This document shows positions 1-64,000 of a DNA stretch of 64,000 nucleotides, piece after piece. Made by a program: the position numbers and the translations under genes. The notes beneath the pieces are model-generated. The model did not search any database. It was not told where the DNA came from and worked only from the letters and a program-made list of their open reading frames with translations. The stretch spans positions 310,001-374,000 of the forward strand of contig JAJYZB010000001.1 in NCBI GenBank assembly GCA_021800275.1, read 5' to 3'. The stretch comes from a bacterium. GTDB taxonomy: Bacteria > Vulcanimicrobiota > JABDET01. Every line of letters starts with the position of its first letter. Positions within the stretch are counted from its first letter, which is position 1.

Positions 1-274
1 AACTGGCAAATTTTGCTTTCAATCGGGCGACGGTTGAGTCTTTTTCCTTCATTTCATAGAAAAAATGATAGACTCGAGGAAGAACCTTAATCAATTGTAA
101 ATATCCTTTCGTAGCCATTTTCCCAAAAATGGCGGTAGAATAGCGATAAACATCAATCACCTCGGATTCAACTTCAGGATAAATTTGACGAAGCGCCTCT
201 TGAATCGCAAATGCCGCTGACAAATGCCCTGTTCCAACGCTTGCTGACAAGAAAAGAACTCGCTTCTTCTTCAC
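1..274 (-). CDS. MGDG synthase-type glycosyltransferase, N-terminal part (truncated by window edge)
   Basis: Only the first 91 codons are in the window; the gene runs off the left edge. It begins with GTG at 274, which overlaps the TGA of the polyprenyl synthase gene (GTGA). The translation starts VKKKRVLFLSASVGTGHLSA and continues with AAFAIQEALRQIYPE. The S-x-G-x-GH-x-x-AA pattern is the N-terminal signature of the MGDG synthase / processive diacylglycerol glucosyltransferase family (GT28-like). Such enzymes transfer a sugar to diacylglycerol or a related membrane acceptor at the inner membrane. Its position at the end of an isoprenoid operon raises the possibility of an isoprenoid-linked acceptor, but that is inference. 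The C-terminal sugar-nucleotide domain cannot be checked here. Confidence 0.75.
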   Translation of the reverse strand, partial: MKKKRVLFLSASVGTGHLSAAFAIQEALRQIYPEVESEVIDVYRYSTAIFGKMATKGYLQLIKVLPRVYHFFYEMKEKDSTVARLKAKFAS

Positions 275-1335
275 GATTTAGGCACAGGCTGCCTCAGTGT
301 TCCAATCGCCTCAAAGGCATGCTTAGAAAAATTTAAAAGAGAATCCAGGGCTTTTTGCTGGTGATTAACAGACTGCTGCAGCAGGTCAAACGCTTCTCTC
401 AAATAATAATCTGCGTTTTCCACTACTTGTTCGCGGACTCCGGCATCATCAAAAATCTTCACTATCTTTTGAATGATCTCTTTTGATGGAGCAGTATTTG
501 ATGCATAATAGTCCTTTACAAAGTTAAGATTCTCTCCCGACAAAAAACTCATAGCTTTCAACACTGGAAATGTTTTTTTTCTTCTCCACAAGTCTTGGCC
601 AGGTTCTTTCCCCGAGTCTTTTGTTTCTCCCCAAATTCCAACCAGATCATCTCGAATCTGCATCGCTGTACCTAGTTTTCTCCCGAACTGCTTGAACTTT
701 TGAGCCAGATGAGCATCATCCTGTGATAGAAAAGCACCGCCAAATGTGCATACACCGATCAAAGCACCCGTTTTTTTTCCAATCATAACCAGATATTCTT
801 CGGGTGAAACCTTTTCTCTTGTTTCAAAATCCAGATCAAGAGACTGACCTTCTGCTAGTTCAAGAGTCATTTCATTAAAAGCCTCAAGCAGTGAAAAAAT
901 TTTATCATCTGAAAACTTCTTTTCCCTTAATTTTAAAATAAAAATCTGAGACAAATAACCCAGCACAAGTCCTGTATTGACGCCCTGCCCTATCCCCCAT
1001 AGGTTCCATACTGTAGGCCTGTCTCTTCTAAATTTATCTCCATCCTGAATATCATCAAAAACCAGAGTATGATTATGATACAGTTCACAGGCTGCAGCAA
1101 AAGGCAGAATTCTCGAAAAGTCTTCCTGGAAAACCTGATAAGTTAAAAGAACCAACAAGGGGCGCAGCATCTTCCCTTGAGGAGCTCTGCAGTCATTTAG
1201 ATGCTCATCTCTCCATCCCAGATGATACTCTGCAAAAAAATAAGGGAGCATAGGCGCCCTGAAGGAAGTAAACCAATCTCTAAGCTCTTGATCGACCTTT
1301 AACCCATACGCTTCTATCAATTCACGCGGATTCAT
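271..1335 (-). CDS. Polyprenyl diphosphate synthase (trans-isoprenyl diphosphate synthase family)
   Basis: A 354-aa protein that should condense isopentenyl diphosphate with an allylic diphosphate to make a C15-C20 or longer prenyl diphosphate in the cytoplasm. The first aspartate-rich motif DDIQD lies at about residues 94-98, followed by RRDRPTVW. The second is DDLVG (about 229-233) in QIRDDLVGIWG, i.e. a DDxxG form rather than DDxxD, as also found in some geranylgeranyl-type synthases. Length is normal for the family. Its ATG lies 14 bp inside the end of dxr, and its stop overlaps the next gene, so it is co-transcribed with dxr. Chain length of the product cannot be told from sequence. Confidence 0.88.
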   Translation of the reverse strand: MNPRELIEAYGLKVDQELRDWFTSFRAPMLPYFFAEYHLGWRDEHLNDCRAPQGKMLRPLLVLLTYQVFQEDFSRILPFAAACELYHNHTLVFDDIQDGDKFRRDRPTVWNLWGIGQGVNTGLVLGYLSQIFILKLREKKFSDDKIFSLLEAFNEMTLELAEGQSLDLDFETREKVSPEEYLVMIGKKTGALIGVCTFGGAFLSQDDAHLAQKFKQFGRKLGTAMQIRDDLVGIWGETKDSGKEPGQDLWRRKKTFPVLKAMSFLSGENLNFVKDYYASNTAPSKEIIQKIVKIFDDAGVREQVVENADYYLREAFDLLQQSVNHQQKALDSLLNFSKHAFEAIGTLRQPVPKS

Positions 1336-2485
1336 GAACCATTTCCGATTTTACGTAAAACCTTGCCCATGAGTCGGCTTCTAGAACCTGCTTTAAATCT
1401 GGATACATCTGTACATGATGTCTCTCAAGAGCAGACTTGACTAACTTTGGAATTTCATAAAAAGAAATTTTATCCTCTAAAAAAAATCGAACAGCCTCCT
1501 CATTCGCCGCATTGAGGACAGCAGGAAAAGTCCCCTGGATTTCAGCCGCCTCATAAGCATATTTTAAACAAGGAAAAACTTGCATATTCGGTTCCTCAAA
1601 AGTTAAAGTGCCCACATTTTTTATATCTAACCCAGGAGAAGGGGAATCCCACCTTTCAGGATAACTCAAAGCAAATTGGATAGGAGTTCTCATGTCTGGC
1701 ACTCCCAATTGTGCTATCACAGAACCATCGCAAAACTCCACCATAGAATGAACAACTCCCTGTGGATGGACCACAACCTTAATCTGCTCTGATGAAACTC
1801 CAAAAAGCCATTTTGCCTCGATCACTTCTAGCCCTTTATTCATCATAGAAGCAGAGTCAACTGTGATTTTGCTTCCCATTTTCCAAATCGGGTGATTCAA
1901 TACCTGTTCACGGGTCACAGTTCTCAATTTCTCCTCAGTAAATCCTCTAAAGGGTCCCCCAGAAGCCGTCAACAGAATTTGTCTAATATTCTTTTTATTT
2001 TCTCCATTCAAACATTGGAAGACAGCGCTGTGCTCGCTGTCAATCGGAATCAAAGTTCCCCCCTGTTTTTTTAAAGCTTCATCCACCAAATGTCCGCCTG
2101 CGACCAGAGTTTCTTTATTGGCCAAAGCTACAATCTTCCCGTGATGGATAGCTTGCAGTGTTGGAACCAGTCCAAGACTTCCAACAACAGCAACCACCAG
2201 GTGGGTCATGGAAGGAAGAACAGCTGCTTCTTCCAAAGCCCTCTTCCCATAAGAAATATCTCCTTTAAATTCTTTTAATCTACTTTCCAACCACAGGCAT
2301 GACTCCTCATCCGGCACAGCTACAAATTCAGGGCTATACTGATTCACTTGCTCTAAAAGCAGCTGTAAATTTCCTCTGCCAGCAGCCAGGCCTACAACTT
2401 TTAACTGGTCAAGATTTCGGCTTACAACGTCAAGTGTCTGACATCCAATCGAGCCTGTAGAGCCAAGAACAGAAATCTTTTTCAC
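1322..2485 (-). CDS. dxr: 1-deoxy-D-xylulose 5-phosphate reductoisomerase
   Basis: This 387-aa enzyme converts DXP to 2-C-methyl-D-erythritol 4-phosphate with NADPH, the committed step of the MEP isoprenoid pathway. The NADPH-binding motif GSTGSIG is at residues 8-14. The metal-binding region PIDSEH is near 147-152. The catalytic loop shows ASGGPFRGF and NHPIWKMGSKITVDSASMMN, followed by KGLEVIEA. The start is GTG at 2485, overlapping the TGA of the upstream receiver gene (GTGA). Full length for the family, with no sign of damage. Downstream is a polyprenyl synthase, so the operon supplies and uses MEP-derived isoprenoids. Confidence 0.97.
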   Translation of the reverse strand: MKKISVLGSTGSIGCQTLDVVSRNLDQLKVVGLAAGRGNLQLLLEQVNQYSPEFVAVPDEESCLWLESRLKEFKGDISYGKRALEEAAVLPSMTHLVVAVVGSLGLVPTLQAIHHGKIVALANKETLVAGGHLVDEALKKQGGTLIPIDSEHSAVFQCLNGENKKNIRQILLTASGGPFRGFTEEKLRTVTREQVLNHPIWKMGSKITVDSASMMNKGLEVIEAKWLFGVSSEQIKVVVHPQGVVHSMVEFCDGSVIAQLGVPDMRTPIQFALSYPERWDSPSPGLDIKNVGTLTFEEPNMQVFPCLKYAYEAAEIQGTFPAVLNAANEEAVRFFLEDKISFYEIPKLVKSALERHHVQMYPDLKQVLEADSWARFYVKSEMVHESA

Positions 2486-2880
2486 GCCAACTTCTCGCTG
2501 GTAAAAACCTGCCGAATTCGATTCACTAATAGACTTGGATCAAAAGGTTTTGTGATGTACTCCTCTACTCCCAAAAGATACGCATATTTAATATCGCTGA
2601 ACTCATCCTTAACAGTCAGCATAATCACTGGCACGTCTTTAGCTTCAGGGATTTTCCGCAGTTCCTTGAAGAACTCAATTCCATCCATAACTGGCATCAT
2701 AATGTCGCTAATAATCAAATCAGGGATTTCTTTCGATAAAACTTCAAGACCTTCTTTTCCATGAGAAGCTTCTAAAACTTTAAATCCTTCAGATTCTAGA
2801 TAGGCTTTCACAAAAGCGCGAATGCCTTCTTCGTCTTCAACAATTAAAATTTTTTTTAACTTATCCATAATAACCCCCAT
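2482..2880 (-). CDS. Single-domain response regulator (CheY-like)
   Basis: A stand-alone receiver domain of 128-132 aa. The acidic pair is in ILIVEDEEG, the phospho-acceptor Asp in LIISDIMMPVMDG, the conserved Thr in VIMLTVKD and the Lys in YITKPFDP. No output domain is attached, so it must act by protein-protein contact. The start may be ATG 2880 or the internal ATG 2868 (MDKLKKILIVED), which has a GGGGG stretch just upstream. It is the first gene of a minus-strand operon whose other members are isoprenoid and lipid enzymes; the stop overlaps the GTG of dxr. No cognate kinase is adjacent on this strand. Confidence 0.93.
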   Translation of the reverse strand: MGVIMDKLKKILIVEDEEGIRAFVKAYLESEGFKVLEASHGKEGLEVLSKEIPDLIISDIMMPVMDGIEFFKELRKIPEAKDVPVIMLTVKDEFSDIKYAYLLGVEEYITKPFDPSLLVNRIRQVFTSEKLA

Positions 2881-3033
2881 AAAACGACGTGATCAATACA
2901 TTCATTTTCTAAAAGAACTGCAGGATTCCTCTTTGGCGGTATGGCTGCGAGCTCATCCCCCCAGCTTCCAAAAGGTGTCGAGAAATTAAAAATATATCAC
3001 ACAGCAAAAAGAGGTGTTCTATTGAAACCTGAC

Positions 3034-3063
3034 TTGAAACACAACTACTGTATATGCTATAAT
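3034..3063 (+). promoter_or_regulatory. Sigma-70-type promoter for the TPR-GGDEF gene
   Basis: TTGAAA at 3034-3039 and TATAAT at 3058-3063 with an 18-bp spacer; TGC directly before the -10 gives an extended -10. The expected start point (about 3070) is only a few bases before the GTG at 3073. Confidence 0.6.
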
Positions 3064-3072
3064 AAGTATATT

Positions 3073-5478
3073 GTGAAAATATTGAAACTTCTCCTGACAG
3101 CGAACATCCTTGTTTTTCTCTCCACAGCAGCCTTTTCCCAGTCTTACAGACAAATTCACTCCTCCCCATCTATTCAGACGCAAATAATCGATGCTCAAGA
3201 AGTACTTCAACAAGGACATTTCAGGGAAGCAGCAGCCATTTTCCAAAATATTACTGCTTCCAATCCAGGAAACACTACCTCTTATTTTTATCTCGCAGAC
3301 ATCTATTATTATCACCTTAATGAACCCCAGAGAGCCGAGGACCAATATCGTTCCATTCTAAGAGTTCAACCCTACAATCCCATAGCTTATTATGATCTAG
3401 GAGTAATCAATAGAAAATTAGGAAGAACCTCCAGGGCTCTTTACGATTTCCAGAAAGCTTATGAATATAGTCCCAGCTATAATAATCCCTTATTCAAAAA
3501 TTCTCTTGCTAACATTCTAGAGATTTGCAAAGAACAAAAATCATATATTTCTGCCATCCAAAATTTTAAAAAATTACTAAATAAAAATAAAGACAATGCT
3601 CGAATCCTGGCGGCGCTGTCCAAACTTTATCTCTTAAATCATCAGCCGAATCATGCATGGAAAGCGATCCAAATAGCACTGAGGTTAAAACCTAGCAATC
3701 TTTCAATTTTATTAATCCATGCAAAAATCGCAGCGACTGTAGGAGATTATTCTCAAGCGATTAAGGATGCTAATCAGGTTATCAAATCACGACCTGACAG
3801 TATTCAGGCAAAACAGATACTCCTTACTGCGAAAAACTCGCTTCAATCCAAAAAGATACACTGGTTAATTGGGGTTTTTATCATCATTTTAATCCTTTTT
3901 ATTTCAGCCACTATATACTTCTTTAAAATAACAGGAAAAAGTGAAATGATTCAAAGCCGTTTTATTGAAGAATGGACCCAGAATCTCGAAACTCTAAGTG
4001 ACACTCAAGAGATTGTTGAATTCGTTTCCGAATACTTTCTCGAATTCCTCAAAATGCCAAAAGGGATATTTTTCCTAACAAATAGGGAAGGAAGTCAACT
4101 AAAATGCACTTATACGAACCTAAAAATTGTCACCGAAAACAAAATTGACATGGATCCTGAAAGCGCTCAGAAATGGATTCGACTTTATCATGGCAGTGTC
4201 ATGACTGCTCCCCAGGCTTATAAAAGTGCATTTTTCCTGGCTGCATTCCCTAATATCAAAGATGTTTTAGAAAAAAATGAAATGAGACTCATTCTCACAT
4301 TTTATGAGCAAAATAAAATTTTAGCAATTCTTCTTTTAGGCGGGATTCATCGAATCGGGTTTAAAGATTACATAAAAGAAATCAAAAAAAAGAAGGAAAC
4401 TGCGCACCAGTTAATTCAGAACGCCTCAAGAAATCTAGAAAAATCGATGCTTTACAAATTATCAGTTCTGGATGAGCAAACACAAGTTTACAACAAACGC
4501 GCCTTTAAAGAAATCTTAAATGAAGAATTGAAAAAAGTTGAAATTTATCACAATCCATGCAGTCTCCTCATGATTGATATAGACCATTTCAAAAAATTAA
4601 ACGATACTTATGGACACTTGGAAGGGGACATCGTTTTAAAGGAGCTTGCCCAAATTCTAAAGCAAAATGTCAGAGATGGAATTGACTCTGTCGCCAGATA
4701 CGGAGGGGAAGAATTTGCTATCATTCTCCCAACCTCCTCAACAGAAAAAGCGGAAGAAATGGCAGAAAGAATCAGAAAATCTGTTTACAACCATGAATTT
4801 CAAGGTATTCCGCCAGCCGCCCACATTTCTATCAGCATTGGGGTTGCAACTTATCCTGAACATTCCAAAAGCGATTGGCAGCTGATTAAACTTTCGGATG
4901 AAGCGCTTTATCTTTCGAAAAAAAATGGGAGGAATCGAGTAACACGAGCGCACAATGGGGAGGACAAACAAAATGCTCCTCGACTCTCTGATGCCGCAAG
5001 AGCAAAAGATATGGCTCAAATTCCTCCGTTCACCAGCTTTAAGTTTCGCTTTGAAGAAGAGCTAAAACAAGCAGGCCTGCGGAAATATAAAATTTCCCTG
5101 GGCCTGCTTCAACTTCAAAAACTCCCTTCCCCTGACCACTCATCACAAATTGTTCCTCAGCTCGCCTCACTATCCCAATCCTTTATGCGCGTTATTGATT
5201 TTTTCTCTTCCGACAAAAATGACCGTCTTCTCATCATGTTCAACGAAAAAGGAGGAAAAGACGCTGCATCTATCCTGGAAAAAATTTGTGATCGTTTTTC
5301 TAAAACAGATTTCAATGAGAACAACACCCCTCTAGATATCCGGGCAGGAGTATCCGTCTATCCTGAAGATGGAAATAATCTTGAAACCTTGATTAAAAAA
5401 GCTGAATCTGCCTTACTTCTTGCTGTTAAAAAAGGAACTCTGGTTGAATTATCTCAAGAGTCTTCCAAGACGGCTTAA
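3073..5478 (+). CDS. Membrane-anchored TPR sensor diguanylate cyclase with a second, degenerate GGDEF domain
   Basis: I place the start at GTG 3073, where the protein (801 aa) opens with a signal-like segment (VKILKLLLTANILVFLSTA). An open frame continues upstream to an ATG at 2941 but lacks such features. After the signal comes a TPR array (roughly residues 25-250), a transmembrane helix near 262-284 (HWLIGVFIIILILFISATIY), a GAF-like region, then a GGDEF domain. The active motif is RYGGEEF (GGEEF at 544-548), with MIDIDHFKKLNDTYGH upstream; it should make c-di-GMP. The autoinhibitory I-site is not canonical: DGID precedes SVARYGGEEF where RxxD is expected. The last ~150 residues repeat the GGDEF fold end (AGVSVYPEDG versus IGVATYPEHS) but lack the signature. 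Confidence 0.88.
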   Translation: MKILKLLLTANILVFLSTAAFSQSYRQIHSSPSIQTQIIDAQEVLQQGHFREAAAIFQNITASNPGNTTSYFYLADIYYYHLNEPQRAEDQYRSILRVQPYNPIAYYDLGVINRKLGRTSRALYDFQKAYEYSPSYNNPLFKNSLANILEICKEQKSYISAIQNFKKLLNKNKDNARILAALSKLYLLNHQPNHAWKAIQIALRLKPSNLSILLIHAKIAATVGDYSQAIKDANQVIKSRPDSIQAKQILLTAKNSLQSKKIHWLIGVFIIILILFISATIYFFKITGKSEMIQSRFIEEWTQNLETLSDTQEIVEFVSEYFLEFLKMPKGIFFLTNREGSQLKCTYTNLKIVTENKIDMDPESAQKWIRLYHGSVMTAPQAYKSAFFLAAFPNIKDVLEKNEMRLILTFYEQNKILAILLLGGIHRIGFKDYIKEIKKKKETAHQLIQNASRNLEKSMLYKLSVLDEQTQVYNKRAFKEILNEELKKVEIYHNPCSLLMIDIDHFKKLNDTYGHLEGDIVLKELAQILKQNVRDGIDSVARYGGEEFAIILPTSSTEKAEEMAERIRKSVYNHEFQGIPPAAHISISIGVATYPEHSKSDWQLIKLSDEALYLSKKNGRNRVTRAHNGEDKQNAPRLSDAARAKDMAQIPPFTSFKFRFEEELKQAGLRKYKISLGLLQLQKLPSPDHSSQIVPQLASLSQSFMRVIDFFSSDKNDRLLIMFNEKGGKDAASILEKICDRFSKTDFNENNTPLDIRAGVSVYPEDGNNLETLIKKAESALLLAVKKGTLVELSQESSKTA

Positions 5479-5501
5479 ACATCCCGCTAAGCCTTTGTAT
5501 T
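5472..5501 (+). terminator. Weak terminator-like hairpin
   Basis: GGCTTA at 5472-5477 pairs with TAAGCC at 5488-5493 and is followed by TTTGTATT. It lies at the end of the TPR-GGDEF gene, just before the convergent RsbW-like gene. The stem is short, so this is tentative. Confidence 0.3.
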
Positions 5502-5918
5502 AAGCCATTTCATGAGAATTATTCTGGTTCCAGAGGGAAATAAATTTTCAAACTCTATACCATCGGTTAAAGCTGCAATAATCTGCAGTCCTCTCCCTCT
5601 TTCCCCTGCCTGAGGAAAACATCCTGAAAAACCAAATCCATGAAAATCAACTCCCTTCCCGTAATCCTCAATTTCAATGAGAAGCTTACGATGGGACGTT
5701 CTCAAACGAAGGACAACAGTCTGTTTATCATCCAAATCCAATCCATGTTCAACTGCATTATTAAACGCTTCACAAACAGCCAGCTGCAGATTACTCACTT
5801 GAGACTCAGACAAACCTGTCTTCGTGGAAAAATGTTCTACGAGAGAACGAACAATCGCACCATTCTCCAGGGCAGCTGGTATCTGATAGAACTCATCCGA
5901 AAAAAAACTCTGATTCAT
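5487..5918 (-). CDS. RsbW-like serine kinase / anti-sigma regulatory ATPase
   Basis: A 143-aa GHKL ATPase of the RsbW/SpoIIAB type (HATPase_c_2). Typical members phosphorylate an anti-sigma antagonist on serine and bind a sigma factor or other partner. The N-box is EAFNNAVEHG, the G1 region IEDYGKGVDF, and the G2 region GERGRGLQIIAALTDG. No STAS antagonist or sigma factor lies next to it, so the target is unknown. A second RsbW-like ATPase domain is fused to a receiver 1 kb away (6933-7961), which suggests a shared phospho-switch pathway. The gene is convergent with the TPR-GGDEF gene. Confidence 0.85.
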   Translation of the reverse strand: MNQSFFSDEFYQIPAALENGAIVRSLVEHFSTKTGLSESQVSNLQLAVCEAFNNAVEHGLDLDDKQTVVLRLRTSHRKLLIEIEDYGKGVDFHGFGFSGCFPQAGERGRGLQIIAALTDGIEFENLFPSGTRIILMKWLNTKA

Positions 5919-6236
5919 GCTGAAGGAATTCCTTTTTTACCTATTTAAACCTTCCAAACGGACAGCAGTCAGGCAAAAAAAATACGTTTGCCGAGATGAT
6001 AATAATCAACAGACTGCAGCAGTCCTTGTCATCTATGGACTTTACTCTCTGGATGCAGCAAAATTCTACGGAATCAAATCAGCTCTCAAAAAACCACAGA
6101 AGAAGGATACAAAATGTAAAAACCTAATTTAATAAAGAGAGTGAAATCGGCTTTTTGGACGAAAAACTTATACAGTCAGATCAACGAAAGTTCATGAAAG
6201 TGAAAACATAGAAATAACCTTAACGAAAGGATCAAC
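5919..6236. other. Intergenic stretch without a convincing gene
   Basis: About 320 bp between the divergent RsbW-like and CBS-BON genes. A 71-codon open frame on the plus strand (5917-6132) is low complexity, lysine rich and unlike any family I recognise; I regard it as chance. No clear promoter could be fixed. Confidence 0.4.
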
Positions 6237-6923
6237 ATGAAAATTGTAAAAGAAATCATGACAAAAGACGTTATCACGGTTTCCCCACATACGTCAGTAA
6301 GAGAAGTAGTCTCTCTCCTCCTACAACACCATTTTTCGGGAATTCCTGTTGTAAGTGAAAACAATGAACTGGTGGGAATTGTTACTGAAGCCGATCTTTT
6401 ATATCGAATTAAACTTCCAGCCATAAAAATTCTTTTAGAAAAAGAAGAAGTTTACTGTGATCCAAAACCAATTATTCATAAATACCGAAAAATTGGAGGA
6501 CAGACCGCCCAGGACGTGATGAGCAGCAATCCAGTCGTTATCTCTGAAGAAGAGAATATCGAATCTGCTGTTGACCAAATGATTCATCACAAAGTGAATC
6601 CAATTCCAGTGATCAGGAGCAAGAAATTGGTCGGAATTATCAGCAGAAGCGATATCATGCAGTTTATTCTCAAGCAAGAGAGGGAATTCGAAAAACACAA
6701 GATGACAGACGAAGAAATTTCTGAACTAGTGAGCCAGGTATTAAAAAAAGGAATCTGCCTTCCTATCGCAAATTTGAAAGTTTCCAGCCAAAATGGAATT
6801 ATTTCTTTAAACGGAGAAATTGACTCAAAAGAAAATCTGGAGCTGCTTACAGAAGTCGTAAAGAGCATCAGAGGGGTAAAAAAAGTAGAAAATGATCTGC
6901 TAATAAATAGTCTGGTAGAATAA
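6237..6923 (+). CDS. CBS-CBS-BON domain protein
   Basis: A 228-aa cytoplasmic protein. Two CBS domains occupy about residues 7-60 (IMTKDVITVSPHTSVREVV, then GIVTEADLLYRI) and 90-145 (VMSSNPVVISEEENI, then GIISRSDIM). A BON domain follows at about 155-226 (ANLKVSSQNGIISLNG, then VEND). CBS pairs usually bind adenosine nucleotides and signal energy state; BON domains bind phospholipids or other ligands. The combination is known but its function is not established. It is followed after 9 bp by the receiver-RsbW gene, so the two are probably an operon. The start follows an AAAGGA ribosome-binding site. Confidence 0.88.
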   Translation: MKIVKEIMTKDVITVSPHTSVREVVSLLLQHHFSGIPVVSENNELVGIVTEADLLYRIKLPAIKILLEKEEVYCDPKPIIHKYRKIGGQTAQDVMSSNPVVISEEENIESAVDQMIHHKVNPIPVIRSKKLVGIISRSDIMQFILKQEREFEKHKMTDEEISELVSQVLKKGICLPIANLKVSSQNGIISLNGEIDSKENLELLTEVVKSIRGVKKVENDLLINSLVE

Positions 6924-6932
6924 TTTGCGGCA

Positions 6933-7961
6933 ATGACTGCAGAAAAAAAGAAGATTCTAATTATTGATGACAGCGAATACAACGTAGAATTTATCAGCTT
7001 ACAGCTCAAAGCTGAAGGATATGAAGTTGACTCAGGTTATGATGGAGAAACCTGCATTCAAAAAGTCCAAAAAAACACTCCTGATTTAATTCTTTTAGAT
7101 GTCATGATGCCTTACATTAATGGGTACGAAGTCTGTCGTATTCTAAAAGAATCGGAACAGCACAAATTTATACCCATCATTCTTATGACAGCATTAAGCT
7201 CTCCTGATGATAAAGTAAAAGGATTTGAAGCAGGAGCAGATGATTTTCTGATCAAACCATTAAACCCAGTAGAAATGTTAGCGCGAATCAGAAATCTCCT
7301 TCGATCCCGCGAAATGATCGAAAGACAGAGGAGAAGAGAACAATATGAATCTGATTTGATCAGGGAACTCGATCTGCGAGAAGTCCGTCTGGAAGAAGAA
7401 GAAAAAAGGAAACTATTTTATAAAGAAGCTATTTTAGCTGTCACTAATGGGAAGCTTGAACTTTTAGAAAGAGGGGAATTGGAAGTTATTCGCAAGAAAA
7501 GTCAGGAACTGGCAGCCTCTCAAATTTTAATACCAGTAGATGTAAAGCAGGCGAGACACCTAGTTGGAAAAGTGGCAAAAAAGCAGAAACTCATAGAAGA
7601 GAAAGTCCAAGATCTAATCCTCTGTGTTTCTGAAGCGGCTACAAATGTCCTTAAACACGGAGGGCAGGGATCTATGACAATCACTGCCGAAGAAAACTTA
7701 ATTCGAATCTGGATTGAAGATCAAGGACCAGGCATTGATTTTTCCAACCTTCCTAAAGCGGCTCTTATGAAAGGATATTCGACAAAGCCCTCTCTAGGAT
7801 ATGGATTTAAAATTATGCTCGAGCTGCTGGATTTATTACGGCTGTGTACAGACAAAAATGGCACGACCCTGCTGCTTGAAATGATTTCTAATCCTTTAAA
7901 ATCCAAAGACCCAAAAGATATCTTTGACCAATTTATGTCCAATTGGCAGGGAGAACTGTAA
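6933..7961 (+). CDS. Response regulator with C-terminal RsbW-like ATPase domain
   Basis: A 342-aa two-part signalling protein. The receiver spans about residues 7-125: acidic pair IIDDSEYN, phospho-acceptor in LILLDVMMPYING, Thr in LMTALSS and Lys in FLIKPLNP. A charged, probably coiled-coil linker runs from about 125 to 185. An RsbW-type HATPase follows at about 190-325, with N-box SEAATNVLKHG and G1 motif EDQGPGID. Phosphorylation of the receiver would be expected to tune the serine-kinase or partner-binding activity. It is co-directional with the CBS-BON gene. It resembles the response-regulated anti-sigma switches of other bacteria, but no STAS partner is in the window. Confidence 0.85.
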   Translation: MTAEKKKILIIDDSEYNVEFISLQLKAEGYEVDSGYDGETCIQKVQKNTPDLILLDVMMPYINGYEVCRILKESEQHKFIPIILMTALSSPDDKVKGFEAGADDFLIKPLNPVEMLARIRNLLRSREMIERQRRREQYESDLIRELDLREVRLEEEEKRKLFYKEAILAVTNGKLELLERGELEVIRKKSQELAASQILIPVDVKQARHLVGKVAKKQKLIEEKVQDLILCVSEAATNVLKHGGQGSMTITAEENLIRIWIEDQGPGIDFSNLPKAALMKGYSTKPSLGYGFKIMLELLDLLRLCTDKNGTTLLLEMISNPLKSKDPKDIFDQFMSNWQGEL

Positions 7962-8010
7962 AAACAGGAGAAATCCTTCAACATAAAAGACGTAATAACC
8001 GAGGTGAATC

Positions 8011-8514
8011 ATGCGAATTTCTCCGTCTGAAGAGTATGGACTGCGTTGCATATTAAAACTGGCAGCATCATATCCCCATGAACTGGCAAGTGTTGATGCA
8101 GTTTCCCGTGAAGAAGGGCTCTCAGCTGCTTATACGGAAAAACTCCTCCTTCAATTAAAAAAAGCAGGACTGGTTGAAAGCTCCAGAGGAGCATCTGGGG
8201 GATATAGGCTGAGCAGAGATCCTTCTGAGATCACTCTGTCATCTATATTAAAAGCTTTTGACGGTTTAATTTCAACGGACCTCTGCGACAGATTTACTGG
8301 GGATCACGAAGAATGTGTCCATTTAAGAGAGTGCAGTATTCGTCCCATTTTTGTCGTTCTAGCGCACCATCTTTACAACATTCTGAATCAAATTACACTT
8401 TTTGACTTAATGAAAGAAGGAGAAAAAAGGGTTCGTCAAGAAGTTTATCACAAATTCCCAGTGAAGCGGGAATGTGAGGTTTGTAAAGATGTGATTGCAG
8501 AGTTTAAAGTTTGA
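8011..8514 (+). CDS. Rrf2-family transcriptional regulator (IscR/SufR-like)
   Basis: A 167-aa winged-helix regulator. The N-terminal half matches Rrf2 proteins: EYGLRCILKLA, then AAYTEKLLLQLKKAGLVES and RGASGGYRLSR. Cysteines that could hold a cluster lie after the dimer helix: LC-x9-C-x5-C (C in DLCDRF, EECVHL, RECSIR), a spacing unlike the C-x5-C-x5-C of E. coli IscR. A further C-x2-C pair (ECEVCK) sits near the C-terminus. It stands directly upstream of sufC, so it is the obvious candidate regulator of the SUF operon, probably sensing Fe-S status. The ribosome-binding site is GAGGTG 8 bp before ATG. Confidence 0.9.
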   Translation: MRISPSEEYGLRCILKLAASYPHELASVDAVSREEGLSAAYTEKLLLQLKKAGLVESSRGASGGYRLSRDPSEITLSSILKAFDGLISTDLCDRFTGDHEECVHLRECSIRPIFVVLAHHLYNILNQITLFDLMKEGEKRVRQEVYHKFPVKRECEVCKDVIAEFKV

Positions 8515-8534
8515 TTTTTTTTTGAAGTTAATCA

Positions 8535-8548
8535 TGACAAATTTGTCA
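8535..8548. promoter_or_regulatory. Perfect palindrome, candidate Rrf2 operator for the suf operon
   Basis: TGACAAATTTGTCA is a perfect 14-bp palindrome in the 76-bp gap between the Rrf2-type regulator and sufC. Position, symmetry and the neighbouring regulator gene make it the likely operator. No experimental support is available here. Confidence 0.55.
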
Positions 8549-8590
8549 GATTTAAAATTCAATCCATTCTTTTAGAAAAGTGAGGCAGTC

Positions 8591-9334
8591 ATGAAACAAG
8601 AAATTCTGAAGATCCAAAATCTTCATGCAGAAATCGAAGGGAAAGAGATTCTAAAAGGGGTCAATCTCGTCATCCATTCAGGAGAGATTCATGCCATTAT
8701 GGGACCCAATGGTTCAGGAAAATCTACCCTATCCAATGTTTTAATGGGACATCCGCATTATAAGATTACTCAGGGGGAAATCCTGTTCAAAGGAGAAAAT
8801 TTAATCTCTCTAAAACCAGAAGAAAGAGCTAAAAAAGGGCTTTTTCTTGCTTTTCAGTACCCTACTTCAGTTCCAGGAGTCAACATGGTGAGTTACTTGA
8901 GAACCATTTTAAAAAATGTGAAAGGGAGCGATATTCCGGTTCGGGAATTCAGAAAACTTCTTGAAGAAAAAATGGGACTGCTTGAAATGGATAAATCATT
9001 TGCCCAGAGATACTTAAATGACGGCTTTTCCGGAGGAGAGAAAAAAAGGAGCGAAATCCTGCAGATGGCGCTTTTAAATCCAGAACTGGCTGTCCTGGAT
9101 GAAACTGATTCAGGACTGGATATTGATGCTTTAAGAACTGTATGTGAAGGAATTAAGAAAACCTTTCAATCTGAAAACTCTCTCTTGATTATCACCCATT
9201 ATCAAAGAATGTTAAATTATATTAAACCTGATTTTGTTCATGTCCTGGCAGAAGGGAAAATGGTGAAATCAGGAGGTCCGGAACTGGCTCTTGAATTAGA
9301 AGAAAAAGGATATGATCTAGTTCTGACGCATTAA
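8591..9334 (+). CDS. sufC: SUF Fe-S assembly ATPase SufC
   Basis: A 247-aa ABC-type ATPase that forms the SufBC2D scaffold complex for cytoplasmic Fe-S cluster assembly. Walker A is GPNGSGKST (residues 38-46), the Q-loop is [12 protein letters not shown], the signature is GFSGGEKKR, and Walker B is [14 protein letters not shown]. The switch His is in [10 protein letters not shown]. Full length. It is first of six genes in a row, with sufB starting 10 bp downstream after an AAAGGAGG site. Confidence 0.97.
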
Positions 9335-9344
9335 AGGAGGAATC

Positions 9345-10757
9345 ATGGCTGCTCCAAAACTGGACATTGGTACTCAATACGCTGATAAATATGGATTTCA
9401 CGATCCTGAGAAATATGTTTTTAAAGCAAAACCCGGCCTTTCAAAAGAGATCGTAGAAGAGATCTCCTGGATGAAAGCGGAGCCTGAATGGATGCGGGAA
9501 CAAAGACTTCGAGCTCTAGAAATCTTTTATAAAAAACCCATGCCCTTATGGGGAAACACAGAGATTCTAAACACGATTGCTTTTAATGAAATTTATTATT
9601 ATTTAAAAGCCACTGACAAACAGGAAAACAATTGGAATGAGGTTCCTGAACAGATCAAAAAAACGTTTGACAGACTTGGGATTCCAGAAGCAGAGCGAAA
9701 GTTTCTAGCAGGAGTGACAGCCCAGTACGAATCAGAAGTAGTTTATCATTCAATCCGTGAAGATCTGGCAAAACTGGGAGTTATTTTTACAGACATGGAT
9801 ACAGGGTTAAAAGAACACCCTGAAATTGTAAAAGAATATTTTGGAACTGTTATCCCTGCTGCTGACAACAAATTTTCAGCCTTAAATTCTGCAGTTTGGT
9901 CAGGAGGGTCTTTTATCTGGGTTCCTCCAGGAGTGAAAGTTGAAATTCCTTTACAGGCTTATTTCAGAATAAATGCTGAAAAAATGGGGCAGTTTGAAAG
10001 AACCCTCATTATTTGTGAAGAAGGGGCAAGTGTCCACTACATCGAAGGCTGCACAGCCCCTATTTATTCCAACAATAGTCTGCATTCAGCAGTGGTTGAA
10101 TTGATCGCTAAAAAAGGTTCTAAAATTCGATACACGACCATTCAAAACTGGTCCACTAATGTTTATAATCTGGTCACGAAAAGAGCTTTGGCTCATGAGC
10201 AGGCAGTTGTGGAATGGATTGATGGAAATCTAGGATCTAAATTAACCATGAAATATCCGTCTGTTTACATGGTGGGTCCAGGAGCCCATGGAGAAGTTTT
10301 AAGTGTCGCTTTTGCGGGAAAAGGGCAGCACCAGGACGCAGGAGCAAAAATGGTGCACTTGGCTCCCCATACTTCTTCCACCATTCTTTCTAAAAGCATC
10401 TCAAAAGATGGAGGAAGAACCTCCTACCGCGGACTGGTGAAAGTCGCAAAAGGGGCTGAAAATGTAAAATGCAATGTTAGATGTGATGCTCTTCTCCTGG
10501 ATGAGGAATCCAGATCTGACACCTATCCTTTAATGCAGATTGATGAGAAAAAAGTCCAGATTGGCCATGAAGCCACTGTCAGCAAAGTTGGAGATGAACA
10601 GTTGTTTTATTTAAGAAGTAGAGGATTAACTGAACAGGAAGCCACGACTTTAATTGTAAAGGGATTTTTTGAACCTTTTGCTAAAGTTCTCCCCATGGAA
10701 TATGCCGTTGAATTAAACCGCTTGATTGCTTTAGAAATGGAAGGCAGCCTGGGATGA
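9345..10757 (+). CDS. sufB: SUF Fe-S assembly scaffold protein SufB
   Basis: A 470-aa SufB of normal length. Characteristic stretches include [40 protein letters not shown], and, near the end, [20 protein letters not shown] followed by [19 protein letters not shown]. The conserved cysteine region is [13 protein letters not shown]. SufB is the site of nascent Fe-S cluster assembly, together with SufC and SufD. Its stop overlaps the ATG of sufD (ATGA), so translation is coupled. Confidence 0.97.
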
Positions 10758-11854
10758 GTCAAGCAGTTCTCTCTCCCCTCCCCCACCCAGTTTCTGCAGC
10801 AGAAGTTCTCCCTGATGTTCCAGTTTTTCATCAGAAAACAAGCAGAGAGGATATCGCACAGAGTGTCTATTTCAATCCTCTAGAAAACAATTCAGAGAAA
10901 ATAGTAAAACAGTGGCTTGGAACTATCATTAAACCTGAAAAAAACCAGTGGACTGAATTGAATCATGCCCACTGGAAAAAGGGGGGAGTTCTAGTGGTTC
11001 CTCCCCATACAGATTTAGGGGTCATTACTTTAACCCATACCCCTCAAGCGAAAACTTCTGTTTTCCTTCCCAGACTTTTAGTTGTCGTGCAGCAAGGTGG
11101 AAAATTAGTCCTTTTAGATGAATATTCTGGAGAGCACTCTCCTGATTATGCTGTTCCGGTCATTGAAATTGCAGCATTAGAAAACTCTGAAATCCATTAC
11201 ATCCATCTTCAAAAGTGGAATTATCAAACACAGCATTATGTTTACAGTAGAATTCATTTACAAAAAAACGCTTTCGCAACTGCCACCACCTGTATCCTTG
11301 GAGGGGGAAAAACAAATGCCCAAATTGAAGTTTCTCTCCAGGGAGAAGGCAGCAGAGCCAATCTTTTTGGGGTTGTTTATGGAACAAAAGAACAGAACAT
11401 TGAGCACTTCACCCTTCAAGAACATCTCGCACCTCATACAGAAAGTGATCTGCTGATAAAAACAGCGCTGAGAGATAAAGCCCAGAGTTATTTCAATGGA
11501 TTAATCTGGATTGAAAAAGGAGCATCAAAAACAAGCGCTTATCAGCAGAATCGAAATCTTCTCTTGAGTTCAGCAGCAAAAGCTGAAACAACTCCAAAAC
11601 TCGAAATTCTAGACAATGATGTCAGATGCACCCATGGAGCAAGTGTTGGACCTGTAGATGAAGAACAGATTTTTTATTTAGAAAGCAGAGGGATTCCTCG
11701 AAATGAAGCTGAAGCCCTTATTGTGGAAGGTTTTTTTCAGGATCTTTTAGACAGAATCCCCGCGCAAACCCTTAAAGAAGATTTATCACAGGAAATTCTA
11801 GCAGCCTTAGCTGGAACTGCTGAAAACAGCAAAGAGACCCATGAGAGGCCCTGA
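10754..11854 (+). CDS. sufD: SUF Fe-S assembly protein SufD
   Basis: A 366-aa SufB paralogue. The N-terminal third is variable; the beta-helix core carries [15 protein letters not shown]-like repeats. The C-terminal signature is [20 protein letters not shown] followed by [20 protein letters not shown]. Its role is to pair with SufB in the SufBC2D complex and support iron entry. It overlaps sufB by 4 bp and is 11 bp from the Rieske gene. No unusual features beyond a slightly short N-terminal domain. Confidence 0.94.
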
Positions 11855-11865
11855 AGGAGAGAAAA

Positions 11866-12213
11866 ATGGAAAATTCACAGAGTAGCTGGATTGAAATTTG
11901 TAAAACAACGGAACTGCTGGAAGGACAAATTAAAGCATTTCAGGTTCAAGGAAATCGCATTGCTCTCTGCCGTGTTCAAGGAGGAGGGTTTTATGCAGTG
12001 GATGATCTCTGCACCCATGATGATGGGCCTTTAGGAGAAGGGGATCTTTTAGGAACTGAAATAGAGTGTCCAAGACATGGAGCCAGGTTTGATATAAAAA
12101 CCGGAAAAGCCCTGTGTCTGCCTGCTGTTCTCCCTATCAAAACTTATCCTGTTCAAATTACAGGAGAAACTGTAAAAATTCAAGTTCCCCAACAGGTTAC
12201 CAAAACCCCATGA
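11866..12213 (+). CDS. Rieske-type [2Fe-2S] ferredoxin in the suf operon
   Basis: A 115-aa soluble Rieske ferredoxin. The cluster ligands are C-x-H in DDLCTHDDGPLG and C-x2-H in ECPRHGARFD, 16 residues apart in the usual pattern. It resembles the non-haem dioxygenase ferredoxin components (NirD/BphF type). In suf operons of several phyla such a protein sits between sufD and sufS; it may supply electrons for cluster assembly, but this is not proven. Its stop TGA overlaps the sufS ATG (ATGA), tying it to the operon. A GGAG ribosome-binding site precedes the ATG. Confidence 0.92.
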   Translation: MENSQSSWIEICKTTELLEGQIKAFQVQGNRIALCRVQGGGFYAVDDLCTHDDGPLGEGDLLGTEIECPRHGARFDIKTGKALCLPAVLPIKTYPVQITGETVKIQVPQQVTKTP

Positions 12214-13529
12214 TGACTGATATTCATTCAGGTAATATTCCTGCAGCCTCTGATATTCCTGAGACTTCTCGCGTTCCAGCCTCTGATGGAGCGAAAATTT
12301 TTAAAAAAACACGAGATGATTTCCCTATCTTAAAACGAAAAATTTATGGAAAACCTCTTATTTATCTGGATAATGCAGCAACCAGCCAGAAACCTTTTTC
12401 TGTGATTCAAGCGATCCAGACTTACTATGAAAACTCAAATGCCAATATCCACAGAGGGGTTCACCATTTAGCAGAAGAGGCAACCAGTGCTTATGAAGCC
12501 GTCAGAAAAAAAACAGCTGCTTTTATCCATGCCAAAGACCATCATTCCATTCTATTCACCAGAAACTGCACTGAAGCCATTAACCTGGCAGCTTTTTCCT
12601 GGGGAAGAAAATTTTTAAAACCTGGAGACGAGATTCTTTTAACAGAGATGGAGCACCACTCCAATCTGATTCCATGGCATTTTTTAAAAAACGAGAAAGG
12701 GATTGAGCTGAAATTTATTCCCTTTAATGAAGAAGGCATTTTAAATCTCTCTAAACTTCCTGAACTCCTCTCTTCCAGAACAAAACTGGTCAGTCTGACC
12801 CATATATCCAACAGCCTTGGAACCATCAATCCCATTAAACAAATTATCGAAGCAGCCCATGAAAAAGGAGCCCTTGTCCTGATTGATGGCGCACAGTCAG
12901 TCCCCCATCTCCCTGTTGATGTTCAAGATTTAAACTGTGATTTCTTAGCTTTTTCTTCCCACAAAATGCTGGGTCCAACAGGGGTCGGAATTCTTTATGG
13001 AAAACTAGAACTCTTAGAAGCTATGGATCCTTTTATGGGAGGAGGGGAAATGATCCGAGAAGTCTGGCTGGATCATTCCACTTATTCTAAACCCCCCTGG
13101 AAATATGAAGCAGGAACCCCGAATATTGCGGATACCATTGGATTCGGGGCTGCCCTGGATTATTTGAATCAAACGGGAATGAAAGAAATTCAAAAACAGG
13201 AAGAAGAGTTAACCCGTTTTGCCCTTCAGAGATTCAGCGCTGAGAAAGAAATTAAAGTGTATGGACCCCAAAATTTTAAGATTCATGCGGGGATTATCTC
13301 TTTTAATCTGGAAGGAATCCATCCTCATGATGTTGGAACCATTTTAGATCAGGAAGGAATTGCCATTAGAGCAGGACACCATTGCACACAGCCCTTAATG
13401 AGAAAACTTGGAGTTTCTGGAACAGCCAGAGCCAGTTTTTATTTTTACAATACAAAAGAAGAAGTAGAACTGCTTCTTCAATCCATTCAAAAAGTGTTTC
13501 AGATCTTCCATCATGCTGCCGCTCGATGA
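12210..13529 (+). CDS. sufS: Cysteine desulfurase SufS
   Basis: A group II PLP-dependent cysteine desulfurase that provides sulfur for SUF assembly. The PLP lysine is in AFSSHKMLGPTG and the catalytic cysteine in RAGHHCTQPLMRKLG. The N-terminal part shows PLIYLDNAATSQKP and NANIHRGVHHLAEEAT. I chose ATG 12210 (overlapping the Rieske stop), giving 439 aa; an open frame extends to 12114 but lies inside the Rieske gene. Even so the enzyme has about 35 more N-terminal residues (DIHSGNIPAASDIPETSRVP) than typical SufS. It overlaps sufU by 17 bp. Confidence 0.95.
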   Translation: MMTDIHSGNIPAASDIPETSRVPASDGAKIFKKTRDDFPILKRKIYGKPLIYLDNAATSQKPFSVIQAIQTYYENSNANIHRGVHHLAEEATSAYEAVRKKTAAFIHAKDHHSILFTRNCTEAINLAAFSWGRKFLKPGDEILLTEMEHHSNLIPWHFLKNEKGIELKFIPFNEEGILNLSKLPELLSSRTKLVSLTHISNSLGTINPIKQIIEAAHEKGALVLIDGAQSVPHLPVDVQDLNCDFLAFSSHKMLGPTGVGILYGKLELLEAMDPFMGGGEMIREVWLDHSTYSKPPWKYEAGTPNIADTIGFGAALDYLNQTGMKEIQKQEEELTRFALQRFSAEKEIKVYGPQNFKIHAGIISFNLEGIHPHDVGTILDQEGIAIRAGHHCTQPLMRKLGVSGTARASFYFYNTKEEVELLLQSIQKVFQIFHHAAAR

Positions 13530-13947
13530 ACTGTATCAGGAAGTCATCCTGGACCATTATAAAAATCCAAAAAATCAAGGAACCATAGAAAATCCTGATT
13601 ATAAAGGACATGGAGTCAATCCCCTGTGCGGAGATGATGTCGAAATCTGGATTAAACTGGAAAATGGCAAAATTAAAAGTTTGAAATCCATTGGAAAAGG
13701 ATGTGCTGTCAGCCAGGCTTCTTTAAGCATGATGGGAGAAGCCCTCCAGGGAAAAAGCATAGAAGAAGCTAGACAAGCAGTTGAAAAATTTAAAAAAGGG
13801 ATGCTGGAAGGGGGAGAACTCCACTTTGAAGAGTATCCGGATCTAGAAGCTCTAGAAGGCGTAAAGAAATTTCCTGTGCGGATTAAATGCGCTGTCCTGC
13901 CGTGGAATACATTTTTAGAGGCTCTGGAAAGTCATCCTTCAGCCTAA
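13513..13947 (+). CDS. sufU: Sulfur-transfer / scaffold protein SufU
   Basis: A 144-aa IscU-like protein of the SufU class. The three conserved cysteines are in VNPLCGDDVEIW, IGKGCAVSQAS and RIKCAVLPWN. It also has the roughly 20-residue insertion between the second and third cysteines that separates SufU from IscU. SufU in Gram-positive bacteria is a zinc-dependent sulfur acceptor for SufS. The gene begins inside the end of sufS (17-bp overlap) and closes the operon. Confidence 0.95.
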   Translation: MLPLDELYQEVILDHYKNPKNQGTIENPDYKGHGVNPLCGDDVEIWIKLENGKIKSLKSIGKGCAVSQASLSMMGEALQGKSIEEARQAVEKFKKGMLEGGELHFEEYPDLEALEGVKKFPVRIKCAVLPWNTFLEALESHPSA

Positions 13948-14070
13948 AACATCCCCTCAACCAGCAGCAGTAAAGTTTGATGGTGAAATACTCCCTGCAC
14001 GCAGTGTGAAGGCAGCGCATAATTTTTTAGAAGGAAAATAAACTGATCTACAAAAATAAGTTCTTGACAG

Positions 14071-14427
14071 ATGGGAATTACGTATTTAAAAGTTAAAGTG
14101 GCAAATCCTGAACATCCTCAAAAAAAAGAAATCTGCAAATTTCTGGTGGATTCATGGGCTGTTTATTCAGTGATCCCAGCTCCTATTTTAAAACGCTTAG
14201 GAATTAAAGCGACATCCTCTGAAGAATTTATTCTGGCGAATGGAGAGATTGTCAAGAAAGATGTGGGGAATGCCTATTTCGAATACAACAGGAAAATGCG
14301 GGCAGCTCCTGTTATTTTTGGAGATGTGGGGGTATTTTTGTTGGGAGCAACAACACTTGAGGCTCTCGGCATGATTTTAGATCCTTTACGTCGTGAACTT
14401 AAAACACTCCCTTTAACATTAATGTAG
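14071..14427 (+). CDS. Retropepsin-like aspartic protease homologue with altered active site
   Basis: A 118-aa protein that follows the clan AA (retropepsin-like) aspartic protease pattern. It has KFLVDSWAVYSVIPAPILKR, LGIKATSSEEFILANGE and, near the end, LGATTLEALGMILDP. The catalytic motif in this family is DTG; here it reads DSW, so the essential glycine is replaced by Trp. The protein is probably inactive, or the gene is in early decay. Homologues are often found beside toxin-antitoxin genes or in variable regions. A partial copy lies 850 bp downstream (15025-15140). Confidence 0.7.
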   Translation: MGITYLKVKVANPEHPQKKEICKFLVDSWAVYSVIPAPILKRLGIKATSSEEFILANGEIVKKDVGNAYFEYNRKMRAAPVIFGDVGVFLLGATTLEALGMILDPLRRELKTLPLTLM

Positions 14428-14507
14428 ATTCTCTTTATCGCACCCTGCACGAAAATGGACATTCAAGCGCCACCTGAAGTGAATCTAAGCTGCTGGATTC
14501 GAGCGCT

Positions 14508-14795
14508 TTAAATTTTATTGATCTGTGGGGATTTATAACTAGCGGCATTTGAAAACTGCATATTGTTAGCCATTTTGCTCAACTGCATCAACTGGGTTCT
14601 CATCAGCATTCCTTCTGCTCCAAACTCTTTTTCCTCCCATCCAAAATCGGCTCTGTCCAGTGTCAAATGGCCGCCATTCCCCTGATTCTGAAGAGAAATG
14701 TTCCCTTGAGCAGTAACCCCCCCTGTGACCACATGATTGGCGCTGGTCATCCCAAAAAAACGCCCCTGCTGTAATTTGCCAATGATGCTGTTCAT
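14508..14795 (-). CDS. Small protein of unknown function
   Basis: A 95-aa protein that I do not recognise. A strong ribosome-binding site (AGGAGGAGG) lies about 12 bp upstream of the ATG, which argues that it is real. It begins MNSIIGKLQQGRFFGM and carries a Gly/Asn/Gln-rich stretch (TAQGNISLQNQGNGGH), an acidic middle (WEEKEFGAEG), and a Met/Gln-rich amphipathic end (RTQLMQLSKMANNMQ). There is no signal peptide or membrane segment and no cysteine. It is the only gene pointing left between the protease homologue and the toxin-antitoxin pair. Function cannot be assigned. Confidence 0.55.
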   Translation of the reverse strand: MNSIIGKLQQGRFFGMTSANHVVTGGVTAQGNISLQNQGNGGHLTLDRADFGWEEKEFGAEGMLMRTQLMQLSKMANNMQFSNAASYKSPQINKI

Positions 14796-15144
14796 GCAGA
14801 CCAGTTCCTCCTCCTACCGATTAAACTGAATCTTACACTTATTATAATTTATAACTATTGCAAAAGTTTAACCAATCTTTTAACAAAATGTTAATTTTTT
14901 CAGCCGCAAATTTACGCTGTCTTGCCGACTCTGAATCAGATGGCGCGCTGTCTTTGACGTAAATTCAATTTTACTTCTGCAGGCTAAATTTAGACGGAGG
15001 TGCACGCTTTCATAATATCACCCGAAAACATCTCCTCAACTTTTAGAACGCCTGGGAATTAAAGCCACATCCTCTGAAAAATTTATTCTGGCTGAAGGGG
15101 GGATTGTCAAGAAAGATGTAGGGAATGCCTATTTCGAATAAACT
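14796..15144. other. AT-rich intergenic stretch with an inverted repeat and a pseudogene copy
   Basis: About 350 bp with no intact gene. AATTTACG near 14909 and CGTAAATT near 14958 form an 8-bp inverted repeat about 40 bp apart. The right third is the decayed copy of the retropepsin-like gene described separately. Confidence 0.5.
15025..15140 (+). pseudogene. Partial duplicate of the retropepsin-like gene
   Basis: Positions 15041-15140 match 14186-14285 at 89 of 100 aligned bases without gaps. The 16 bases before it (15025-15040) match 13946-13961, at the end of sufU, with one mismatch. The copy is therefore a mosaic in which the first part of the gene is missing. It has no start codon and ends abruptly at the toxin gene. 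Confidence 0.75.
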
Positions 15145-15549
15145 TCAATGAACCACTTCCAATATAAGCCCCTTGATTCTTCCATAATCCCGTGTGTCAT
15201 AAGTTATAATGGAGCAGCCAAGAGAGATACAGATTGAAGCTGTCATCAGATCATGAGCACCAACAATATCCCCCTTTTTCACTAACTGCGCCCAAACTCT
15301 TGCATAAATTCTGGCAGCATTCAAGTCAAAAGAATAAATGGGAAAAGTCTCAATGATTTTTTCAACATAAGCCTCTCTCTTCAGCCGTCTTTTTTCTGAA
15401 TCGGCTCGATGAACGCCGTGAAGAAGTTCAGAAACTGTTATTGTCGTAATCCCAAAAAATTCATTTTCTCTTTTTGAAACAACTTTTTCAAGCTCTAAAA
15501 AGCCTTTTTCTGCAGCGATTAAAATACTTGTGTCTAAGATTACCCCCAT
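15145..15549 (-). CDS. PIN-domain toxin (VapC-like ribonuclease)
   Basis: A 134-aa PIN-domain protein. The expected acidic residues are present: Asp in VILDTSILIAAE, Glu in TVSELLHGVHRAD, Asp in GAHDLMTASICISLG and Asp in ITYDTRDYGRI. VapC toxins cleave RNA, often tRNA, in a Mg-dependent way. It overlaps the antitoxin gene by 10 bp, the usual arrangement with antitoxin first. Length fits the family and no damage is visible. Confidence 0.92.
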   Translation of the reverse strand: MGVILDTSILIAAEKGFLELEKVVSKRENEFFGITTITVSELLHGVHRADSEKRRLKREAYVEKIIETFPIYSFDLNAARIYARVWAQLVKKGDIVGAHDLMTASICISLGCSIITYDTRDYGRIKGLILEVVH

Positions 15550-15821
15550 AAACTCTTTCGCGGAATCCGAGGCTGCTGATGGATAATATTCTTTAAATCC
15601 ATTTCGAATTTCTTGGATTCATCCGCTAATTTTGGAAGCTGCTCAAACAGATTTTTTAAATCTCGTAAAGTTTTCTGTTTTGATGCCGATTCTGCCGAAG
15701 AAAGAAAGGCAATTGGTTTTCCCCCTCTCACAATAATATACTGTTCTCCAGCATATCGAACAGAATTTAACATTTCAGAGAATTTCCTAACAGCTTCTGT
15801 GGCGGTTATTGTTTTTTTCAT
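15540..15821 (-). CDS. Phd/YefM-type antitoxin
   Basis: A 93-aa protein with the Phd/YefM N-terminal pattern: TITATEAVRKFSEMLNSVRY, then EQYIIVRGGKPIAFLSSAE. The C-terminal half is charged and should wrap around the toxin. Phd/YefM antitoxins bind DNA and repress their own operon. The palindrome at 15869-15882 could be the operator. It is translated first and overlaps vapC. Confidence 0.88.
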   Translation of the reverse strand: MKKTITATEAVRKFSEMLNSVRYAGEQYIIVRGGKPIAFLSSAESASKQKTLRDLKNLFEQLPKLADESKKFEMDLKNIIHQQPRIPRKSLWG

Positions 15822-17161
<1,340 letters not shown>

Positions 17162-17192
17162 TTCATTGAGGAGAATTTAGGAGGAAAACAAA

Positions 17193-17576
17193 ATGATTGT
17201 CAAAAGATGTGGTTCTGAACCTTCAACTAAAGGCAGCCTAGAGTATTTTTCAGGGACTGTTAGAATAGACAGGCTGTTTGAAGCAAAAAAACCTGCACGC
17301 ACAGCAGCTGCAAGCGTTACATTTGAGCCCAATGCCCGTACTGCTTGGCATACTCATCCATTAGGTCAAATTTTAATTGTAACATCAGGATGCGGTTTGG
17401 TTCAGCGGTGGAATGAGCCAGCAGAAGAAATTAAGCCAGGTGATGTAATTTGGATAGAACCTGGCGAAAAGCACTGGCACGGGGCAAAGGTTGACACTGC
17501 CATGACGCATATTTCCATAGTTGAACAGCTTGACGGCAAAAATGCTGACTGGATGGAAAAGGTAGAATCTATTTAA
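17193..17576 (+). CDS. Cupin-domain protein
   Basis: A 127-aa single-domain cupin similar to the small proteins often found with aldo/keto reductases or carboxymuconolactone decarboxylases. Metal-binding motif 1 is [17 protein letters not shown] and motif 2 is [15 protein letters not shown], so it can bind a metal and may be an enzyme of uncertain activity. The gene starts after an AGGAGG site. Codon use resembles that of the aldo/keto reductase, so both probably arrived together. Confidence 0.88.
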
Positions 17577-17678
17577 AATTTATTCGTCTTTTTAAAGGAG
17601 CACGATGCCTGACTGAAAAGACCATTACCGCTTGTGCCCAATAGAAACACCGCTCTCCCGCCCACATGCCCGCAGCAT

Positions 17679-17861
17679 TACTTTCAGGTCATTCAAACTC
17701 CAGATCACTGCCAGGGACATGCGCGTAAAATGGCGGCAAGACTGCAAGCTGCTTCTGTGTCTCAAGATCCTGTTCTTGTCTCTCATAAAACACTTGCTGG
17801 TCATTTTCCTACCACTTCTTTGAAGCTGAAAATTGATGGAGAAATGGAGATTTTTTCGTAA
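17679..17861 (+). pseudogene. Remnant of the C-terminus of a prolyl oligopeptidase
   Basis: One frame reads DHCQGHARKMAARLQAAS followed by PVLVSHKTLAGH. Prolyl oligopeptidases (S9) end with a similar order: DDRV-x-x-GHARKMAARLQAA, then PVL, then AGH with the catalytic His. The first Asp-containing motif is damaged and there is no start. Only about 60 codons remain, and the frame ends at TAA 17859. Assignment is by recognition of the pattern and needs a search. No other large feature occurs between the cupin gene and hicB. Confidence 0.5.
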
Positions 17862-17910
17862 CTCAAATTTAAATCAACTCTCGAACAGAACTGCGACAGA
17901 GGAATATCTC

Positions 17911-18020
17911 ATGATTTTCCATGTCACTTTAGAAAATGCAGAAGATGGTTGGATTGCAACACAGAATGTCCTGCTCTTCCGGGTTGTGTCTCACAAGGGA
18001 AAGATGAAAAAGTTGTTTAA
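17911..18020 (+). pseudogene. Frameshifted, truncated HicB-type antitoxin
   Basis: ATG 17911 opens MIFHVTLENAEDGWIATQ, after which the HicB motif ECPALPGCVSQGKDEK continues in a different frame because of an extra 2 bp near 17957-17962. The shifted frame stops at 18018. The C-terminal DNA-binding part of HicB is absent. A second copy of this block at 20535-20623 lacks the extra bases. It lies directly before hicA. Confidence 0.75.
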
Positions 18021-18031
18021 TTGTGGCTAGA
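17941..18031 (+). repeat. HicB-derived repeat, copy 1
   Basis: This block from GAAGATGGTTGG to GTGGCTAGA is nearly identical to 20535-20623. The only visible differences are a 2-bp insertion and an adjacent base change around 17957-17962. Sequences on both sides are unrelated. Confidence 0.85.
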
Positions 18032-18244
18032 CTTGGAAAAATTTCCGGAAAGGAAGCCGCACAAGCTTTTAAAAAAGCGGGGTGGGAGCCTATAGGGCAA
18101 GTAGGTCGTCATCTCATTATGACAAAAACTGACATCAAAGTAAACCTTCCTATTTCTCAGCATAAAAAACTATCTATTGGGACACTTCGAGCTCTGATCC
18201 CTAATGCAAATCTCACGGTCGAAGAATTTCTTAATTTATTGTAA
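18023..18244 (+). CDS. hicA: HicA-type mRNA interferase toxin
   Basis: A 73-aa dsRBD-like toxin. It begins with GTG 18023 and reads MARLGKISGKEAAQAFKKAG, then the catalytic-His region QVGRHLIMTK, then KKLSIGTLRALIPNANLTVE near the end. HicA cleaves mRNA and is neutralised by HicB. The adjoining hicB is frameshifted and short, so the toxin is either weak, silenced or uncontrolled. It is convergent with the adhesin gene. Confidence 0.85.
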   Translation: MARLGKISGKEAAQAFKKAGWEPIGQVGRHLIMTKTDIKVNLPISQHKKLSIGTLRALIPNANLTVEEFLNLL

Positions 18245-18304
18245 AAATTACATCCATTGCCACCTATTCCTCTTTTCTACTTCCTCTCATCAAAAGACAA
18301 ACCC

Positions 18305-19987
18305 CTAAAACTGAATGCTGAATCCTCCTGCCACTCCAGTCTGGTTGCCTCCTCGTTCAATGGATAATCTCAGCGTAACACTAGACATCCCTTTCGGAGT
18401 ATGTGATAACCCTAAGGCAACACCCTCCTGACCCCCTAAAGTCGCAATCCCAAACCCAAGCGCTGTTTTCCCAGGCAGCGCATACCCAGTGGCTTCCACA
18501 GCCGCAAGAGTCATCGCTCCTACCCCTCGAAGCTGCGTCATATTCGCTGCATCATTCGGTTGTGTTCCAGGGGCAACATTCGTAATTTGACGAAGCAGAC
18601 CAGTCCCTGCATTCCCAACAGACACAGAGTCAGCTCTGTTGGCAACACTGTCTGCTCCTAAAGCAACAGAATTATTCCCATTGGCTACCGCATTGTAACC
18701 CAGAGCCACAGAGTTATTGCCAAATGCAATTGAATTATTCCCAACGGCTGTCGTTGGATCACCAAGAGCCTCAGCTCCATTCCCAACAGCTACAGAACCA
18801 GGATGACTGGCAACTGCATTAAGTCCACAGACAACTGCTCCATTCTTAAAGCTGCACAAACCTGTTGAAAAAGCCTGGTTCATCAACTGCTGCAGAGCAT
18901 ACAGTTGAGAGCCATTCACAGCTTCAGTGCTGGTGGAAGTGACTGAGCCAGCAGCCACACCAGTTACAATGTTGTTTTGAAAGTTCGCTCCGTTGGACGT
19001 GATGCTGCCAGTAGAAGTGATGTTATGGGTGGTGATATTTCCTCCGGTAATAGTGGTGCCTGCGCCGTCCGTAAGAGTTCCCCCTTGTATGGTCCCTGAA
19101 GCAGTGAGACTCGTAACCCCTGACACAGCTCCAGCATTGGTAATCCCGCCGTTATTGTTGTTGATCCCCCCTGTAATATTAGCTCCACCAGAAGAAACGG
19201 TAAGTCCTGTGCCTGCAGTAATGCTGCCGGTAGAAGTGATGCTGCCTGCTGAAAGGGAACCCGTGGTATTGACAGCATAAGAGCCGAAAGAAACAGAGTC
19301 AGCAGTGTTGTTCGCGACTCCTGCTCCGATAGCGATGGAATTGGTGGCTGCAGCAGAAGCTCCTTCACCAATAGCAATGCTGTTACTTCCAGTGGATTGA
19401 GTTCCAGTTCCAATGGCAATACTGTTTCCTCCATTGGCTTCTGTCAGGGTTCCGCCAAAGCCGCCTGCAGCGATTCCTGTAGAACTTCCGACAGCAATGT
19501 TTCCGTTCGTTTGAGTGCTGCCGAAACTAACCAGAGTGGTTGCATCTCCTCCTACTGCAATATCTCCATTCCCTGTGGCTGTGCTGTCGGCGCCTGAGGC
19601 TGTGCTGTATAAGCCTAAGGCTCTACTTGATATACCTAAAGAAGTACTGTATGAATTTGTGGCTGTACTGCCGCTGCCCAATGCTGTAGTAAAGCTGCCT
19701 AATGCTGTACTAAAGCTGCCTGAGGCTGTACTAAAGCTGCCTGAGGCTGTACTGCCGTTGCCTGAGGCTGTACTGAGAGTTCCTGTGGCTGTGCTACCAG
19801 CTCCGCAGGCTACATTTCCACCACTATCCTGCTGACACACTCCATTCGTGGCTCCAGGAACGGAGATTCCTCCACTAGCAGCCCACACCCCATGTATTTC
19901 GCAGAAAAAACATAACACTAACAAAAAAGCCAAAATCCTTGCTCCTGTATTCCTTCTTTTTGGAAAACCTTTGACTCTGTTCTTCAT
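18305..19987 (-). CDS. YadA-like trimeric autotransporter adhesin
   Basis: A 560-aa surface adhesin. The N-terminus is basic with a hydrophobic signal (ILAFLLVLCFFCEIHGVWA). The head is built from head repeats of about 7 residues, such as SNSIAIGEGASAAATNS, SVALGYNAVANGNNSVALG and STASGSFSTALGS. A stalk/neck segment contains STEAVNGSQLYALQQ. The last ~70 residues form the YadA outer-membrane anchor (GVALGLSHTPKG, ending GGFSIQF with a terminal Phe). Three chains should assemble into one barrel. The gene has a strong AAGGAGGA site. Nearly identical codon-level repeats (19540-19830) make it prone to length change. Confidence 0.92.
   Translation of the reverse strand: MKNRVKGFPKRRNTGARILAFLLVLCFFCEIHGVWAASGGISVPGATNGVCQQDSGGNVACGAGSTATGTLSTASGNGSTASGSFSTASGSFSTALGSFTTALGSGSTATNSYSTSLGISSRALGLYSTASGADSTATGNGDIAVGGDATTLVSFGSTQTNGNIAVGSSTGIAAGGFGGTLTEANGGNSIAIGTGTQSTGSNSIAIGEGASAAATNSIAIGAGVANNTADSVSFGSYAVNTTGSLSAGSITSTGSITAGTGLTVSSGGANITGGINNNNGGITNAGAVSGVTSLTASGTIQGGTLTDGAGTTITGGNITTHNITSTGSITSNGANFQNNIVTGVAAGSVTSTSTEAVNGSQLYALQQLMNQAFSTGLCSFKNGAVVCGLNAVASHPGSVAVGNGAEALGDPTTAVGNNSIAFGNNSVALGYNAVANGNNSVALGADSVANRADSVSVGNAGTGLLRQITNVAPGTQPNDAANMTQLRGVGAMTLAAVEATGYALPGKTALGFGIATLGGQEGVALGLSHTPKGMSSVTLRLSIERGGNQTGVAGGFSIQF
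19570..19830 (-). repeat. Tandem 21-bp coding repeats in the adhesin head
   Basis: Successive near-identical units around 'ctgcctgaggctgtactaaa' encode the repeated S-T-A-S-G-S-F type heptads. Copies are highly similar at DNA level, so recombination could change repeat number. Confidence 0.7.
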
Positions 19988-20076
19988 TAATCATTCCTCC
20001 TTCTTCACTATTTTTTCAATATTATTAAATCTTTCAATTAATCACAATCCTACTTTTAAATCTTAAGTTTTATGTT

Positions 20077-20380
20077 TTAAGGTACAGGAACTGGATTCAG
20101 TCTCTGCCAAATAGGATGTCCATGATTGTAGAGATCCTGATAGAGTTCATGATCAGGACCTACAGCAAAACAAGAGAACGCTCCATTTCCTCCTTGACTG
20201 CAGGACACAGAAACCGAATTGGTTCCAGGGAACTCTACTCCTGAAGAAAGGAATTGAGCAGAGACTTGCCCATTGGGGTGAATGAGGATAAGGGCAGGTC
20301 TGGAGAAGGGAGCCTGCAAGGATAAAAGCTCCTCCCAGAAGTCCAAAGAAAGTTTGGTGTTTCTGAAAAAAAGATGGCAT
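20077..20380 (-). pseudogene. Small gene split by a frameshift near a T7 tract
   Basis: A GGAGG ribosome-binding site stands 8 bp before ATG 20380, but that frame (75 codons, opening MPSFFQKHQTFFGLLGG) is not the frame of the likely product. The more protein-like frame starts at ATG 20346 without a ribosome-binding site (89 codons; PALILIHPNGQVSAQFLSSG and later FAVGPDHELYQDLYNHG). Removing one T from the seven-T tract (about 20364-20370) would join the good start to the good frame. The product ends NPVPVP and has a pattern of short beta-like segments, but I cannot name its family. It could be phase variable, broken, or a sequencing error. Confidence 0.45.
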
Positions 20381-20697
20381 AAAGAAAACCTCCTTTTGAA
20401 ATATGATTTAAATCAATGTGATAGATTATTAATTTTTTCTTCTTTTCCCTGCTGATTTTGATAAATGCTGCTGGAAGCTGTTCTGCATCCAGGTCAATTC
20501 ATTAGCAAACCACACAACTGGGTGGAAGTATTCCGAAGATGGTTGGATTGCAGCAGAATGTCCTGCTCTTCCGGGTTGTGTCTCACAAGGGAAAGATGAA
20601 AAAGTTGTTTAATTGTGGCTAGAAATGACAACTCCTTAAAAGGAAACGCATTTTAATGCAAGAATTCTTGTATTAGAAAAATAAGACGGAGGCAGAC
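20381..20697. other. Intergenic region containing the second HicB remnant
   Basis: About 320 bp between the frameshifted gene and the MIP18-like gene. Apart from 20535-20623 (HicB-like block) nothing recognisable was seen. A GGAGG site for the next gene lies at about 20689. Confidence 0.5.
20535..20623 (+). repeat. HicB-derived repeat, copy 2 (reading frame intact)
   Basis: Reads EDGWIAAECPALPGCVSQGK followed by DEKVV and a stop, i.e. the core of a HicB antitoxin without N- or C-terminus. It matches copy 1 at 17941-18031 over its whole length. It is not followed by hicA. Confidence 0.85.
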
Positions 20698-21006
20698 ATG
20701 ATAACAGAAGAGGAAATCAAAGAAACTCTAAAACAAGTTTATGATCCTGAAATTGGAATTGACATTGTCAATCTAGGACTGGTTTATGGAATCGAGAGAG
20801 ATGAAGAAAGTGGAACTGTGAAGATTAAACATACTTTAACCAGTCCTGGATGCCCACTTGGTCCTGTGATTCAAGGACAGGCACATCAAATGCTGCTGAA
20901 GCTGCCTGGGATTAAAGACGTGAAAATGGAGTTAGTTTGGGAGCCCCAGTGGGATCCTCATGCCATGTGCAGTGAAGAAGCCAAAATGGAGCTGGGAATT
21001 TTTTAA
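20698..21006 (+). CDS. MIP18/PaaD-family protein (SufT-like Fe-S maturation factor)
   Basis: A 102-aa DUF59/MIP18 protein. It has VYDPEIGIDIVNLGLVYGI near the N-terminus and the conserved Cys in TLTSPGCPLGPVI. Such proteins (SufT, PaaD, CIA2/MIP18) help deliver Fe-S clusters to target proteins. It lacks fused domains and has the normal length. The suf operon lies 7 kb upstream, separated by the accessory island. A GGAGG site precedes the ATG. It is convergent with the DUF503 gene and overlaps its end by 4 bp. Confidence 0.9.
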   Translation: MITEEEIKETLKQVYDPEIGIDIVNLGLVYGIERDEESGTVKIKHTLTSPGCPLGPVIQGQAHQMLLKLPGIKDVKMELVWEPQWDPHAMCSEEAKMELGIF

Positions 21007-21290
21007 TACAATCTGATATCAGCATTCACAATTTCCAATTCCCCTACCCCATCAATAAAATTTAGCACCTTCTGAATCATTGATTCTGCTTCTTTGGATT
21101 CGCGGCTGACACAGGCTACCCCAAGAGCCGCTCTCTGCCATAAATCCAGATAGTCAACTTCAGCTACAGCCACCTCAAAACGATTTCGAATCCTGTCTTT
21201 TAAAGAACGAATAATCATCCTTTTTTCTTTTAAAGAACGGGGTTTGCTGGAAATTCTTAAATCAATTTCACAGGCAGCCACCACCATCAT
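21003..21290 (-). CDS. DUF503 (YlxP-like) protein
   Basis: A 95-aa protein of the DUF503/YlxP family: VVAACEIDLRISSKPRSLKE, then KRMIIRSLKDRIRNRFEVA. YlxP is often encoded near rbfA and translation genes and its role is unsettled. Here it is coupled to ftsY: its ATG overlaps the ftsY stop by 4 bp. No unusual features. Confidence 0.88.
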   Translation of the reverse strand: MMVVAACEIDLRISSKPRSLKEKRMIIRSLKDRIRNRFEVAVAEVDYLDLWQRAALGVACVSRESKEAESMIQKVLNFIDGVGELEIVNADIRLY

Positions 21291-22177
21291 GATTTTAAGT
21301 TTTCTCCCAAAAGCGACTCTGCAAAACGAGCTGGGTCAAATATTTGGAGCGCATCTGTTTTTTCACCGATTCCAATAAATTTAATGGGAATTTTTAATTC
21401 CTGGCGAATCGCTAAAATAACCCCTCCTTTTGCAGTTCCATCCAGTTTGGTCAAAATGATTCCTGTCACGTCAACCGCTTCTTTAAAAATTTTGGACTGC
21501 ATCAAAGCGTTCTGGCCTGTGGTGGAATCTAAAATTAAAAAAGTCTCATGAGGGGCTTCAGGAATTTCTTTCTGCATGACTTTTCTAATTTTCTTTAATT
21601 CTTCCATGAGATTAGTTTTTGTATGCAGTCTTCCAGCAGTATCAATCATAGCTATATCTGCCCCACGGGCAGCAGCGGCTTTGACAGTATCATAGGCAAC
21701 AGCCCCTGGATCAGAACCTTCTCTGTGTTTAATCACTTCAACTCCTGTCCGATGAGCCCATACTTCTAATTGATCAATTGCAGCTGCCCTGAACGTATCA
21801 GCTGCTCCAAGAAAAACCTTTTTTCCATGAGCTTTAAAATAAGCGGCGAGCTTCCCAAGAGTTGTAGTCTTCCCGCTACCATTCACCCCAACCATTAAAA
21901 AAACACTTAGACCCTTTTCGGCAAAATGAACAGGAACAGGGGTTTCTCCTAACAGCTTTATTAACTGGCTTTTAAAACAGTCCATCAATTTCCAGGAATC
22001 TTTTAATCGTTTTTCAGAGGCATCTTTTTTAAGCTGCGACACTAAAAATTCCGCTGTCTGGATCCCTGTATCTGCTTCCAGAAGAATCTCTTCCAAATTT
22101 TCAAACAAAGAATCTGTAATATCCCCTTTTCTTAAAAGGTCTTTTACCTGCAAAAAAAAATTGGGGATCCACTTCAT
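21287..22177 (-). CDS. ftsY: Signal recognition particle receptor FtsY
   Basis: A 296-aa FtsY with a short N-domain and no long acidic A-domain. The GTPase motifs are VGVNGSGKTTTLGKLAAYF (G1), DTFRAAAIDQL, MIDTAGRLHT (G3) and LTKLDGTAKGG (G4). It docks SRP-ribosome complexes at the inner membrane for co-translational insertion. The N-terminal NG helices (FENLEEILLEADTGIQTAEF) are present. It is divergent from the lipoprotein gene at 22303. Confidence 0.95.
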   Translation of the reverse strand: MKWIPNFFLQVKDLLRKGDITDSLFENLEEILLEADTGIQTAEFLVSQLKKDASEKRLKDSWKLMDCFKSQLIKLLGETPVPVHFAEKGLSVFLMVGVNGSGKTTTLGKLAAYFKAHGKKVFLGAADTFRAAAIDQLEVWAHRTGVEVIKHREGSDPGAVAYDTVKAAAARGADIAMIDTAGRLHTKTNLMEELKKIRKVMQKEIPEAPHETFLILDSTTGQNALMQSKIFKEAVDVTGIILTKLDGTAKGGVILAIRQELKIPIKFIGIGEKTDALQIFDPARFAESLLGENLKS

Positions 22178-22274
22178 ATATATAAGGGAAATTCGATTAA
22201 CATATAAAATTTCATTTTTTGTGAGTTAATCTCCCTACAGATTACTCCGAAAATCTTCATCTCTACAGGAATAC

Positions 22275-22300
22275 ACAGATTAAGACAAGAAATAATCTGT
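22275..22300 (+). promoter_or_regulatory. Hairpin covering the start region of the lipoprotein gene
   Basis: ACAGATTA at 22275-22282 pairs with TAATCTGT at 22293-22300 around a 10-base loop, ending 2 bp before GTG 22303. A third copy, ACAGATTA, is at 22237-22244. It may be an operator or hide the ribosome-binding site. Confidence 0.4.
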
Positions 22301-22302
22301 TT

Positions 22303-23142
22303 GTGAAATGGCATATTTCAATTTTTTTCTTTTTGTTTCTTTTCTCACTTGCCTCATGCGCAAAACACCCCGCCAACTCAAAACTGCGTAAGCATCTTTC
22401 ACAAATCTCGTATGCTCCCCCTAAACAAATTCACTATACAAGAACGATTTCAGTTTTTCTATTTCAAAAAAAAATTTTTTGGAACCAAGTTCCGAAAAGC
22501 TTCATCAAAACAAGCACTTTAACAAAAGATCAGCGATCCTCAAACCCTGGCACCCCTCTTATGATTCAAGCCGCTGAGAACAACAAAAAAATCTATTTTA
22601 GAATTGAATGGCACGATTCTCCTCATTTCAGCTCAAACCCGACAGAAGCGGAAAAATTGGCTTTCAACTGGAATGTCCACTCCTTCAGTTTTTCCAATAA
22701 AGGCTGTGATTCAGCCTGCCATTTTGTTCCTCCTTCTATTAATCCAAGCGCGATTCCAGGCATGTGGCTTCCTCGGAAAAAAGATCTGGTTGACAACTGG
22801 CTCTGGACAGCTCGAACGATCTCAAAAGGAACCCTGCAGAGTAATTTGTTAGATCAAAACTTAACAGGAAATCCGGTCCTCACAAAAGCAGGAAGTCATT
22901 TCATAAAATCTGGATTCGTCAGAGATCTAACCCCTCAAATTTTGAATGAAAAGTCAAATTATCATCATGGAAAGTGGACTGTCCTTATTTCCAGATCCAT
23001 TCTAACGACAAATCCGAAAGAAACTCAATTTAAATCTCATACTGTCAAAACTTTTGGAATCAGTGTTTTCCCTGGCACGATTTATCATGAATATTCAGGG
23101 ATACTGACCCTGCTAGAAAAACCAATTACTCCAAAAAAGTAA
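22303..23142 (+). CDS. Lipoprotein with an ethylbenzene-dehydrogenase-like haem-binding domain
   Basis: A 279-aa secreted protein. The N-terminus is a lipoprotein signal (ISIFFFLFLFSLASC, lipobox LASC). The body has the look of the EB_dh / DMSO-reductase gamma-type haem domain: YFRIEWHDSPHFS, FNWNVHSFSF, then KGCDSACHF, then MWLPRKKDLVDNWLWTARTI. CDSACH is a C-x3-CH pattern, one residue longer than the usual CxxCH haem attachment motif. A role in periplasmic electron transfer is likely; its partner is not nearby. The start is GTG with no clear ribosome-binding site. Family assignment is moderate. Confidence 0.6.
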   Translation: MKWHISIFFFLFLFSLASCAKHPANSKLRKHLSQISYAPPKQIHYTRTISVFLFQKKIFWNQVPKSFIKTSTLTKDQRSSNPGTPLMIQAAENNKKIYFRIEWHDSPHFSSNPTEAEKLAFNWNVHSFSFSNKGCDSACHFVPPSINPSAIPGMWLPRKKDLVDNWLWTARTISKGTLQSNLLDQNLTGNPVLTKAGSHFIKSGFVRDLTPQILNEKSNYHHGKWTVLISRSILTTNPKETQFKSHTVKTFGISVFPGTIYHEYSGILTLLEKPITPKK

Positions 23143-23206
23143 ATCCAGACTGCTCTGTAGTCTCCCCATTTCTCATCGCCCGCTTTGCTGTCAAGGCATC
23201 TCGCAA

Positions 23207-24310
23207 TTAAATTGCTGTGAGCAACTTTTCAGCAGATTTTTGAGACTTCTCTTTTTTTAAAGACTTAATAGTCTTGTCAAAAAGCGCTTCCCTTGTTTTA
23301 CCATCATCGGGGAAAGTGGCAGAACCAAACAGAAGTTCTAACTGGCAGTCTTTCATTTTAATCTTTTTTACTGCTTGATTTAATCGTTTCATTAAAATCT
23401 TAACCCCTTCTTTAGAAGTCTCTGGCAGCAGGAAAATAAACGAATCATCTCCGTAGCGGCAAACCAGATCAACTTTCCTGACTGCCTCTTTCAAAATTCT
23501 AGCCAGATTGACTAAAATTCGATCTCCTCTAACATAACCGAACTTTTCATTGATATTTCGGAAGCGATAAACATCAGATAATAAAATCGAAAACTTCCCG
23601 CCGTATCTTCTTGTCCTGTCCAACTCTTCCTGGAATCTTTCGACCAAATAACGACTATTGTATAAATGAGTTAGTGAATCTTTAAAAAGCCTTGTCGCTA
23701 TTCTAACAAGAAATGGTGGTTCCTCATCATCGCTGTGGAAAATGGCATGAGGATGAAGATCCAGCATTTTCATCGTAAAATTTCCCTCTATTTTCCTCAA
23801 ATCATAGCAGCATATAAGTGTGAGTGGAAACTCATGTGAACCAAGAAGTTCACAGGCTTCTTTCTCAAAAGCAAGAACTTTTTCTAACGATTCGTCATTA
23901 GAGCAGCTGGAAAGATCTAAAATGCATCGGACCCCTGCTTTCTTTAACTGGTGGGAATCTAGCACAAAACCCTCTAACACTGGAAAAACTCTCTGCAAAA
24001 AACCGTCTGAGCTGTTTTCTCCGTACGAAGAAAAGATCATCTCTTTTCTTTTTAAAAACTCGGAGGCCGCATAGCCTGACTCTTTAAGAATATCGGTTAC
24101 TTTTGAAAAATTTTCACGGCTGGAAAAAACCACTGGCAGCTCCTGATGTTCAATGGCAACTGCGACTAAACGGCCAACTACTTTCCCCCATTCCTCCTGT
24201 TCACTGCTTAAAAACAAGGCATGGGAGCCAATTTTTAAATGTACCCGATCATATCCTTGCAGAAACTTTACCTCCCCCACACAAGTAGAACTGCGAGCAA
24301 TTTCATTCAT
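23207..24310 (-). CDS. MEDS-domain sensor with a degenerate GGDEF domain
   Basis: A 367-aa protein. The N-terminal ~190 residues resemble the MEDS (DcmR-like) sensory domain: LKIGSHALFLSSEQEEW, FVLDSHQLKKAGVRCILDL, then TLICCYDLRKI. A GGDEF-fold domain follows: DSLTHLYNSRYLVERFQEEL, SDVYRFRNINEKFGYVRGD. The catalytic motif reads RYGDDSF where RYGGDEF is expected, so two signature residues are lost. It is therefore probably a GTP or c-di-GMP binding relay, not an active cyclase. Two hairpins lie immediately upstream (24321-24341, 24361-24380). Confidence 0.8.
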   Translation of the reverse strand: MNEIARSSTCVGEVKFLQGYDRVHLKIGSHALFLSSEQEEWGKVVGRLVAVAIEHQELPVVFSSRENFSKVTDILKESGYAASEFLKRKEMIFSSYGENSSDGFLQRVFPVLEGFVLDSHQLKKAGVRCILDLSSCSNDESLEKVLAFEKEACELLGSHEFPLTLICCYDLRKIEGNFTMKMLDLHPHAIFHSDDEEPPFLVRIATRLFKDSLTHLYNSRYLVERFQEELDRTRRYGGKFSILLSDVYRFRNINEKFGYVRGDRILVNLARILKEAVRKVDLVCRYGDDSFIFLLPETSKEGVKILMKRLNQAVKKIKMKDCQLELLFGSATFPDDGKTREALFDKTIKSLKKEKSQKSAEKLLTAI

Positions 24311-24320
24311 CTCGCTGGTA

Positions 24321-24380
24321 CAGGGTTCCTTTGAAACCCTGCCTCATTCTCTCCCATTATGAGGTTCTCTGCAGAACCTC
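24321..24380 (-). promoter_or_regulatory. Two tandem hairpins between prs and the MEDS-GGDEF gene
   Basis: CAGGGTT/AACCCTG arms at 24321-24341 and perfect GAGGTTCT/AGAACCTC arms with a 4-base loop at 24361-24380. They sit 11 bp upstream of the MEDS-GGDEF start and about 95-150 bp after prs. They could end prs transcription or shape the leader. Confidence 0.45.
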
Positions 24381-24474
24381 AACCCATTCGCTCGCCATCG
24401 GCGATTTGTTTCACACATCCCATTATACGACTAAACAAGCTTTGCTGTCAATAGTTTTGGAAAAATTATCACTT

Positions 24475-25470
24475 CTAATTAAACAATTCACTGACGGACT
24501 GATTTCCATTAATTCTCTGAATGGCTTCGCCAAGCAGTGGAGCTATGCTTAAAACTTGTATTTTCCCGCTGTTTAATGCCTTCTCAGAAGCAGGAATGGT
24601 ATTTGTGACAACCAGTTCTTTAATTCGCGAATTTACAATCAAATCCACTGCTCCGCCAGCGAACGCAGGATGAGTTCCACAGGCAAATATCTCAACTGCT
24701 CCTCTATCATGCAAAATTTCTGCTGCAGCGATCAAAGTTCCCCCTGTAGATATCATATCATCAATAATTAAAGCCCTCCTGCCTTTTACTTCTCCCACAA
24801 CTTCGATCACTTCACTGATATCTGGCCTGGGCCTTCGCTTAAAAATAATTGCCAGAGTAGCTCCAAGTCTTTCCGCAAAAGTTCTAGCTCTTGCAACTCC
24901 TCCTGCATCAGGACTTACAACTACAGTGTTGCTGTTCTTAAAATTTTTCTGCGTAAAATAATTGCTCAAAAGGGGAAGAGCCATCAAATTATCGAGAGGT
25001 ATGTCAAAAAAACCTTGTATAGCAGCAGCATGAAGATCGATGGTAATCACCCTGTCAGCTCCTGCAACAGTAATCAAATTAGCGACTAATTTTGCAGAAA
25101 TAGGTTCTCTGCCGGATGTTTTTTTCTCTTGTTTTGCATAACCGAAATACGGAACAACAGCAGTAATGGTGCGTGCAGATGCTCTGCGGAGCGCATCAAT
25201 CATGATCAAAAGCTCCATAATATGATCATTGACAGGAGCGCAGGTTGACTGAAGAAGGAAAACGTGCTGTCCTCGCACATTTTCTTCAATTTTCACTTGA
25301 ATTTCTCCATTGGCAAATCGTCCAATAAAAGCTTTCCCTACCTGTGTTCCTAAATACTCGGCAATTTCAGCGGCAAGCTGTGGGTTAGAATTTCCGGAAA
25401 AAAGCATAAAATTGACTTTAGGTTCAATTTCTCGCAGCAGATTATTTTTTGGCAATAATTTAACCTCCAT
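24475..25470 (-). CDS. prs: Ribose-phosphate pyrophosphokinase
   Basis: A 331-aa PRPP synthetase. It makes 5-phosphoribosyl diphosphate from ribose 5-phosphate and ATP, needed for nucleotides, His and Trp. Motifs are SGNSNPQLAAEIAEYLG, RFANGEIQVKIEENVRGQ, the flexible loop, and the PRPP-binding loop ALIIDDMISTGGTL. ITIDLHAAAIQGFFDIP is typical of class I enzymes. A GGGAGGT site precedes ATG 25470. It is the second gene of a glmU-prs pair. Confidence 0.97.
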   Translation of the reverse strand: MEVKLLPKNNLLREIEPKVNFMLFSGNSNPQLAAEIAEYLGTQVGKAFIGRFANGEIQVKIEENVRGQHVFLLQSTCAPVNDHIMELLIMIDALRRASARTITAVVPYFGYAKQEKKTSGREPISAKLVANLITVAGADRVITIDLHAAAIQGFFDIPLDNLMALPLLSNYFTQKNFKNSNTVVVSPDAGGVARARTFAERLGATLAIIFKRRPRPDISEVIEVVGEVKGRRALIIDDMISTGGTLIAAAEILHDRGAVEIFACGTHPAFAGGAVDLIVNSRIKELVVTNTIPASEKALNSGKIQVLSIAPLLGEAIQRINGNQSVSELFN

Positions 25471-25498
25471 TGCTTCTACCTCCCCTACTTAAATTTTA

Positions 25499-26848
25499 TC
25501 AATCACCTTTTATCACTTTTGCAGGGACTCCAGCAACAACAGTATCAGGCTCCACATCTTGAAGCACAACAGAACCGGCGCCAGTAACCGCATTTTTGCC
25601 AATTCGAACGGGAGCTCTTAAGTTAGTATTAGAGCCTATAAATGCCCCATTTTCAATAATAGTATTATATTTCCCTTTTCCATCATAGTTGCATGTAATC
25701 GTTCCTGCGCCGATATTCACATTTTCTCCAAGAAAAGCATCCCCTATGTAACTTAAATGGGGAACTTTTGAGCCCGAACCGATCGTCGTTTTTTTAATTT
25801 CAACAAAATCTCCGACTTTTATTCTTTTCTGAAGGACTGTCCCTGGTCTCAAGTAAGCAAAAGGACCAATGCAGCATTCATCGCCAACAACGACATCATC
25901 CAAAACTGAATTCTGAACAACCACTTCATTTCCAATTCGAGAATTGGAAATCCGAGTAAAAGGGCCTATCTGACAATTAGATCCAATAAGCGTTCCTTTT
26001 TCAAGCATGACAAAGGGATAAATAACTGTTCCGCTGCCAATTTTTAAGTCAATATCCAGATAACTGGTTTGGGGATCCACAAACAAAACCCCTGAATTCA
26101 TCCAAGTTTGAAGAATTCTTTTAGACAAAATCTTTCGGGCTTCACTTAATTCTTGCATCGTATTAATGCCCAGGGCAGAACTCGAATCAGAGATTAAAAA
26201 AGAAACCGCTTTTTTCTTTTGTTTGACAAGCAGCTTAATACAGTCAGTCAAATAATACTCTTCCTGACGATTGTCCTTCCTGAGAAAAGAAAAAGTTTTC
26301 ACAAGTTCTTCTAACTCGAAACAATAAGTTCCAGTATTGATTTCTTGCATTTTTTTTATCTTAGAATCTGCATCTTTTTCTTCGACGATAGACTTAATTC
26401 TGCGATTTTTGTCTTTCACAATCCGTCCGTAACCATAAGGATTTAGGAGTTCTGCTGTTAATACGGTGGCTGTCGCTTTCTGATGGATGTGCTGTTCTAA
26501 CAATTTCTCAAAACTTTCTTTTTCTAAAAGAGGAGTATCTCCACAAGTTACTAAAAGGGTTCCCTCTAAATCAGGAAACTGCTCGACAGCCCTTCTTAAA
26601 GCATCTCCGGTTCCCGCAGGAGCCTCTTGAACTACGAGTTTAATTGAGCCGCCAAATAACCCAACGATTTGCTCTTTAGACTGAGGAGAAATAACCAGGA
26701 TAATATTGTCTGGGCTCAAACTTTGAAGAGTATCCACCACATGAGAGATCATTGGCTTTCCGCAGATGGGAATTAAGATTTTAGGAATCGAGAAGCCGAT
26801 TCTCTTACTCATACCTGCAGCTAAAACCACGGTTGAAAATCTTCTCAT
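25499..26848 (-). CDS. glmU: Bifunctional UDP-GlcNAc pyrophosphorylase / glucosamine-1-phosphate acetyltransferase
   Basis: A 449-aa GlmU. The N-terminal uridylyltransferase half shows VVLAAGMSKRIGFSIPKIL and GKPMISHVVDTLQ. The C-terminal half is a left-handed beta-helix with hexapeptide repeats (IGPFAYLRPGTVL, LSYIGDAFLGENVNIGAGT, NCDYDGK-like TCNYDGKGKYNT). It should make UDP-GlcNAc for peptidoglycan and LPS. It is 28 bp upstream of prs. Full length with no visible defect. Confidence 0.96.
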   Translation of the reverse strand: MRRFSTVVLAAGMSKRIGFSIPKILIPICGKPMISHVVDTLQSLSPDNIILVISPQSKEQIVGLFGGSIKLVVQEAPAGTGDALRRAVEQFPDLEGTLLVTCGDTPLLEKESFEKLLEQHIHQKATATVLTAELLNPYGYGRIVKDKNRRIKSIVEEKDADSKIKKMQEINTGTYCFELEELVKTFSFLRKDNRQEEYYLTDCIKLLVKQKKKAVSFLISDSSSALGINTMQELSEARKILSKRILQTWMNSGVLFVDPQTSYLDIDLKIGSGTVIYPFVMLEKGTLIGSNCQIGPFTRISNSRIGNEVVVQNSVLDDVVVGDECCIGPFAYLRPGTVLQKRIKVGDFVEIKKTTIGSGSKVPHLSYIGDAFLGENVNIGAGTITCNYDGKGKYNTIIENGAFIGSNTNLRAPVRIGKNAVTGAGSVVLQDVEPDTVVAGVPAKVIKGD

Positions 26849-26998
26849 GGCGCTTACAGTTTCAACTCATGCGCAGCTGAATCCTTCCCAAAAGGGGTTA
26901 GTAAAAGAATTATCGAAGGAATTAAAAAATAATGAGAGAATCACCAGAAACGGCACAAAAACTTTTTCATTGAATCGTTGAAAGGAGCGAAGAAAAGA

Positions 26999-27292
26999 AT
27001 GACTTATGTGATAGCCGAACCATGCATCAATGTGAAAGATCACGGATGTGTGGATGTCTGTCCAGTGGACTGCATCCATCCCCGCCAGGACGAGGATAAA
27101 GGGGAAGTGATGCTGTACATTAATCCCGATGAATGCATTGACTGCGGAGCCTGTGTTCCAGCCTGTCCTGTTTCCGCTATTTTTCCCGAAGATGAACTGA
27201 AAGAGGAGTGGAAATATTTTAAAGAAATGAACAGCGATTATTATAAATTGGATGCCGCTGCATTTGAATCAAAATGGAAAAGAAAGTCTTAA
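26999..27292 (+). CDS. Ferredoxin of the FdxA (7Fe/8Fe) type
   Basis: A 97-aa ferredoxin. The first cluster region is [20 protein letters not shown], and the second is [17 protein letters not shown]. The C-x7-C-x3-CP spacing in the first motif is that of [3Fe-4S]/[4Fe-4S] 7Fe ferredoxins. I chose ATG 26999 (MTYVIAEPC), with an AAAGGAG site 10 bp upstream; an earlier TTG is less likely. It could serve the 2-oxoacid:ferredoxin oxidoreductase encoded 3.4 kb away. Confidence 0.93.
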
Positions 27293-27294
27293 AA

Positions 27295-27356
27295 TTGAGT
27301 TTTTCTAAATAAAATTATAATGAAATGCAGCCTAAGCGGCTGAGGTAGAGAACCTC
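27295..27356 (+). promoter_or_regulatory. Possible promoter and leader hairpins before cbs
   Basis: TTGAGT at 27295-27300 and TATAAT at 27316-27321 with a short 15-bp spacer. The leader then has TGAGGT/ACCTCA arms (27341-27356) just before a GGAG site. Confidence 0.4.
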
Positions 27357-27368
27357 ATTGGAGAGAAA

Positions 27369-28724
27369 ATGATTTATGAAAACATCCTCCAGATTATTGG
27401 GAAAACCCCTCTGGTTCGCTTCAATAAAATTACTTCAGGATTAAAATCAGTTCTGGTTGGGAAACTTGAGTTTTTAAATCCAGGAGGAAGTGTCAAAGAC
27501 CGCATTGGGATAACCATGCTGGAAGCCGCAGAAAAAAAAGGGCTTCTCAAGCCTGGAGGTGTTGTCATTGAAGCCACTTCAGGAAACACAGGAATTGGAT
27601 TGGCTCTGACAGCAGCAGTCAAAGGTTATAAAATTATTTTTACGATTCCAGACAAACAGAGCAGAGAAAAAATTGATATGCTGAAAGCTTTCGGGGCAGA
27701 AGTTATCGTCTGCCCCACTGCTGTCGAACCTCAGGATCCGAGAAGTTATTATTCTGTGGCAAAACGTTTAAGCCAGGAAATTCCAAATAGTTATTATCCT
27801 GATCAATACTCCAATCCTATCAATCCCTTAACCCATTACGAAACAACTGGCCCTGAAATCTGGGAGCAAACAGAAGGAAAAATCGATTGTTTAGTTGCTG
27901 GGATGGGAACAGGGGGAACCATTTCAGGAGCGGGAAAATTTTTAAAAGAAAAAAAAACAGATTTGAAAGTCATTGGAGCGGACCCCGTTGGGTCTATCTA
28001 TTACGAATATTTTAAAACTCAAAAAATAGGTCCTGCTTTCCCGTACAAAGTGGAGGGAATAGGGGAAGATTTCCTTCCTGGAACCATGGATTTTTCGATT
28101 GTTGACGAGATGATTCAGGTTACTGATAAAGACTCCTTTCAGATGGCTAGAAAAGTTACCCGTGAGGAAGGAATTTTTATTGGTGGTTCAGGTGGATGTG
28201 CTGTTTACGCCGCCCTTCAGATCGCAAAAAGATTTAACACCCAAAAAATCATTCTAGTCATTCTGCCTGAATCAGGCGGGAGAAACTTGGGAAAAATTTA
28301 CAATGATGAGTGGATGAAAGAGAACCAATTCCTCGAGTCCCCAATCAGACTCACAGCAAAAGACCTGCTAGAAAGAAAAAAACAAACTCTGCTGATCACC
28401 CTTCCTCCACACGCAACTGCTTTAGAAGCCTTAAAAAAAATAAAAGAAAGCGATATTTCTCAAATTCCTATTCTGGAAAATGGAAAGTGCGTCGGAACAA
28501 TTCATGAGGATGCCAGCATTGATCTCTTGATGCTTGGGAAGGACCTGAATAATATTTACTTGCAGGAAATCATGAAGCCCCCTCTCCCTATTGTTTCTCC
28601 TGAAACAAATCTTGAAGCTTTGACAGAAGTTTTAACGAAACAATCCCAAGCAGTTCTGGTTAAGCTGGGCGAAAAAGAATATCAAATTTTAACAAAATAT
28701 GACCTCATCCATACCCTGCTTTAA
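27369..28724 (+). CDS. cbs: Cystathionine beta-synthase with C-terminal CBS domains
   Basis: A 451-aa PLP enzyme. The PLP lysine is in NPGGSVKDRIGITMLEAAE, and the substrate loop is ATSGNTGIGLAL. PDKQSREKIDMLKAFGAEVI and YPDQYSNPINPLTHYETT resemble cystathionine beta-synthases more than O-acetylserine sulfhydrylases. The last ~110 residues form two CBS domains (ATALEALKKIKESDISQIP and a second with KPPLPIVSPETNLEAL). The product would be cystathionine for transsulfuration, though OASS activity cannot be excluded. The permease gene begins 2 bp after its stop. Confidence 0.85.
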   Translation: MIYENILQIIGKTPLVRFNKITSGLKSVLVGKLEFLNPGGSVKDRIGITMLEAAEKKGLLKPGGVVIEATSGNTGIGLALTAAVKGYKIIFTIPDKQSREKIDMLKAFGAEVIVCPTAVEPQDPRSYYSVAKRLSQEIPNSYYPDQYSNPINPLTHYETTGPEIWEQTEGKIDCLVAGMGTGGTISGAGKFLKEKKTDLKVIGADPVGSIYYEYFKTQKIGPAFPYKVEGIGEDFLPGTMDFSIVDEMIQVTDKDSFQMARKVTREEGIFIGGSGGCAVYAALQIAKRFNTQKIILVILPESGGRNLGKIYNDEWMKENQFLESPIRLTAKDLLERKKQTLLITLPPHATALEALKKIKESDISQIPILENGKCVGTIHEDASIDLLMLGKDLNNIYLQEIMKPPLPIVSPETNLEALTEVLTKQSQAVLVKLGEKEYQILTKYDLIHTLL

Positions 28725-28726
28725 TC

Positions 28727-30286
28727 ATGCCAGAAACGAACAATAATCGCTCTCATTCTGAACTCCGCAGAGATGTAACTATCTGGGGCTCTTACATGTG
28801 GGGATATGCGGACGTCGGAGCTGATGTTTATGTCGCTCTTGGTTTAGTTATGTTCTATGCCAAAGGAGGCACTCTTTATGCCTTTGCATTTGCCGGATTA
28901 GTCTATATTTTAATAGGACTTGCTTACACTGAACTGGCTTCTGCTTACCCGGTTGCTGGTGGAGGTCCCTATTATGCTCTAAGAGGACTTGGAGATTTCT
29001 GGGCTCTTATTTCCGGTTCTGCACTGGCATTAGATTACACGATTGACGTCGCCCTTTTTGCTCTGGCATCAGCCGGCTATTTTGACTACTTTTTACCTGA
29101 TAAAATTGTCAAAACTTTTATTTATCTGGGTTCCTACGTTCCCCATTTTTACTGGTTCCAATGCCTTGAAAGCATGGTTTTAATCGCTTTTCTCATTTGG
29201 ATCAATATTCTTGGAATCAAAGAATCCTCACTGCTGAATGAGCTGCTTGGCGGATTTGACATCTGCATGGAAAGTCTGATCATTGTCATGGGATTTCTTT
29301 TTGCCTGGAAACCCGATCTTTTTCTTCATCAGATCCAATTTCAACTTCCTAACCTTTACGATTTCATGAGAGGTTCCTCACTTGCTATCATCTCTTACGT
29401 AGGACTGGAATCTATCTCACAGGCTGCACAAGAAACAAAAAGACCATCCACTGTTGTCCCAAGAACTTCACTCACTCTAATTTTTACGGTCTTCTTGTTT
29501 GCTCTTTCTTTTTCAAGCCTGAGTCTGGGAATGCTGCCCTGGCAGGTCATTGCCAGGCATGAAAATAATCCAATCGCAGTCCTTGCTTCTCATCTGCCCC
29601 TTATTGGGAGATTTGCAGGGGCTCTTGCAGCAGTCATGGGAGGATTAATTCTCTTAATCTCATCCAATTCAGGGGTCATGTCTGTCAGCCGTTTAAGTTA
29701 TTCATTAAGTCAATTCAACCTGATCCCAAAATGGTTTAATGAAGTCCATCCAAAATACAAAACCCCAGTTAGAACGATTCTAATTTTCTCGGGAATTGCT
29801 GTGGTGCAGACCATTTTAGCTTATCTCAGTCATAATGCTCTGCATACTTTAGGAAATATGTACGCTTTTGGAGCAACCCTTGGCTATTTGCTGGTCTTTG
29901 TTTCTTTAATAAAGCTGCGAGCGACAGATCCCTATACTCCGCGCCCTTACAAAATGCCCTTCAATATAAAATTCAAAAAATGGAATGGAGAAATATTAGA
30001 ATTTCCAGTTCTGGCAATTCTTGGTTTGATTGGGGTTGCGGCTGTTTTAGCAGCCGTGATTTGGACCCATAAAATTGCGCGAATCGCGAGTCCAATCTGG
30101 ATTCTACTCTGGTTCGGATATTATGTTTGGTATAGAAGAAAACAAAATCTTTCACCTTGGCAAACGGTTAAACGAGATTGGGAAACAGAACAAAAATCAG
30201 TACTGGAATCAGCAGAAGAATACGACCTTCTGGAACAGTACAAATGGGCGTTGACGGAAAGAGATAAAAAAATCCAAAAAATCTAA
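28727..30286 (+). CDS. APC-superfamily amino acid permease
   Basis: A 519-aa integral membrane protein with about 12 predicted hydrophobic segments. The start has IWGSYMWGYADVGADVYVAL and the loop ASAYPVAGGGPYYALRGLGD typical of APC transporters; RLSYSLSQFNLIPKWFNEVH is another. It should move an amino acid across the inner membrane. Its placement directly after cbs suggests a sulfur amino acid or serine substrate, which is only a guess. The C-terminal ~70 residues are hydrophilic and cytoplasmic. Confidence 0.88.
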   Translation: MPETNNNRSHSELRRDVTIWGSYMWGYADVGADVYVALGLVMFYAKGGTLYAFAFAGLVYILIGLAYTELASAYPVAGGGPYYALRGLGDFWALISGSALALDYTIDVALFALASAGYFDYFLPDKIVKTFIYLGSYVPHFYWFQCLESMVLIAFLIWINILGIKESSLLNELLGGFDICMESLIIVMGFLFAWKPDLFLHQIQFQLPNLYDFMRGSSLAIISYVGLESISQAAQETKRPSTVVPRTSLTLIFTVFLFALSFSSLSLGMLPWQVIARHENNPIAVLASHLPLIGRFAGALAAVMGGLILLISSNSGVMSVSRLSYSLSQFNLIPKWFNEVHPKYKTPVRTILIFSGIAVVQTILAYLSHNALHTLGNMYAFGATLGYLLVFVSLIKLRATDPYTPRPYKMPFNIKFKKWNGEILEFPVLAILGLIGVAAVLAAVIWTHKIARIASPIWILLWFGYYVWYRRKQNLSPWQTVKRDWETEQKSVLESAEEYDLLEQYKWALTERDKKIQKI

Positions 30287-30341
30287 TCTCGTTCGCAAAC
30301 CTCTCGCAAGCAGCGTTTAGCTTCCTCGCTTCGAATAATCT

Positions 30342-30364
30342 CTCTCTCCTTCCTTCGGAGAGAG
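30342..30364. terminator. Hairpin between convergent permease and korB genes
   Basis: CTCTCTCC at 30342-30349 pairs with GGAGAGAG at 30357-30364 around a 7-base loop. It is in the 94-bp gap between two convergent genes, so it could end transcription from both sides; no clear U-tract follows. Confidence 0.45.
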
Positions 30365-30380
30365 TCTCGCTCGCTTCGAC

Positions 30381-33207
<2,827 letters not shown>

Positions 33208-33354
33208 TACTTACAACCTCCTTCAAGGGTTTGCACCAAGACATGCAAAAACACAAAAAATGCAACCTTTCTATTGAGCTTTTTTAAAATTTCAATACGC
33301 TTCAACTAAACTCCTTCACACTCTTCAGTGGCGCTGAAAAATATGCATGAACAC

Positions 33355-34713
33355 TCATAATAGCTCATCTCGATATCTTAAAAAGAGCAGAGGACCGCGA
33401 TCCAGAACCCCAGCATAACAGGCAACCTGCCCACTTCGAGTAATATCTCTCAACTTCAGAGGTTCTTTTATTTCTTCTTCGCAGGATAAAACATACTCTT
33501 TCGCTTCTTCTATCGTTAAAGCTGCGACTCGATAAGCCCTTAACCCTTTAACATTATCATCCTGACTGTTCTGAACATCTCCTTCCACGACAAATTCCCA
33601 AGACACATGATGTTCACGATAAATTCCACGCAGCTCAGCAATCTGCTCCAGAGCTTTTAGATGGTTAGGGGAAAACCGAAGGGCAATTGCAAACTGTTTT
33701 TTCGCTTTGTCTGTTTCAGTTAATTTTCTATAGGCATATCCTAGTTGATAAGCGCATTCAGCCAGAATAAAATTCCACTGCACACCCCATTCTTCCCGAT
33801 CTTTTTCCAAAAAAATCCCCAACGCTTTTTCAAGAGGCTTGACAGCTTCTTCAGGTTTCCCTTTTTCAACAAGAAGTTCACCCAGTCTGAATAAAAGAGT
33901 TGGAAAATCTGGCGCGTGATAAAGTCCCTCTTTATACTTCTCTTCCGCTTCTTTTAACTTTCCCTCTTTCTGGAGAAGGAGTCCCCAATGTTCATATCCG
34001 GAACCTTCCTCAGGAGCTAAAGCGATTGACTGTTTATAAGCTTCAACAGCCTTTTCATGATTTCCGAGAAGAAGATAGGCATTCCCAATTCGAGGAAAAA
34101 CAGCTGCTGCTCCTCCGCCTCTAGTCAAAAAAATCTGATAAAACTTTAAAGCTTCTTGCAGTAAATTCAACTGAAAAGCACAGTCTCCAGCATCTAAAAA
34201 TACCTCAAGATCATCGGGATTTTTAGAAATGGCTTCTTTAAATTTTCGATACGCGGCTCTAAGATTCCCCATTTTTTTTAAAACTGTCCCCCAATGATAA
34301 TATGGAAACCATAACCCCGGGTTAACTCTGGTAGCATAACGATACCTCCCCATGGCCGCCTGCAGCTTCCCCTCATTTAAAAGAAAATTTCCCAGGGCAT
34401 CATACGCCGGAGCAAAATGAGGATCCAATCTCAAAGCTTCTTTAGCTTCAAGAATGGCTTGTTTGACTTGTCCAGTCTCATAAAGGGAAACCGAAATAAG
34501 CAGGTGTATTTCGGGTTTTTCCTTGAGAGGAACAGCATCAAAAGAAACCTGTTTAAGGTAATCGAGCGCTTTGTCAAACTCTCCCCTGCCGATCGCTTCT
34601 CTCGCTTTTTTTATAAAATCCACAAAGAAAAGTTCCCTAAAAGGGAACCCCATCCTTTTACCCGAGAACTTCACAGGGAAGGAAGAGCTGAATTTTCTCA
34701 AGAAAATAAACAT
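33355..34713 (-). CDS. TPR-repeat protein
   Basis: A 422-452-aa protein made mainly of tetratricopeptide repeats (ALRLDPHFAPAYDALGNFLL, AISKNPDDLEVFLDAGDCAF, SIALAPEEGSGYEHWGLLLQ). The first 30 codons look like extension; GTG 34623 (VDFIKKAREAIGRGEFDKAL) is a better start and has an inverted repeat just upstream. The C-terminal ~110 residues (EEAKEYVLSCEEEIKEPLKL, later GQVACYAGVLDRGPLLFLRY) form an unknown domain. No signal peptide is evident at the later start, so it is probably cytoplasmic. Function not assigned. Confidence 0.8.
   Translation of the reverse strand: MFIFLRKFSSSFPVKFSGKRMGFPFRELFFVDFIKKAREAIGRGEFDKALDYLKQVSFDAVPLKEKPEIHLLISVSLYETGQVKQAILEAKEALRLDPHFAPAYDALGNFLLNEGKLQAAMGRYRYATRVNPGLWFPYYHWGTVLKKMGNLRAAYRKFKEAISKNPDDLEVFLDAGDCAFQLNLLQEALKFYQIFLTRGGGAAAVFPRIGNAYLLLGNHEKAVEAYKQSIALAPEEGSGYEHWGLLLQKEGKLKEAEEKYKEGLYHAPDFPTLLFRLGELLVEKGKPEEAVKPLEKALGIFLEKDREEWGVQWNFILAECAYQLGYAYRKLTETDKAKKQFAIALRFSPNHLKALEQIAELRGIYREHHVSWEFVVEGDVQNSQDDNVKGLRAYRVAALTIEEAKEYVLSCEEEIKEPLKLRDITRSGQVACYAGVLDRGPLLFLRYRDELL
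34632..34648 (-). promoter_or_regulatory. Inverted repeat just upstream of the preferred TPR start
   Basis: GTTCCC (34632-34637) and GGGAAC (34643-34648) around TAAAA, 8 bp from GTG 34623. It may be an operator or a hairpin affecting translation. Confidence 0.4.
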
Positions 34714-34754
34714 TCAAATGGGTTTTAACAAGTTTTTTCCAGAAAATCTCTGAC

Positions 34755-35945
34755 ATGAAAAATCTATTTTATTATTTTTTTCTAATCGTTATTTTTTTCA
34801 CTGTTTCTCGGGTTCTTACTTTCCCGATCCCTTTACAAACTTTCCATCCTTACCAGAGCGTTTTCGAACGATTCCCTTATTTGCAGGATATGTCTTCTCA
34901 TTCTGTCGTCATCCTGTGGGAAACCTTGAAACCCACGAAAGGAATTCTTGCAGTCAAAACAGAGAGAGCAAAAGCCACTCTCCTCAAAGAGAATAGAATC
35001 ACTCGAAATCACATCATCAGGATACACAGCCTGGAACCCAATACTTTTTACTGGTATCGGATTATTTCAGAGGAAAGAATTCCTGTCACCCCATGGATCT
35101 GGTTTAAAACTTTCCCGACCAGACATAATTCTCATTTTTCCTTTGCTGTGTTTGGAGACAGTGGAAATGGTTCAAATTATCAAAAAAAAGTAGCGCATCA
35201 GATTTTTCTTCATCACCCTCTTTTGATTCTTCAGACAGGAGATTTAATTTACGGAAAAAAGTCCCCAGGAGGTTTTGATCGAAAATTTTTTGGGATATAC
35301 TGGAAAACTATTAAAAATGCCCCTATTTTCCCTGTTCTTGGAAATCATGATCTTCATGCCGAAAAAGGAAAGCCTCTTCTGCACACCTTTGTCCTGCCAG
35401 ATGATTCGCCTGGCGGCGGGAGATATTATAGTTTTAACTGTGGCGACGTCCATTTTACTGCTCTGGACTCCATGGCTCCTTTATCTCCCGGTTCAACCCA
35501 GTATCACTGGCTGATACACGATTTATCAAATTCAAAATTGCCTTTGAAAATCGCCTACTTCCACTATCCTCTTTATTCCAGCGGATTTCATAGAAGCAAT
35601 TTATCTCTTCGTAAAATTCTCGATCCTGTCTTCAAAAAGTATCACGTTTCCCTTGTTTTCAATGGCCATGACCATGATTATGAAAGAACGCTTCCAATCC
35701 ACGGAACAACATTTGTGGTTACAGGGGGCGGGGGCGGAATCCTTTACCCTGTCTGGGCATCCAGATGGACAGCCTATTCAGCCACTGTCCACCATTTCGT
35801 ATGGTGTAGAGTCAAGGGACTAATGATCAACTGCTCAGCCATTGATGACCGCGGCAAAACTTTCGATAAATTCACAGTCAGCCCCCCTCAAGCAGGTCTC
35901 ATCAAAAAACTCAATGAACCTAAAAAAACTTTTAAAAAAGGCTAA
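34755..35945 (+). CDS. Secreted purple-acid-phosphatase-like metallophosphoesterase
   Basis: A 396-aa exported phosphoesterase. The signal is YYFFLIVIFFTVSRVL. A short FN3-like N-domain (SVVILWETL and EPNTFYWYRII) precedes the catalytic domain. Metal ligands appear in order: FGDSGNG, QTGDLIYG, LGNHDLH, YFHYPLYSSG and FNGHDHDYERTLP. Such enzymes release phosphate from esters in the periplasm or outside. The gene is divergent from the TPR gene, with only 41 bp between ORFs. Confidence 0.9.
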   Translation: MKNLFYYFFLIVIFFTVSRVLTFPIPLQTFHPYQSVFERFPYLQDMSSHSVVILWETLKPTKGILAVKTERAKATLLKENRITRNHIIRIHSLEPNTFYWYRIISEERIPVTPWIWFKTFPTRHNSHFSFAVFGDSGNGSNYQKKVAHQIFLHHPLLILQTGDLIYGKKSPGGFDRKFFGIYWKTIKNAPIFPVLGNHDLHAEKGKPLLHTFVLPDDSPGGGRYYSFNCGDVHFTALDSMAPLSPGSTQYHWLIHDLSNSKLPLKIAYFHYPLYSSGFHRSNLSLRKILDPVFKKYHVSLVFNGHDHDYERTLPIHGTTFVVTGGGGGILYPVWASRWTAYSATVHHFVWCRVKGLMINCSAIDDRGKTFDKFTVSPPQAGLIKKLNEPKKTFKKG

Positions 35946-35977
35946 TTTTCCCTTTGTGGTGAACTAGTCCTTTAACC

Positions 35978-37102
35978 ATGAAAAAACGAGTTGTTGTGGC
36001 AATGAGCGGAGGAGTGGACTCTTCTGTCGCAGCCTGTCTTCTGGCTGAACAAGGTTATGAAGTCATTGGATTAACCATGCAGACCTGGCCCGCCAGCTCC
36101 ATACAAAACTCAGGAGGGAAACTAAGAGGATGCTGCGGAATAGATGCCGCCAGGGACGCTTTTTCAGTCTGCAGCCTTCTTGGAATTCCTCATTATGTTT
36201 TAAATTTTCAGGAGGTTTTCCAGAAACAGGTCATTGACAATTTCACACAAGAATACCTTTCAGGCAGAACCCCTAATCCCTGTGTGCGCTGCAATGAATT
36301 CATTAAATTTAAAGCTCTATTGGAAAAATCTCTTTCTTTACAAGCAGATTTTTTAGCCACTGGCCATTATGCAAGAACAGCTTATAATCCAGCAAAGAAC
36401 AGATACTGTCTGAGCAAAGGAAAAGATCAGAAAAAGGATCAATCCTATGTGCTTTATCCGTTAAAACAGCAAGAACTCGAAAAAACCATTTTCCCTTTAG
36501 GAGACTGGACAAAAGAAGAAGTCAGAGCTTATGCTCGGGAAAAAAATCTCCCAACTGCTAAAAAATCAGATAGTTATGACCTTTGCTTTGTTCCCGATGG
36601 TAATTACGAAGAATTTATTCAAAGAGAAACAACAGCCCGTATTGCTCCAGGAGAAATTTTAAATCAAAAAGGGGAAACTCTCGGAAATCACAAAGGAATT
36701 CCTTTCTATACAATAGGACAGAGGAAAGGGCTCGGAATTTCTTCAAAAGAACCAATTTTTGTTCTTTCAATGGATCTTGAAACCAACACTCTGGTCGTTG
36801 GCAGAGAACAGGAATTATACCACGATACTCTGTCAGCGGAAAACATAAACTGGATCAGTACAAGCCCTCCTGACAAACCCATCAAAGCCTCAGCTAAAAT
36901 TCGATATCATGCAACTGAAGAAGAAGTCTTAATCACTCCGCTGTCTGAAGGCAGCTGCACAGTGAGCTTTAATAAGCCTCAAAAAGCCATTACACCTGGA
37001 CAGGCAATTGTTTTTTACGAAAGAGATGAAGTTCTGGGTGGTGGAACAATCAAAATGTCTGACAGGAAGGATCCTGCCAGAACTCTCACGAACACTACCT
37101 GA
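35978..37102 (+). CDS. mnmA: tRNA 2-thiouridylase MnmA
   Basis: A 374-aa tRNA-specific thiouridylase. The PP-loop is VVVAMSGGVDSSVAACLLAE, the first active-site Cys is in TPNPCVRCNEFIKF, and the second in YDLCFVPDGNY. FLATGHYART and RKGLGIS are also family hallmarks. It introduces s2U34 in Glu/Gln/Lys tRNAs, needing persulfide sulfur that SufS could supply. The length is normal. It is followed 4 bp later by a zinc-ribbon protein gene. Confidence 0.95.
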   Translation: MKKRVVVAMSGGVDSSVAACLLAEQGYEVIGLTMQTWPASSIQNSGGKLRGCCGIDAARDAFSVCSLLGIPHYVLNFQEVFQKQVIDNFTQEYLSGRTPNPCVRCNEFIKFKALLEKSLSLQADFLATGHYARTAYNPAKNRYCLSKGKDQKKDQSYVLYPLKQQELEKTIFPLGDWTKEEVRAYAREKNLPTAKKSDSYDLCFVPDGNYEEFIQRETTARIAPGEILNQKGETLGNHKGIPFYTIGQRKGLGISSKEPIFVLSMDLETNTLVVGREQELYHDTLSAENINWISTSPPDKPIKASAKIRYHATEEEVLITPLSEGSCTVSFNKPQKAITPGQAIVFYERDEVLGGGTIKMSDRKDPARTLTNTT

Positions 37103-37106
37103 AGTC

Positions 37107-37616
37107 ATGGTTGTCTGTATTAGATGTGGCCATCAAAATCCTGAAGGGGGACATTTCTGCGAATCCTGTAATGCAGTAATGCCAAAAATTTCAGAAACCA
37201 TATCAGCAGCACCTCCTGGAAGAATCAATGTTCACTACAACCAATTAAAAGAAGCTGTTGAAAAACTTCAATCTGGAGCAAGCTCTCAAGATCAGTACCT
37301 GGAAACATTGAATTTCATTTACAACACGATTTATGAAAGACTAACAGAAGTGGAAAATATGGATATTTCCGATGAAATCAAACCAGACTTCGAAGAACAA
37401 TACCAATTAGGAATTTCAGGAATCCATTTTTTCCTTCAAGGAATCGAAGAACTGAAACTTTATCTTGAAGATTCGAATCCCGCGCATCTCGCTTCAGGCA
37501 TGGAATCAGCTTATCAAGGAAACGAAAATTTAAATCAAGCTCTTGAAATGGCTCGAGAAGGACTGAGACGCTTAAAAGAACTGGGTGTTGATTCAGAGTT
37601 TGATATCATGAACTAA
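37107..37616 (+). CDS. Zinc-ribbon protein with helical C-terminus
   Basis: A 169-aa protein. The N-terminus is a zinc ribbon with two CxxC pairs (VCIRCGHQNPEGGHFCESC). The rest is predicted helical, with heptad-like segments (LKEAVEKLQSGASSQDQYLE, NLNQALEMAREGLRRLKELG). I do not recognise a specific family. The ATG 37107 lies 4 bp after the mnmA stop, so it belongs to the same transcript; an open frame reaching into mnmA (37008) is not the gene. Function unknown. Confidence 0.7.
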   Translation: MVVCIRCGHQNPEGGHFCESCNAVMPKISETISAAPPGRINVHYNQLKEAVEKLQSGASSQDQYLETLNFIYNTIYERLTEVENMDISDEIKPDFEEQYQLGISGIHFFLQGIEELKLYLEDSNPAHLASGMESAYQGNENLNQALEMAREGLRRLKELGVDSEFDIMN

Positions 37617-37681
37617 AACCTCTCAGATCTCCGCATATTTTCACTTTTCTACTCAATTTTCCGAAACCTGATTAAATCAGA

Positions 37682-38854
37682 TTATCCCTGTTTTTCGAGC
37701 CGCCTGAACTGCACAACTTTTGCCCCAAAAGGGAGTGGAATCATAATCAAACTGAATAAAATGCCCAAATATGGAATATTAATGGCGATTGTAAACAATG
37801 CCACTCCGATAGGAAGAGACTGCCAATAGGGAGGACGGTGGCGCTCCAGTTTCCCTAGAACCCTTTCTCCAAGCCAAAGGCTGACAAAAAGACGAGTCAC
37901 ATAAACCCCAATGGCGAATAAACTTAAAATGATAAATCCAAGCGGCAGTCCTAAAATGCTCAACATTAAAATAATTCCCAGGGTGGGAACAGTCAAACAA
38001 ATCACGACACCATACAAATAGCTTTCCCAAGGATGTTCCAGCATATCATCCATAATCATCCTAGCAGGTTTCTTTAACCACGTTGAAAGCGTAAAAAGCC
38101 CTACCACAATCAGCCACACGGCTGAAAGAATGCTGTGCAGAAAAGTATAAATCCAAGGAAACTGGAGCATACCCAAAAATCGGGGAGGTGGATAATGATG
38201 GATCATTTTCCCCGCCACATGTTTTATTTCACCCTTTACAACTGAGGGAGAAGTATAAAATAAATTTCCCATTAAAAACCCTTTTCCCCCTATATAAATT
38301 GAAGAAGTGGCTGTGACTCTAGCATTTCCCACCACAATTCCTTTAAAATCCACATTTTTCCCGAGAGCAATAAATTTTCCGGTATGAGTTCCTTCTAAAG
38401 TGATATCCTCTCCACCCATTAAAGTATCCCCTGAAACCTTACCCTTTGAGTTCGCCATAAACCCAAATTCCAGGAGGTCCCCTGCATCATTTCCCTTTTG
38501 TTCTGTATCCAGCGCAAGCATTCGACACACGCTGCAGCTAGTATCAGCATCAGCGCTTAAAGCAATAATATTAATCTCTCCGCTGACAGGACCTGTTACT
38601 TCAACCCTGCCCCCGGATAAAAAAACATTTCCATGAACAGCCCCCTGAACTCGGACAATTCCCCCTAATACAAACAAATCCCCATCCACAGTTCCTTTAA
38701 TGTCCACGTTCCAGCCCATCACATACAGGTCTGTGTGAACTGTCTTCCCCACAGGAAGAGTATATCTGAAAACAGCCCTTCCTTCAAAAGCAAAAGCGCG
38801 CTGGAAACCGAGAAAAACAAGAAAAAAGAAAATGCCTTTCAGCCATTTTTTCAT
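37682..38854 (-). CDS. Bactofilin-like beta-helix domain fused to a membrane domain
   Basis: A 390-aa protein. A signal (GIFFFLVFLGFQRAFA) is followed by about 200 residues of short beta repeats as in polymer-forming cytoskeletal proteins: VDGDLFVLGGIVRVQGAVHG, NVFLSGGRVEVTGPVSGEIN, later GEDITLEGTHTGKFIALGKN. The second half has several membrane helices (AVWLIVVGLFTLSTWL, LIMIPLPFGAKV). The layout puts the beta domain on the outside of the inner membrane, unlike cytoplasmic bactofilins. Similar proteins are widespread but poorly studied. Confidence 0.75.
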   Translation of the reverse strand: MKKWLKGIFFFLVFLGFQRAFAFEGRAVFRYTLPVGKTVHTDLYVMGWNVDIKGTVDGDLFVLGGIVRVQGAVHGNVFLSGGRVEVTGPVSGEINIIALSADADTSCSVCRMLALDTEQKGNDAGDLLEFGFMANSKGKVSGDTLMGGEDITLEGTHTGKFIALGKNVDFKGIVVGNARVTATSSIYIGGKGFLMGNLFYTSPSVVKGEIKHVAGKMIHHYPPPRFLGMLQFPWIYTFLHSILSAVWLIVVGLFTLSTWLKKPARMIMDDMLEHPWESYLYGVVICLTVPTLGIILMLSILGLPLGFIILSLFAIGVYVTRLFVSLWLGERVLGKLERHRPPYWQSLPIGVALFTIAINIPYLGILFSLIMIPLPFGAKVVQFRRLEKQG

Positions 38855-38913
38855 AAAGCTTGATTAGAGAAAAAAGGACTTGAACCCTTTCCTCTCAGAT
38901 CTCATAATAAGCA

Positions 38914-41900
38914 TTACTGTCGAATAATATCCCAAAAAACTTTCTGCAGGGCATACAATTTTACGTTCTGATTAAAAATCCCAAGATAGGCGGGATCATA
39001 CAAAAAATCTGTTTGACTGGCATCATCAACACTGATATTTCCATTGGGAGCGACTAATGCCCCATCAATCGAAAAAACATATCCATTGGGATTTGCGTTA
39101 ATATTTCCCTCATGACTGTAAACGACCCCTTGAAAAGTTTCATCGTTTGAATTTTTATTTGCAGGCGCATCTAAAATCCAGTCCTGGGAATAAGTGCTGG
39201 TATAAGTACTGTAATCACTGCTGCAGTTAGAGCCGGTGCACTGGTTGTCAGTACTCCAATTTGATAAAGATTCAGGAGATCCTAACATATATTCATCCAT
39301 AAAAACATTCACATTTAAATTGCTTTGATTAGCCACCTGCTGGGACAAGTTCTGATCATTGTTCCAATAATTATTGATCTGGTTATTCGATTGACTGCTG
39401 ACATCTGATGAACTCTTATTAGAAACATAACAACTGCAGCTCGAATTATAGGTTTGAGTGATCCAATTCGAATCGTTCTGTTCAATCGCTTGTTCAATTC
39501 GAACCAGGTGGCTGAGAGGTAAAGTGCAGGCTGTTGTTTCACAGCTCGTGGACAAAGAAGGGATGTAAGAACCACTTGAGGCGGGCGGGAGAATATAGGT
39601 TGTTGTATGGGAAGTGTTTAAACCATTATAACCTGTATAAGAAGAAGCGCTGCCATTGAAAAAATCACTGCCCACTGGATTAATGGTTAGAGTTACAGAA
39701 TTGGTTGCTGCATCATACTGTAAAGAACCAACGGGCTGGCTGTCCACTACTCCTGCTGCTGCAGAACTTCCATTATTTCCCCAATTATTAAAAGTATTGC
39801 TCCAATTGTATGCACCAGCATCAGTGCTGCCGCTTTCTTCATTCATGGCTAAAGCATAAGCCTGCTGATCATACTGCCCAACTTGAGGAATGTTTAAAGG
39901 ATTGAATGAAACACTCCCATCCGCATAAATCGCAAGAGATTGGGTTGTGCTTGTGGCTACAGCGCTTTTTCCCGAAAAAGTCACGTTTCCATTGTCACCT
40001 GAACCTGAGGAACATGCAGAACACAGACCCACAACTGTTCCTGATCCAGTAATAGAACCATCCACAAAGATTGAACCTGAAGTCGCTTGAGCCGTGTAAC
40101 TCCCCTGAGAAAGATCTGCCCATGCGCTCCATGGATTACTTGAACTGGAATAATTATTCAAGCCTGTGCTTTGGGTTGTCCCTGATGCAACCTCAAACAT
40201 AGGACCAGAAGACGGCTGACCCGCAGGTCCGCTGGGTGATCCTAAAATCAACTGGGGAATAGGATGCCCCCCATTATTTGAAGTTTGACTTGTGGCAACG
40301 TCCAAGAAAAATCCACCGGATGAAACTGTAACATTAGCTCCTTGAACCTGAAACTGATAGTTATTGAGAGTAATACTTCCGCCAACACATCCAGTTAAAG
40401 GAACAGCTCCAGGGTAAACAGCAGTAGGAGTAGAACTGGTATTTCCACTGGCATAATAATTAACTGTATTGCCATTAGTAAAAATATATGCCCCCCCTGC
40501 TAAAGTACACGTCCCTAACCCATTGCCAGAAGAACTGGGAGGTGAAACATTTAATGGTTGAGAAGGGAGAGGAGACCCGTTGTTAGGGGAAAACGTGCCA
40601 GAAACAACACTATCTAAAGTGGAAGTAGGAACACTTCCGCTGGAATTTGATGCCTGTGTTGCGCTTGTAACAATGTAAGAAGGACTGGCGGTTTGAACCG
40701 TTCCAGAAGTGGAACCAGAAGTGGAACCAGAAGTGGAATAGTAATTACCCGTAATTATATTGTTCGTGGAGCTGCTGCTGCCAGGAGTCAGCAATTCCCC
40801 CAGCCGATCTGTGCTAGGAAGGGTATTAGGAATTTGCTGCTCAAATGTCCAGCTCGTGCTGCTGGTGCCGGCATCTAAAACCGGAGCATAAATATTCCCA
40901 GTGCCATTATTAGCGCCTCTCACATTATCATAAAACGGATCATCAGAATTAATGTACCATGTGCCGTATGGAGTTCCATCCACAGTAGGAGGATTTCCCT
41001 GACACTCTGATCCTTCGCAAGGCGCAACTGTCAAAGAATTTCCAGCTAATGCTGAAGAATCTTCTGCTTCTTTACTGGTGTAAAGAGCCTCAATTGTCAT
41101 CTGTTTCACCTGACCTCCATTAGGGACATCACCTTCAATCACCAGATAAACAGATGGATAGGGAACAGTTTTCTCTACATAAGTTGAAGAAGGCACCGAT
41201 TTCTCTCCTGAATTCGATAAATTGTTGATAGAATAATATCCAGTCTGAGATAAATCACTAGGACCTGTCTGTAAAGGAGAGTTAATTGACCCTGTCTGAT
41301 TATCTGTAGAGTACGGAAATTGAATTTTAAAATATGAAGACTGCCCATGATTTGCCATACACCCAATAACTTCTCCAGGCTGCACAGTGAAAGTTCCGCA
41401 GTTTCCTAAAGTAACAGATTTGCTGCTGGTTCCAGAATTCTCCTCCACTACAAGTCCACTGCCCCAGGTCTGTTTATCAGTTCCATTAAAATAAATAGTT
41501 CCTCCGCTGCCAGTAATCGAACTGTACTGTCCTAAATTGAAGTAATTCACTGTTACTCCGCCACCGCCGCCACCACCAAGAATACCGCCACCACCGCCGC
41601 CACCACCCCAATTAGGTCCACCGCCGCCTCCATGGTGAGCAATCAGAAACCCAAGACCTGGAAAGCCAATCCATCCTGGTCCACGGCTTTTTTCCGGCTC
41701 TTTCTTCACGCCTGAAGAGCTGACAGTCCCGCTGCCGCCGCCGAAATTGACAGTTCCCCAATTTTGATTGTTTTGCAGTCTCATCTGGGCATAATTCATC
41801 CCGCTCATACAGGCCTGCAGCGCCTCTTCCCCTTCTTTTGAAGCCATGGCAACACGAGAACCATTATAATCAAGCGAGATAAAAGACGTCAGGAGCATAG

Positions 41901-41952
41901 TAAAAATGACCACAATAAATAAAGTAGTTAGTAAAATCATCCCTTTTTTCAT
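38914..41952 (-). CDS. Large PilX-like type IV pilus assembly protein with glycine-rich region
   Basis: A 1012-aa protein, starting at ATG 41952 (MKKGMILLTTLFIVVIF) 13 bp after the pilW-like stop; a longer open frame to 42069 overlaps that gene. One N-terminal transmembrane helix is followed by a secreted body. Residues roughly 100-150 contain long glycine runs (coded at 41556-41640). The main part is rich in Ser, Thr, Asn and Gly, with a 12-bp repeat coding for GSTS units at 40703-40738. The C-terminal ~150 residues (VYSHEGNINANPNGYVFSID, later LYALQKVFWDIIRQ) resemble polymer-like surface proteins. It is the third gene of the minor-pilin operon. A PilX/DUF7305-type role is inferred from position and N-terminus. 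Confidence 0.7.
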   Translation of the reverse strand: MKKGMILLTTLFIVVIFTMLLTSFISLDYNGSRVAMASKEGEEALQACMSGMNYAQMRLQNNQNWGTVNFGGGSGTVSSSGVKKEPEKSRGPGWIGFPGLGFLIAHHGGGGGPNWGGGGGGGGILGGGGGGGVTVNYFNLGQYSSITGSGGTIYFNGTDKQTWGSGLVVEENSGTSSKSVTLGNCGTFTVQPGEVIGCMANHGQSSYFKIQFPYSTDNQTGSINSPLQTGPSDLSQTGYYSINNLSNSGEKSVPSSTYVEKTVPYPSVYLVIEGDVPNGGQVKQMTIEALYTSKEAEDSSALAGNSLTVAPCEGSECQGNPPTVDGTPYGTWYINSDDPFYDNVRGANNGTGNIYAPVLDAGTSSTSWTFEQQIPNTLPSTDRLGELLTPGSSSSTNNIITGNYYSTSGSTSGSTSGTVQTASPSYIVTSATQASNSSGSVPTSTLDSVVSGTFSPNNGSPLPSQPLNVSPPSSSGNGLGTCTLAGGAYIFTNGNTVNYYASGNTSSTPTAVYPGAVPLTGCVGGSITLNNYQFQVQGANVTVSSGGFFLDVATSQTSNNGGHPIPQLILGSPSGPAGQPSSGPMFEVASGTTQSTGLNNYSSSSNPWSAWADLSQGSYTAQATSGSIFVDGSITGSGTVVGLCSACSSGSGDNGNVTFSGKSAVATSTTQSLAIYADGSVSFNPLNIPQVGQYDQQAYALAMNEESGSTDAGAYNWSNTFNNWGNNGSSAAAGVVDSQPVGSLQYDAATNSVTLTINPVGSDFFNGSASSYTGYNGLNTSHTTTYILPPASSGSYIPSLSTSCETTACTLPLSHLVRIEQAIEQNDSNWITQTYNSSCSCYVSNKSSSDVSSQSNNQINNYWNNDQNLSQQVANQSNLNVNVFMDEYMLGSPESLSNWSTDNQCTGSNCSSDYSTYTSTYSQDWILDAPANKNSNDETFQGVVYSHEGNINANPNGYVFSIDGALVAPNGNISVDDASQTDFLYDPAYLGIFNQNVKLYALQKVFWDIIRQ
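40703..40738 (-). repeat. 12-bp tandem repeat, three copies
   Basis: Three identical copies of CCAGAAGTGGAA (plus strand) coding for GSTS-type residues in the PilX-like protein. Unit length keeps the frame. Confidence 0.85.
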
Positions 41953-41965
41953 AGGGCTTTTCTCA

Positions 41966-42745
41966 CTAAAAATTGTTTTCGGGATGGATGTCCAGATCCA
42001 GCTGCAGTCCCTGGTTATTGTTGGCAGCCCTTTGACCCAAGCTTTGAGAATTGATCCCTTTTTGTTCATTTCTGTATGTCACCTCCACAATCTCCTCATT
42101 TACAGGCAGATTAATACTGAAAACATTAACTGGCCCAAGATAATTAACTTGCGCTGTTCCAAAATTAGAGGCTTCACTCAATACAGTTGAATAATCCTGG
42201 TTAGACTGAGGCCATATATCTTGAACAGCCAAATCATACAACCCCTGAAATTGAGGAGGGTTAAAATTTGGCAGCCCGGAAGGATGCAGGATTGCAATAC
42301 GATAAAACCGTCCAGATGTGGGAGCTGAGGTTCCAGCAATCCCATGGAAAACTCCCTGCTCAGTGGTCGCTAAATAGACAATGTATTCATCCCAATCAGG
42401 TCTTAAAGTGACTCCTGAAAAATTATTGGAATTACCCCAATCATCCAGTCCAGCGAAAGAGAGAGCGCACCGATCTAAAGAAACCCCTCCAGCAGATACA
42501 GGAAATCCATTTCCGGCTGAATCTAAATAAGAAACACTAGAAAAATCGGTCATTTGTAAATCCTTTTCTAAAACACTCACCGATCTTTGAGTTTCAGTCA
42601 GCAGCGAATTTTTCATGACTCCAGTTTGATAATTTAACTCCCCCATCTGAAATACCACATAAGTGACAACCGCCAGGATAGAAAAAATAAACGTTCCTAT
42701 CATGACTTCTAACAAAGTCGCACCTTTATGAGTTTTGAGCTTCAT
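41966..42745 (-). CDS. PilW-like minor prepilin
   Basis: A 259-aa prepilin. The N-terminus is MKLKTHKGATLLEVMIGTFI, with the prepilin-peptidase site after Gly and Glu at position 5 of the mature form (ATLLE). One transmembrane helix and a Ser/Gly/Asn-rich body follow. Such minor pilins prime pilus assembly. It overlaps the upstream pilV-like gene by 20 bp. Confidence 0.83.
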   Translation of the reverse strand: MKLKTHKGATLLEVMIGTFIFSILAVVTYVVFQMGELNYQTGVMKNSLLTETQRSVSVLEKDLQMTDFSSVSYLDSAGNGFPVSAGGVSLDRCALSFAGLDDWGNSNNFSGVTLRPDWDEYIVYLATTEQGVFHGIAGTSAPTSGRFYRIAILHPSGLPNFNPPQFQGLYDLAVQDIWPQSNQDYSTVLSEASNFGTAQVNYLGPVNVFSINLPVNEEIVEVTYRNEQKGINSQSLGQRAANNNQGLQLDLDIHPENNF

Positions 42746-43181
42746 AGAAAATCCTTGTCAGACGAGTATATAATTTACCAAACCCAAGCTTTTTCTGAGC
42801 CTGATTTCCCCACCACCAAACCTCTACATTCACCTGGTAAAGGGATTGAGCTGGAGTAGAAGTAATCGGAATTGAATTGGCGCTGACGGTGTACTCATAC
42901 ACCACATTATTCAGATCTTTCTCTTTCTGTCCTTGTTCTGAACCAGCAATACTTCCACTCAATGCATTCTGCAGAAAAGTGGAATCCGCCTGCATTTTCT
43001 GAACCAGGGCATCAGCGACAAAATTAGCTGCCGTTAAATCTACATTTTTTCTTCCGCCATTCAAAAGGGTTGTAAAACTGGCAATAACAAAAAGGAGAAC
43101 AAGGGCTAAGAGTCCGATAGAAAGGACTAGTTCCAGCAGGCTGAACCCTTGAGAACGACCTCTGACCGTTCTATTCTTCAT
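42726..43181 (-). CDS. PilV-like minor prepilin
   Basis: A 151-aa prepilin from ATG 43181 (MKNRTVRGRSQGFSLLELVL); an open frame to 43274 adds 31 unlikely residues that would run through the leader structure. The cleavage site is G|FSLLE and the hydrophobic helix is SIGLLALVLLFVIASF. The body is short and alpha/beta. It is first in the operon, behind the promoter at 43352-43380 and the leader structure at 43269-43324. Confidence 0.85.
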   Translation of the reverse strand: MKNRTVRGRSQGFSLLELVLSIGLLALVLLFVIASFTTLLNGGRKNVDLTAANFVADALVQKMQADSTFLQNALSGSIAGSEQGQKEKDLNNVVYEYTVSANSIPITSTPAQSLYQVNVEVWWWGNQAQKKLGFGKLYTRLTRIFYEAQNS

Positions 43182-43268
43182 CTCTGGCTCTATCCCCTGG
43201 CCGCTTTTCTCAAATAAAATCACAAATCCTCCTGACACAAAAGAAGAGCCGGTCTTGCCAATAGCTCC

Positions 43269-43324
43269 CTTCAATCTGCTGACCTCTGTGAAAAGGTCAT
43301 GGCAACCGGGCAGGCAGATTGAAG
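43269..43324 (-). ncRNA. Structured leader element upstream of the minor-pilin operon (candidate riboswitch or RNA thermosensor)
   Basis: In the transcript, CUUCAAUCUGC (43324-43314) pairs perfectly with GCAGAUUGAAG (43279-43269), an 11-bp closing stem. Inside is UGACCU/AGGUCA, a 6-bp hairpin (43299-43280), plus an unpaired arm CUGCCCGGUUGCCA. It begins about 20 nt after the predicted start point (about 43345). I checked for common riboswitch signatures (c-di-GMP, SAM, TPP, cobalamin, ZTP, fluoride) and none fits. Its identity is unknown. Confidence 0.5.
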
Positions 43325-43351
43325 ATCAAAGCTTCTCCTAAACTCCCTCTT

Positions 43352-43380
43352 ATTTTAACATAAACCTCTCTTTTTTTCAA
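43352..43380 (-). promoter_or_regulatory. Promoter of the minor-pilin operon
   Basis: On the minus strand TTGAAA (43380-43375), a 17-bp spacer, then TAAAAT (43357-43352) with TGT in front (extended -10). A transcript would start near 43345, giving a leader of about 165 nt before ATG 43181. Confidence 0.65.
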
Positions 43381-43481
43381 GTGAAATTTAAAAAAAACAA
43401 AGTTGAAGCGCCCCTTAAAAAGGAAAGTAAAAGCAAAGTGTGGAAAAAATTAACATCATAAAGGTTGGAGGTTAACCAATC

Positions 43482-43658
43482 ATGAAAAACGTAGAAATGA
43501 CAGTTGAAGGAAACATTCTCACCATAAAAGTCGATCTGACAAAAGAGTTTGGGCCATCTGCATCAGGCAAAACGATCATTATTTCTTCCACAGAAGGAGC
43601 TGCCGCAGTTCCAGACCGCACAGAAAAAGTCAATTTAAATGTTTACCGAAAAAAATAG
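43482..43658 (+). CDS. Small conserved-type protein, 58 aa
   Basis: A 58-aa protein (MKNVEMTVEGNILTIKVDLT, then KEFGPSASGKTIIISSTEGA, ending NLNVYRKK). The pattern ME-x-x-EG-N-x-LTI, GPSxSGKTIIIxSTEG and lNVYRK recurs in small hypothetical proteins of several bacterial groups, as I recall, but it has no known function. An AAGGTTGGAGG site lies upstream. It is the first plus-strand gene after the divergent pilus operon. Sequence is acidic/basic balanced and lacks a signal peptide. Confidence 0.7.
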   Translation: MKNVEMTVEGNILTIKVDLTKEFGPSASGKTIIISSTEGAAAVPDRTEKVNLNVYRKK

Positions 43659-43759
43659 GGAGTCCTATTCCATAGAGCAGCCCTAAAAGAAGTTATTCCT
43701 GACAAAAATCAAAAAAAATTAGGAAAGGAGTTTTCACCCCATGACTTTAAATCTAGATC

Positions 43760-44716
43760 ATGGCAGTTGTCAATCTGTGGAATCCGAAAGATTTAGATTT
43801 ACTTTCTGCTTTTATTGTTTCCTTTTTACTGGGTATAATCCATGGAATAACTCCTGATGAACACACCTGGCCCATCACTTTTTCTTATGCGGTCGGAGCG
43901 GGGACAACAAAAGGTGGCGCAAAAGCAGGTCTATTTTTCTCCTCCGGATTTACTCTCCAGAGGGCGATCCTTTCAGAAATCGCTTATTTTGCCCTGCCCT
44001 CTATTTTTCTCACTGCAGCAAGTTTCGGAATCACCTACATCCTCGTTGGTATTGCCATGGCTGGCGCAGGATTCTATATGTCAATACATAAAAATTACTT
44101 TCATTTTCACTTTCTTGAAAAAAAATTCAACATCCTCTTCAGGATCCATAAAATTCGAGAAAATAAAGCAGAAATGATATGTGACAATGAAGAACTATGC
44201 CATGAAAAAGATCCTGTATTTCATGACTCTTTAGAGCCAATCCCATCAAAATTGGCATTTTTCCATGGATTCCTTGCTGGATTCGGATTTGGAGCTTTTG
44301 CTCTCATTCTTTTTACTGTGATCTCGCCTTCCATGCCATCCCCTTACCTGGCATTTATCCCGGGGTTCTTATTTGGGATCGGAACAATGTCAATGCAGGT
44401 TCTGATGGGAAGTCTTTTAGGAGCCTGGCTTTCAAAAAGAAAAAAATTATCTCAAGCAGGAATCGCTTTTGTAGGAAAAAGCATCAGTTCCTATATTCTC
44501 ACTTACGGAGGAATAGCATTCACCGCAGCAGGAGCAGCAGTCCTCATAAAGCCTAAAATCTTGACCTATGGAATTACAACTAACATTAAGGTGCACAATC
44601 TCCACAGCCTTGGTATTGGCTTTTTCCTCGTGATAGTGGTTGTTGGAGGCATTGGATTGACCAGTTATTTTTATGCCATGAAAAAAGCGGAAAAACTAGG
44701 GTATAAAATTGGATAA
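43760..44716 (+). CDS. NicO/UreH-like integral membrane protein
   Basis: A 318-aa membrane protein with about 6-7 helices. The motif GIIHGITPDEHTWP is like the HAxxPDH of NicO/UreH metal transporters with one extra residue. A His-rich loop follows (HKNYFHFHFLEKK). FHGFLAGFGFGAFAL repeats the pattern in the second half. It may move nickel, cobalt or a related ligand; this is uncertain. The nearest good ribosome-binding site (AGGAAAGGAG) points to ATG 43741, which is in another frame. The S41 gene overlaps its end by 8 bp. Confidence 0.65.
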   Translation: MAVVNLWNPKDLDLLSAFIVSFLLGIIHGITPDEHTWPITFSYAVGAGTTKGGAKAGLFFSSGFTLQRAILSEIAYFALPSIFLTAASFGITYILVGIAMAGAGFYMSIHKNYFHFHFLEKKFNILFRIHKIRENKAEMICDNEELCHEKDPVFHDSLEPIPSKLAFFHGFLAGFGFGAFALILFTVISPSMPSPYLAFIPGFLFGIGTMSMQVLMGSLLGAWLSKRKKLSQAGIAFVGKSISSYILTYGGIAFTAAGAAVLIKPKILTYGITTNIKVHNLHSLGIGFFLVIVVVGGIGLTSYFYAMKKAEKLGYKIG

Positions 44717-46106
44717 AAAATTGCGATACTTTTTAATTTTTACCCTTTTCCTCGTCTGTTCATATTCCCCTGTTTTTGAAGGAAAAGCTGCATCCTATTC
44801 TCCTTATCCTGCCCAAAATTTTCTGCAGAACAGCGGTTCTGGAACTTCTCTCCGAAAAGCCTATCAATCTTTTGTTTATATGACTGACCAGATTTACAAT
44901 CGCTCCCTTTTTCGAATCCACAAACCAATCTGGCTCCAAAAATCCCTGAAAATTCTTTTCCCGACACAGGTCTTCAAACCTGTAACCATGAATCAGTATT
45001 TATCCATAATCGCTCGTCATCTTGAAACAAAAAGCATTTCGGGGAAAAATTACTTTTTAACAAAAGCGATCCGCAGTTTATTATCAGCCCTTCCTGATCC
45101 TTATTCCAGCTTTTCCTCTCCTGAGCAGCTGAGAAAAGAGCAGCAGCATGAAAAAGGAGATACTTTTAAAGGATTTGGAATAGAACTTCGCAAGCAGCAT
45201 GGAAAGGTTTTCATCGCAGATCTTTTGTCCCACAGCCCTTCAATCAAGTCAGGTCTCCTGCCTGGAGACCACGTCTTAAGCATTCAGGGTAAAAAAATAA
45301 CAGGACTTAGAAAAGCATGGAGACTTTTAACTCCTAGAGGACATCATGAAATTCCAATTGTCATTTCTAGAAATGGAACCCAAAAAAAATTTTTTCTGAT
45401 TCCTGGCAAGATCCATTTAATTCCTTTTGAAGCCAAACAGATAGACCTGAGCTCTCATGAAAAAATAGGGTACATCCGAATGACTTTGATTGTGCCTGGG
45501 GATGGAAGAAAATTTTTGAAAACTGCGCGCAAATTCGAAATAAACCGAGATAACCTACTTGTTCTTAACTTAACAGGAGCTGTTGGTGGAGATCTAAAAA
45601 CAGCTGAGAAAATAGCCGATTTATTTCTACCTTCCAAATCCCTTTTATTTACAGAGAAAAGCCGATCTTCCTCTTTTTCCGAGTATTCCAAAACTGAACC
45701 AAGAATCACGCTGCCTCTGGTTATTGTTGTGAATGGAGGAACTGCCAGCGCAGCAGAACTCTTAACTGCTGCACTGAAAGACCATCACGCCGCCTATCTT
45801 TATGGTTCACGAACTCTTGGCAAAGGATATATCCAGTCTTCCTGGCATTTTCCTGTTTGCTCCTCGAATAATAAAGGGTTCCCCTTTTTAGCTGAAAGCG
45901 CCTCTGAATTTTCATGGGACTGCCCCAATAACTGGGTGCTGCAATTTACGACGGCTGAATTCATCCGTCCATCCGGCAAACGAATTGAAGGCACAGGCAT
46001 TGCTCCAAATGTACTCTGCAGGGGGGTATCTTACTTTACATCCTGCTCAGAAGGAAAATTTACTCCTGTTCTGGAACGCCTTTTCCAAAATCATGTTGTG
46101 CACTGA
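44709..46106 (+). CDS. S41 family carboxyl-terminal processing protease
   Basis: A 465-aa exported protease with TTG start. A signal (FLIFTLFLVCSYSPVFEG) precedes a helical region. A PDZ domain spans about 145-225 (GFGIELRKQHGKVFIADLLS, SGLLPGDHVLSIQGKKITGL). The catalytic serine is in NGGTASAAELLTAAL and the general-base lysine in SRTLGKGYIQSS, so the Ser-Lys dyad is intact. CtpA-type enzymes trim periplasmic proteins. The C-terminal tail has extra Cys-containing loops (PVCSSNNK, SYFTSCSEG). It is downstream-coupled to the McsA-like gene. Confidence 0.88.
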   Translation: MDKKLRYFLIFTLFLVCSYSPVFEGKAASYSPYPAQNFLQNSGSGTSLRKAYQSFVYMTDQIYNRSLFRIHKPIWLQKSLKILFPTQVFKPVTMNQYLSIIARHLETKSISGKNYFLTKAIRSLLSALPDPYSSFSSPEQLRKEQQHEKGDTFKGFGIELRKQHGKVFIADLLSHSPSIKSGLLPGDHVLSIQGKKITGLRKAWRLLTPRGHHEIPIVISRNGTQKKFFLIPGKIHLIPFEAKQIDLSSHEKIGYIRMTLIVPGDGRKFLKTARKFEINRDNLLVLNLTGAVGGDLKTAEKIADLFLPSKSLLFTEKSRSSSFSEYSKTEPRITLPLVIVVNGGTASAAELLTAALKDHHAAYLYGSRTLGKGYIQSSWHFPVCSSNNKGFPFLAESASEFSWDCPNNWVLQFTTAEFIRPSGKRIEGTGIAPNVLCRGVSYFTSCSEGKFTPVLERLFQNHVVH

Positions 46107-46575
46107 CTGCAAAGAACAACCGGCAACTGTCCATTTAACCCAGATAGTTAACGGACAAAAAACAGAGTTGCATCTTTGTCTCAGATGTGCCAATAGAAGG
46201 GGCATCCAGCTGTGGGTTCTTCCTTTCCCGCCTCCTTCTTTAAAACCAGTCCAATCTATCCCACTGCCAGAAGCTGAAAACTTAATCTGCTCAGTGTGCC
46301 ATTACCAGTGGAAAGAATTCATAAATACGGGTTTTCTGGGATGCGCTTCCTGTTACACCTCATTTTCAAATATGCTGGCCAAAGTCATCTCCCAAAATTT
46401 TGGAAATGTCCGCCATCAAGGAAAAATTCCGGCGAGAGGAGCTGGACCTTTAAAAATTCGAAGAGAGGTTTTATCTTTAAAAAAAGAACTCGAAAAAGCA
46501 GTCATGGAAGAAAATTTTGAAAAAGCTGTGGAGCTGAGAGATAAAATTCGAGCTTTAGAAAAAGAAATCACTTGA
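46093..46575 (+). CDS. McsA-like zinc-finger protein with UvrB/UvrC motif
   Basis: A 160-aa protein from ATG 46093, overlapping the protease gene by 14 bp. Two CxxC pairs start it (MLCTDCKEQPATVHL, LHLCLRCANR) and two more follow (LICSVCHYQW, GCASCYTSF). The C-terminus is a UVR domain (LKKELEKAVMEENFEKAVEL, then RDKIRALEKEI). McsA normally works with McsB and ClpC in stress response, but neither is present here. An adaptor role is inferred. Confidence 0.85.
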   Translation: MLCTDCKEQPATVHLTQIVNGQKTELHLCLRCANRRGIQLWVLPFPPPSLKPVQSIPLPEAENLICSVCHYQWKEFINTGFLGCASCYTSFSNMLAKVISQNFGNVRHQGKIPARGAGPLKIRREVLSLKKELEKAVMEENFEKAVELRDKIRALEKEIT

Positions 46576-46579
46576 ACTT

Positions 46580-47737
46580 TTATACTTTCTCATTTTCACC
46601 GGCTAAAACGCTGAATAAACGATTTAAATCTTCACTTGAATGAGACAAAGACAAACTGAGTCTGAGTCTGCTGGTTCCCTCAGGAACGGTCGGAGGCCTG
46701 ATTCCTTGAACCCATATTCCTTCTAAAAGCAGCCTTTTTGAAAACTCCAGGGTGAGTTTAGATTCTCCTAAAATAAGAGGAATAATGGGAGAGTCATCAC
46801 CTTTTACTGCATATCTCGAACTTAACAAACGCCTCACTTCTACAGCAATTTTTCTCAATTTTTTCCTTTCGCTCCTCATTTCTTTCATCATTAATAAAGC
46901 CTTTTTATTAATAACAGGAAGATAAGGCGGAGAAGCTGTAGTAAAAATAAAACTTCGGGCTTTATTGATAATAAAATCTATTACTTTTTTGTTTCCAGCC
47001 ACAAATCCCCCGCAGCTTCCCAGAGCCTTGCTGAAAGTTCCCATCACAAGATCCACAGATTCTGTAATCCCCAATTCTTCAGAAAGACCTCCTCCATTTT
47101 TTCCGTAAACTCCAACAGCATGAGCTTCATCAAGAAAAAGAAAAATTCCATACTTTTTCTTTAGATCTGCTAACCTTTTCAGATCTGCCTTTTCTCCTTC
47201 CATGCTGAAAAGAGATTCAGAAACAATCCATGCAGGAGATTTAGGAGCGATTTTTTTTAACAAAAACTCCAGATGTTCCATGTCTTGATGTTTATAAATC
47301 AAAACTTCTGCTCTGCTGAGTCTGCAGCCATCAATCAAACAAGCATGATTCAATTCATCCGAGAAAATGACACCATTTTCGCTGATCGCTGGAAGAATCC
47401 CAACTCCAGCATGAAAACCAGAATTAAAAAATAAAGCCGCCTGTTTTCCAAGCCATGCGGCAATCTCTCGTTCTAGTTCCTGATGAGAAGAGAATGTTCC
47501 AGAAATCAGTCGTGACCCGGTGCCCCCTACCCCAAAATTTTGAATCGCTTCAATGGCCGCTTTTTTTAATTCAGAATGGTTTGATAAACCGAGATAGTCA
47601 TTCGAACAAAAACAAACAGCTTTCATTTTTGAACGGATGGGAAGTTTTCGAAATAGATTTTTATCCTTTAATGACTCCAACTGGGCATCTGCCCAAGAAT
47701 CCAAAACCCCTTTTCTAAAACGCTGCTTCAATGACAA
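46580..47737 (-). CDS. bioF: 8-amino-7-oxononanoate synthase
   Basis: A 385-aa PLP enzyme that condenses pimeloyl-ACP/CoA with alanine, the first committed step of biotin synthesis. The PLP lysine is in GTFSKALGSCGGFVAG. LFLDEAHAVGVYGKNGGGLS and FNSGFHAGVGILPAI are typical. It starts inside the end of bioB (overlap 23 bp) and ends the operon. Full length. Confidence 0.94.
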   Translation of the reverse strand: MSLKQRFRKGVLDSWADAQLESLKDKNLFRKLPIRSKMKAVCFCSNDYLGLSNHSELKKAAIEAIQNFGVGGTGSRLISGTFSSHQELEREIAAWLGKQAALFFNSGFHAGVGILPAISENGVIFSDELNHACLIDGCRLSRAEVLIYKHQDMEHLEFLLKKIAPKSPAWIVSESLFSMEGEKADLKRLADLKKKYGIFLFLDEAHAVGVYGKNGGGLSEELGITESVDLVMGTFSKALGSCGGFVAGNKKVIDFIINKARSFIFTTASPPYLPVINKKALLMMKEMRSERKKLRKIAVEVRRLLSSRYAVKGDDSPIIPLILGESKLTLEFSKRLLLEGIWVQGIRPPTVPEGTSRLRLSLSLSHSSEDLNRLFSVLAGENEKV

Positions 47738-48701
47738 AACCGAGATCCTGAATCATCTGCAGATCCGCTTCAGGAAGCTCTCCTTTTGTGGTGAGATAAT
47801 CACCAATAAAAATAGAGTTTGCGACTCGCAGTCCAAGAGGCTGAAGTGAACGGAGATGCAGTTCTCTGCCTCCCGCAATTCTTAAATCCGCTTTAGGGTG
47901 CACAAAACGAAACAAAGATAAATAACGAAGAGCTTTCAGGGGGGAAAGTTCTCTCGTTTTTGACAGAGGAGTTCCTTCAATTGGGTGGAGAAAATTGACG
48001 GGAATAGAGTCAACCCTCAGGTCTTTTAGTTCATACGCCAGATCCACAGCATCCTGTAAATCTTCTCCCATTCCCACAATCCCTCCAGAACAAGTTCCAA
48101 TCCCAGCTTCTTTCACCTGATTCACGGTCCGAATTCTATCCTCAAAAGTATGGGTGCCGCAAATTTGAGAATAAAATCTCCGAGAAGTATTCAAATTATG
48201 ATTATAAGTGTCCACGCCTGATGATTTTAAAAATTCAGCCTGTCCAGTTTTCAACAGTCCAAGACAGGCGCAAACTTTAAATCTCTGTCTAGATTTAATT
48301 TCCTTTATTATTCCTCCAACATTTTCAAGCTCTTTTTCGGTTGGAGATCTGCCGCTGGCAACCAGGCAGAAAGTATGCACTTGAAGTTTTTCAGCTTTTT
48401 CAGCTGCTTTAAAAACAATTTCTTCAGGAAGAAAAGGATATTTGGAAATCGAAGCTTTTGAATCCCTGGATTGTGAGCAGTATCCGCAGTCTTCAGGGCA
48501 CAATCCGCTTTTAGCATTTAAAAGCATATATAAGCGCACCCGATTCTGCCAGAAGTGTTCGCGAATTCGCGCCGCCTGTTCCACGATAGAAAGAGTCTCA
48601 GAATCTGACGCAGAAACAATCTGAAAAGCATCAGAACGTGAAATCGAAAAACCCGCCAAAACTTTATCTGCCAGTACCTGCCAAAACGGATTGTCTTTCA
48701 C
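47715..48701 (-). CDS. bioB: Biotin synthase
   Basis: A 328-aa radical SAM enzyme that inserts sulfur into dethiobiotin. The SAM cluster motif is CPEDCGYCSQS, about 68 residues from the start. The sacrificial [2Fe-2S] ligands are in the C-terminal half (CACLGLLK, GTCSGGIVGMGED). I chose GTG 48701, which overlaps the glycosyltransferase stop (GTGA); an ATG at 48767 lies inside that gene. It depends on the SUF system for its clusters. bioA, bioD and bioC are not in the window. Confidence 0.94.
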   Translation of the reverse strand: MKDNPFWQVLADKVLAGFSISRSDAFQIVSASDSETLSIVEQAARIREHFWQNRVRLYMLLNAKSGLCPEDCGYCSQSRDSKASISKYPFLPEEIVFKAAEKAEKLQVHTFCLVASGRSPTEKELENVGGIIKEIKSRQRFKVCACLGLLKTGQAEFLKSSGVDTYNHNLNTSRRFYSQICGTHTFEDRIRTVNQVKEAGIGTCSGGIVGMGEDLQDAVDLAYELKDLRVDSIPVNFLHPIEGTPLSKTRELSPLKALRYLSLFRFVHPKADLRIAGGRELHLRSLQPLGLRVANSIFIGDYLTTKGELPEADLQMIQDLGFVIEAAF

Positions 48702-49999
48702 TGCGATCTTTTTTCCATTCTCAAAAAAGTCAACTTTCTTTTTAATTCTTCTATCACAACATCCCAAAGGAAACCTTTAGCAGATTCAATTCCTTCCTTC
48801 CTCAATCTGGTGGATAGAGCGGGTTTTTCAATAAGAGCTGCTAAATAACTTGTTAACTCCCGGGGATCTTCGGTTTCCACAACAATTGCATTATGAAAAG
48901 ACTGAGCATAATCCTCACCCGAATTTCCGGTAATGGCAATGCCACCAGACGACATGACTTCTAATCCGACCAGACCAAATGGTTCATGCCGCGAATTAGC
49001 CAGGACCGCGTCAGAAGCTTTATAAATGGTACGCAGCAGCTCTTCTGAAACAAAAAACTGAAGATCATAAATATCAGCAGAAGGCTGATCTCTCAAAACC
49101 TGACAGAACTGTTTACAGTCAGCATTTTTAGGAAGTTTAACAGGAACAACTTTTAAACCAAGAACCTGGGCAAGTCCCCTGATTTCCCCGCCATGGGGCT
49201 CAATACCTCCTCTTATAATTAACTTGGAACGAAACCCCAATGTCTTTAACAAATGAAAACTTTTAATCGCCATAACCCATCTTTTATCAGGATCAAATCG
49301 TCCAACTTTAGCCAGGAGCAGATCAGAATCCGCTGATTTTCTTATGAGAGAAACAGAATCTTTGTTGATGGGGTTAAAAAAGCGTTTAGGGATCCCATTA
49401 GGTATCACTAAAGGATCAATATGGTATGCCCACATTAAATGCTTCATATATTTACTAACTGTCGTAATCACTGCAGACTTCTTCAATTCATTCCAAAGAA
49501 TTCGATGAAACCCGAACGTATTATTTGCGTTCCATAAAATCAATGGTTTCAAGGTTAATGCCTGCGACATTTTATGAAGGCGAATCGCTGTTTCAGCAGT
49601 ATGCCATTCTTCACTTAAAACGACAAATTGTTTCCCGACATTTTGGGGTTCAGCCAAAAACTTCCGGAAAATCCATGGAGGAAGGCTGTCCTGATAGTTT
49701 AAAAGCTTCCCTTCTTCTCCATCATAAACGCCCCCTGGATGATACTTGCTGATCCACTGGCACCAGCGGTGATAAATCAAGCGGTTTTTAAGGAGTTTTT
49801 CTTCTCCGGGAAGACCTGGATCACCGATAAAAAAAAGATGGGTCTCATATTTTTTTTCAGCCAGAGCCCTGGAAAGTTCAGCCATTCTAACCCCAAGCCC
49901 TCCTGCCTGGCTGTAAACATCAGGTCCCTCAAATGATAAAAGAAGAAAAACCGTGTTTTCTGTAGAGAAGTCTTCGAGTCCTTTGTTTTTTTTTATCAA
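48698..49999 (-). CDS. Glycosyltransferase (GT4/GT5-like)
   Basis: A 433-aa glycosyltransferase of GT-B fold. The N-domain starts VFLLLSFEGPDVYSQAGGLG, as in glycogen synthase and related GT4/GT5 enzymes. The C-domain shows LLAKVGRFDPDKRWVMAIKS and the nucleotide-sugar site NSRHEPFGLVGLEVMSSGGI. Donor and acceptor are unknown. It lies between pyrE and bioB with 4-bp overlaps on both sides, so it is co-transcribed with metabolic genes rather than with other envelope genes. Confidence 0.85.
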   Translation of the reverse strand: MIKKNKGLEDFSTENTVFLLLSFEGPDVYSQAGGLGVRMAELSRALAEKKYETHLFFIGDPGLPGEEKLLKNRLIYHRWCQWISKYHPGGVYDGEEGKLLNYQDSLPPWIFRKFLAEPQNVGKQFVVLSEEWHTAETAIRLHKMSQALTLKPLILWNANNTFGFHRILWNELKKSAVITTVSKYMKHLMWAYHIDPLVIPNGIPKRFFNPINKDSVSLIRKSADSDLLLAKVGRFDPDKRWVMAIKSFHLLKTLGFRSKLIIRGGIEPHGGEIRGLAQVLGLKVVPVKLPKNADCKQFCQVLRDQPSADIYDLQFFVSEELLRTIYKASDAVLANSRHEPFGLVGLEVMSSGGIAITGNSGEDYAQSFHNAIVVETEDPRELTSYLAALIEKPALSTRLRKEGIESAKGFLWDVVIEELKRKLTFLRMEKRSQ

Positions 50000-50565
50000 G
50001 TTCTGCTGCCTGGTTTCACTAAATTTTTTTCCTCTTTACAGAGAGGGCATTCTTCAGAACTGTAGGCAGGGAGATCTAAAGTTAAAAGCCAGTGAGCAGG
50101 ATAAGGCAGGTGAACATTCCCTCGATTTACTAAAGCTGCCACTCCAACAACTTCAATTTCCTGTTTTGTCAAAAGATCAGCTACCTCTAAAACAGAACCG
50201 CCAGTGGTTAAAACGTCTTCCGCAATTAAAACTTTGCTTTCAGGCGGAATAAAAAAACCTCGTCTCAAGGACATTTTACCATTTTCTCTTTCTGTGTAAA
50301 CTGTTTTTATCTTCAACTGTTTAGCCAATTCATAAGCCAGAAGGATTCCGCCTACGGCTGGACCCACAACCCACGAAAATTGATTATTATCGAAAGTTTT
50401 TATTAATTCTTTTACGACTCTTGCCGCAATTTCAGGATCCTCAAAAATCTTTGCGCACTGAACATAATGAGAGCTGTGCAGTCCTGAAGTTAAAAGGAAA
50501 TGCCCCTCCAGGACAGCTCTCCGTTCTTGAAAAAGAGTTAAAATTTTTCTTGTTTCTTCAGTCAT
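49996..50565 (-). CDS. pyrE: Orotate phosphoribosyltransferase
   Basis: A 189-aa PRTase that makes OMP from orotate and PRPP. The PRPP loop is VLIAEDVLTTGGSVLEVADL. GPAVGGILLAYELA, TVYTEREN and GLHSSHYVQCA are family hallmarks. The C-terminal CPLCKEEKNLVKPGSRT contains a CxxC pair not essential for the enzyme. It overlaps the glycosyltransferase gene by 4 bp and pyrF by 4 bp. PRPP would come from prs in this window. Confidence 0.93.
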   Translation of the reverse strand: MTEETRKILTLFQERRAVLEGHFLLTSGLHSSHYVQCAKIFEDPEIAARVVKELIKTFDNNQFSWVVGPAVGGILLAYELAKQLKIKTVYTERENGKMSLRRGFFIPPESKVLIAEDVLTTGGSVLEVADLLTKQEIEVVGVAALVNRGNVHLPYPAHWLLTLDLPAYSSEECPLCKEEKNLVKPGSRT

Positions 50566-51290
50566 TTACGCATCCTTTCAAGTTGAATTTCCTCAAAAAT
50601 CGAAGCTACTGCAGCTCTTGGATCTGAAGACTCCAGGATGGGTCTTCCAATAACAAGATAATTAGCTCCTGCCTGAATCGCTTTTAAAGGGGTTGAAACT
50701 CGAGCCTGATCATCCTGCTTGAGATTCGAAAGTTCAGATTTTGACTCAGTTAAAAGCCTTATTCCTGGAGTAATAATCGTCATTTTTTCTCCCCATGTTT
50801 TTCTTAAACATGCGGCTTCCAGCGGTGATGCCACAATCGCACGAATCCCTGTTTCTTCAGCCAATCCCGCTAAAACTTCTATCTGTTTCACAACAGGGGA
50901 AAGAATTCCGATCGTTTTAATCTCCTGATCATCAAAACTGGTTAAAACCGTGATTCCTGCTAAAAGAAGAGAGCCGGAAGCTGCTTTTACAGCTTCTTTC
51001 AGCATTTTTCTCCCACCAGACAAATGAATAGAAAGCATCCAGATTCCTAGCTTCTGCGCAGACCGCACAGCTAAAGAAACTGTGTTCGGAATATCATGCA
51101 GCTTCAAATCCAAAAAAACCTGAAATCCTTTTTCTTGAAGTTGTCTTAGGAGAAGGGGACCCTCCTGGAAAAATAATCCAGGTCCAATTTTTACCTTCTG
51201 AATAAGTCCCTCGAGTTTTTTAAGAAGAGTTAATCCCTGATTTAAATCCTGAACGTCCAGAGCTAAAATAATCGGGTTATTTTCTTTCAT
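50562..51290 (-). CDS. pyrF: Orotidine 5'-phosphate decarboxylase
   Basis: A 242-aa OMP decarboxylase forming UMP. The catalytic loop is FLDLKLHDIPNTVSLAVRSA (D-x-K-x-x-D). The N-terminal ILALDVQDLNQGLTL and C-terminal ITPGIRLL and NYLVIGRPIL segments bind phosphate. It opens the operon pyrF-pyrE-glycosyltransferase-bioB-bioF. No defects seen. Confidence 0.95.
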   Translation of the reverse strand: MKENNPIILALDVQDLNQGLTLLKKLEGLIQKVKIGPGLFFQEGPLLLRQLQEKGFQVFLDLKLHDIPNTVSLAVRSAQKLGIWMLSIHLSGGRKMLKEAVKAASGSLLLAGITVLTSFDDQEIKTIGILSPVVKQIEVLAGLAEETGIRAIVASPLEAACLRKTWGEKMTIITPGIRLLTESKSELSNLKQDDQARVSTPLKAIQAGANYLVIGRPILESSDPRAAVASIFEEIQLERMRK

Positions 51291-51432
51291 GCTTACCTCT
51301 TACTTGATATCGAAATATTCGATTTTAAATTTTCCCTTCCTTTAATCGGGTTTACTGCAGTTACCACACCTGCACATTGTTTTCTCAACAGCCTTGAATG
51401 AATCATTGGACTGTAATTTCTCGCTCAAGTTT

Positions 51433-53469
51433 TTATGAATTGCCCTTCAATTTAGACAGCCACAACTTCAATGTCAGAATTCTGGCAAAAGAAAATCCAT
51501 AACCCTGCTGATGATTCAAAGCATCAAGAACAGAATCAAATTCTTTCTCTAAAACATCATGATCTAAATAGGGGTCTGACTGAAAGATCAATTCTCGATA
51601 TTCCCGGATCGCTGCTTCCATAAAATTCTTTTCAGGAACAGGCAGCGGAGTCTTTTTTCTTCTCCAGGTAATTTTATCAGGTAATATATCCTTAAGAGCT
51701 TCTCGATGAAGATATTTAGTCCAACCTTGCCGAACTTTATACACTGCAGGTAGAGAAGTAGCAAACTCTATTAAACGATAATCATCAGCAAAAGGATTGC
51801 GCTCTTCCACAGAAAAAGCCATGGACATTCTGTCTTCGTATTTTAGTTGAACAGCCAGAGTCCCCTTCAGCATTGAAGCAGCCAAAAGAGCATTGAAATT
51901 CTTATAAGGATAAAGATCTTCCGAAATTTTCTCAAGTCTTTCTCTGCCATAAGTTTTAAAAAAGTCTTGATTCATAAATCGAATAAATGGATTGGCTTCA
52001 GAGGCAGCAGGATGTGGAAAAGATTCTCCATAAGAACAAAGTTCTAAAGCAGACAAAAGCTCCTGAATGCTTTTTCCTGTCGCAATGCTGAAATCCATCA
52101 CTTCCTGGGTCAGATTGTTTTCTTTATTTTCAAAATACATGCTGGCGAAATAAGAAGGAAGCATATAAAGATATCCTCCTAAAAGCTCATCTGCGCCATG
52201 GCCATTTAATGCGACAATAACTCCTTTTTCCCTTATTTCTTTAAACAAATGATAAACGGCTAAAGGAATCATACAAACAAAAGGCTCATCCATGTAATCT
52301 AAAATTTTCTTTAAGTTTAAAAGCAGACTTCCTTTTTCGGGTGATGGATCAATAAAATGTGGAACAGCCCCTATGGCTTGAATCATTTCTTTAGCGTATT
52401 CGAGATCATCCAGAAACCCTTCTCCCGATTTTTCATCAGGATAAGTCAAAGTGAACGTGTTCAAAGGAGAAATATTTCTTGTGGAACCGTTTTTTCTCCA
52501 TAAATTTTCAGCAATCATGACTAATGACGAAGAATCCAGACCGCCGCTGAGGCAGGAGCCCACTGGAACATCGCTTCTGAGTCTTATTTTGACAGCATCA
52601 ACCAGCAGTTCTCGATATTGATTTGCGCAAGAATGAAACTCTGCTTCGTCAAATTTTCCGAATTCCAGGTTTGGAGCCAGCTTCCAGTAAGGTTTCAGGG
52701 AAAATTTCCCTTTTAAATCCAATAATAAAGAATGTCCGGGAGGAAGCTGATTAATCCCTTTATAAAAAGATTCTCTGCCTAAATCCAACCATCCAATAAG
52801 AAGATGATCAAAGATAACTTTATCATTTGGAACAGACTCCACAAAAGGAAGGCAGCTAAGTGCTTTTATTTCTGAGGCAAAAGCAAAATTTTCTCCATCA
52901 AACCAATAATAGAATGGTTTGACGCCTAATCTGTCTCTAGAACAAAAAAAAGTTCTTTTTTCAATATCAAAAATGCAAAAGCTCCACATGCCATTAAATT
53001 TTTTGACCGCCTCTTCCCCCCATTCCTGATATGCCGCTAAGATAACTTCGGTGTCTGAATTGGTGCTGAACTGAATTTTTTTAGTTTCCAGTTCACTTCT
53101 TAATTCAAGATAATTATAAATTTCGCCATTAAAAACTATCCAGAGTTTTCCATTTTTGCTTGACATGGGCTGATGACCTGCAGGAGAAAGATCTAAAACT
53201 GAAAGTCTTCTGTGACCTAAAATGACGTGAAAAAGGTCGCTTTCATGGAAAGCACGAAGCATTTTTTTAGGAGCATAGGGAAAAGAACTGGCATAAACAG
53301 GTTCCGGAGTGTCGGTTCCTCCTGCTGTTTCACTGCTGCAGGTCACTTCATTAAAGAGGAAATAACCTTCATCATCAGGTCCCCGATGCCTTAACTGATT
53401 GACCGCTTTTTCTATGTTTGATAACTGAAGTCGTTTTTTCTTAGACCAGATTCCAAAAACACCACACAT
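51433..53469 (-). CDS. asnB: Asparagine synthase (glutamine-hydrolysing)
   Basis: A 678-aa enzyme. The N-terminal glutaminase begins MCGVFGIWSKKKRLQLSNIE with the Cys nucleophile and carries LRHRGPDDEGYF. The synthetase half has the PP-loop SCLSGGLDSSSLV. It is longer than E. coli AsnB, as are many homologues in polysaccharide and amino-acid contexts. It could make asparagine or amidate another substrate. The downstream gene ends before a strong hairpin at 53517. An AAACAGG site lies upstream. Confidence 0.93.
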   Translation of the reverse strand: MCGVFGIWSKKKRLQLSNIEKAVNQLRHRGPDDEGYFLFNEVTCSSETAGGTDTPEPVYASSFPYAPKKMLRAFHESDLFHVILGHRRLSVLDLSPAGHQPMSSKNGKLWIVFNGEIYNYLELRSELETKKIQFSTNSDTEVILAAYQEWGEEAVKKFNGMWSFCIFDIEKRTFFCSRDRLGVKPFYYWFDGENFAFASEIKALSCLPFVESVPNDKVIFDHLLIGWLDLGRESFYKGINQLPPGHSLLLDLKGKFSLKPYWKLAPNLEFGKFDEAEFHSCANQYRELLVDAVKIRLRSDVPVGSCLSGGLDSSSLVMIAENLWRKNGSTRNISPLNTFTLTYPDEKSGEGFLDDLEYAKEMIQAIGAVPHFIDPSPEKGSLLLNLKKILDYMDEPFVCMIPLAVYHLFKEIREKGVIVALNGHGADELLGGYLYMLPSYFASMYFENKENNLTQEVMDFSIATGKSIQELLSALELCSYGESFPHPAASEANPFIRFMNQDFFKTYGRERLEKISEDLYPYKNFNALLAASMLKGTLAVQLKYEDRMSMAFSVEERNPFADDYRLIEFATSLPAVYKVRQGWTKYLHREALKDILPDKITWRRKKTPLPVPEKNFMEAAIREYRELIFQSDPYLDHDVLEKEFDSVLDALNHQQGYGFSFARILTLKLWLSKLKGNS

Positions 53470-53516
53470 CCTGTTTTATTTCGAGAGAAGACAAAAATAG
53501 CCTTTGCAGAAAAGCC

Positions 53517-53561
53517 GAATCCCAGAGCATTCAGTGCCTGAAAACTGAAGCTCTGGGATTC
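53517..53561 (-). terminator. Long hairpin between asnB and the Gly-rich gene
   Basis: GAATCCCAGAGC (53517-53528) pairs perfectly with GCTCTGGGATTC (53550-53561), and TTCAGT/ACTGAA continues the stem around an 8-base loop. It follows the minus-strand stop of the 114-aa gene by 8 bp. Confidence 0.75.
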
Positions 53562-53569
53562 TTACTGTC

Positions 53570-53914
53570 TCAGTAACTCCTCCCCCCTACCCCTCCAAGA
53601 GCCTGCATCCAGGAACTGGCTGCTCCCATATAGGTTTTAAATAATCCAACACTTGAATTTTGCTGCAGTTTATACAAACCTTGAGAAGTAGAAACAAGGG
53701 TTGAAACAATGGACTGATTTTGAACCTCCTGGTTAGATGCCATTTGAACCAGTGTGTTCTGAGCCTGTTCCTGATACTGCTGCTGCAGCATAGAGGCTTC
53801 TAAGCCTGTTTGTTCTGCCCCCCCTGCCTGAGTGATCCCCTGTAAAATCCCCATACCTGCGCTTCCACCCCCTAAAAGCCCTCCTAAAAGACCGCCTAAT
53901 AATCCAAATGCCAT
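53570..53914 (-). CDS. Gly/Gln-rich small protein, paralogue A
   Basis: A 114-aa protein. A Gly/Leu-rich start (LLGGLLGGLLGGGSAGMG) is followed by MLQQQYQEQAQNTLVQMASN and a helical tail ending SSWMQALGGVG. It aligns over most of its length with the next gene (54100-54420). No signal peptide or cysteine. The helical Gln-rich core resembles filament or translocator-type coiled coils, but no family is recognised. Probably expressed strongly, given a GGGGGTC site and its hairpin terminator. Confidence 0.7.
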   Translation of the reverse strand: MAFGLLGGLLGGLLGGGSAGMGILQGITQAGGAEQTGLEASMLQQQYQEQAQNTLVQMASNQEVQNQSIVSTLVSTSQGLYKLQQNSSVGLFKTYMGAASSWMQALGGVGGRSY

Positions 53915-54042
53915 AAAAATGACCCCCTTTTGAAATTAGGAATCAAGCTTTTTCCACCGGTGAAAGGCTTGTTCTCAAACGATGATTTCAGATTAACATA
54001 CGGGGATCAAAAATCTGTCAAAAATGGAATTAAAAACACAGC

Positions 54043-54076
54043 AAAAAAAAGAAAAGAGGGCTTAAAAAGCCCTCTT
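54043..54076 (-). terminator. Rho-independent terminator of the 106-aa gene
   Basis: AAGAGGGCTT (54054-54063) and AAGCCCTCTT (54067-54076) form a perfect 10-bp stem with a 3-base loop, followed on the minus strand by TTCTTTTTTTT. Confidence 0.88.
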
Positions 54077-54099
54077 TATGAAGTTTCTGATTTTTTTTA

Positions 54100-54420
54100 T
54101 TATCCGCCTTGCTGACCGCTTAGAGCTCCCATCCAGTTAGATGCAGCGCTCATGTAGGTCTGGAAGTAACCAGTCGCAGTTTTCTGTTCCAAACTATACT
54201 TTCCTTGCACCATAGAGTTCAAGGTACTGATAATCTGCTGCTGGCTCATTTGCTGGTTGGATGCCATCTGGACCACTGTGTTCTGAGCTTGCTGCTGATA
54301 CTGCTGCTGCAACATAGCTCCCTGCAAAGCGGTCTGTTGAGCATTTCCCGCCTGGGTAATCCCTAAAAGAGTTCCCAGTCCTGCGCTTCCACCGCCCATC
54401 ATTCCACCCATGATAATCAA
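54100..54420 (-). CDS. Gly/Gln-rich small protein, paralogue B
   Basis: A 106-aa protein similar to paralogue A: GGGSAGLGTLLGITQAGNAQ versus GGGSAGMGILQGITQAGGAE, then MLQQQYQQQAQNTVVQMASN, then TYMSAASNWMGALSG. Roughly three in five residues match by eye. The N-terminus has no signal; the gene has a strong AAAGGAGG site and its own promoter-like and terminator sequences, so it is a stand-alone unit. Function unknown; surface or filament-forming behaviour is only a possibility. Confidence 0.75.
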   Translation of the reverse strand: MIIMGGMMGGGSAGLGTLLGITQAGNAQQTALQGAMLQQQYQQQAQNTVVQMASNQQMSQQQIISTLNSMVQGKYSLEQKTATGYFQTYMSAASNWMGALSGQQGG

Positions 54421-54452
54421 CCTCCTTTTTTAATTCTTTTTGCCTTGTTCAG

Positions 54453-54480
54453 ATTATCACGACATTTTTTCTTTTGTAAA
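54453..54480 (-). promoter_or_regulatory. Candidate promoter of the 106-aa gene
   Basis: Minus strand TTTACA (54480-54475), 16-bp spacer, GATAAT (54458-54453), about 33 bp before the ATG at 54420. Confidence 0.4.
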
Positions 54481-54512
54481 GAGACTCAATTCAAGGAAAT
54501 AAAAGTACTGTG

Positions 54513-55037
54513 TTAACATTGTGTTAATATATTGTTAAAATTCTGCTGCGGCCTGGGGGATAATTTCTTAGTCACTTGATATCGTTCCACTTGACCCCCA
54601 AATTTTTCAGCCACTACCAGAGAAGTTTTATTCTCTGCTGTAATGAAAGCGCTCAAATAAAAATTCTCATTTTCAAGAGCAACCTCTTCAGCTTTCAGGA
54701 GAAAAAGTCTCCACAAATGTTTTCCATGATACTGGGGAGCCAAAGCATAATCCTGTATCATAGTCTGTTTTTCGCCTGTGCTGGCTTCTAACTGATTAAC
54801 CAGCAGAATCATATATCCAACCTTAATTTTTGTTTCCACCTCTTCAAGAATATAAAAATGAAGAGGCATGCTCAATGCGATCTGAGGGATCATGCTGATT
54901 ACTTGTTCCATACAAGCTCTTACTTTATGAATCGGGGTGTTACGTATTTTTGAAACACTGAATTCACAAGCCCAGAGAGCGAGCTCTTTAATAAAAGGAA
55001 GATCTTCTTCTGTTCCAGGACGAACTTGGTAACCCAT
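54513..55037 (-). CDS. GNAT-family N-acetyltransferase
   Basis: A 174-aa protein with GNAT features: YQVRPGTEEDLPFIKELALW at the start, then QDYALAPQYHGKHLWRLFLL for the acetyl-CoA-binding loop, then LSAFITAENKTSLVVAEKFG. It should transfer an acetyl group from acetyl-CoA to an unknown amine. It follows the tonB-like gene by 4 bp, so it is the last gene of that cluster. Confidence 0.75.
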   Translation of the reverse strand: MGYQVRPGTEEDLPFIKELALWACEFSVSKIRNTPIHKVRACMEQVISMIPQIALSMPLHFYILEEVETKIKVGYMILLVNQLEASTGEKQTMIQDYALAPQYHGKHLWRLFLLKAEEVALENENFYLSAFITAENKTSLVVAEKFGGQVERYQVTKKLSPRPQQNFNNILTQC

Positions 55038-55041
55038 TGCT

Positions 55042-55830
55042 TTAATCGTTCAAGCGAAAACGAATGCGAAATGTCAAACTGGCTTTTACTGGTTTTCCTC
55101 CCTCAACAGCAGGAGCAAACTGCCAGCACTGTTCTACAGCTTCCAAAGCGGCTTCATCCAAATCAGGATCCCCAGAACTTTTAGACACAGTAACATTTAA
55201 AATCTGTCCTTGCTTCCCAACAACAACAAGAAGCCATACAGTTCCCTGAATTCCTTCATCTCTGGCAGTGGATGGGTAATGCGGATGGCATGTCCCGATC
55301 ACCTCAGGAAACTTTCGATTAGGAATCACGAGTTTAGGAGGGGATGGTGGTGAAGGCAAAACTTTTTTTCTGCCTGTAGAATGAAGCGGACCTTTTCCTC
55401 CAACAACTCCTGTTGGGCTGCCATAAGTTGAACCTCCAACGCTTTGATGCACCTCAATCAGATTAGAGTTCAAACTCGGAAAAGCTTTTTTGGAAACATG
55501 AAATTTAACCTGATGCAGTTTCAGCTTTGGTGGAGCAGCTCTTGGTTTTTGTTTACGGACAGGTTTAGGTTTAGGTTTGGGTTTTGGCTTGGGTTTTGGC
55601 TTGGGAGGTTTAGGTTTAGGCTTAGGTTTTGGGGGCACGACTTGCAGCAGATGCACCCTGATTGACGAAATAGATTTCTTTAAAAAAGCGGGCGCGTATT
55701 TTTCTAAATAAAAATATAAACCAATGTGTAAAAGAAGGGCAACTGTAAAAAAGCCCAGCAGGTGCCAGTTTATTTTTCTTTTCGGCTTGGGAATTAATAA
55801 ATCAGGATCTATATTTTGATATTCAGGCAT
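55042..55830 (-). CDS. TonB-like energy-transducing protein
   Basis: A 262-aa TonB. I chose ATG 55830 (MPEYQNIDPDLLIPKPKRKI), which follows the exbD stop by 7 bp; a longer frame to 55863 overlaps exbD. One membrane helix (LLGFFTVALLLHIGLYFYLE) is followed by a rigid Pro-Lys linker made of repeated KPKP units. The C-terminal TonB domain has HYPSTARDEGIQGTVWLLVV and DPDLDEAALEAVEQCWQFAP. It spans the periplasm to contact outer-membrane transporters. The KP repeat is coded by 55550-55640. Confidence 0.9.
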   Translation of the reverse strand: MPEYQNIDPDLLIPKPKRKINWHLLGFFTVALLLHIGLYFYLEKYAPAFLKKSISSIRVHLLQVVPPKPKPKPKPPKPKPKPKPKPKPKPVRKQKPRAAPPKLKLHQVKFHVSKKAFPSLNSNLIEVHQSVGGSTYGSPTGVVGGKGPLHSTGRKKVLPSPPSPPKLVIPNRKFPEVIGTCHPHYPSTARDEGIQGTVWLLVVVGKQGQILNVTVSKSSGDPDLDEAALEAVEQCWQFAPAVEGGKPVKASLTFRIRFRLND

Positions 55831-55837
55831 AGTCTCA

Positions 55838-56287
55838 CTATTGAGGGACAAGTGGAGCAGCAAAAGAAATATGACTTAAGCTAGCTCTTTTAGCTGCATC
55901 CATCACCTTGATCACAATTCCATATAAAACAGACTGGTCAATCTGCATAACTAAATCTTTTGTGTGTTTTTTCTCGTGTTCTGAATAAAGGACAGAAGCA
56001 AGACCCTTAAGCGGCACCAACCTGCTGCCGACAAAAACTTCTTTTTTGGTATTGGCCCAAAAAGGGATAGTCACCATCACTCCTTTAAATTGATTTTTTT
56101 TAAACTTTTTAGGAGCTCCTTTAGGAAGACGGATGTTAAAACCAAAAACACCTGCTGCAGCAGCGATTAAGAAAATAATCAACAGAACCAGCAGCACATC
56201 AGTCAGAGGAGTAATGTTAATATCAGACATCACTTCTTCTTCTCGAAGACGGCCGAATCTGCGGTGTTCTCTTCTTAAAATAGGCAT
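55838..56287 (-). CDS. exbD: ExbD/TolR biopolymer transport protein
   Basis: A 149-aa ExbD. The N-terminus is cytoplasmic (RRFGRLREEEVMSDINITPL), then one helix with the proton-relay Asp (LTDVLLVLLIIFLIAAAAG). The periplasmic part ends KVMDAAKRASLSHISFAAPL. It lies between exbB and tonB, so the trio is a complete motor. A second ExbD gene is at 58481-58912. Confidence 0.9.
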   Translation of the reverse strand: MPILRREHRRFGRLREEEVMSDINITPLTDVLLVLLIIFLIAAAAGVFGFNIRLPKGAPKKFKKNQFKGVMVTIPFWANTKKEVFVGSRLVPLKGLASVLYSEHEKKHTKDLVMQIDQSVLYGIVIKVMDAAKRASLSHISFAAPLVPQ

Positions 56288-56305
56288 ATCAAAAGCGCCA
56301 AAACC

Positions 56306-57013
56306 TCACTTTGTCCCAGCCGCTATCTTCTCTTGTTTATCAGAAGCCGCACCATCCACCCTTATATCAGCAGGCAGTTGAACACCAGTCTGAACAAAAT
56401 AAAGCAGTTCTCCAAATCTGGAGGCATAATCTGTTAGTTCTCCAACCATTCGCTTAATTCTAGATTTAAAATAGTTGAACAACATGACAGATAAGATTGC
56501 CACCAAAAGCCCTGCTGCAGTTGTCACAAGAGCTTCAGCAACCCCTGCTCCCACAGTCGCAATTCCTGTTCGTCCATGTTTTGAAATTTTATTAAAAGCC
56601 TGAATAATCCCCAAAACAGTTCCAAAAAGACCAACAAAGGGAGCGATAACAGCAACAGTTCCTAAAATTGACAGATTAGAATCCAGGGAACGGGCAGCAT
56701 CTGAGATCCCAACAGTCATGGCATCCATGATATCCTCTCTATTGCAGTGTGAACGGTAAAGACCTATCTGAAAAATCCCAGCGATCAGTTTCTTTTTTTC
56801 AGCCTCACAAAAAGAAAGCGCATCATTTAAATGGTTGTTCGCGAGGAAATTTGCTATCTGTTTCAAAAACCATTCTCCATTCGTGGAAGAAACATAAAGG
56901 TAAAAAAGCCTATCAATACAAACATAAACAACAAAAACCGAACACAAAAGCAGCGCGTATAAGACGTAAGTCCCCCCAATATTCATGTAGCCGATAATGG
57001 TTTGCATGTTCAT
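56306..57013 (-). CDS. exbB: ExbB/TolQ/MotA-family proton channel protein
   Basis: A 235-aa three-helix membrane protein. The conserved region is LDSNLSILGTVAVIAPFVGL followed by FGTVLGIIQAFNKIS, then GIATVGAGVAEALVTTAAGL. With ExbD it forms the pmf-driven motor that powers TonB. It is 28 bp downstream of the TPR gene stop and 18 bp upstream of exbD. Confidence 0.92.
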   Translation of the reverse strand: MNMQTIIGYMNIGGTYVLYALLLCSVFVVYVCIDRLFYLYVSSTNGEWFLKQIANFLANNHLNDALSFCEAEKKKLIAGIFQIGLYRSHCNREDIMDAMTVGISDAARSLDSNLSILGTVAVIAPFVGLFGTVLGIIQAFNKISKHGRTGIATVGAGVAEALVTTAAGLLVAILSVMLFNYFKSRIKRMVGELTDYASRFGELLYFVQTGVQLPADIRVDGAASDKQEKIAAGTK

Positions 57014-57041
57014 TTTCTATCATTCCTCCTGGTCTCTTATT

Positions 57042-58484
57042 TTAACTGCCATTATTTTGAGATGATCTTTCTTTTAAAAGCCTTTCAAGACGACTTAAAG
57101 TTTTCCCAATTTTTTTTACTTTTTCAGTGTTGTGCTGCTCCTGGTAAAGTTTCAAAGCTTTTTTCCAATCTGAATCAGCCTGGTTCCAGCGTTTTTCCAC
57201 TGAATCAATCGAACCAAGCAGCTCAAATGTCTGAGCATTTTGGGGCTGCATTTTAGCGATTGTCAAAAATAAAGGATACGCTTTTTTATAATGTTTTGTG
57301 TTGTAATATCCCTTTGCAAGTGAGCTGATATACAAAGGGTTTCCAGGAGAAAGATGATAGGCTCGAGATAAAAAATTCAAGCCATTTTTATCATCCTTTA
57401 ATCGAAAATCAATAATCCCTAACTCCAGATAAACAGTGGCTAAATTATCAGAAGGAGCGTGCTGCACCTTCATCGCCAGAACAGTCTTTTTAAAAACAGA
57501 ACGGGCTTTTTTCAAGTTGTTCTCATAAAAGTAAGAAACTCCTAAAGAGTAAAGAAGATTCGGATTCTCAGGTTCCAGCTTCAAAGCATTTTGAAACAAA
57601 GGAATAGATTCTTTAAATTTGCCTGCGTTGAGAAGGGCATTCCCGAGATTAACTTCAAGAGCAGGGTCATCGGGTTTCAAGGCAAGAGCTTTGCGGTAAG
57701 CATCAGCAGATTTGAGATAGAGATGTTTCTGATAATAAACATATCCCAAATCTTGCAGCATATAGACATTTTTAGGTTCTAAAAGATGCGCCTTTTTAAG
57801 AATAGGGAGAGCCTGATTTAAATGATTCGAGCCGACTAAAATATCAGCTAAAATGGGGGGAAAGGTCAAGTCTTTTGGATTGAGTTTAACCGCTCGCTCA
57901 AGATCAGGAACAGCTTGCACCTTCTCACCCATATCCAGGTCAACACGAGCTAAGCCTGCGGCAAGTTCAGGATTGTCTGGCCATTTTCTCTCTGCTTCTT
58001 GATAAATTTCTTTCGCTTTTTCCCAATTGGATTGCGCCATATAAAACATGGCTAATTTCCCATAAAGTTTTCGATCAGACGGAAAACGGGAAATTTTTTC
58101 TTTCAGCGACTGTATCTCGCTTAAATTCTCCCGCACCGATTTCGGAAGACGCGAATGAATCGAAAACAACAGCCAACTGGCGGCAGGAACTCCATCTTTC
58201 ATTTCCGGTTTATAGGAAGACTCCTGAGCAATCTCTTCTGCCCGCTTATCTAAAGATGCGCTGCCTGAACTGCTGACCAGAACTACCTGCAGGGGTTTCC
58301 CATTTTTTCCAACCTTCACTTTAACCCAGGTAATTCCTTGTTTGCCCAGCATCTCTGCTTTTTTAGGATAAGGCACTCTGGCTTTTTTTAGAATCCTTGC
58401 GGGAACAAGAGAATAGGCAGCCTCAACTTTGCTGAACAAAAACGCAGATACCGCAATTAAAACAAAAAAGAAAAAAAATCTCAT
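57042..58484 (-). CDS. TonB-C domain protein with TPR repeats
   Basis: A 480-aa exported protein. The signal is FFFVLIAVSAFLFSKVEAAY. A TonB C-terminal-like domain occupies about 35-115 (PYPKKAEMLGKQGITWVKVK, SASLDKRAEEIAQESSYKPE). At least eight TPRs follow (AVKLNPKDLTFPPILADILV, ALALKPDDPALEVNLGNALL, ALKLEPENPNLLYSLGVSYF). In ordinary TonB systems this domain is at the C-terminus of the TonB protein; here it opens a periplasmic TPR scaffold. It sits between two ExbD genes, suggesting a role in the same motor. Confidence 0.8.
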   Translation of the reverse strand: MRFFFFFVLIAVSAFLFSKVEAAYSLVPARILKKARVPYPKKAEMLGKQGITWVKVKVGKNGKPLQVVLVSSSGSASLDKRAEEIAQESSYKPEMKDGVPAASWLLFSIHSRLPKSVRENLSEIQSLKEKISRFPSDRKLYGKLAMFYMAQSNWEKAKEIYQEAERKWPDNPELAAGLARVDLDMGEKVQAVPDLERAVKLNPKDLTFPPILADILVGSNHLNQALPILKKAHLLEPKNVYMLQDLGYVYYQKHLYLKSADAYRKALALKPDDPALEVNLGNALLNAGKFKESIPLFQNALKLEPENPNLLYSLGVSYFYENNLKKARSVFKKTVLAMKVQHAPSDNLATVYLELGIIDFRLKDDKNGLNFLSRAYHLSPGNPLYISSLAKGYYNTKHYKKAYPLFLTIAKMQPQNAQTFELLGSIDSVEKRWNQADSDWKKALKLYQEQHNTEKVKKIGKTLSRLERLLKERSSQNNGS

Positions 58485-58912
58485 TTTTTCTTCTGATGTA
58501 AAGGTTTTGTGGCTAAAGAAATAGCATTTAACCCGGCTGATTTAGCGGCATCCATGGCTTCTGCAACAACTCCATAGGTAACATTTTTATCCGCTTTTAT
58601 AATGACTTTATTGGGGTATTTCCCATAACGATTTTTCGGTTGATCAAGGCGAATTTTATGAAGATAAGGTTCAAGTTTCTGAACTGAAAGTTTTTTTGCC
58701 CCGACAAAGATGCTTCCATTTTTTTCAATCGTAATCACGTTATCAGTTCGATTTGCCTTGTTTTTGTAACGAGTAACAGGGAGATGGATCTTTTTCTTCA
58801 TGGCTGAAGCTGCAATCATAAAAATAATCAACAGCACAAGCAAAACGTCTGTTAAAGGGGTGACGTTAATTGAAGCCATGACATCATCTTCCTGGTTTTG
58901 AGAAACCGCCAT
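58481..58912 (-). CDS. exbD: Second ExbD/TolR-family protein
   Basis: A 143-aa ExbD: EDDVMASINVTPLTDVLLVL and LIIFMIAASAMKKKIHLPVT. The periplasmic end VVAEAMDAAKSAGLNAISLA is typical. It overlaps the TonB-C/TPR gene by 4 bp. Two ExbD copies in a single cluster suggest a mixed or duplicated motor, as seen in some myxobacterial and Bacteroidetes-type systems. Confidence 0.9.
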   Translation of the reverse strand: MAVSQNQEDDVMASINVTPLTDVLLVLLIIFMIAASAMKKKIHLPVTRYKNKANRTDNVITIEKNGSIFVGAKKLSVQKLEPYLHKIRLDQPKNRYGKYPNKVIIKADKNVTYGVVAEAMDAAKSAGLNAISLATKPLHQKKK

Positions 58913-58969
58913 TCAAACCTCCCAAATATCAATGTCAAGTATTCTTTTCTCTTTACTAAATTTCCTTTT

Positions 58970-60163
58970 TTAAAATAACATGGCAACAGTTGTAGTGTTA
59001 TGCATTCCTGATAATTGCCCTTGCACCATCATGATTTCTCCATAAGTTTCAAATCCAATGATAGGGGTTTTTACTGTTTCTTTTATTCCATCCACCGCTT
59101 TTTTAAAATCTTCGCCAAGGTAAAGAGAGCGGCAGATGCAGTCAAAAATAATTCCCCCTGACGGTTTTTTCCCTCCTAAATTTTTTACCGCGATCTCTGC
59201 AGCTTCTTTGGCAGATTTAATCTGATTCTCTTTATCACTTGCCATTCCTCGAATAATGAGTCCTTCTGGGATTTCGCAGGCAAACTGCATTGATTTATCA
59301 GGATTTACCTGTAAAGGGGCTCTTACTTTAAACTCTTTTCCCATGACAATTCCTGCTTCATTTGCAAGTAAAAAATTGGAGATCTGGTCTTTAGAAGCGG
59401 TGTTTAAATTGATTCCTGATTTTTTTGCCACTGGATCCATTTGTTCTTTCCATTCTTCAAAAGCAGGTTTTCCATTGAGTTCTTTAACAGTATTCCCTTC
59501 TGATTTCGTGACAAAAAGAGGTTTTGTTGCCGGTGTGTGTCCGTGTTTTACCCCAAGCCCGAAAGGGGTTTTGGAAAAAACAAGAGCAACTGTCAGCGCA
59601 TCTGTTAAAGCTTTATCATTACAGAAAACCCAGGTTTCTTTAAATTTACAGTCATCTCCAGCAGCACCTCCCCCAAATTTTGTATCTGTTCCCAATGCAT
59701 AAAGTATCTCTTCAACTGCCTCTTCTCCCTGGCCTGCCATTCCATCAATTAGAATGACTGCGGATTTATAAGGATAACCATCAATATGAGAAGGGAACCC
59801 TTCTTTTGCTTGAGTGATTGCATTTCTTCGGTTTTTACGTAACCCTTGACCTATGCCCACATAAATTTTAGAATCCGGGATACCGAGCAGCCCAATGGTG
59901 ACAAGCCCTTTTCCAACAATTTCTTCAGTAAATTCTCCTGCTGTTGTGCAGCCTATTAATGGAGTTGTTCCAGTGACGGCCCGGATCCCTTTAAGAACCT
60001 CAGGAAAATTATATTGGGTTCCCATAAACACAAGGACCAAATCCGCGCTTTTAACTCCAAACTTTATTTTGGCTTTCCGCGCAGCTTCTTCCCCAATTTT
60101 ATAACTATCTGTCCCTTTTGCATATCCTGTCGCCAAAGTGGTTGTTTCAATTTTTAAAGACAT
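58970..60163 (-). CDS. FIST-domain sensor protein
   Basis: A 397-aa soluble protein with FIST_N and FIST_C domains: LVFMGTQYNFPEVLKGIRAV, TPLIGCTTAGEFTEEIVGKG, then FDCICRSLYLGEDFKKAVDG and PIIGFETYGEIM. FIST domains bind small ligands, possibly amino acids, and are usually linked to signalling proteins. I chose ATG 60163 (MSLKIETTTLATGY), with a perfect GAGGAGG site; ATG 60178 lies before it. It is divergent from the chemotaxis receptor at 60305 and shares an inverted repeat with it. Confidence 0.88.
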   Translation of the reverse strand: MSLKIETTTLATGYAKGTDSYKIGEEAARKAKIKFGVKSADLVLVFMGTQYNFPEVLKGIRAVTGTTPLIGCTTAGEFTEEIVGKGLVTIGLLGIPDSKIYVGIGQGLRKNRRNAITQAKEGFPSHIDGYPYKSAVILIDGMAGQGEEAVEEILYALGTDTKFGGGAAGDDCKFKETWVFCNDKALTDALTVALVFSKTPFGLGVKHGHTPATKPLFVTKSEGNTVKELNGKPAFEEWKEQMDPVAKKSGINLNTASKDQISNFLLANEAGIVMGKEFKVRAPLQVNPDKSMQFACEIPEGLIIRGMASDKENQIKSAKEAAEIAVKNLGGKKPSGGIIFDCICRSLYLGEDFKKAVDGIKETVKTPIIGFETYGEIMMVQGQLSGMHNTTTVAMLF

Positions 60164-60181
60164 GATATACCTCCTCACTGT

Positions 60182-60249
60182 AAGTACTATTCCTTGGCTT
60201 CTTGCTGTGTTTGTGGATCCCTTCTTGAAAAAAAATAGAAATAGTACTT
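60182..60249. promoter_or_regulatory. 10-bp inverted repeat between divergent FIST and chemoreceptor genes
   Basis: AAGTACTATT at 60182-60191 and its exact complement AATAGTACTT at 60240-60249, 48 bp apart. One arm is 19 bp from the FIST start. Placed to control both genes, perhaps by a looping or bidirectional regulator. Confidence 0.5.
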
Positions 60250-60304
60250 TTGGACCTGTTCAAAACTTTTGGGATGGTATATGATAGTATCTAAATTAGA
60301 GAAC

Positions 60305-61459
60305 ATGAGTGATTTAATGACAGCACAGTCTTTATCACAGAAAAAAGAAATGAAAGAATTTTTTTCAGAGTTACTTTCAGGTCAATCTTCATTTAACCAG
60401 ATTATTACCATTAATACCACAAGAATTGAAACTTTGTTAACAGAGTTTTTTAAAGTGACAGAAAAATTAAAGCAACAGTTGATTCAAGCTGCTGCAGCAG
60501 TAACTGATTCATCCGCTTTATCCCGGCAGCTGACGGCTACCGTTGAAGAAATCGCAAAAGGAATGGAGTCTCAGCTTAAAAGTGTTCTGGAAGTATCAAG
60601 AATTGTTTCAGATACTTCAGAAATTTTTAAAAGCGTCGTTGAAAAATCGGGTGAAACCTCTCTGCTTTCTTCTCAAACAACTCAAGCTGCTCGTCACGGG
60701 GCAGAACTTATTTCTCTCTCAGGCAAAGCAATTCAAGAAGTAAAAGCGATTTCTGATAAATCTGTTTCTCAAGTCGTCGAACTGCAGGAAAGTTCTGAAC
60801 GAATTAGCGAAATCGTGGAGTTGATTGATGATGTGGCTGAACAAACTAATCTGCTGGCTTTGAATGCAGCGATTGAAGCAGCCCGTGCTGGCGAGCATGG
60901 CCGTGGATTTGCTGTGGTAGCGGAGGAGATTGGGAAACTGGCTTCAAAGTCACGTTCTGCAACAAAAGAGATTCGCCATATTTTAACAGGAGTTCAAAAA
61001 AGAACTAAAGATGTGGCAGAAACCATTGATATTAGCAGAAATGAGGCGGAAAAGGGATTAAACCTTTCCATAGAATCGGTTGCCGAAATTCAAACTATTG
61101 TTGCTGCAGTGGAAAGTACGGACCAGAATGCTCAGTTGGTTTTTGATTTTTGTCAGGATATCGAAAAAAAATTCGGAAATTTAATTTCTGCTACTGCAGC
61201 AATGTCTTCAATATCAGAAGAATATACGGCTACAAGTGAAGAGATCTCGTCAAGCGCCCAGGAAATTAATTCGGCTTTTAAAAAATTAACGCTGTCCACT
61301 GAAACGATCAACACTGAATTGGAAGATTTTATAAATCAAAGGGTGATGCTTCGTTCTACTTTAACTAAAATTTTGGGAGAAACCAAACAAGCCGTTAAGG
61401 GGTTTGAAGAGTTGTATCAAAAATTTCAAAAAGCTGTTGAGATACTGGAGGAATCTTAA
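60305..61459 (+). CDS. Soluble methyl-accepting chemotaxis-type protein
   Basis: A 384-aa receptor from ATG 60305 ([20 protein letters not shown]). There is no membrane segment, so it is cytoplasmic. The kinase-control tip is [20 protein letters not shown] followed by [19 protein letters not shown]. Helical heptads flank it. No ligand domain of a known type is fused; the N-terminal ~70 residues are short. The FIST protein encoded next door may be its sensor. CheA/CheW genes are not in the window. Confidence 0.88.
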
Positions 61460-61638
61460 GAAGTTCAGCCTGTTTTCCCAAGCGATTATGTCCAAGATGA
61501 ATCCTACAGAGAAAATATCCCCCCCTATCAGGACTGCTGCAAGATAGTTGAACATTCAACGATTAAATTAAAATCAAGGAGGAGGGGGTTGGGAGGAAAA
61601 AAGGTTAATCTTTCTTATAAAGAGAAATAAAAATTCCT

Positions 61639-62571
61639 GTGAAACAACTGCGGATAGCATTATTTGCAGATCCTCCAATAGGAACCTGGGCTTTAAGCGA
61701 ATTTTATAAAGCGGGAATTCAGATTTGCAGCGCTGTGAGCGTTCTCCCCAGAACAACCCGCCCAGATCCCGTGGATGAAATGGAAAAACGAGCTCAATCC
61801 TGGAACATTCCATTTTTCAGAACAATTTCTCTCTCACTGAATGAATTCAAATCCGAATTTAAAAAAACAAAACCTGATCTCATCGTCTGTGTGAGTTTTT
61901 TGAGAAAAATTCCTGATGAAGTACTGCAACTAGCTGCTTTGGGAGGAGTTAATTGTCATCCCGCTCTTCTTCCTAAATATAGAGGTTCTGTGCCTTATTT
62001 TTGGGCGATTTACAGACAAGAGAAAACCTCAGGGATCACCCTGCACAAAATGATCCACGAATATGATGCTGGTGAAATATTCCTTCAGAAGGAGCTGCCA
62101 ATAGAGCCAGAAGACACAACAGGCACTCTTGCTTTTAAATGTTTCGCTCTAGGAATTAAACTCTTGATACAATTCATCCAGAATCTGAAAAACGAACCCT
62201 TACCTCCATCTATCCCTCAGGACCATTCCAAAGTTACTTATGCCCCGATGCCAGATGCAAGCATCCTCAAAATTAACTGGAATAAGCCTTCAAAAGAAAT
62301 TTTAGCATTAATTCGTGCTGGTTCTCCATTCTGGGGCGCTTATACCCTATTTCGGAGTCTTCCGCTAAAAATCTGGTCAGCCCGAATCTCTCAGCCGAAC
62401 TCTAAAAATATTAAACCAGGAACTCTGATCATTTCAAATGGCAGAACAGAAGTTGCAGCATCAGACTTTTTTATTTCTTTAGAATCACTCCAGCTCGAGA
62501 TGCTTAGATTCTATTCTGGTTCTGAATTCTCTACTCTCTCGACCCTGAAAGACGGAGAAAGCCTTGAATAA
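61639..62571 (+). CDS. Formyltransferase (Fmt-like)
   Basis: A 310-aa enzyme of the formyltransferase family with GTG start. The 10-formyl-THF site is GVNCHPALLPKYRGSVPYFW, with catalytic Asn and His, then ITLHKMIHEYDAGEI with the Asp. Length and C-terminal domain fit methionyl-tRNA formyltransferase. PALLPKYRGSVPYFWAI differs from the usual SLLPRWRGAAP, so another acceptor (for example a nucleotide sugar) is possible. It lies directly upstream of gcvT, which also uses folate. Confidence 0.75.
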   Translation: MKQLRIALFADPPIGTWALSEFYKAGIQICSAVSVLPRTTRPDPVDEMEKRAQSWNIPFFRTISLSLNEFKSEFKKTKPDLIVCVSFLRKIPDEVLQLAALGGVNCHPALLPKYRGSVPYFWAIYRQEKTSGITLHKMIHEYDAGEIFLQKELPIEPEDTTGTLAFKCFALGIKLLIQFIQNLKNEPLPPSIPQDHSKVTYAPMPDASILKINWNKPSKEILALIRAGSPFWGAYTLFRSLPLKIWSARISQPNSKNIKPGTLIISNGRTEVAASDFFISLESLQLEMLRFYSGSEFSTLSTLKDGESLE

Positions 62572-63688
62572 TAACGCTACACCGCTTTTATCCCACCATC
62601 AAAAAGAAGGGGGAAAACTAATCCCTTTTGCGGGGTGGCAAATGCCTGTGGAATACTCGGGAATACTGGAGGAACATAACCATGTAAGAAAAAATATAGG
62701 GCTTTTTGATCTTTCTCACATGGGAGAAATTAAAGTCTCAGGTGCAGGCGCTCATCAATTTTTACAAAAACTTGTTACTAATGATTTGGATTTGCTAAAA
62801 GAAGGGCAAGCTTGTTATACCGTCATGTGCCACGATGAAGGTGGAATTTTAGATGACCTGATTATTTATCTCCTTTCCTCTGAATCAGATAGGATAAAAG
62901 AATATCTTCTGGTTGTAAATGCCTCAAATGCCGATAAAATTTTGAAATGGATAGAAAAGCAAAAAAATAACAAAGAGGTCATTGTAAGCGATCTTTCCAA
63001 TGAAACAGCTCTTCTGGCAATTCAAGGTCCAAATTCTCAAGCCTTTCTGCAGGCTTTCACCTCATGCAATTTAGACCCCATCATCTATTATCATGGAATA
63101 CAAACAGAAATTGAAAAATTGTCCTGTTTTCTCTCAAGGACCGGCTATACAGGAGAGGATGGATTCGAAATTTATGTCAACTCAAAAGGAGCAGAAAAAC
63201 TCTGGACCGCGTTTCGTAAAAAATTAATCCCTCCAATTGGATTAGGGGCAAGAGATACTTTAAGACTTGAAGCAGGCTATCTCCTGTATGGGAATGATAT
63301 GGATGAACAGACCTCTCCTCTAGAAGTAGGACTTTCCTGGGTCGTCAAATTAGAAAAAGATGATTTCATCGGGAAAAAAGCTCTACTTGAGCAAAAAAAG
63401 AAAGGAATTACGAAAAAATTGACTGCTTTTACTATGCTGGATCGCTCCATCCCGAGAAATGGGTATTCTTTATACTGCAATAACCAAAAAATTGGCAGGG
63501 TGACCAGCGGAACTTTTTCTCCAACTTTAGAAAAGGGTATTGGACTGGGAATGATGGAATTTTTACCAGAAAAAAGCTCTCCTTTGAAAGAAGGAATGGA
63601 AATCCAAGTCGAGATCAGGGGAGAAAAACATCCTGCTCTTATATGTAAAAAACCATTTGTAAGAGGAAGTGTAAAATATGGTTCCTGA
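62564..63688 (+). CDS. gcvT: Aminomethyltransferase, glycine cleavage T-protein
   Basis: A 374-aa T-protein that releases ammonia and passes the C1 unit to tetrahydrofolate. It starts with TTG, 8 bp inside the end of the formyltransferase gene, with a GGAG site. Signatures include FAGWQMPVEYSGILEEHNHV, FDLSHMGEIKVSG and LSRTGYTGEDGFEIYV, with GLGARDTLRLEAGYLLYGND near the folate site. It overlaps gcvH by 11 bp. Confidence 0.95.
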   Translation: MNNNATPLLSHHQKEGGKLIPFAGWQMPVEYSGILEEHNHVRKNIGLFDLSHMGEIKVSGAGAHQFLQKLVTNDLDLLKEGQACYTVMCHDEGGILDDLIIYLLSSESDRIKEYLLVVNASNADKILKWIEKQKNNKEVIVSDLSNETALLAIQGPNSQAFLQAFTSCNLDPIIYYHGIQTEIEKLSCFLSRTGYTGEDGFEIYVNSKGAEKLWTAFRKKLIPPIGLGARDTLRLEAGYLLYGNDMDEQTSPLEVGLSWVVKLEKDDFIGKKALLEQKKKGITKKLTAFTMLDRSIPRNGYSLYCNNQKIGRVTSGTFSPTLEKGIGLGMMEFLPEKSSPLKEGMEIQVEIRGEKHPALICKKPFVRGSVKYGS

Positions 63689-64000
63689 AAATTTATATTA
63701 TACTAAAGAACATGAATGGGTTCTTATTCAAAATGGAATAGCTAGAATAGGGATTACAGATTATGCCCAAAAACAACTGGGAGATGTGGTTTATATAGAA
63801 CTCCCTGCTCAAGAATCACAGTTAAAACAAATGACCTCCTGTGGGGTCATTGAATCGGTAAAAGCGGTATCTGAAATTTATTCGCCGCTCAGCGGAAAAG
63901 TAAAAGCAGCGAATTCTGCTCTGGCTGATCATCCGGAAAAAATAAATCATGCCCCTTATGGAGAAGGTTGGATGTTTGAAATGGAAGAGATACAAGAAAA
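63678..64000 (+). CDS. gcvH: Glycine cleavage H-protein (truncated by window edge)
   Basis: The first 107 codons of the lipoyl carrier H-protein. It starts at ATG 63678 (MVPENLYYTKEHEWVLIQNG). The lipoyl lysine is in IESVKAVSEIYSP. It runs off the right edge and overlaps gcvT by 11 bp. P-protein (gcvP) probably follows outside. Confidence 0.94.
   Translation, partial: MVPENLYYTKEHEWVLIQNGIARIGITDYAQKQLGDVVYIELPAQESQLKQMTSCGVIESVKAVSEIYSPLSGKVKAANSALADHPEKINHAPYGEGWMFEMEEIQE

Follow-up and report, generated by a model that had tools for sequence, protein, structure and literature searches.

The regulator gene and the suf operon

The window, i.e., the whole stretch of 64,000 nucleotides that was analysed, carries on its + strand a gene for an Rrf2-type regulator followed, in this order, by sufC, sufB, sufD, a gene for a Rieske ferredoxin, sufS, and sufU (Table 1). 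The regulator gene adjoins the suf genes directly, as genes of the RisR (IS6) group of Rrf2 proteins adjoin suf or isc genes. The M. xanthus member of this group, RisR, is a repressor of both suf and isc according to the available parts of an mBio paper of 2023 (PMC9973013).

Table 1. Features of the regulator–suf region, with positions given in the window.
Feature	Position	Strand	Basis or remark
risR-like Rrf2 regulator gene, 167 aa	8011..8514	+	Rrf2 E 1.3e-29; TIGR00738 above cut-off
Codons 8 to 13 (Glu8, Arg12, Cys13)	8032..8049	+	Glu8, candidate fourth ligand; Arg12, putative relay
C92 to C108 stretch including C102, inferred cluster ligands	8284..8334	+	Same residue numbers as the ligands presumed for RisR of M. 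xanthus (PMC9973013, available parts)
C155-x-x-C158, C-terminal	8473..8484	+	In the window and the sister genome
Putative operator TGACAAATTTGTCA (TGAC-N6-GTCA)	8535-8548	+	Perfect palindrome, inferred
sufC	8591..9334	+	TIGR01978 E 6e-106
sufB	9345..10757	+	TIGR01980 E 8e-214
sufD	10754..11854	+	TIGR01981 E 9e-76
Rieske-type [2Fe-2S] ferredoxin, flanked by sufD and sufS within the suf operon	11866..12213	+	PF00355
sufS	12210..13529	+	TIGR01979 E 4e-181; start codon chosen by the authors
sufU	13513..13947	+	TIGR01994 E 4e-45

Several neighboring genes lie outside this set. Ahead of the regulator gene, in the same orientation and separated by short gaps, are genes for a CBS-domain protein and for a response regulator (window 6237-7961), an order also kept in the sister genome; by eye only, the C-terminal part of the response regulator resembles an anti-sigma/HATPase domain. 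Directly 3' of sufU, an ORF of 118 aa without a Pfam match (14071-14427) shows, again by eye, a putative resemblance to retropepsin-like aspartyl proteases. On the opposite strand, 15145-15821 holds genes for a PIN-domain protein and a Phd/YefM-type antitoxin, likely a toxin–antitoxin pair.

The regulator is the only Rrf2 protein of its genome (a single PF02082 match), which has a size of 2.46 Mb and is 98% complete. Its membership of the superfamily is indicated by PF02082 and TIGR00738, both above cut-off, and by the agreeing fold. Indeed, in an AlphaFold prediction for a single subunit (mean pLDDT 83.7, but below 60 for residues 91–110), the protein has the Rrf2 fold, and its nearest structures include CymR, IscR, RsrR, and NsrR. 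The named subfamilies are another matter. The regulator remains below the cut-offs of both IscR models (73.9 vs. 207.55 bits for TIGR02010; 56.3 vs. 275 bits for NF008110), of the model for the Xanthomonas-type SUF regulator (TIGR02944, 76.1 vs. 110.65 bits), and of those for NsrR (43.4 vs. 182 bits), RirA (53.6 vs. 193 bits), and CymR (72.6 vs. 195 bits).

In the translated ORF, cysteines are present at positions 13, 92, 102, 108, 155, and 158. The first-pass annotation had reported a C-x9-C-x5-C spacing together with a C-terminal CxxC, unlike IscR, and the protein agrees with it on each point: the residues are C92-x9-C102-x5-C108 and C155-x2-C158, whereas E. coli IscR, as read from NC_000913.3, has C-x5-C-x5-C. 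Its further claim, that the spacing is unusual, has to be given up. C92, C102, and C108 are exactly the presumed ligands of M. xanthus RisR, whose cluster was assigned as [4Fe-4S] from its visible spectrum (PMC9973013, available parts), and a private novelty of the spacing is thereby ruled out. Cys13, which was missing from the earlier list of cysteines, is conserved among the relatives.

The C-terminal CxxC was rejected as a defining part of the family, as a CxxC beyond residue 140 occurs in 5 of the 95 family loci; judged from these sequences, it is a side feature of the window's genus and a few others. Four loci that belong to Acidobacteria or came from the search of that group (L076, L077, L203, and L209) have a C-terminal C-x8-C-x2-C cluster of their own, which is perhaps independent of the window's CxxC.

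The palindrome before sufC and its spacing in relatives

The gap between the regulator gene and sufC is 76 bp long and contains TGACAAATTTGTCA, which is, as had been noticed at first sight, a perfect palindrome; it lies 42 bp before sufC. A palindrome that was common and unrelated to Fe-S genes would have spoken against an operator, and a scan of the genome had been suggested. The exact 14-mer turned out to occur once in the 2.46 Mb, so the objection fails for the exact sequence. Even for the looser form TGAC-N6-GTCA, with 27 occurrences genome-wide including the suf site, about 0.0007 would be expected in a gap of 76 bp.

Neither a sigma-70-like promoter nor a terminator was found in the regulator–sufC gap. 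The lack of a promoter motif beside TGACAAATTTGTCA, and the fact that short AT-rich palindromes are common, would suit a chance palindrome without function. However, the sister genome (locus L047, contig JAKAVV010000019.1), whose regulator is 85% identical to the window's, also contains exact TGACAAATTTGTCA once only, at the same place, and there it sits within a perfect palindrome of 24 bp. In the alignment of the two genomes, the palindrome and its left flank are kept, while the right flank has diverged and become shorter. Together with the fit of TGACAAATTTGTCA to the N6 site of the relatives described below, this conservation makes a chance origin hardly credible.

A wider regulon of the palindrome in the window's genome was considered and rejected, since near-matches are not above the reversed-pattern control: TGACAAATTTGTCA with at most two mismatches is found at 20 places against 27 for the control, and the 27 occurrences of TGAC-N6-GTCA compare with 35. 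The surroundings of 29 places, the suf site included, were read, and 26 of these fall inside an ORF of at least 80 aa. Only the suf site, L013, and L016 lie outside any such ORF and before one; L013 and L016, each with two mismatches, precede a gene for S-adenosylhomocysteine hydrolase and an ORF without a Pfam match, respectively. Three places (L012, L014, and L100) are inside ORFs of only 112–124 aa and before another ORF, and on this context they could still count as further sites. In ten genomes of relatives, TTGAC-N6-GTCAGGT with one mismatch allowed gave 140 matches in total against 158 for the control, with an excess in G151 (10 vs. 4) and G153 (14 vs. 5). A regulon signal is thus rejected for the window's genome but may exist in G151 and G153.

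Among the relatives, a form ATACTTGAC-N6-GTCAGGTTT recurs before the regulator gene, with a TATAAT-like stretch behind it in many loci. To quantify the spacing, GAC-Nn-GTC was counted in the 250 bp ahead of the regulator gene and the 200 bp behind it, for a deduplicated set of 95 loci whose filter included the letters EEYGL, so that Glu7 and Glu8 are present there by construction. GAC-N6-GTC occurs in 45 of the 95 loci (20 shuffles: mean 10.1, maximum 14), whereas GAC-N7-GTC, found in 12, is at chance (shuffle mean 9.4); among the remaining spacings between 2 and 12, n = 3 alone exceeds its shuffles, by a small margin (17 loci; mean 10.8, maximum 16). When AC-N6-GT with at least three of four flanking bases paired was required, 45 loci again matched (shuffle mean 5.8), against one for n = 7. 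A stricter pattern that allows GTA right halves, and that was shaped after these loci had been viewed, gave 62 of 95 for N6 (100 shuffles: mean 1.7, maximum 5) and one for N7. The corresponding values are 36 and 0 of 62 for loci thinned to less than 75% identity (first 100 residues, gap-free). This stricter pattern misses the window's ATGAC, and the window and its sister are outside its 62 loci. In addition, 13 further loci contain TAC-N6-GTA, all of them L075 (Lujinxingia) or members of its phylum; this form was noticed before it was counted, the count has no shuffles to compare with, and three of the 13 also match with a spacing of four. As far as these sequences go, the half-sites drift in the relatives and the spacing of six stays.

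The position of the site is more variable. With the combined pattern, it lies only before the regulator gene in 56 of the 95 loci, only after it in six, on both sides in two, and on neither in 31. Three of the six after-only loci (L057, L073, and L074) have a site before the gene by the looser pattern; the window, its sister, and L067 remain after-only. The combined pattern has no match within 400 bp ahead of the regulator gene of the window, so autoregulation through an operator of the N6 kind appears unlikely here.

That the palindrome fits an operator of the neighboring dimeric regulator, as first proposed, is supported by these counts: GAC-N6-GTC accompanies this protein type across several phyla. 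The same observation bears on the idea that TGACAAATTTGTCA serves another dimeric regulator, e.g., a Fur-type or redox regulator, while the Rrf2 protein acts elsewhere. Given also that the genome has one Rrf2 gene and one exact site, and that the two adjoin, we regard this as very unlikely.

The spacing in M. xanthus RisR was printed differently, as T(t/g)GAC-N7-GTCC(t/a) for two sites of M. xanthus, which are not presented there as typical of the whole IS6 group (PMC9973013, available parts). The published half-sites T(T/G)GAC/GTCCA nevertheless occur with N6 in four RisR-type relatives from the phylum of L075, i.e., as TTGAC-N6-GTCCA in L192, L193, and L196 and as TGGAC-N6-GTCCA in L304. The window and its relatives show N6, and the published GAC-N7-GTC is at chance among them; these data conflict with the printed N7 and raise a clear question on the published spacing.

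Distribution of the RisR type and a second Rrf2 subfamily at sufC-sufB

The family search, whose seeds included EEYGLRCI and FTGDHEEC, brought in 50 relatives, and 44 of these loci encode a RisR-type protein. In 40 of them the regulator gene is followed by a suf gene in the same orientation; in the remaining four, the contig ends in or just after the gene (L087 and L061), suf is on the other side (L079), or no suf gene is present (L088). Profile searches gave a comparable picture. In the phylum of L075, 43 of 188 genomes matched at E ≤1e-30, with suf in 25 of 30 loci; in the phylum of L060 (Edaphobacter), 33 of 149 genomes matched, and suf follows in 23 of the 26 loci that could be parsed out of 30. 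A few loci recur between these sets of 44, 30, and 30. Among 35 large genomes of the phylum of L075, sufB is present in 12 and an Rrf2 gene is nearby in seven of these: one of RisR type (L304), one with EEYGLRC and C-x7-C-x5-C (L308), and five of other types. Two Gemmatales loci (L080 and L084) have RisR-type proteins with C-x11-C-x6-C, and TTGAC-N6-GTA sites are still found before them. The presence of RisR-type proteins in Acidobacteria and Chthonomonadia is in line with the published IS6 group, which includes Acidobacteria and Chthonomonas, among others (PMC9973013, available parts).

In the window's own phylum, the RisR type is clear only in the window's genus, with 199.7 and 198.7 bits against at most 104.6 elsewhere; any match at E ≤0.001 was obtained in 40 of 149 genomes. 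A tree of 96 rows, which does not contain M. xanthus RisR, places the window and its sister among the RisR-type rows, and those from Acidobacteria, Chthonomonadia, the phylum of L075, and others group with them. Support is weak for the nearest rows, which are from Latescibacterota, Zixibacteria, and Lindowbacteria. Of the other Rrf2 rows, 26 of 32 split off at 98/98 together with E. coli IscR and NsrR; the divergent rows L225, L227, L228, and L229 fall among the RisR type, L024 and L035 (wrong frames, absurdly long branches) stand alone, and six further loci contributed no row. The RisR-type label is clustered on the tree (four changes, shuffled mean 28.2) and does not form one clean clade.

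Elsewhere in the window's phylum, ten genomes (families f11, f13, and f15) have a different Rrf2 gene before sufC-sufB. Their SufB proteins are 74–76% identical to the window's, that of G050 being a contig-end fragment. The Rrf2 protein of these loci has four cysteines, arranged as C-x9-C-x5-C in seven and as C-x10-C-x4-C in three of the ten, plus a further Cys x5 later. It starts with SSYGLRA in contrast to the EEYGLRC of the RisR type, with Ser8 and Arg12, and in the tree, nine of its ten rows (those entered correctly) form a separate branch. Its loci contain CTTGAC-N7-GTCAAG or a close form: TTGAC-N7 was found in all ten by the looser pattern, and the stricter pattern gave N7 in eight, N6 in two, and N5 in one of the ten. 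Two Rrf2 subfamilies at one operon, with sites that differ by one base in spacing, make a well-defined case in which to ask how the geometry of an operator selects a dimeric regulator.

A profile of the four-Cys protein retrieved other Rrf2 proteins from the phylum of L075, with suf in none of the 26 parsed loci (30 loci, four unparsed; L278 was misparsed). Four loci (L269, L271, L273, and L276) encode an Rrf2 type with C91-C92-x10-C103-x5-C109 and have no suf gene in the stretch; TTGAC-N7-GTCAAG or a close form is located just before the Rrf2 gene, another N7 case.

Cluster coordination, proposed mechanism, and comparison with known systems

The fourth ligand of the RisR cluster was described as "unknown", and a non-protein ligand was suggested, in the available parts of a 2024 review (PMC11138216). 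In S. coelicolor NsrR, the partner subunit supplies the fourth ligand, Asp8; a salt bridge joins Asp8 to Arg12, and Arg12 in turn makes contact with the recognition-helix region (PMC5411485, available parts). The count to trust for these positions is that of 60 profile-found loci rather than the 95-locus set, although every row that went into the profile has Glu8 and Arg12 and a few of these rows recur among the 60. Position 8 is Glu in 58 and Asp in two of them, Arg12 is present in all 60, and Cys13 in 59. E. coli NsrR has Asp8 and Arg12, while E. coli IscR has Arg8 and Thr12. Since the acidic residue 8 and Arg12 are conserved and equal the ligand and relay pair of NsrR, we propose by analogy Glu8 of the partner subunit as a candidate fourth ligand of RisR and Arg12 as a relay; Cys13 is an alternative candidate, judging by its conservation. 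A single-subunit model cannot show such a ligand because it would belong to the partner subunit. Glu8, together with Arg12, thus offers a single-residue test of the fourth ligand. In the literature searched, mainly open-licence papers with few subscription journals, one RisR has been studied, and no paper on Glu8 or on an N6 site in RisR was found.

We consider it highly probable that the regulator is of the RisR type and that its dimer, with an Fe-S cluster bound, represses suf from TGACAAATTTGTCA and is released upon cluster loss. The dimer would hold an Fe-S cluster, probably [4Fe-4S], through C92, C102, and C108 of one subunit, and Glu8 of the other subunit would complete the coordination. 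On TGACAAATTTGTCA, the cluster-loaded dimer would block transcription of the suf operon; when clusters are short, through iron limitation or oxidation, the cluster would be lost, the protein would let go, and suf would be expressed. In the published model, likewise, holo-RisR represses and the apo form is presumed to release (PMC9973013, available parts), and this model should carry over along with the cysteines and the site. What the sequences show directly is the gene, its cysteines, a palindrome that is unique and conserved, and the N6 site of the relatives; the cluster type, repression, release, and the role of Glu8/Arg12 are reasoned by analogy with RisR of M. xanthus and NsrR of S. coelicolor. 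The regulator very probably senses Fe-S clusters, and binding to TGACAAATTTGTCA with shut-off of the suf genes is the most likely reading of the sequence. Because the site is 3' of the regulator gene, suf, and probably not the regulator itself, would be under control; the blocking step is not anchored to a promoter here because of the lack of a sigma-70-like promoter in the gap.

The regulator might instead act as IscR does, with mainly the cluster-free protein binding the site and activating suf. Apo-IscR activates the E. coli suf operon (PMC9973013, available parts), and the position upstream of sufC is one where an activator could sit. Yet many sites of the relatives overlap TTGAC promoter-like elements, which fits repression, the regulator scores far under the IscR cut-offs, and E. 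coli IscR lacks the NsrR-like combination of Arg12 with an acidic residue at position 8. Activation of this kind appears quite improbable as compared with repression by a RisR-type dimer. A broader proposal, which we put forward tentatively and as somewhat less likely to be right than wrong, is that the RisR type follows a code of its own. This code would combine an N6 operator, as opposed to the N7 of IscR and the four-Cys protein, with a Glu8 ligand from the partner subunit that is connected via Arg12 to the recognition helix. In the window's phylum, where sufC-sufB has either the four-Cys/N7 or the RisR/N6 regulator, the regulator would have been exchanged, the operator re-spaced by one base and, here, moved between the regulator gene and sufC.

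The closest known system is M. xanthus RisR, which shares the numbering and spacing of C92/C102/C108, a suf-adjacent gene, and a GAC...GTC palindrome; it differs in the printed N7 and in that isc is also controlled (PMC9973013, available parts). At the window's locus, the site is between the regulator gene and sufC, and a C-terminal CxxC is present. E. coli IscR has the Rrf2 fold, three clustered cysteines, Fe-S assembly genes as neighbors, and a GAC...GTC palindrome in common with the window's regulator, but it differs in its C-x5-C-x5-C, in Arg8/Thr12 vs. Glu8/Arg12, and in the site of iscR, which the same pattern script reads as CCGAC-N7-GTCAA vs. N6 in the window. NsrR of S. coelicolor and E. 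coli is similar in the acidic residue 8 and Arg12; it is, however, a regulator of NO stress with another cysteine spacing, and the window's protein does not reach the cut-off of the NsrR model. The four-Cys protein found elsewhere in the phylum has the place in the operon, C-x9-C-x5-C in seven of ten, and Arg12 in common with the window's regulator, and is distinguished by SSYGLRA, a Ser8 that is not acidic, the extra Cys, and N7 sites. The regulator with its putative operator is a real pair of an ordinary kind, and the regulator very probably belongs to the known, little-studied RisR subgroup; most is to be gained from the N6 site in the relatives, from how it contrasts with the N7 regulators that serve this operon elsewhere in the phylum, and from a testable candidate for the fourth ligand.

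Follow-up and report, generated by a model that had tools for sequence, protein, structure and literature searches.

A c-di-GMP-II-GAG riboswitch aptamer in the leader of a minor-pilin operon

The minor-pilin operon and its leader

The window analyzed here, a stretch of 64 kb, carries on its reverse strand an operon of three genes encoding minor pilins or pilin-like proteins, preceded by a promoter and a leader (Table 1). The third gene, a 1,051-aa ORF, resembles PilX/GspK in its position, and a related protein is found at the equivalent place in a genome of the same genus (G001, the congener). Just downstream of the pilin genes (37682-38854, reverse strand) lies a gene for a membrane protein of 390 aa that matches bactofilin weakly, at a score under the curated cutoff, and that was not seen at the corresponding place in the congener. 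Divergent from the operon, a 318-aa membrane protein (43760-44716, forward strand) had no Pfam or NCBIfam match at an E value of 0.01.

The promoter, already described in a previous sequence-only reading of this DNA, was found again by our scan; 0.5 such promoters are expected by chance, and the congener (locus L004) has TTGCAA-17-TAAAAT, with the same spacing and the same -10 box. Translation could start at three in-frame codons, for which the anti-Shine-Dalgarno (anti-SD) duplex was -10.3 kcal/mol (GTG 43223), -6.5 kcal/mol (ATG 43181) and -6.5 kcal/mol (TTG 43274), while the GTG aligned to the first of these in the congener gave -10.0 kcal/mol. Judging from duplex strength and conservation, the true start is almost certainly GTG 43223 and not ATG 43181, as had been proposed. 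With this start, the leader would measure about 120 to 125 nt up to the GTG, instead of the 165 nt or so given before.

Table 1. Features of the leader and operon (all coordinates refer to the window)
Feature	Position	Strand	Basis
Sigma-70-type promoter, TTGAAA-17 nt-TAAAAT, extended -10 (TG)	43352..43380	-	Sequence scan
c-di-GMP-II-GAG aptamer	43238..43345	-	RF03169, model 1-86, 48.0 bits
P1, AGGAG (43339-43335)/CUCUU (43248-43244)	43244..43339	-	Model alignment
P3, 11 bp, CUUCAAUCUGC (43324-43314)/GCAGAUUGAAG (43279-43269)	43269..43324	-	Sequence, model alignment, fold
Pseudoknot, loop CGG-UUGCCA (43308-43300) with UGGCAA-GA-CCG (43260-43250)	43250..43308	-	Model alignment
Inserted hairpin UGACCUUUUCACAGAGGUCA, after the loop strand of the pseudoknot and before the 3' strand of P3	43280..43299	-	Congener alignment
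Shine-Dalgarno AGGAGG	43228..43233	-	Anti-SD duplex
Gene 1, minor (pseudo)pilin, GTG start, prepilin N-methylation motif	42726..43223	-	PF07963, XpsI/GspI-like, G001 ortholog
Gene 2, GspJ/PilW-like minor pilin, prepilin methylation motif	41966..42745	-	Domain matches, G001 ortholog
Gene 3, large protein, pilin-like N terminus	38914..42069	-	Weak ComGG match

Aptamer family and conservation in relatives

A covariance search of the 64-kb window against Rfam gave a sole match, in which positions 43345 to 43238 of the reverse strand aligned over the full length of RF03169, the c-di-GMP-II-GAG riboswitch aptamer, with an E value of 2.4e-6 and a score above the gathering score of 40 bits. The element lies in the 5' leader on the strand of the operon, with the promoter (43380-43352) before it and the GTG after it, and it is the single RF03169 copy found in a search of the whole 2.46-Mb genome. 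In further searches of the genome neither the ordinary c-di-GMP-II (RF01786) nor the c-di-GMP-I/GEMM-I (RF01051) model had a match, although the control genomes of those searches were likewise without one. Against the GCG variant (RF03170) the element reached 39.1 bits, below the cutoff of 47.9, and the best-scoring model was the GAG variant. From its sequence, we assign the element to the c-di-GMP-II-GAG aptamers with high confidence. The leader RNA is real, and its kind is already catalogued; it adds one more element to a riboswitch variant family known before. This bears out the earlier proposal of a structured leader of the ligand-sensing type before the minor-pilin operon, with c-di-GMP among the candidate ligands named, while the claim that the element was undescribed and fitted none of the known riboswitch classes considered gives way to a match above the gathering score. 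The folding energy of the leader was ordinary (z = 0.18) and, being uninformative, was dropped as proof of structure; we accept the structure because of the covariance-model score and the covariation.

The 11-bp stem recognized in the first reading (CUUCAAUCUGC/GCAGAUUGAAG) is P3, and the inner hairpin UGACCU..AGGUCA is indeed present in the sequence. The arm CCCGGUUGCCA, however, which had been taken as single stranded, supplies the loop strand of the pseudoknot that defines the class and pairs with UGGCAA-GA-CCG. This pseudoknot between the P3 loop and the 3' strand is present as UUGCCA/UGGCAA plus CGG/CCG. P1 is short, with about five good pairs, its outer part being mostly mismatched in the model alignment.

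Elements above the cutoff were found in 4 of 149 genomes of the phylum, namely, the window's own genome, the congener, a genome of the same family (G002) and G004, which carries four copies; an RF03169 match in G136 was rejected (31.9 bits, below the cutoff, and without the pseudoknot). The congener element precedes orthologs of the window's pilins (identical at 32% and 36% of the aligned positions), although its upstream neighbor is different, a citrate synthase-like ORF by our own reading, which indicates that the leader moves with its operon. Between the two, the DNA of the leader shows an identity of about 80% where it aligns, and the -10 box with the 17-nt spacing, the aptamer, the SD and the GTG are all kept. 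The pseudoknot covaries, with UUGCC/GGCAA in the window and the congener, UCGCC/GGCGA in G004 and Frankiales, and UCGCU/AGCGA in G002. The inserted hairpin occurs in the congener too, where pairing is maintained by compensatory changes (UGACC..GGUCA in the window versus UGAAC..GUUCA), and it is absent from G002 and G004, whose loops are shorter.

One 17-kb contig of G004 (L031, G004:C331) has its four class II aptamers at 537-619 on the forward strand and at 1207-1290, 3532-3616 and 3922-4005 on the reverse strand. Several are followed by small ORFs with a common (E)FEVEEMEERIAP motif, near GGDEF- and phosphatase-like genes, and these ORFs may encode a family of small peptides under riboswitch control. 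In Frankiales MAGs (L008, L009, L010, L012 and L013) the c-di-GMP-II-GAG aptamers form tandem doublets about 145 nt apart, and in L010 two such doublets stand before ORFs that end with a wall anchor of the LPFTG type. Near a contig end of G002 (L003, G002:C38, 326-412, reverse strand) there is a class II aptamer of the ordinary type, with U37, A69 and A70; no clear gene follows it on its strand, and an NHL-repeat-like frame is convergent to it.

Ligand-site residues and the probable ligand

The residues that contact the ligand in the class II aptamer structure include U37, A61, A69, A70 and G73 (PMC7288161). By our own mapping of this numbering onto the consensus, counted back from CCG, the window element has C37, A61, G69, A70 and G73, so that C37 and G69 replace U37 and A69 of ordinary class II. 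The segment GGCAAGACCG reads as G69 A70 CC G73, as it does in nine Frankiales copies, and we take "GAG" to stand for G69, A70 and G73, a reading of the name that agrees with the model consensus. Among the copies read (three Frankiales copies, Fr8b, Fr12b and Fr13b, were misparsed by our script and excluded), U37 occurred with A69 in five and C37 with G69 in 11, the window and the congener included. As C37 always went with G69, the GAG signature accompanies a joint change at two positions of the ligand site. The congener element has C70 besides, which is the GCG signature, and scored 43.0 bits with RF03170 versus 41.2 bits with RF03169. Scores and residue 70 together indicate that orthologous leaders within one genus straddle two Rfam variant families, and this GAG/GCG pair at orthologous loci offers a natural test of variant residues 69 and 70.

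There are 14 GGDEF matches in the genome, 12 of them above 60 bits; eight have intact GG[DE]EF and GHxxGD signatures, so that c-di-GMP synthesis is expected, and the others are degenerate or partial. Nine PilZ matches and several ATPases of the T2SSE/PilB/PilT type were also found. The ligand is probably a cyclic dinucleotide, most likely c-di-GMP, for which the genome encodes several intact diguanylate cyclases; the exchanges U37C and A69G at the ligand site weigh against certainty here.

It is rather improbable that the GAG and GCG elements sense another ligand, such as a mixed cyclic dinucleotide, with residues 37 and 69, and 70 in the congener, respecifying the pocket. Such a shift would be in keeping with the listing of the two variants as separate Rfam families and with the ligand-binding role of U37, A69 and A70 in the solved aptamer (PMC7288161), where the window has C, G and A and the congener C at residue 70. 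However, positions 37 and 69 change jointly from U-A to C-G, which may simply preserve geometry. The intact GGDEF domains, moreover, have Asp in GHxxGD in eight of eight cases, whereas the Hypr enzymes that make cGAMP have Ser at this position. Should the A70/C70 difference alter the preferred ligand, one riboswitch would have changed its specificity while keeping its target, and the ligand of GAG or GCG elements might be some cyclic dinucleotide different from c-di-GMP, a scenario to which we give only a slim chance. Loss of ligand binding in a decayed aptamer, which the modest score (48 bits) and the mismatched outer P1 might suggest, is more improbable still, for the core, the pseudoknot, A61, A70 and G73 are intact, and a leader about 80% identical to that of the congener, next to pilins with 32 to 36% identity, argues for selection on the leader. 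With c-di-GMP as the probable ligand, the leader RNA very probably places the minor-pilin operon under its control.

Translational control and comparison with known riboswitches

No terminator-like site was found in the leader region, and the SD starts 5 nt 3' of the last base of the aptamer, which makes translation the most likely level of control. A cyclic dinucleotide, most likely c-di-GMP, would close the pseudoknot and P1, and the closed P1 would keep its 3' strand, CUCUU, off the SD (AGGAGG). Without ligand, CUCUU could pair with the AGGAG of the SD rather than with that of P1, so that c-di-GMP would free the SD and turn pilin translation on. A pairing as good as that of CUCUU with the SD arose in 36% of shuffles for the window and in 57% for the congener, which is chance level and expected since the strand is pyrimidine rich; the pairing is kept solely as the most plausible platform. 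Thermodynamic folds gave no clear release of the SD upon aptamer closure, and the SD opening energies for the free and closed aptamer were contradictory across transcript lengths. The direction is taken mainly from C. difficile, in which all four class II switches, including one on pilA1, are ON (PMC6366702), and on this analogy we lean toward an ON switch acting at translation.

The same c-di-GMP riboswitch might instead be an OFF switch, in which the ligand-closed aptamer, with the RNA downstream of it, would mask the SD or the start region and lower pilin translation, and at some 3' extents (ext 70) the folds do leave the SD equally or less open with the aptamer closed. Yet high c-di-GMP generally favors attached cells. 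Together with the ON direction of all C. difficile class II switches for which it is known, the one for pili included (PMC6366702), this makes the OFF direction unlikely. Of the switch proposed in the sequence-only reading, in which GGCUCU (43250-43245) alternates between GGAGC and AGAGCC (43191-43186) next to ATG 43181, both sequences exist, but with the start at GTG 43223 the AGAGCC arm would lie inside the gene, as coding sequence, and not beside the start codon. The 6-bp pairing was dominant at one transcript length (probability of 0.96), and the congener has GGGAGC at about the aligned place; with a longer transcript, however, the probability fell to 0.06, in the congener it was ≤0.003, and when the 95 nt downstream were shuffled, a partner of equal length arose in 43% of cases (73% in the congener). 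We therefore give such mutually exclusive pairings hardly any credence. The best joint explanation, which we favor by a modest degree, is a GAG-type class II c-di-GMP riboswitch in the leader of the three-gene minor-pilin operon that turns translation on. The minor-pilin operon of this lineage would then be under probable direct control by a cyclic dinucleotide. Class II variants have been little studied in the literature searched, where a single paper named GAG, and this only within a methods list.

Among known systems, c-di-GMP-I/GEMM-I riboswitches (RF01051), including the cGAMP variants of Geobacter, are alike in biology, with second-messenger control of surface appendages, but their fold is unrelated and their model is unmatched in this genome. 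With c-di-GMP-II-GCG (RF03170) the connection runs through the congener, whose orthologous element carries G69, C70 and G73 and obtains its highest score from this model. In the window copy residue 70 is A, and both elements fall short of the 47.9-bit cutoff. The RF03169 family shares with the window G69, A70, G73, C37, the pseudoknot and the P1-P2-P3 layout, the window element differing by the additional hairpin of about 20 nt between the pseudoknot loop strand and the P3 3' strand, while the Frankiales copies have another insertion, located before the pseudoknot strand. Compared with ordinary c-di-GMP-II riboswitches (RF01786), U37 and A69 are exchanged for C and G, and Cdi-2-4, upstream of C. 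difficile pilA1, acts by transcription termination (PMC6366702), whereas no terminator was seen in the window leader. Nevertheless, the fold and the type of target, pilus genes, are common to the window element and this class, as represented by C. acetobutylicum 3Q3Z and Cdi-2-4, and by analogy the ligand is probably common to them as well.
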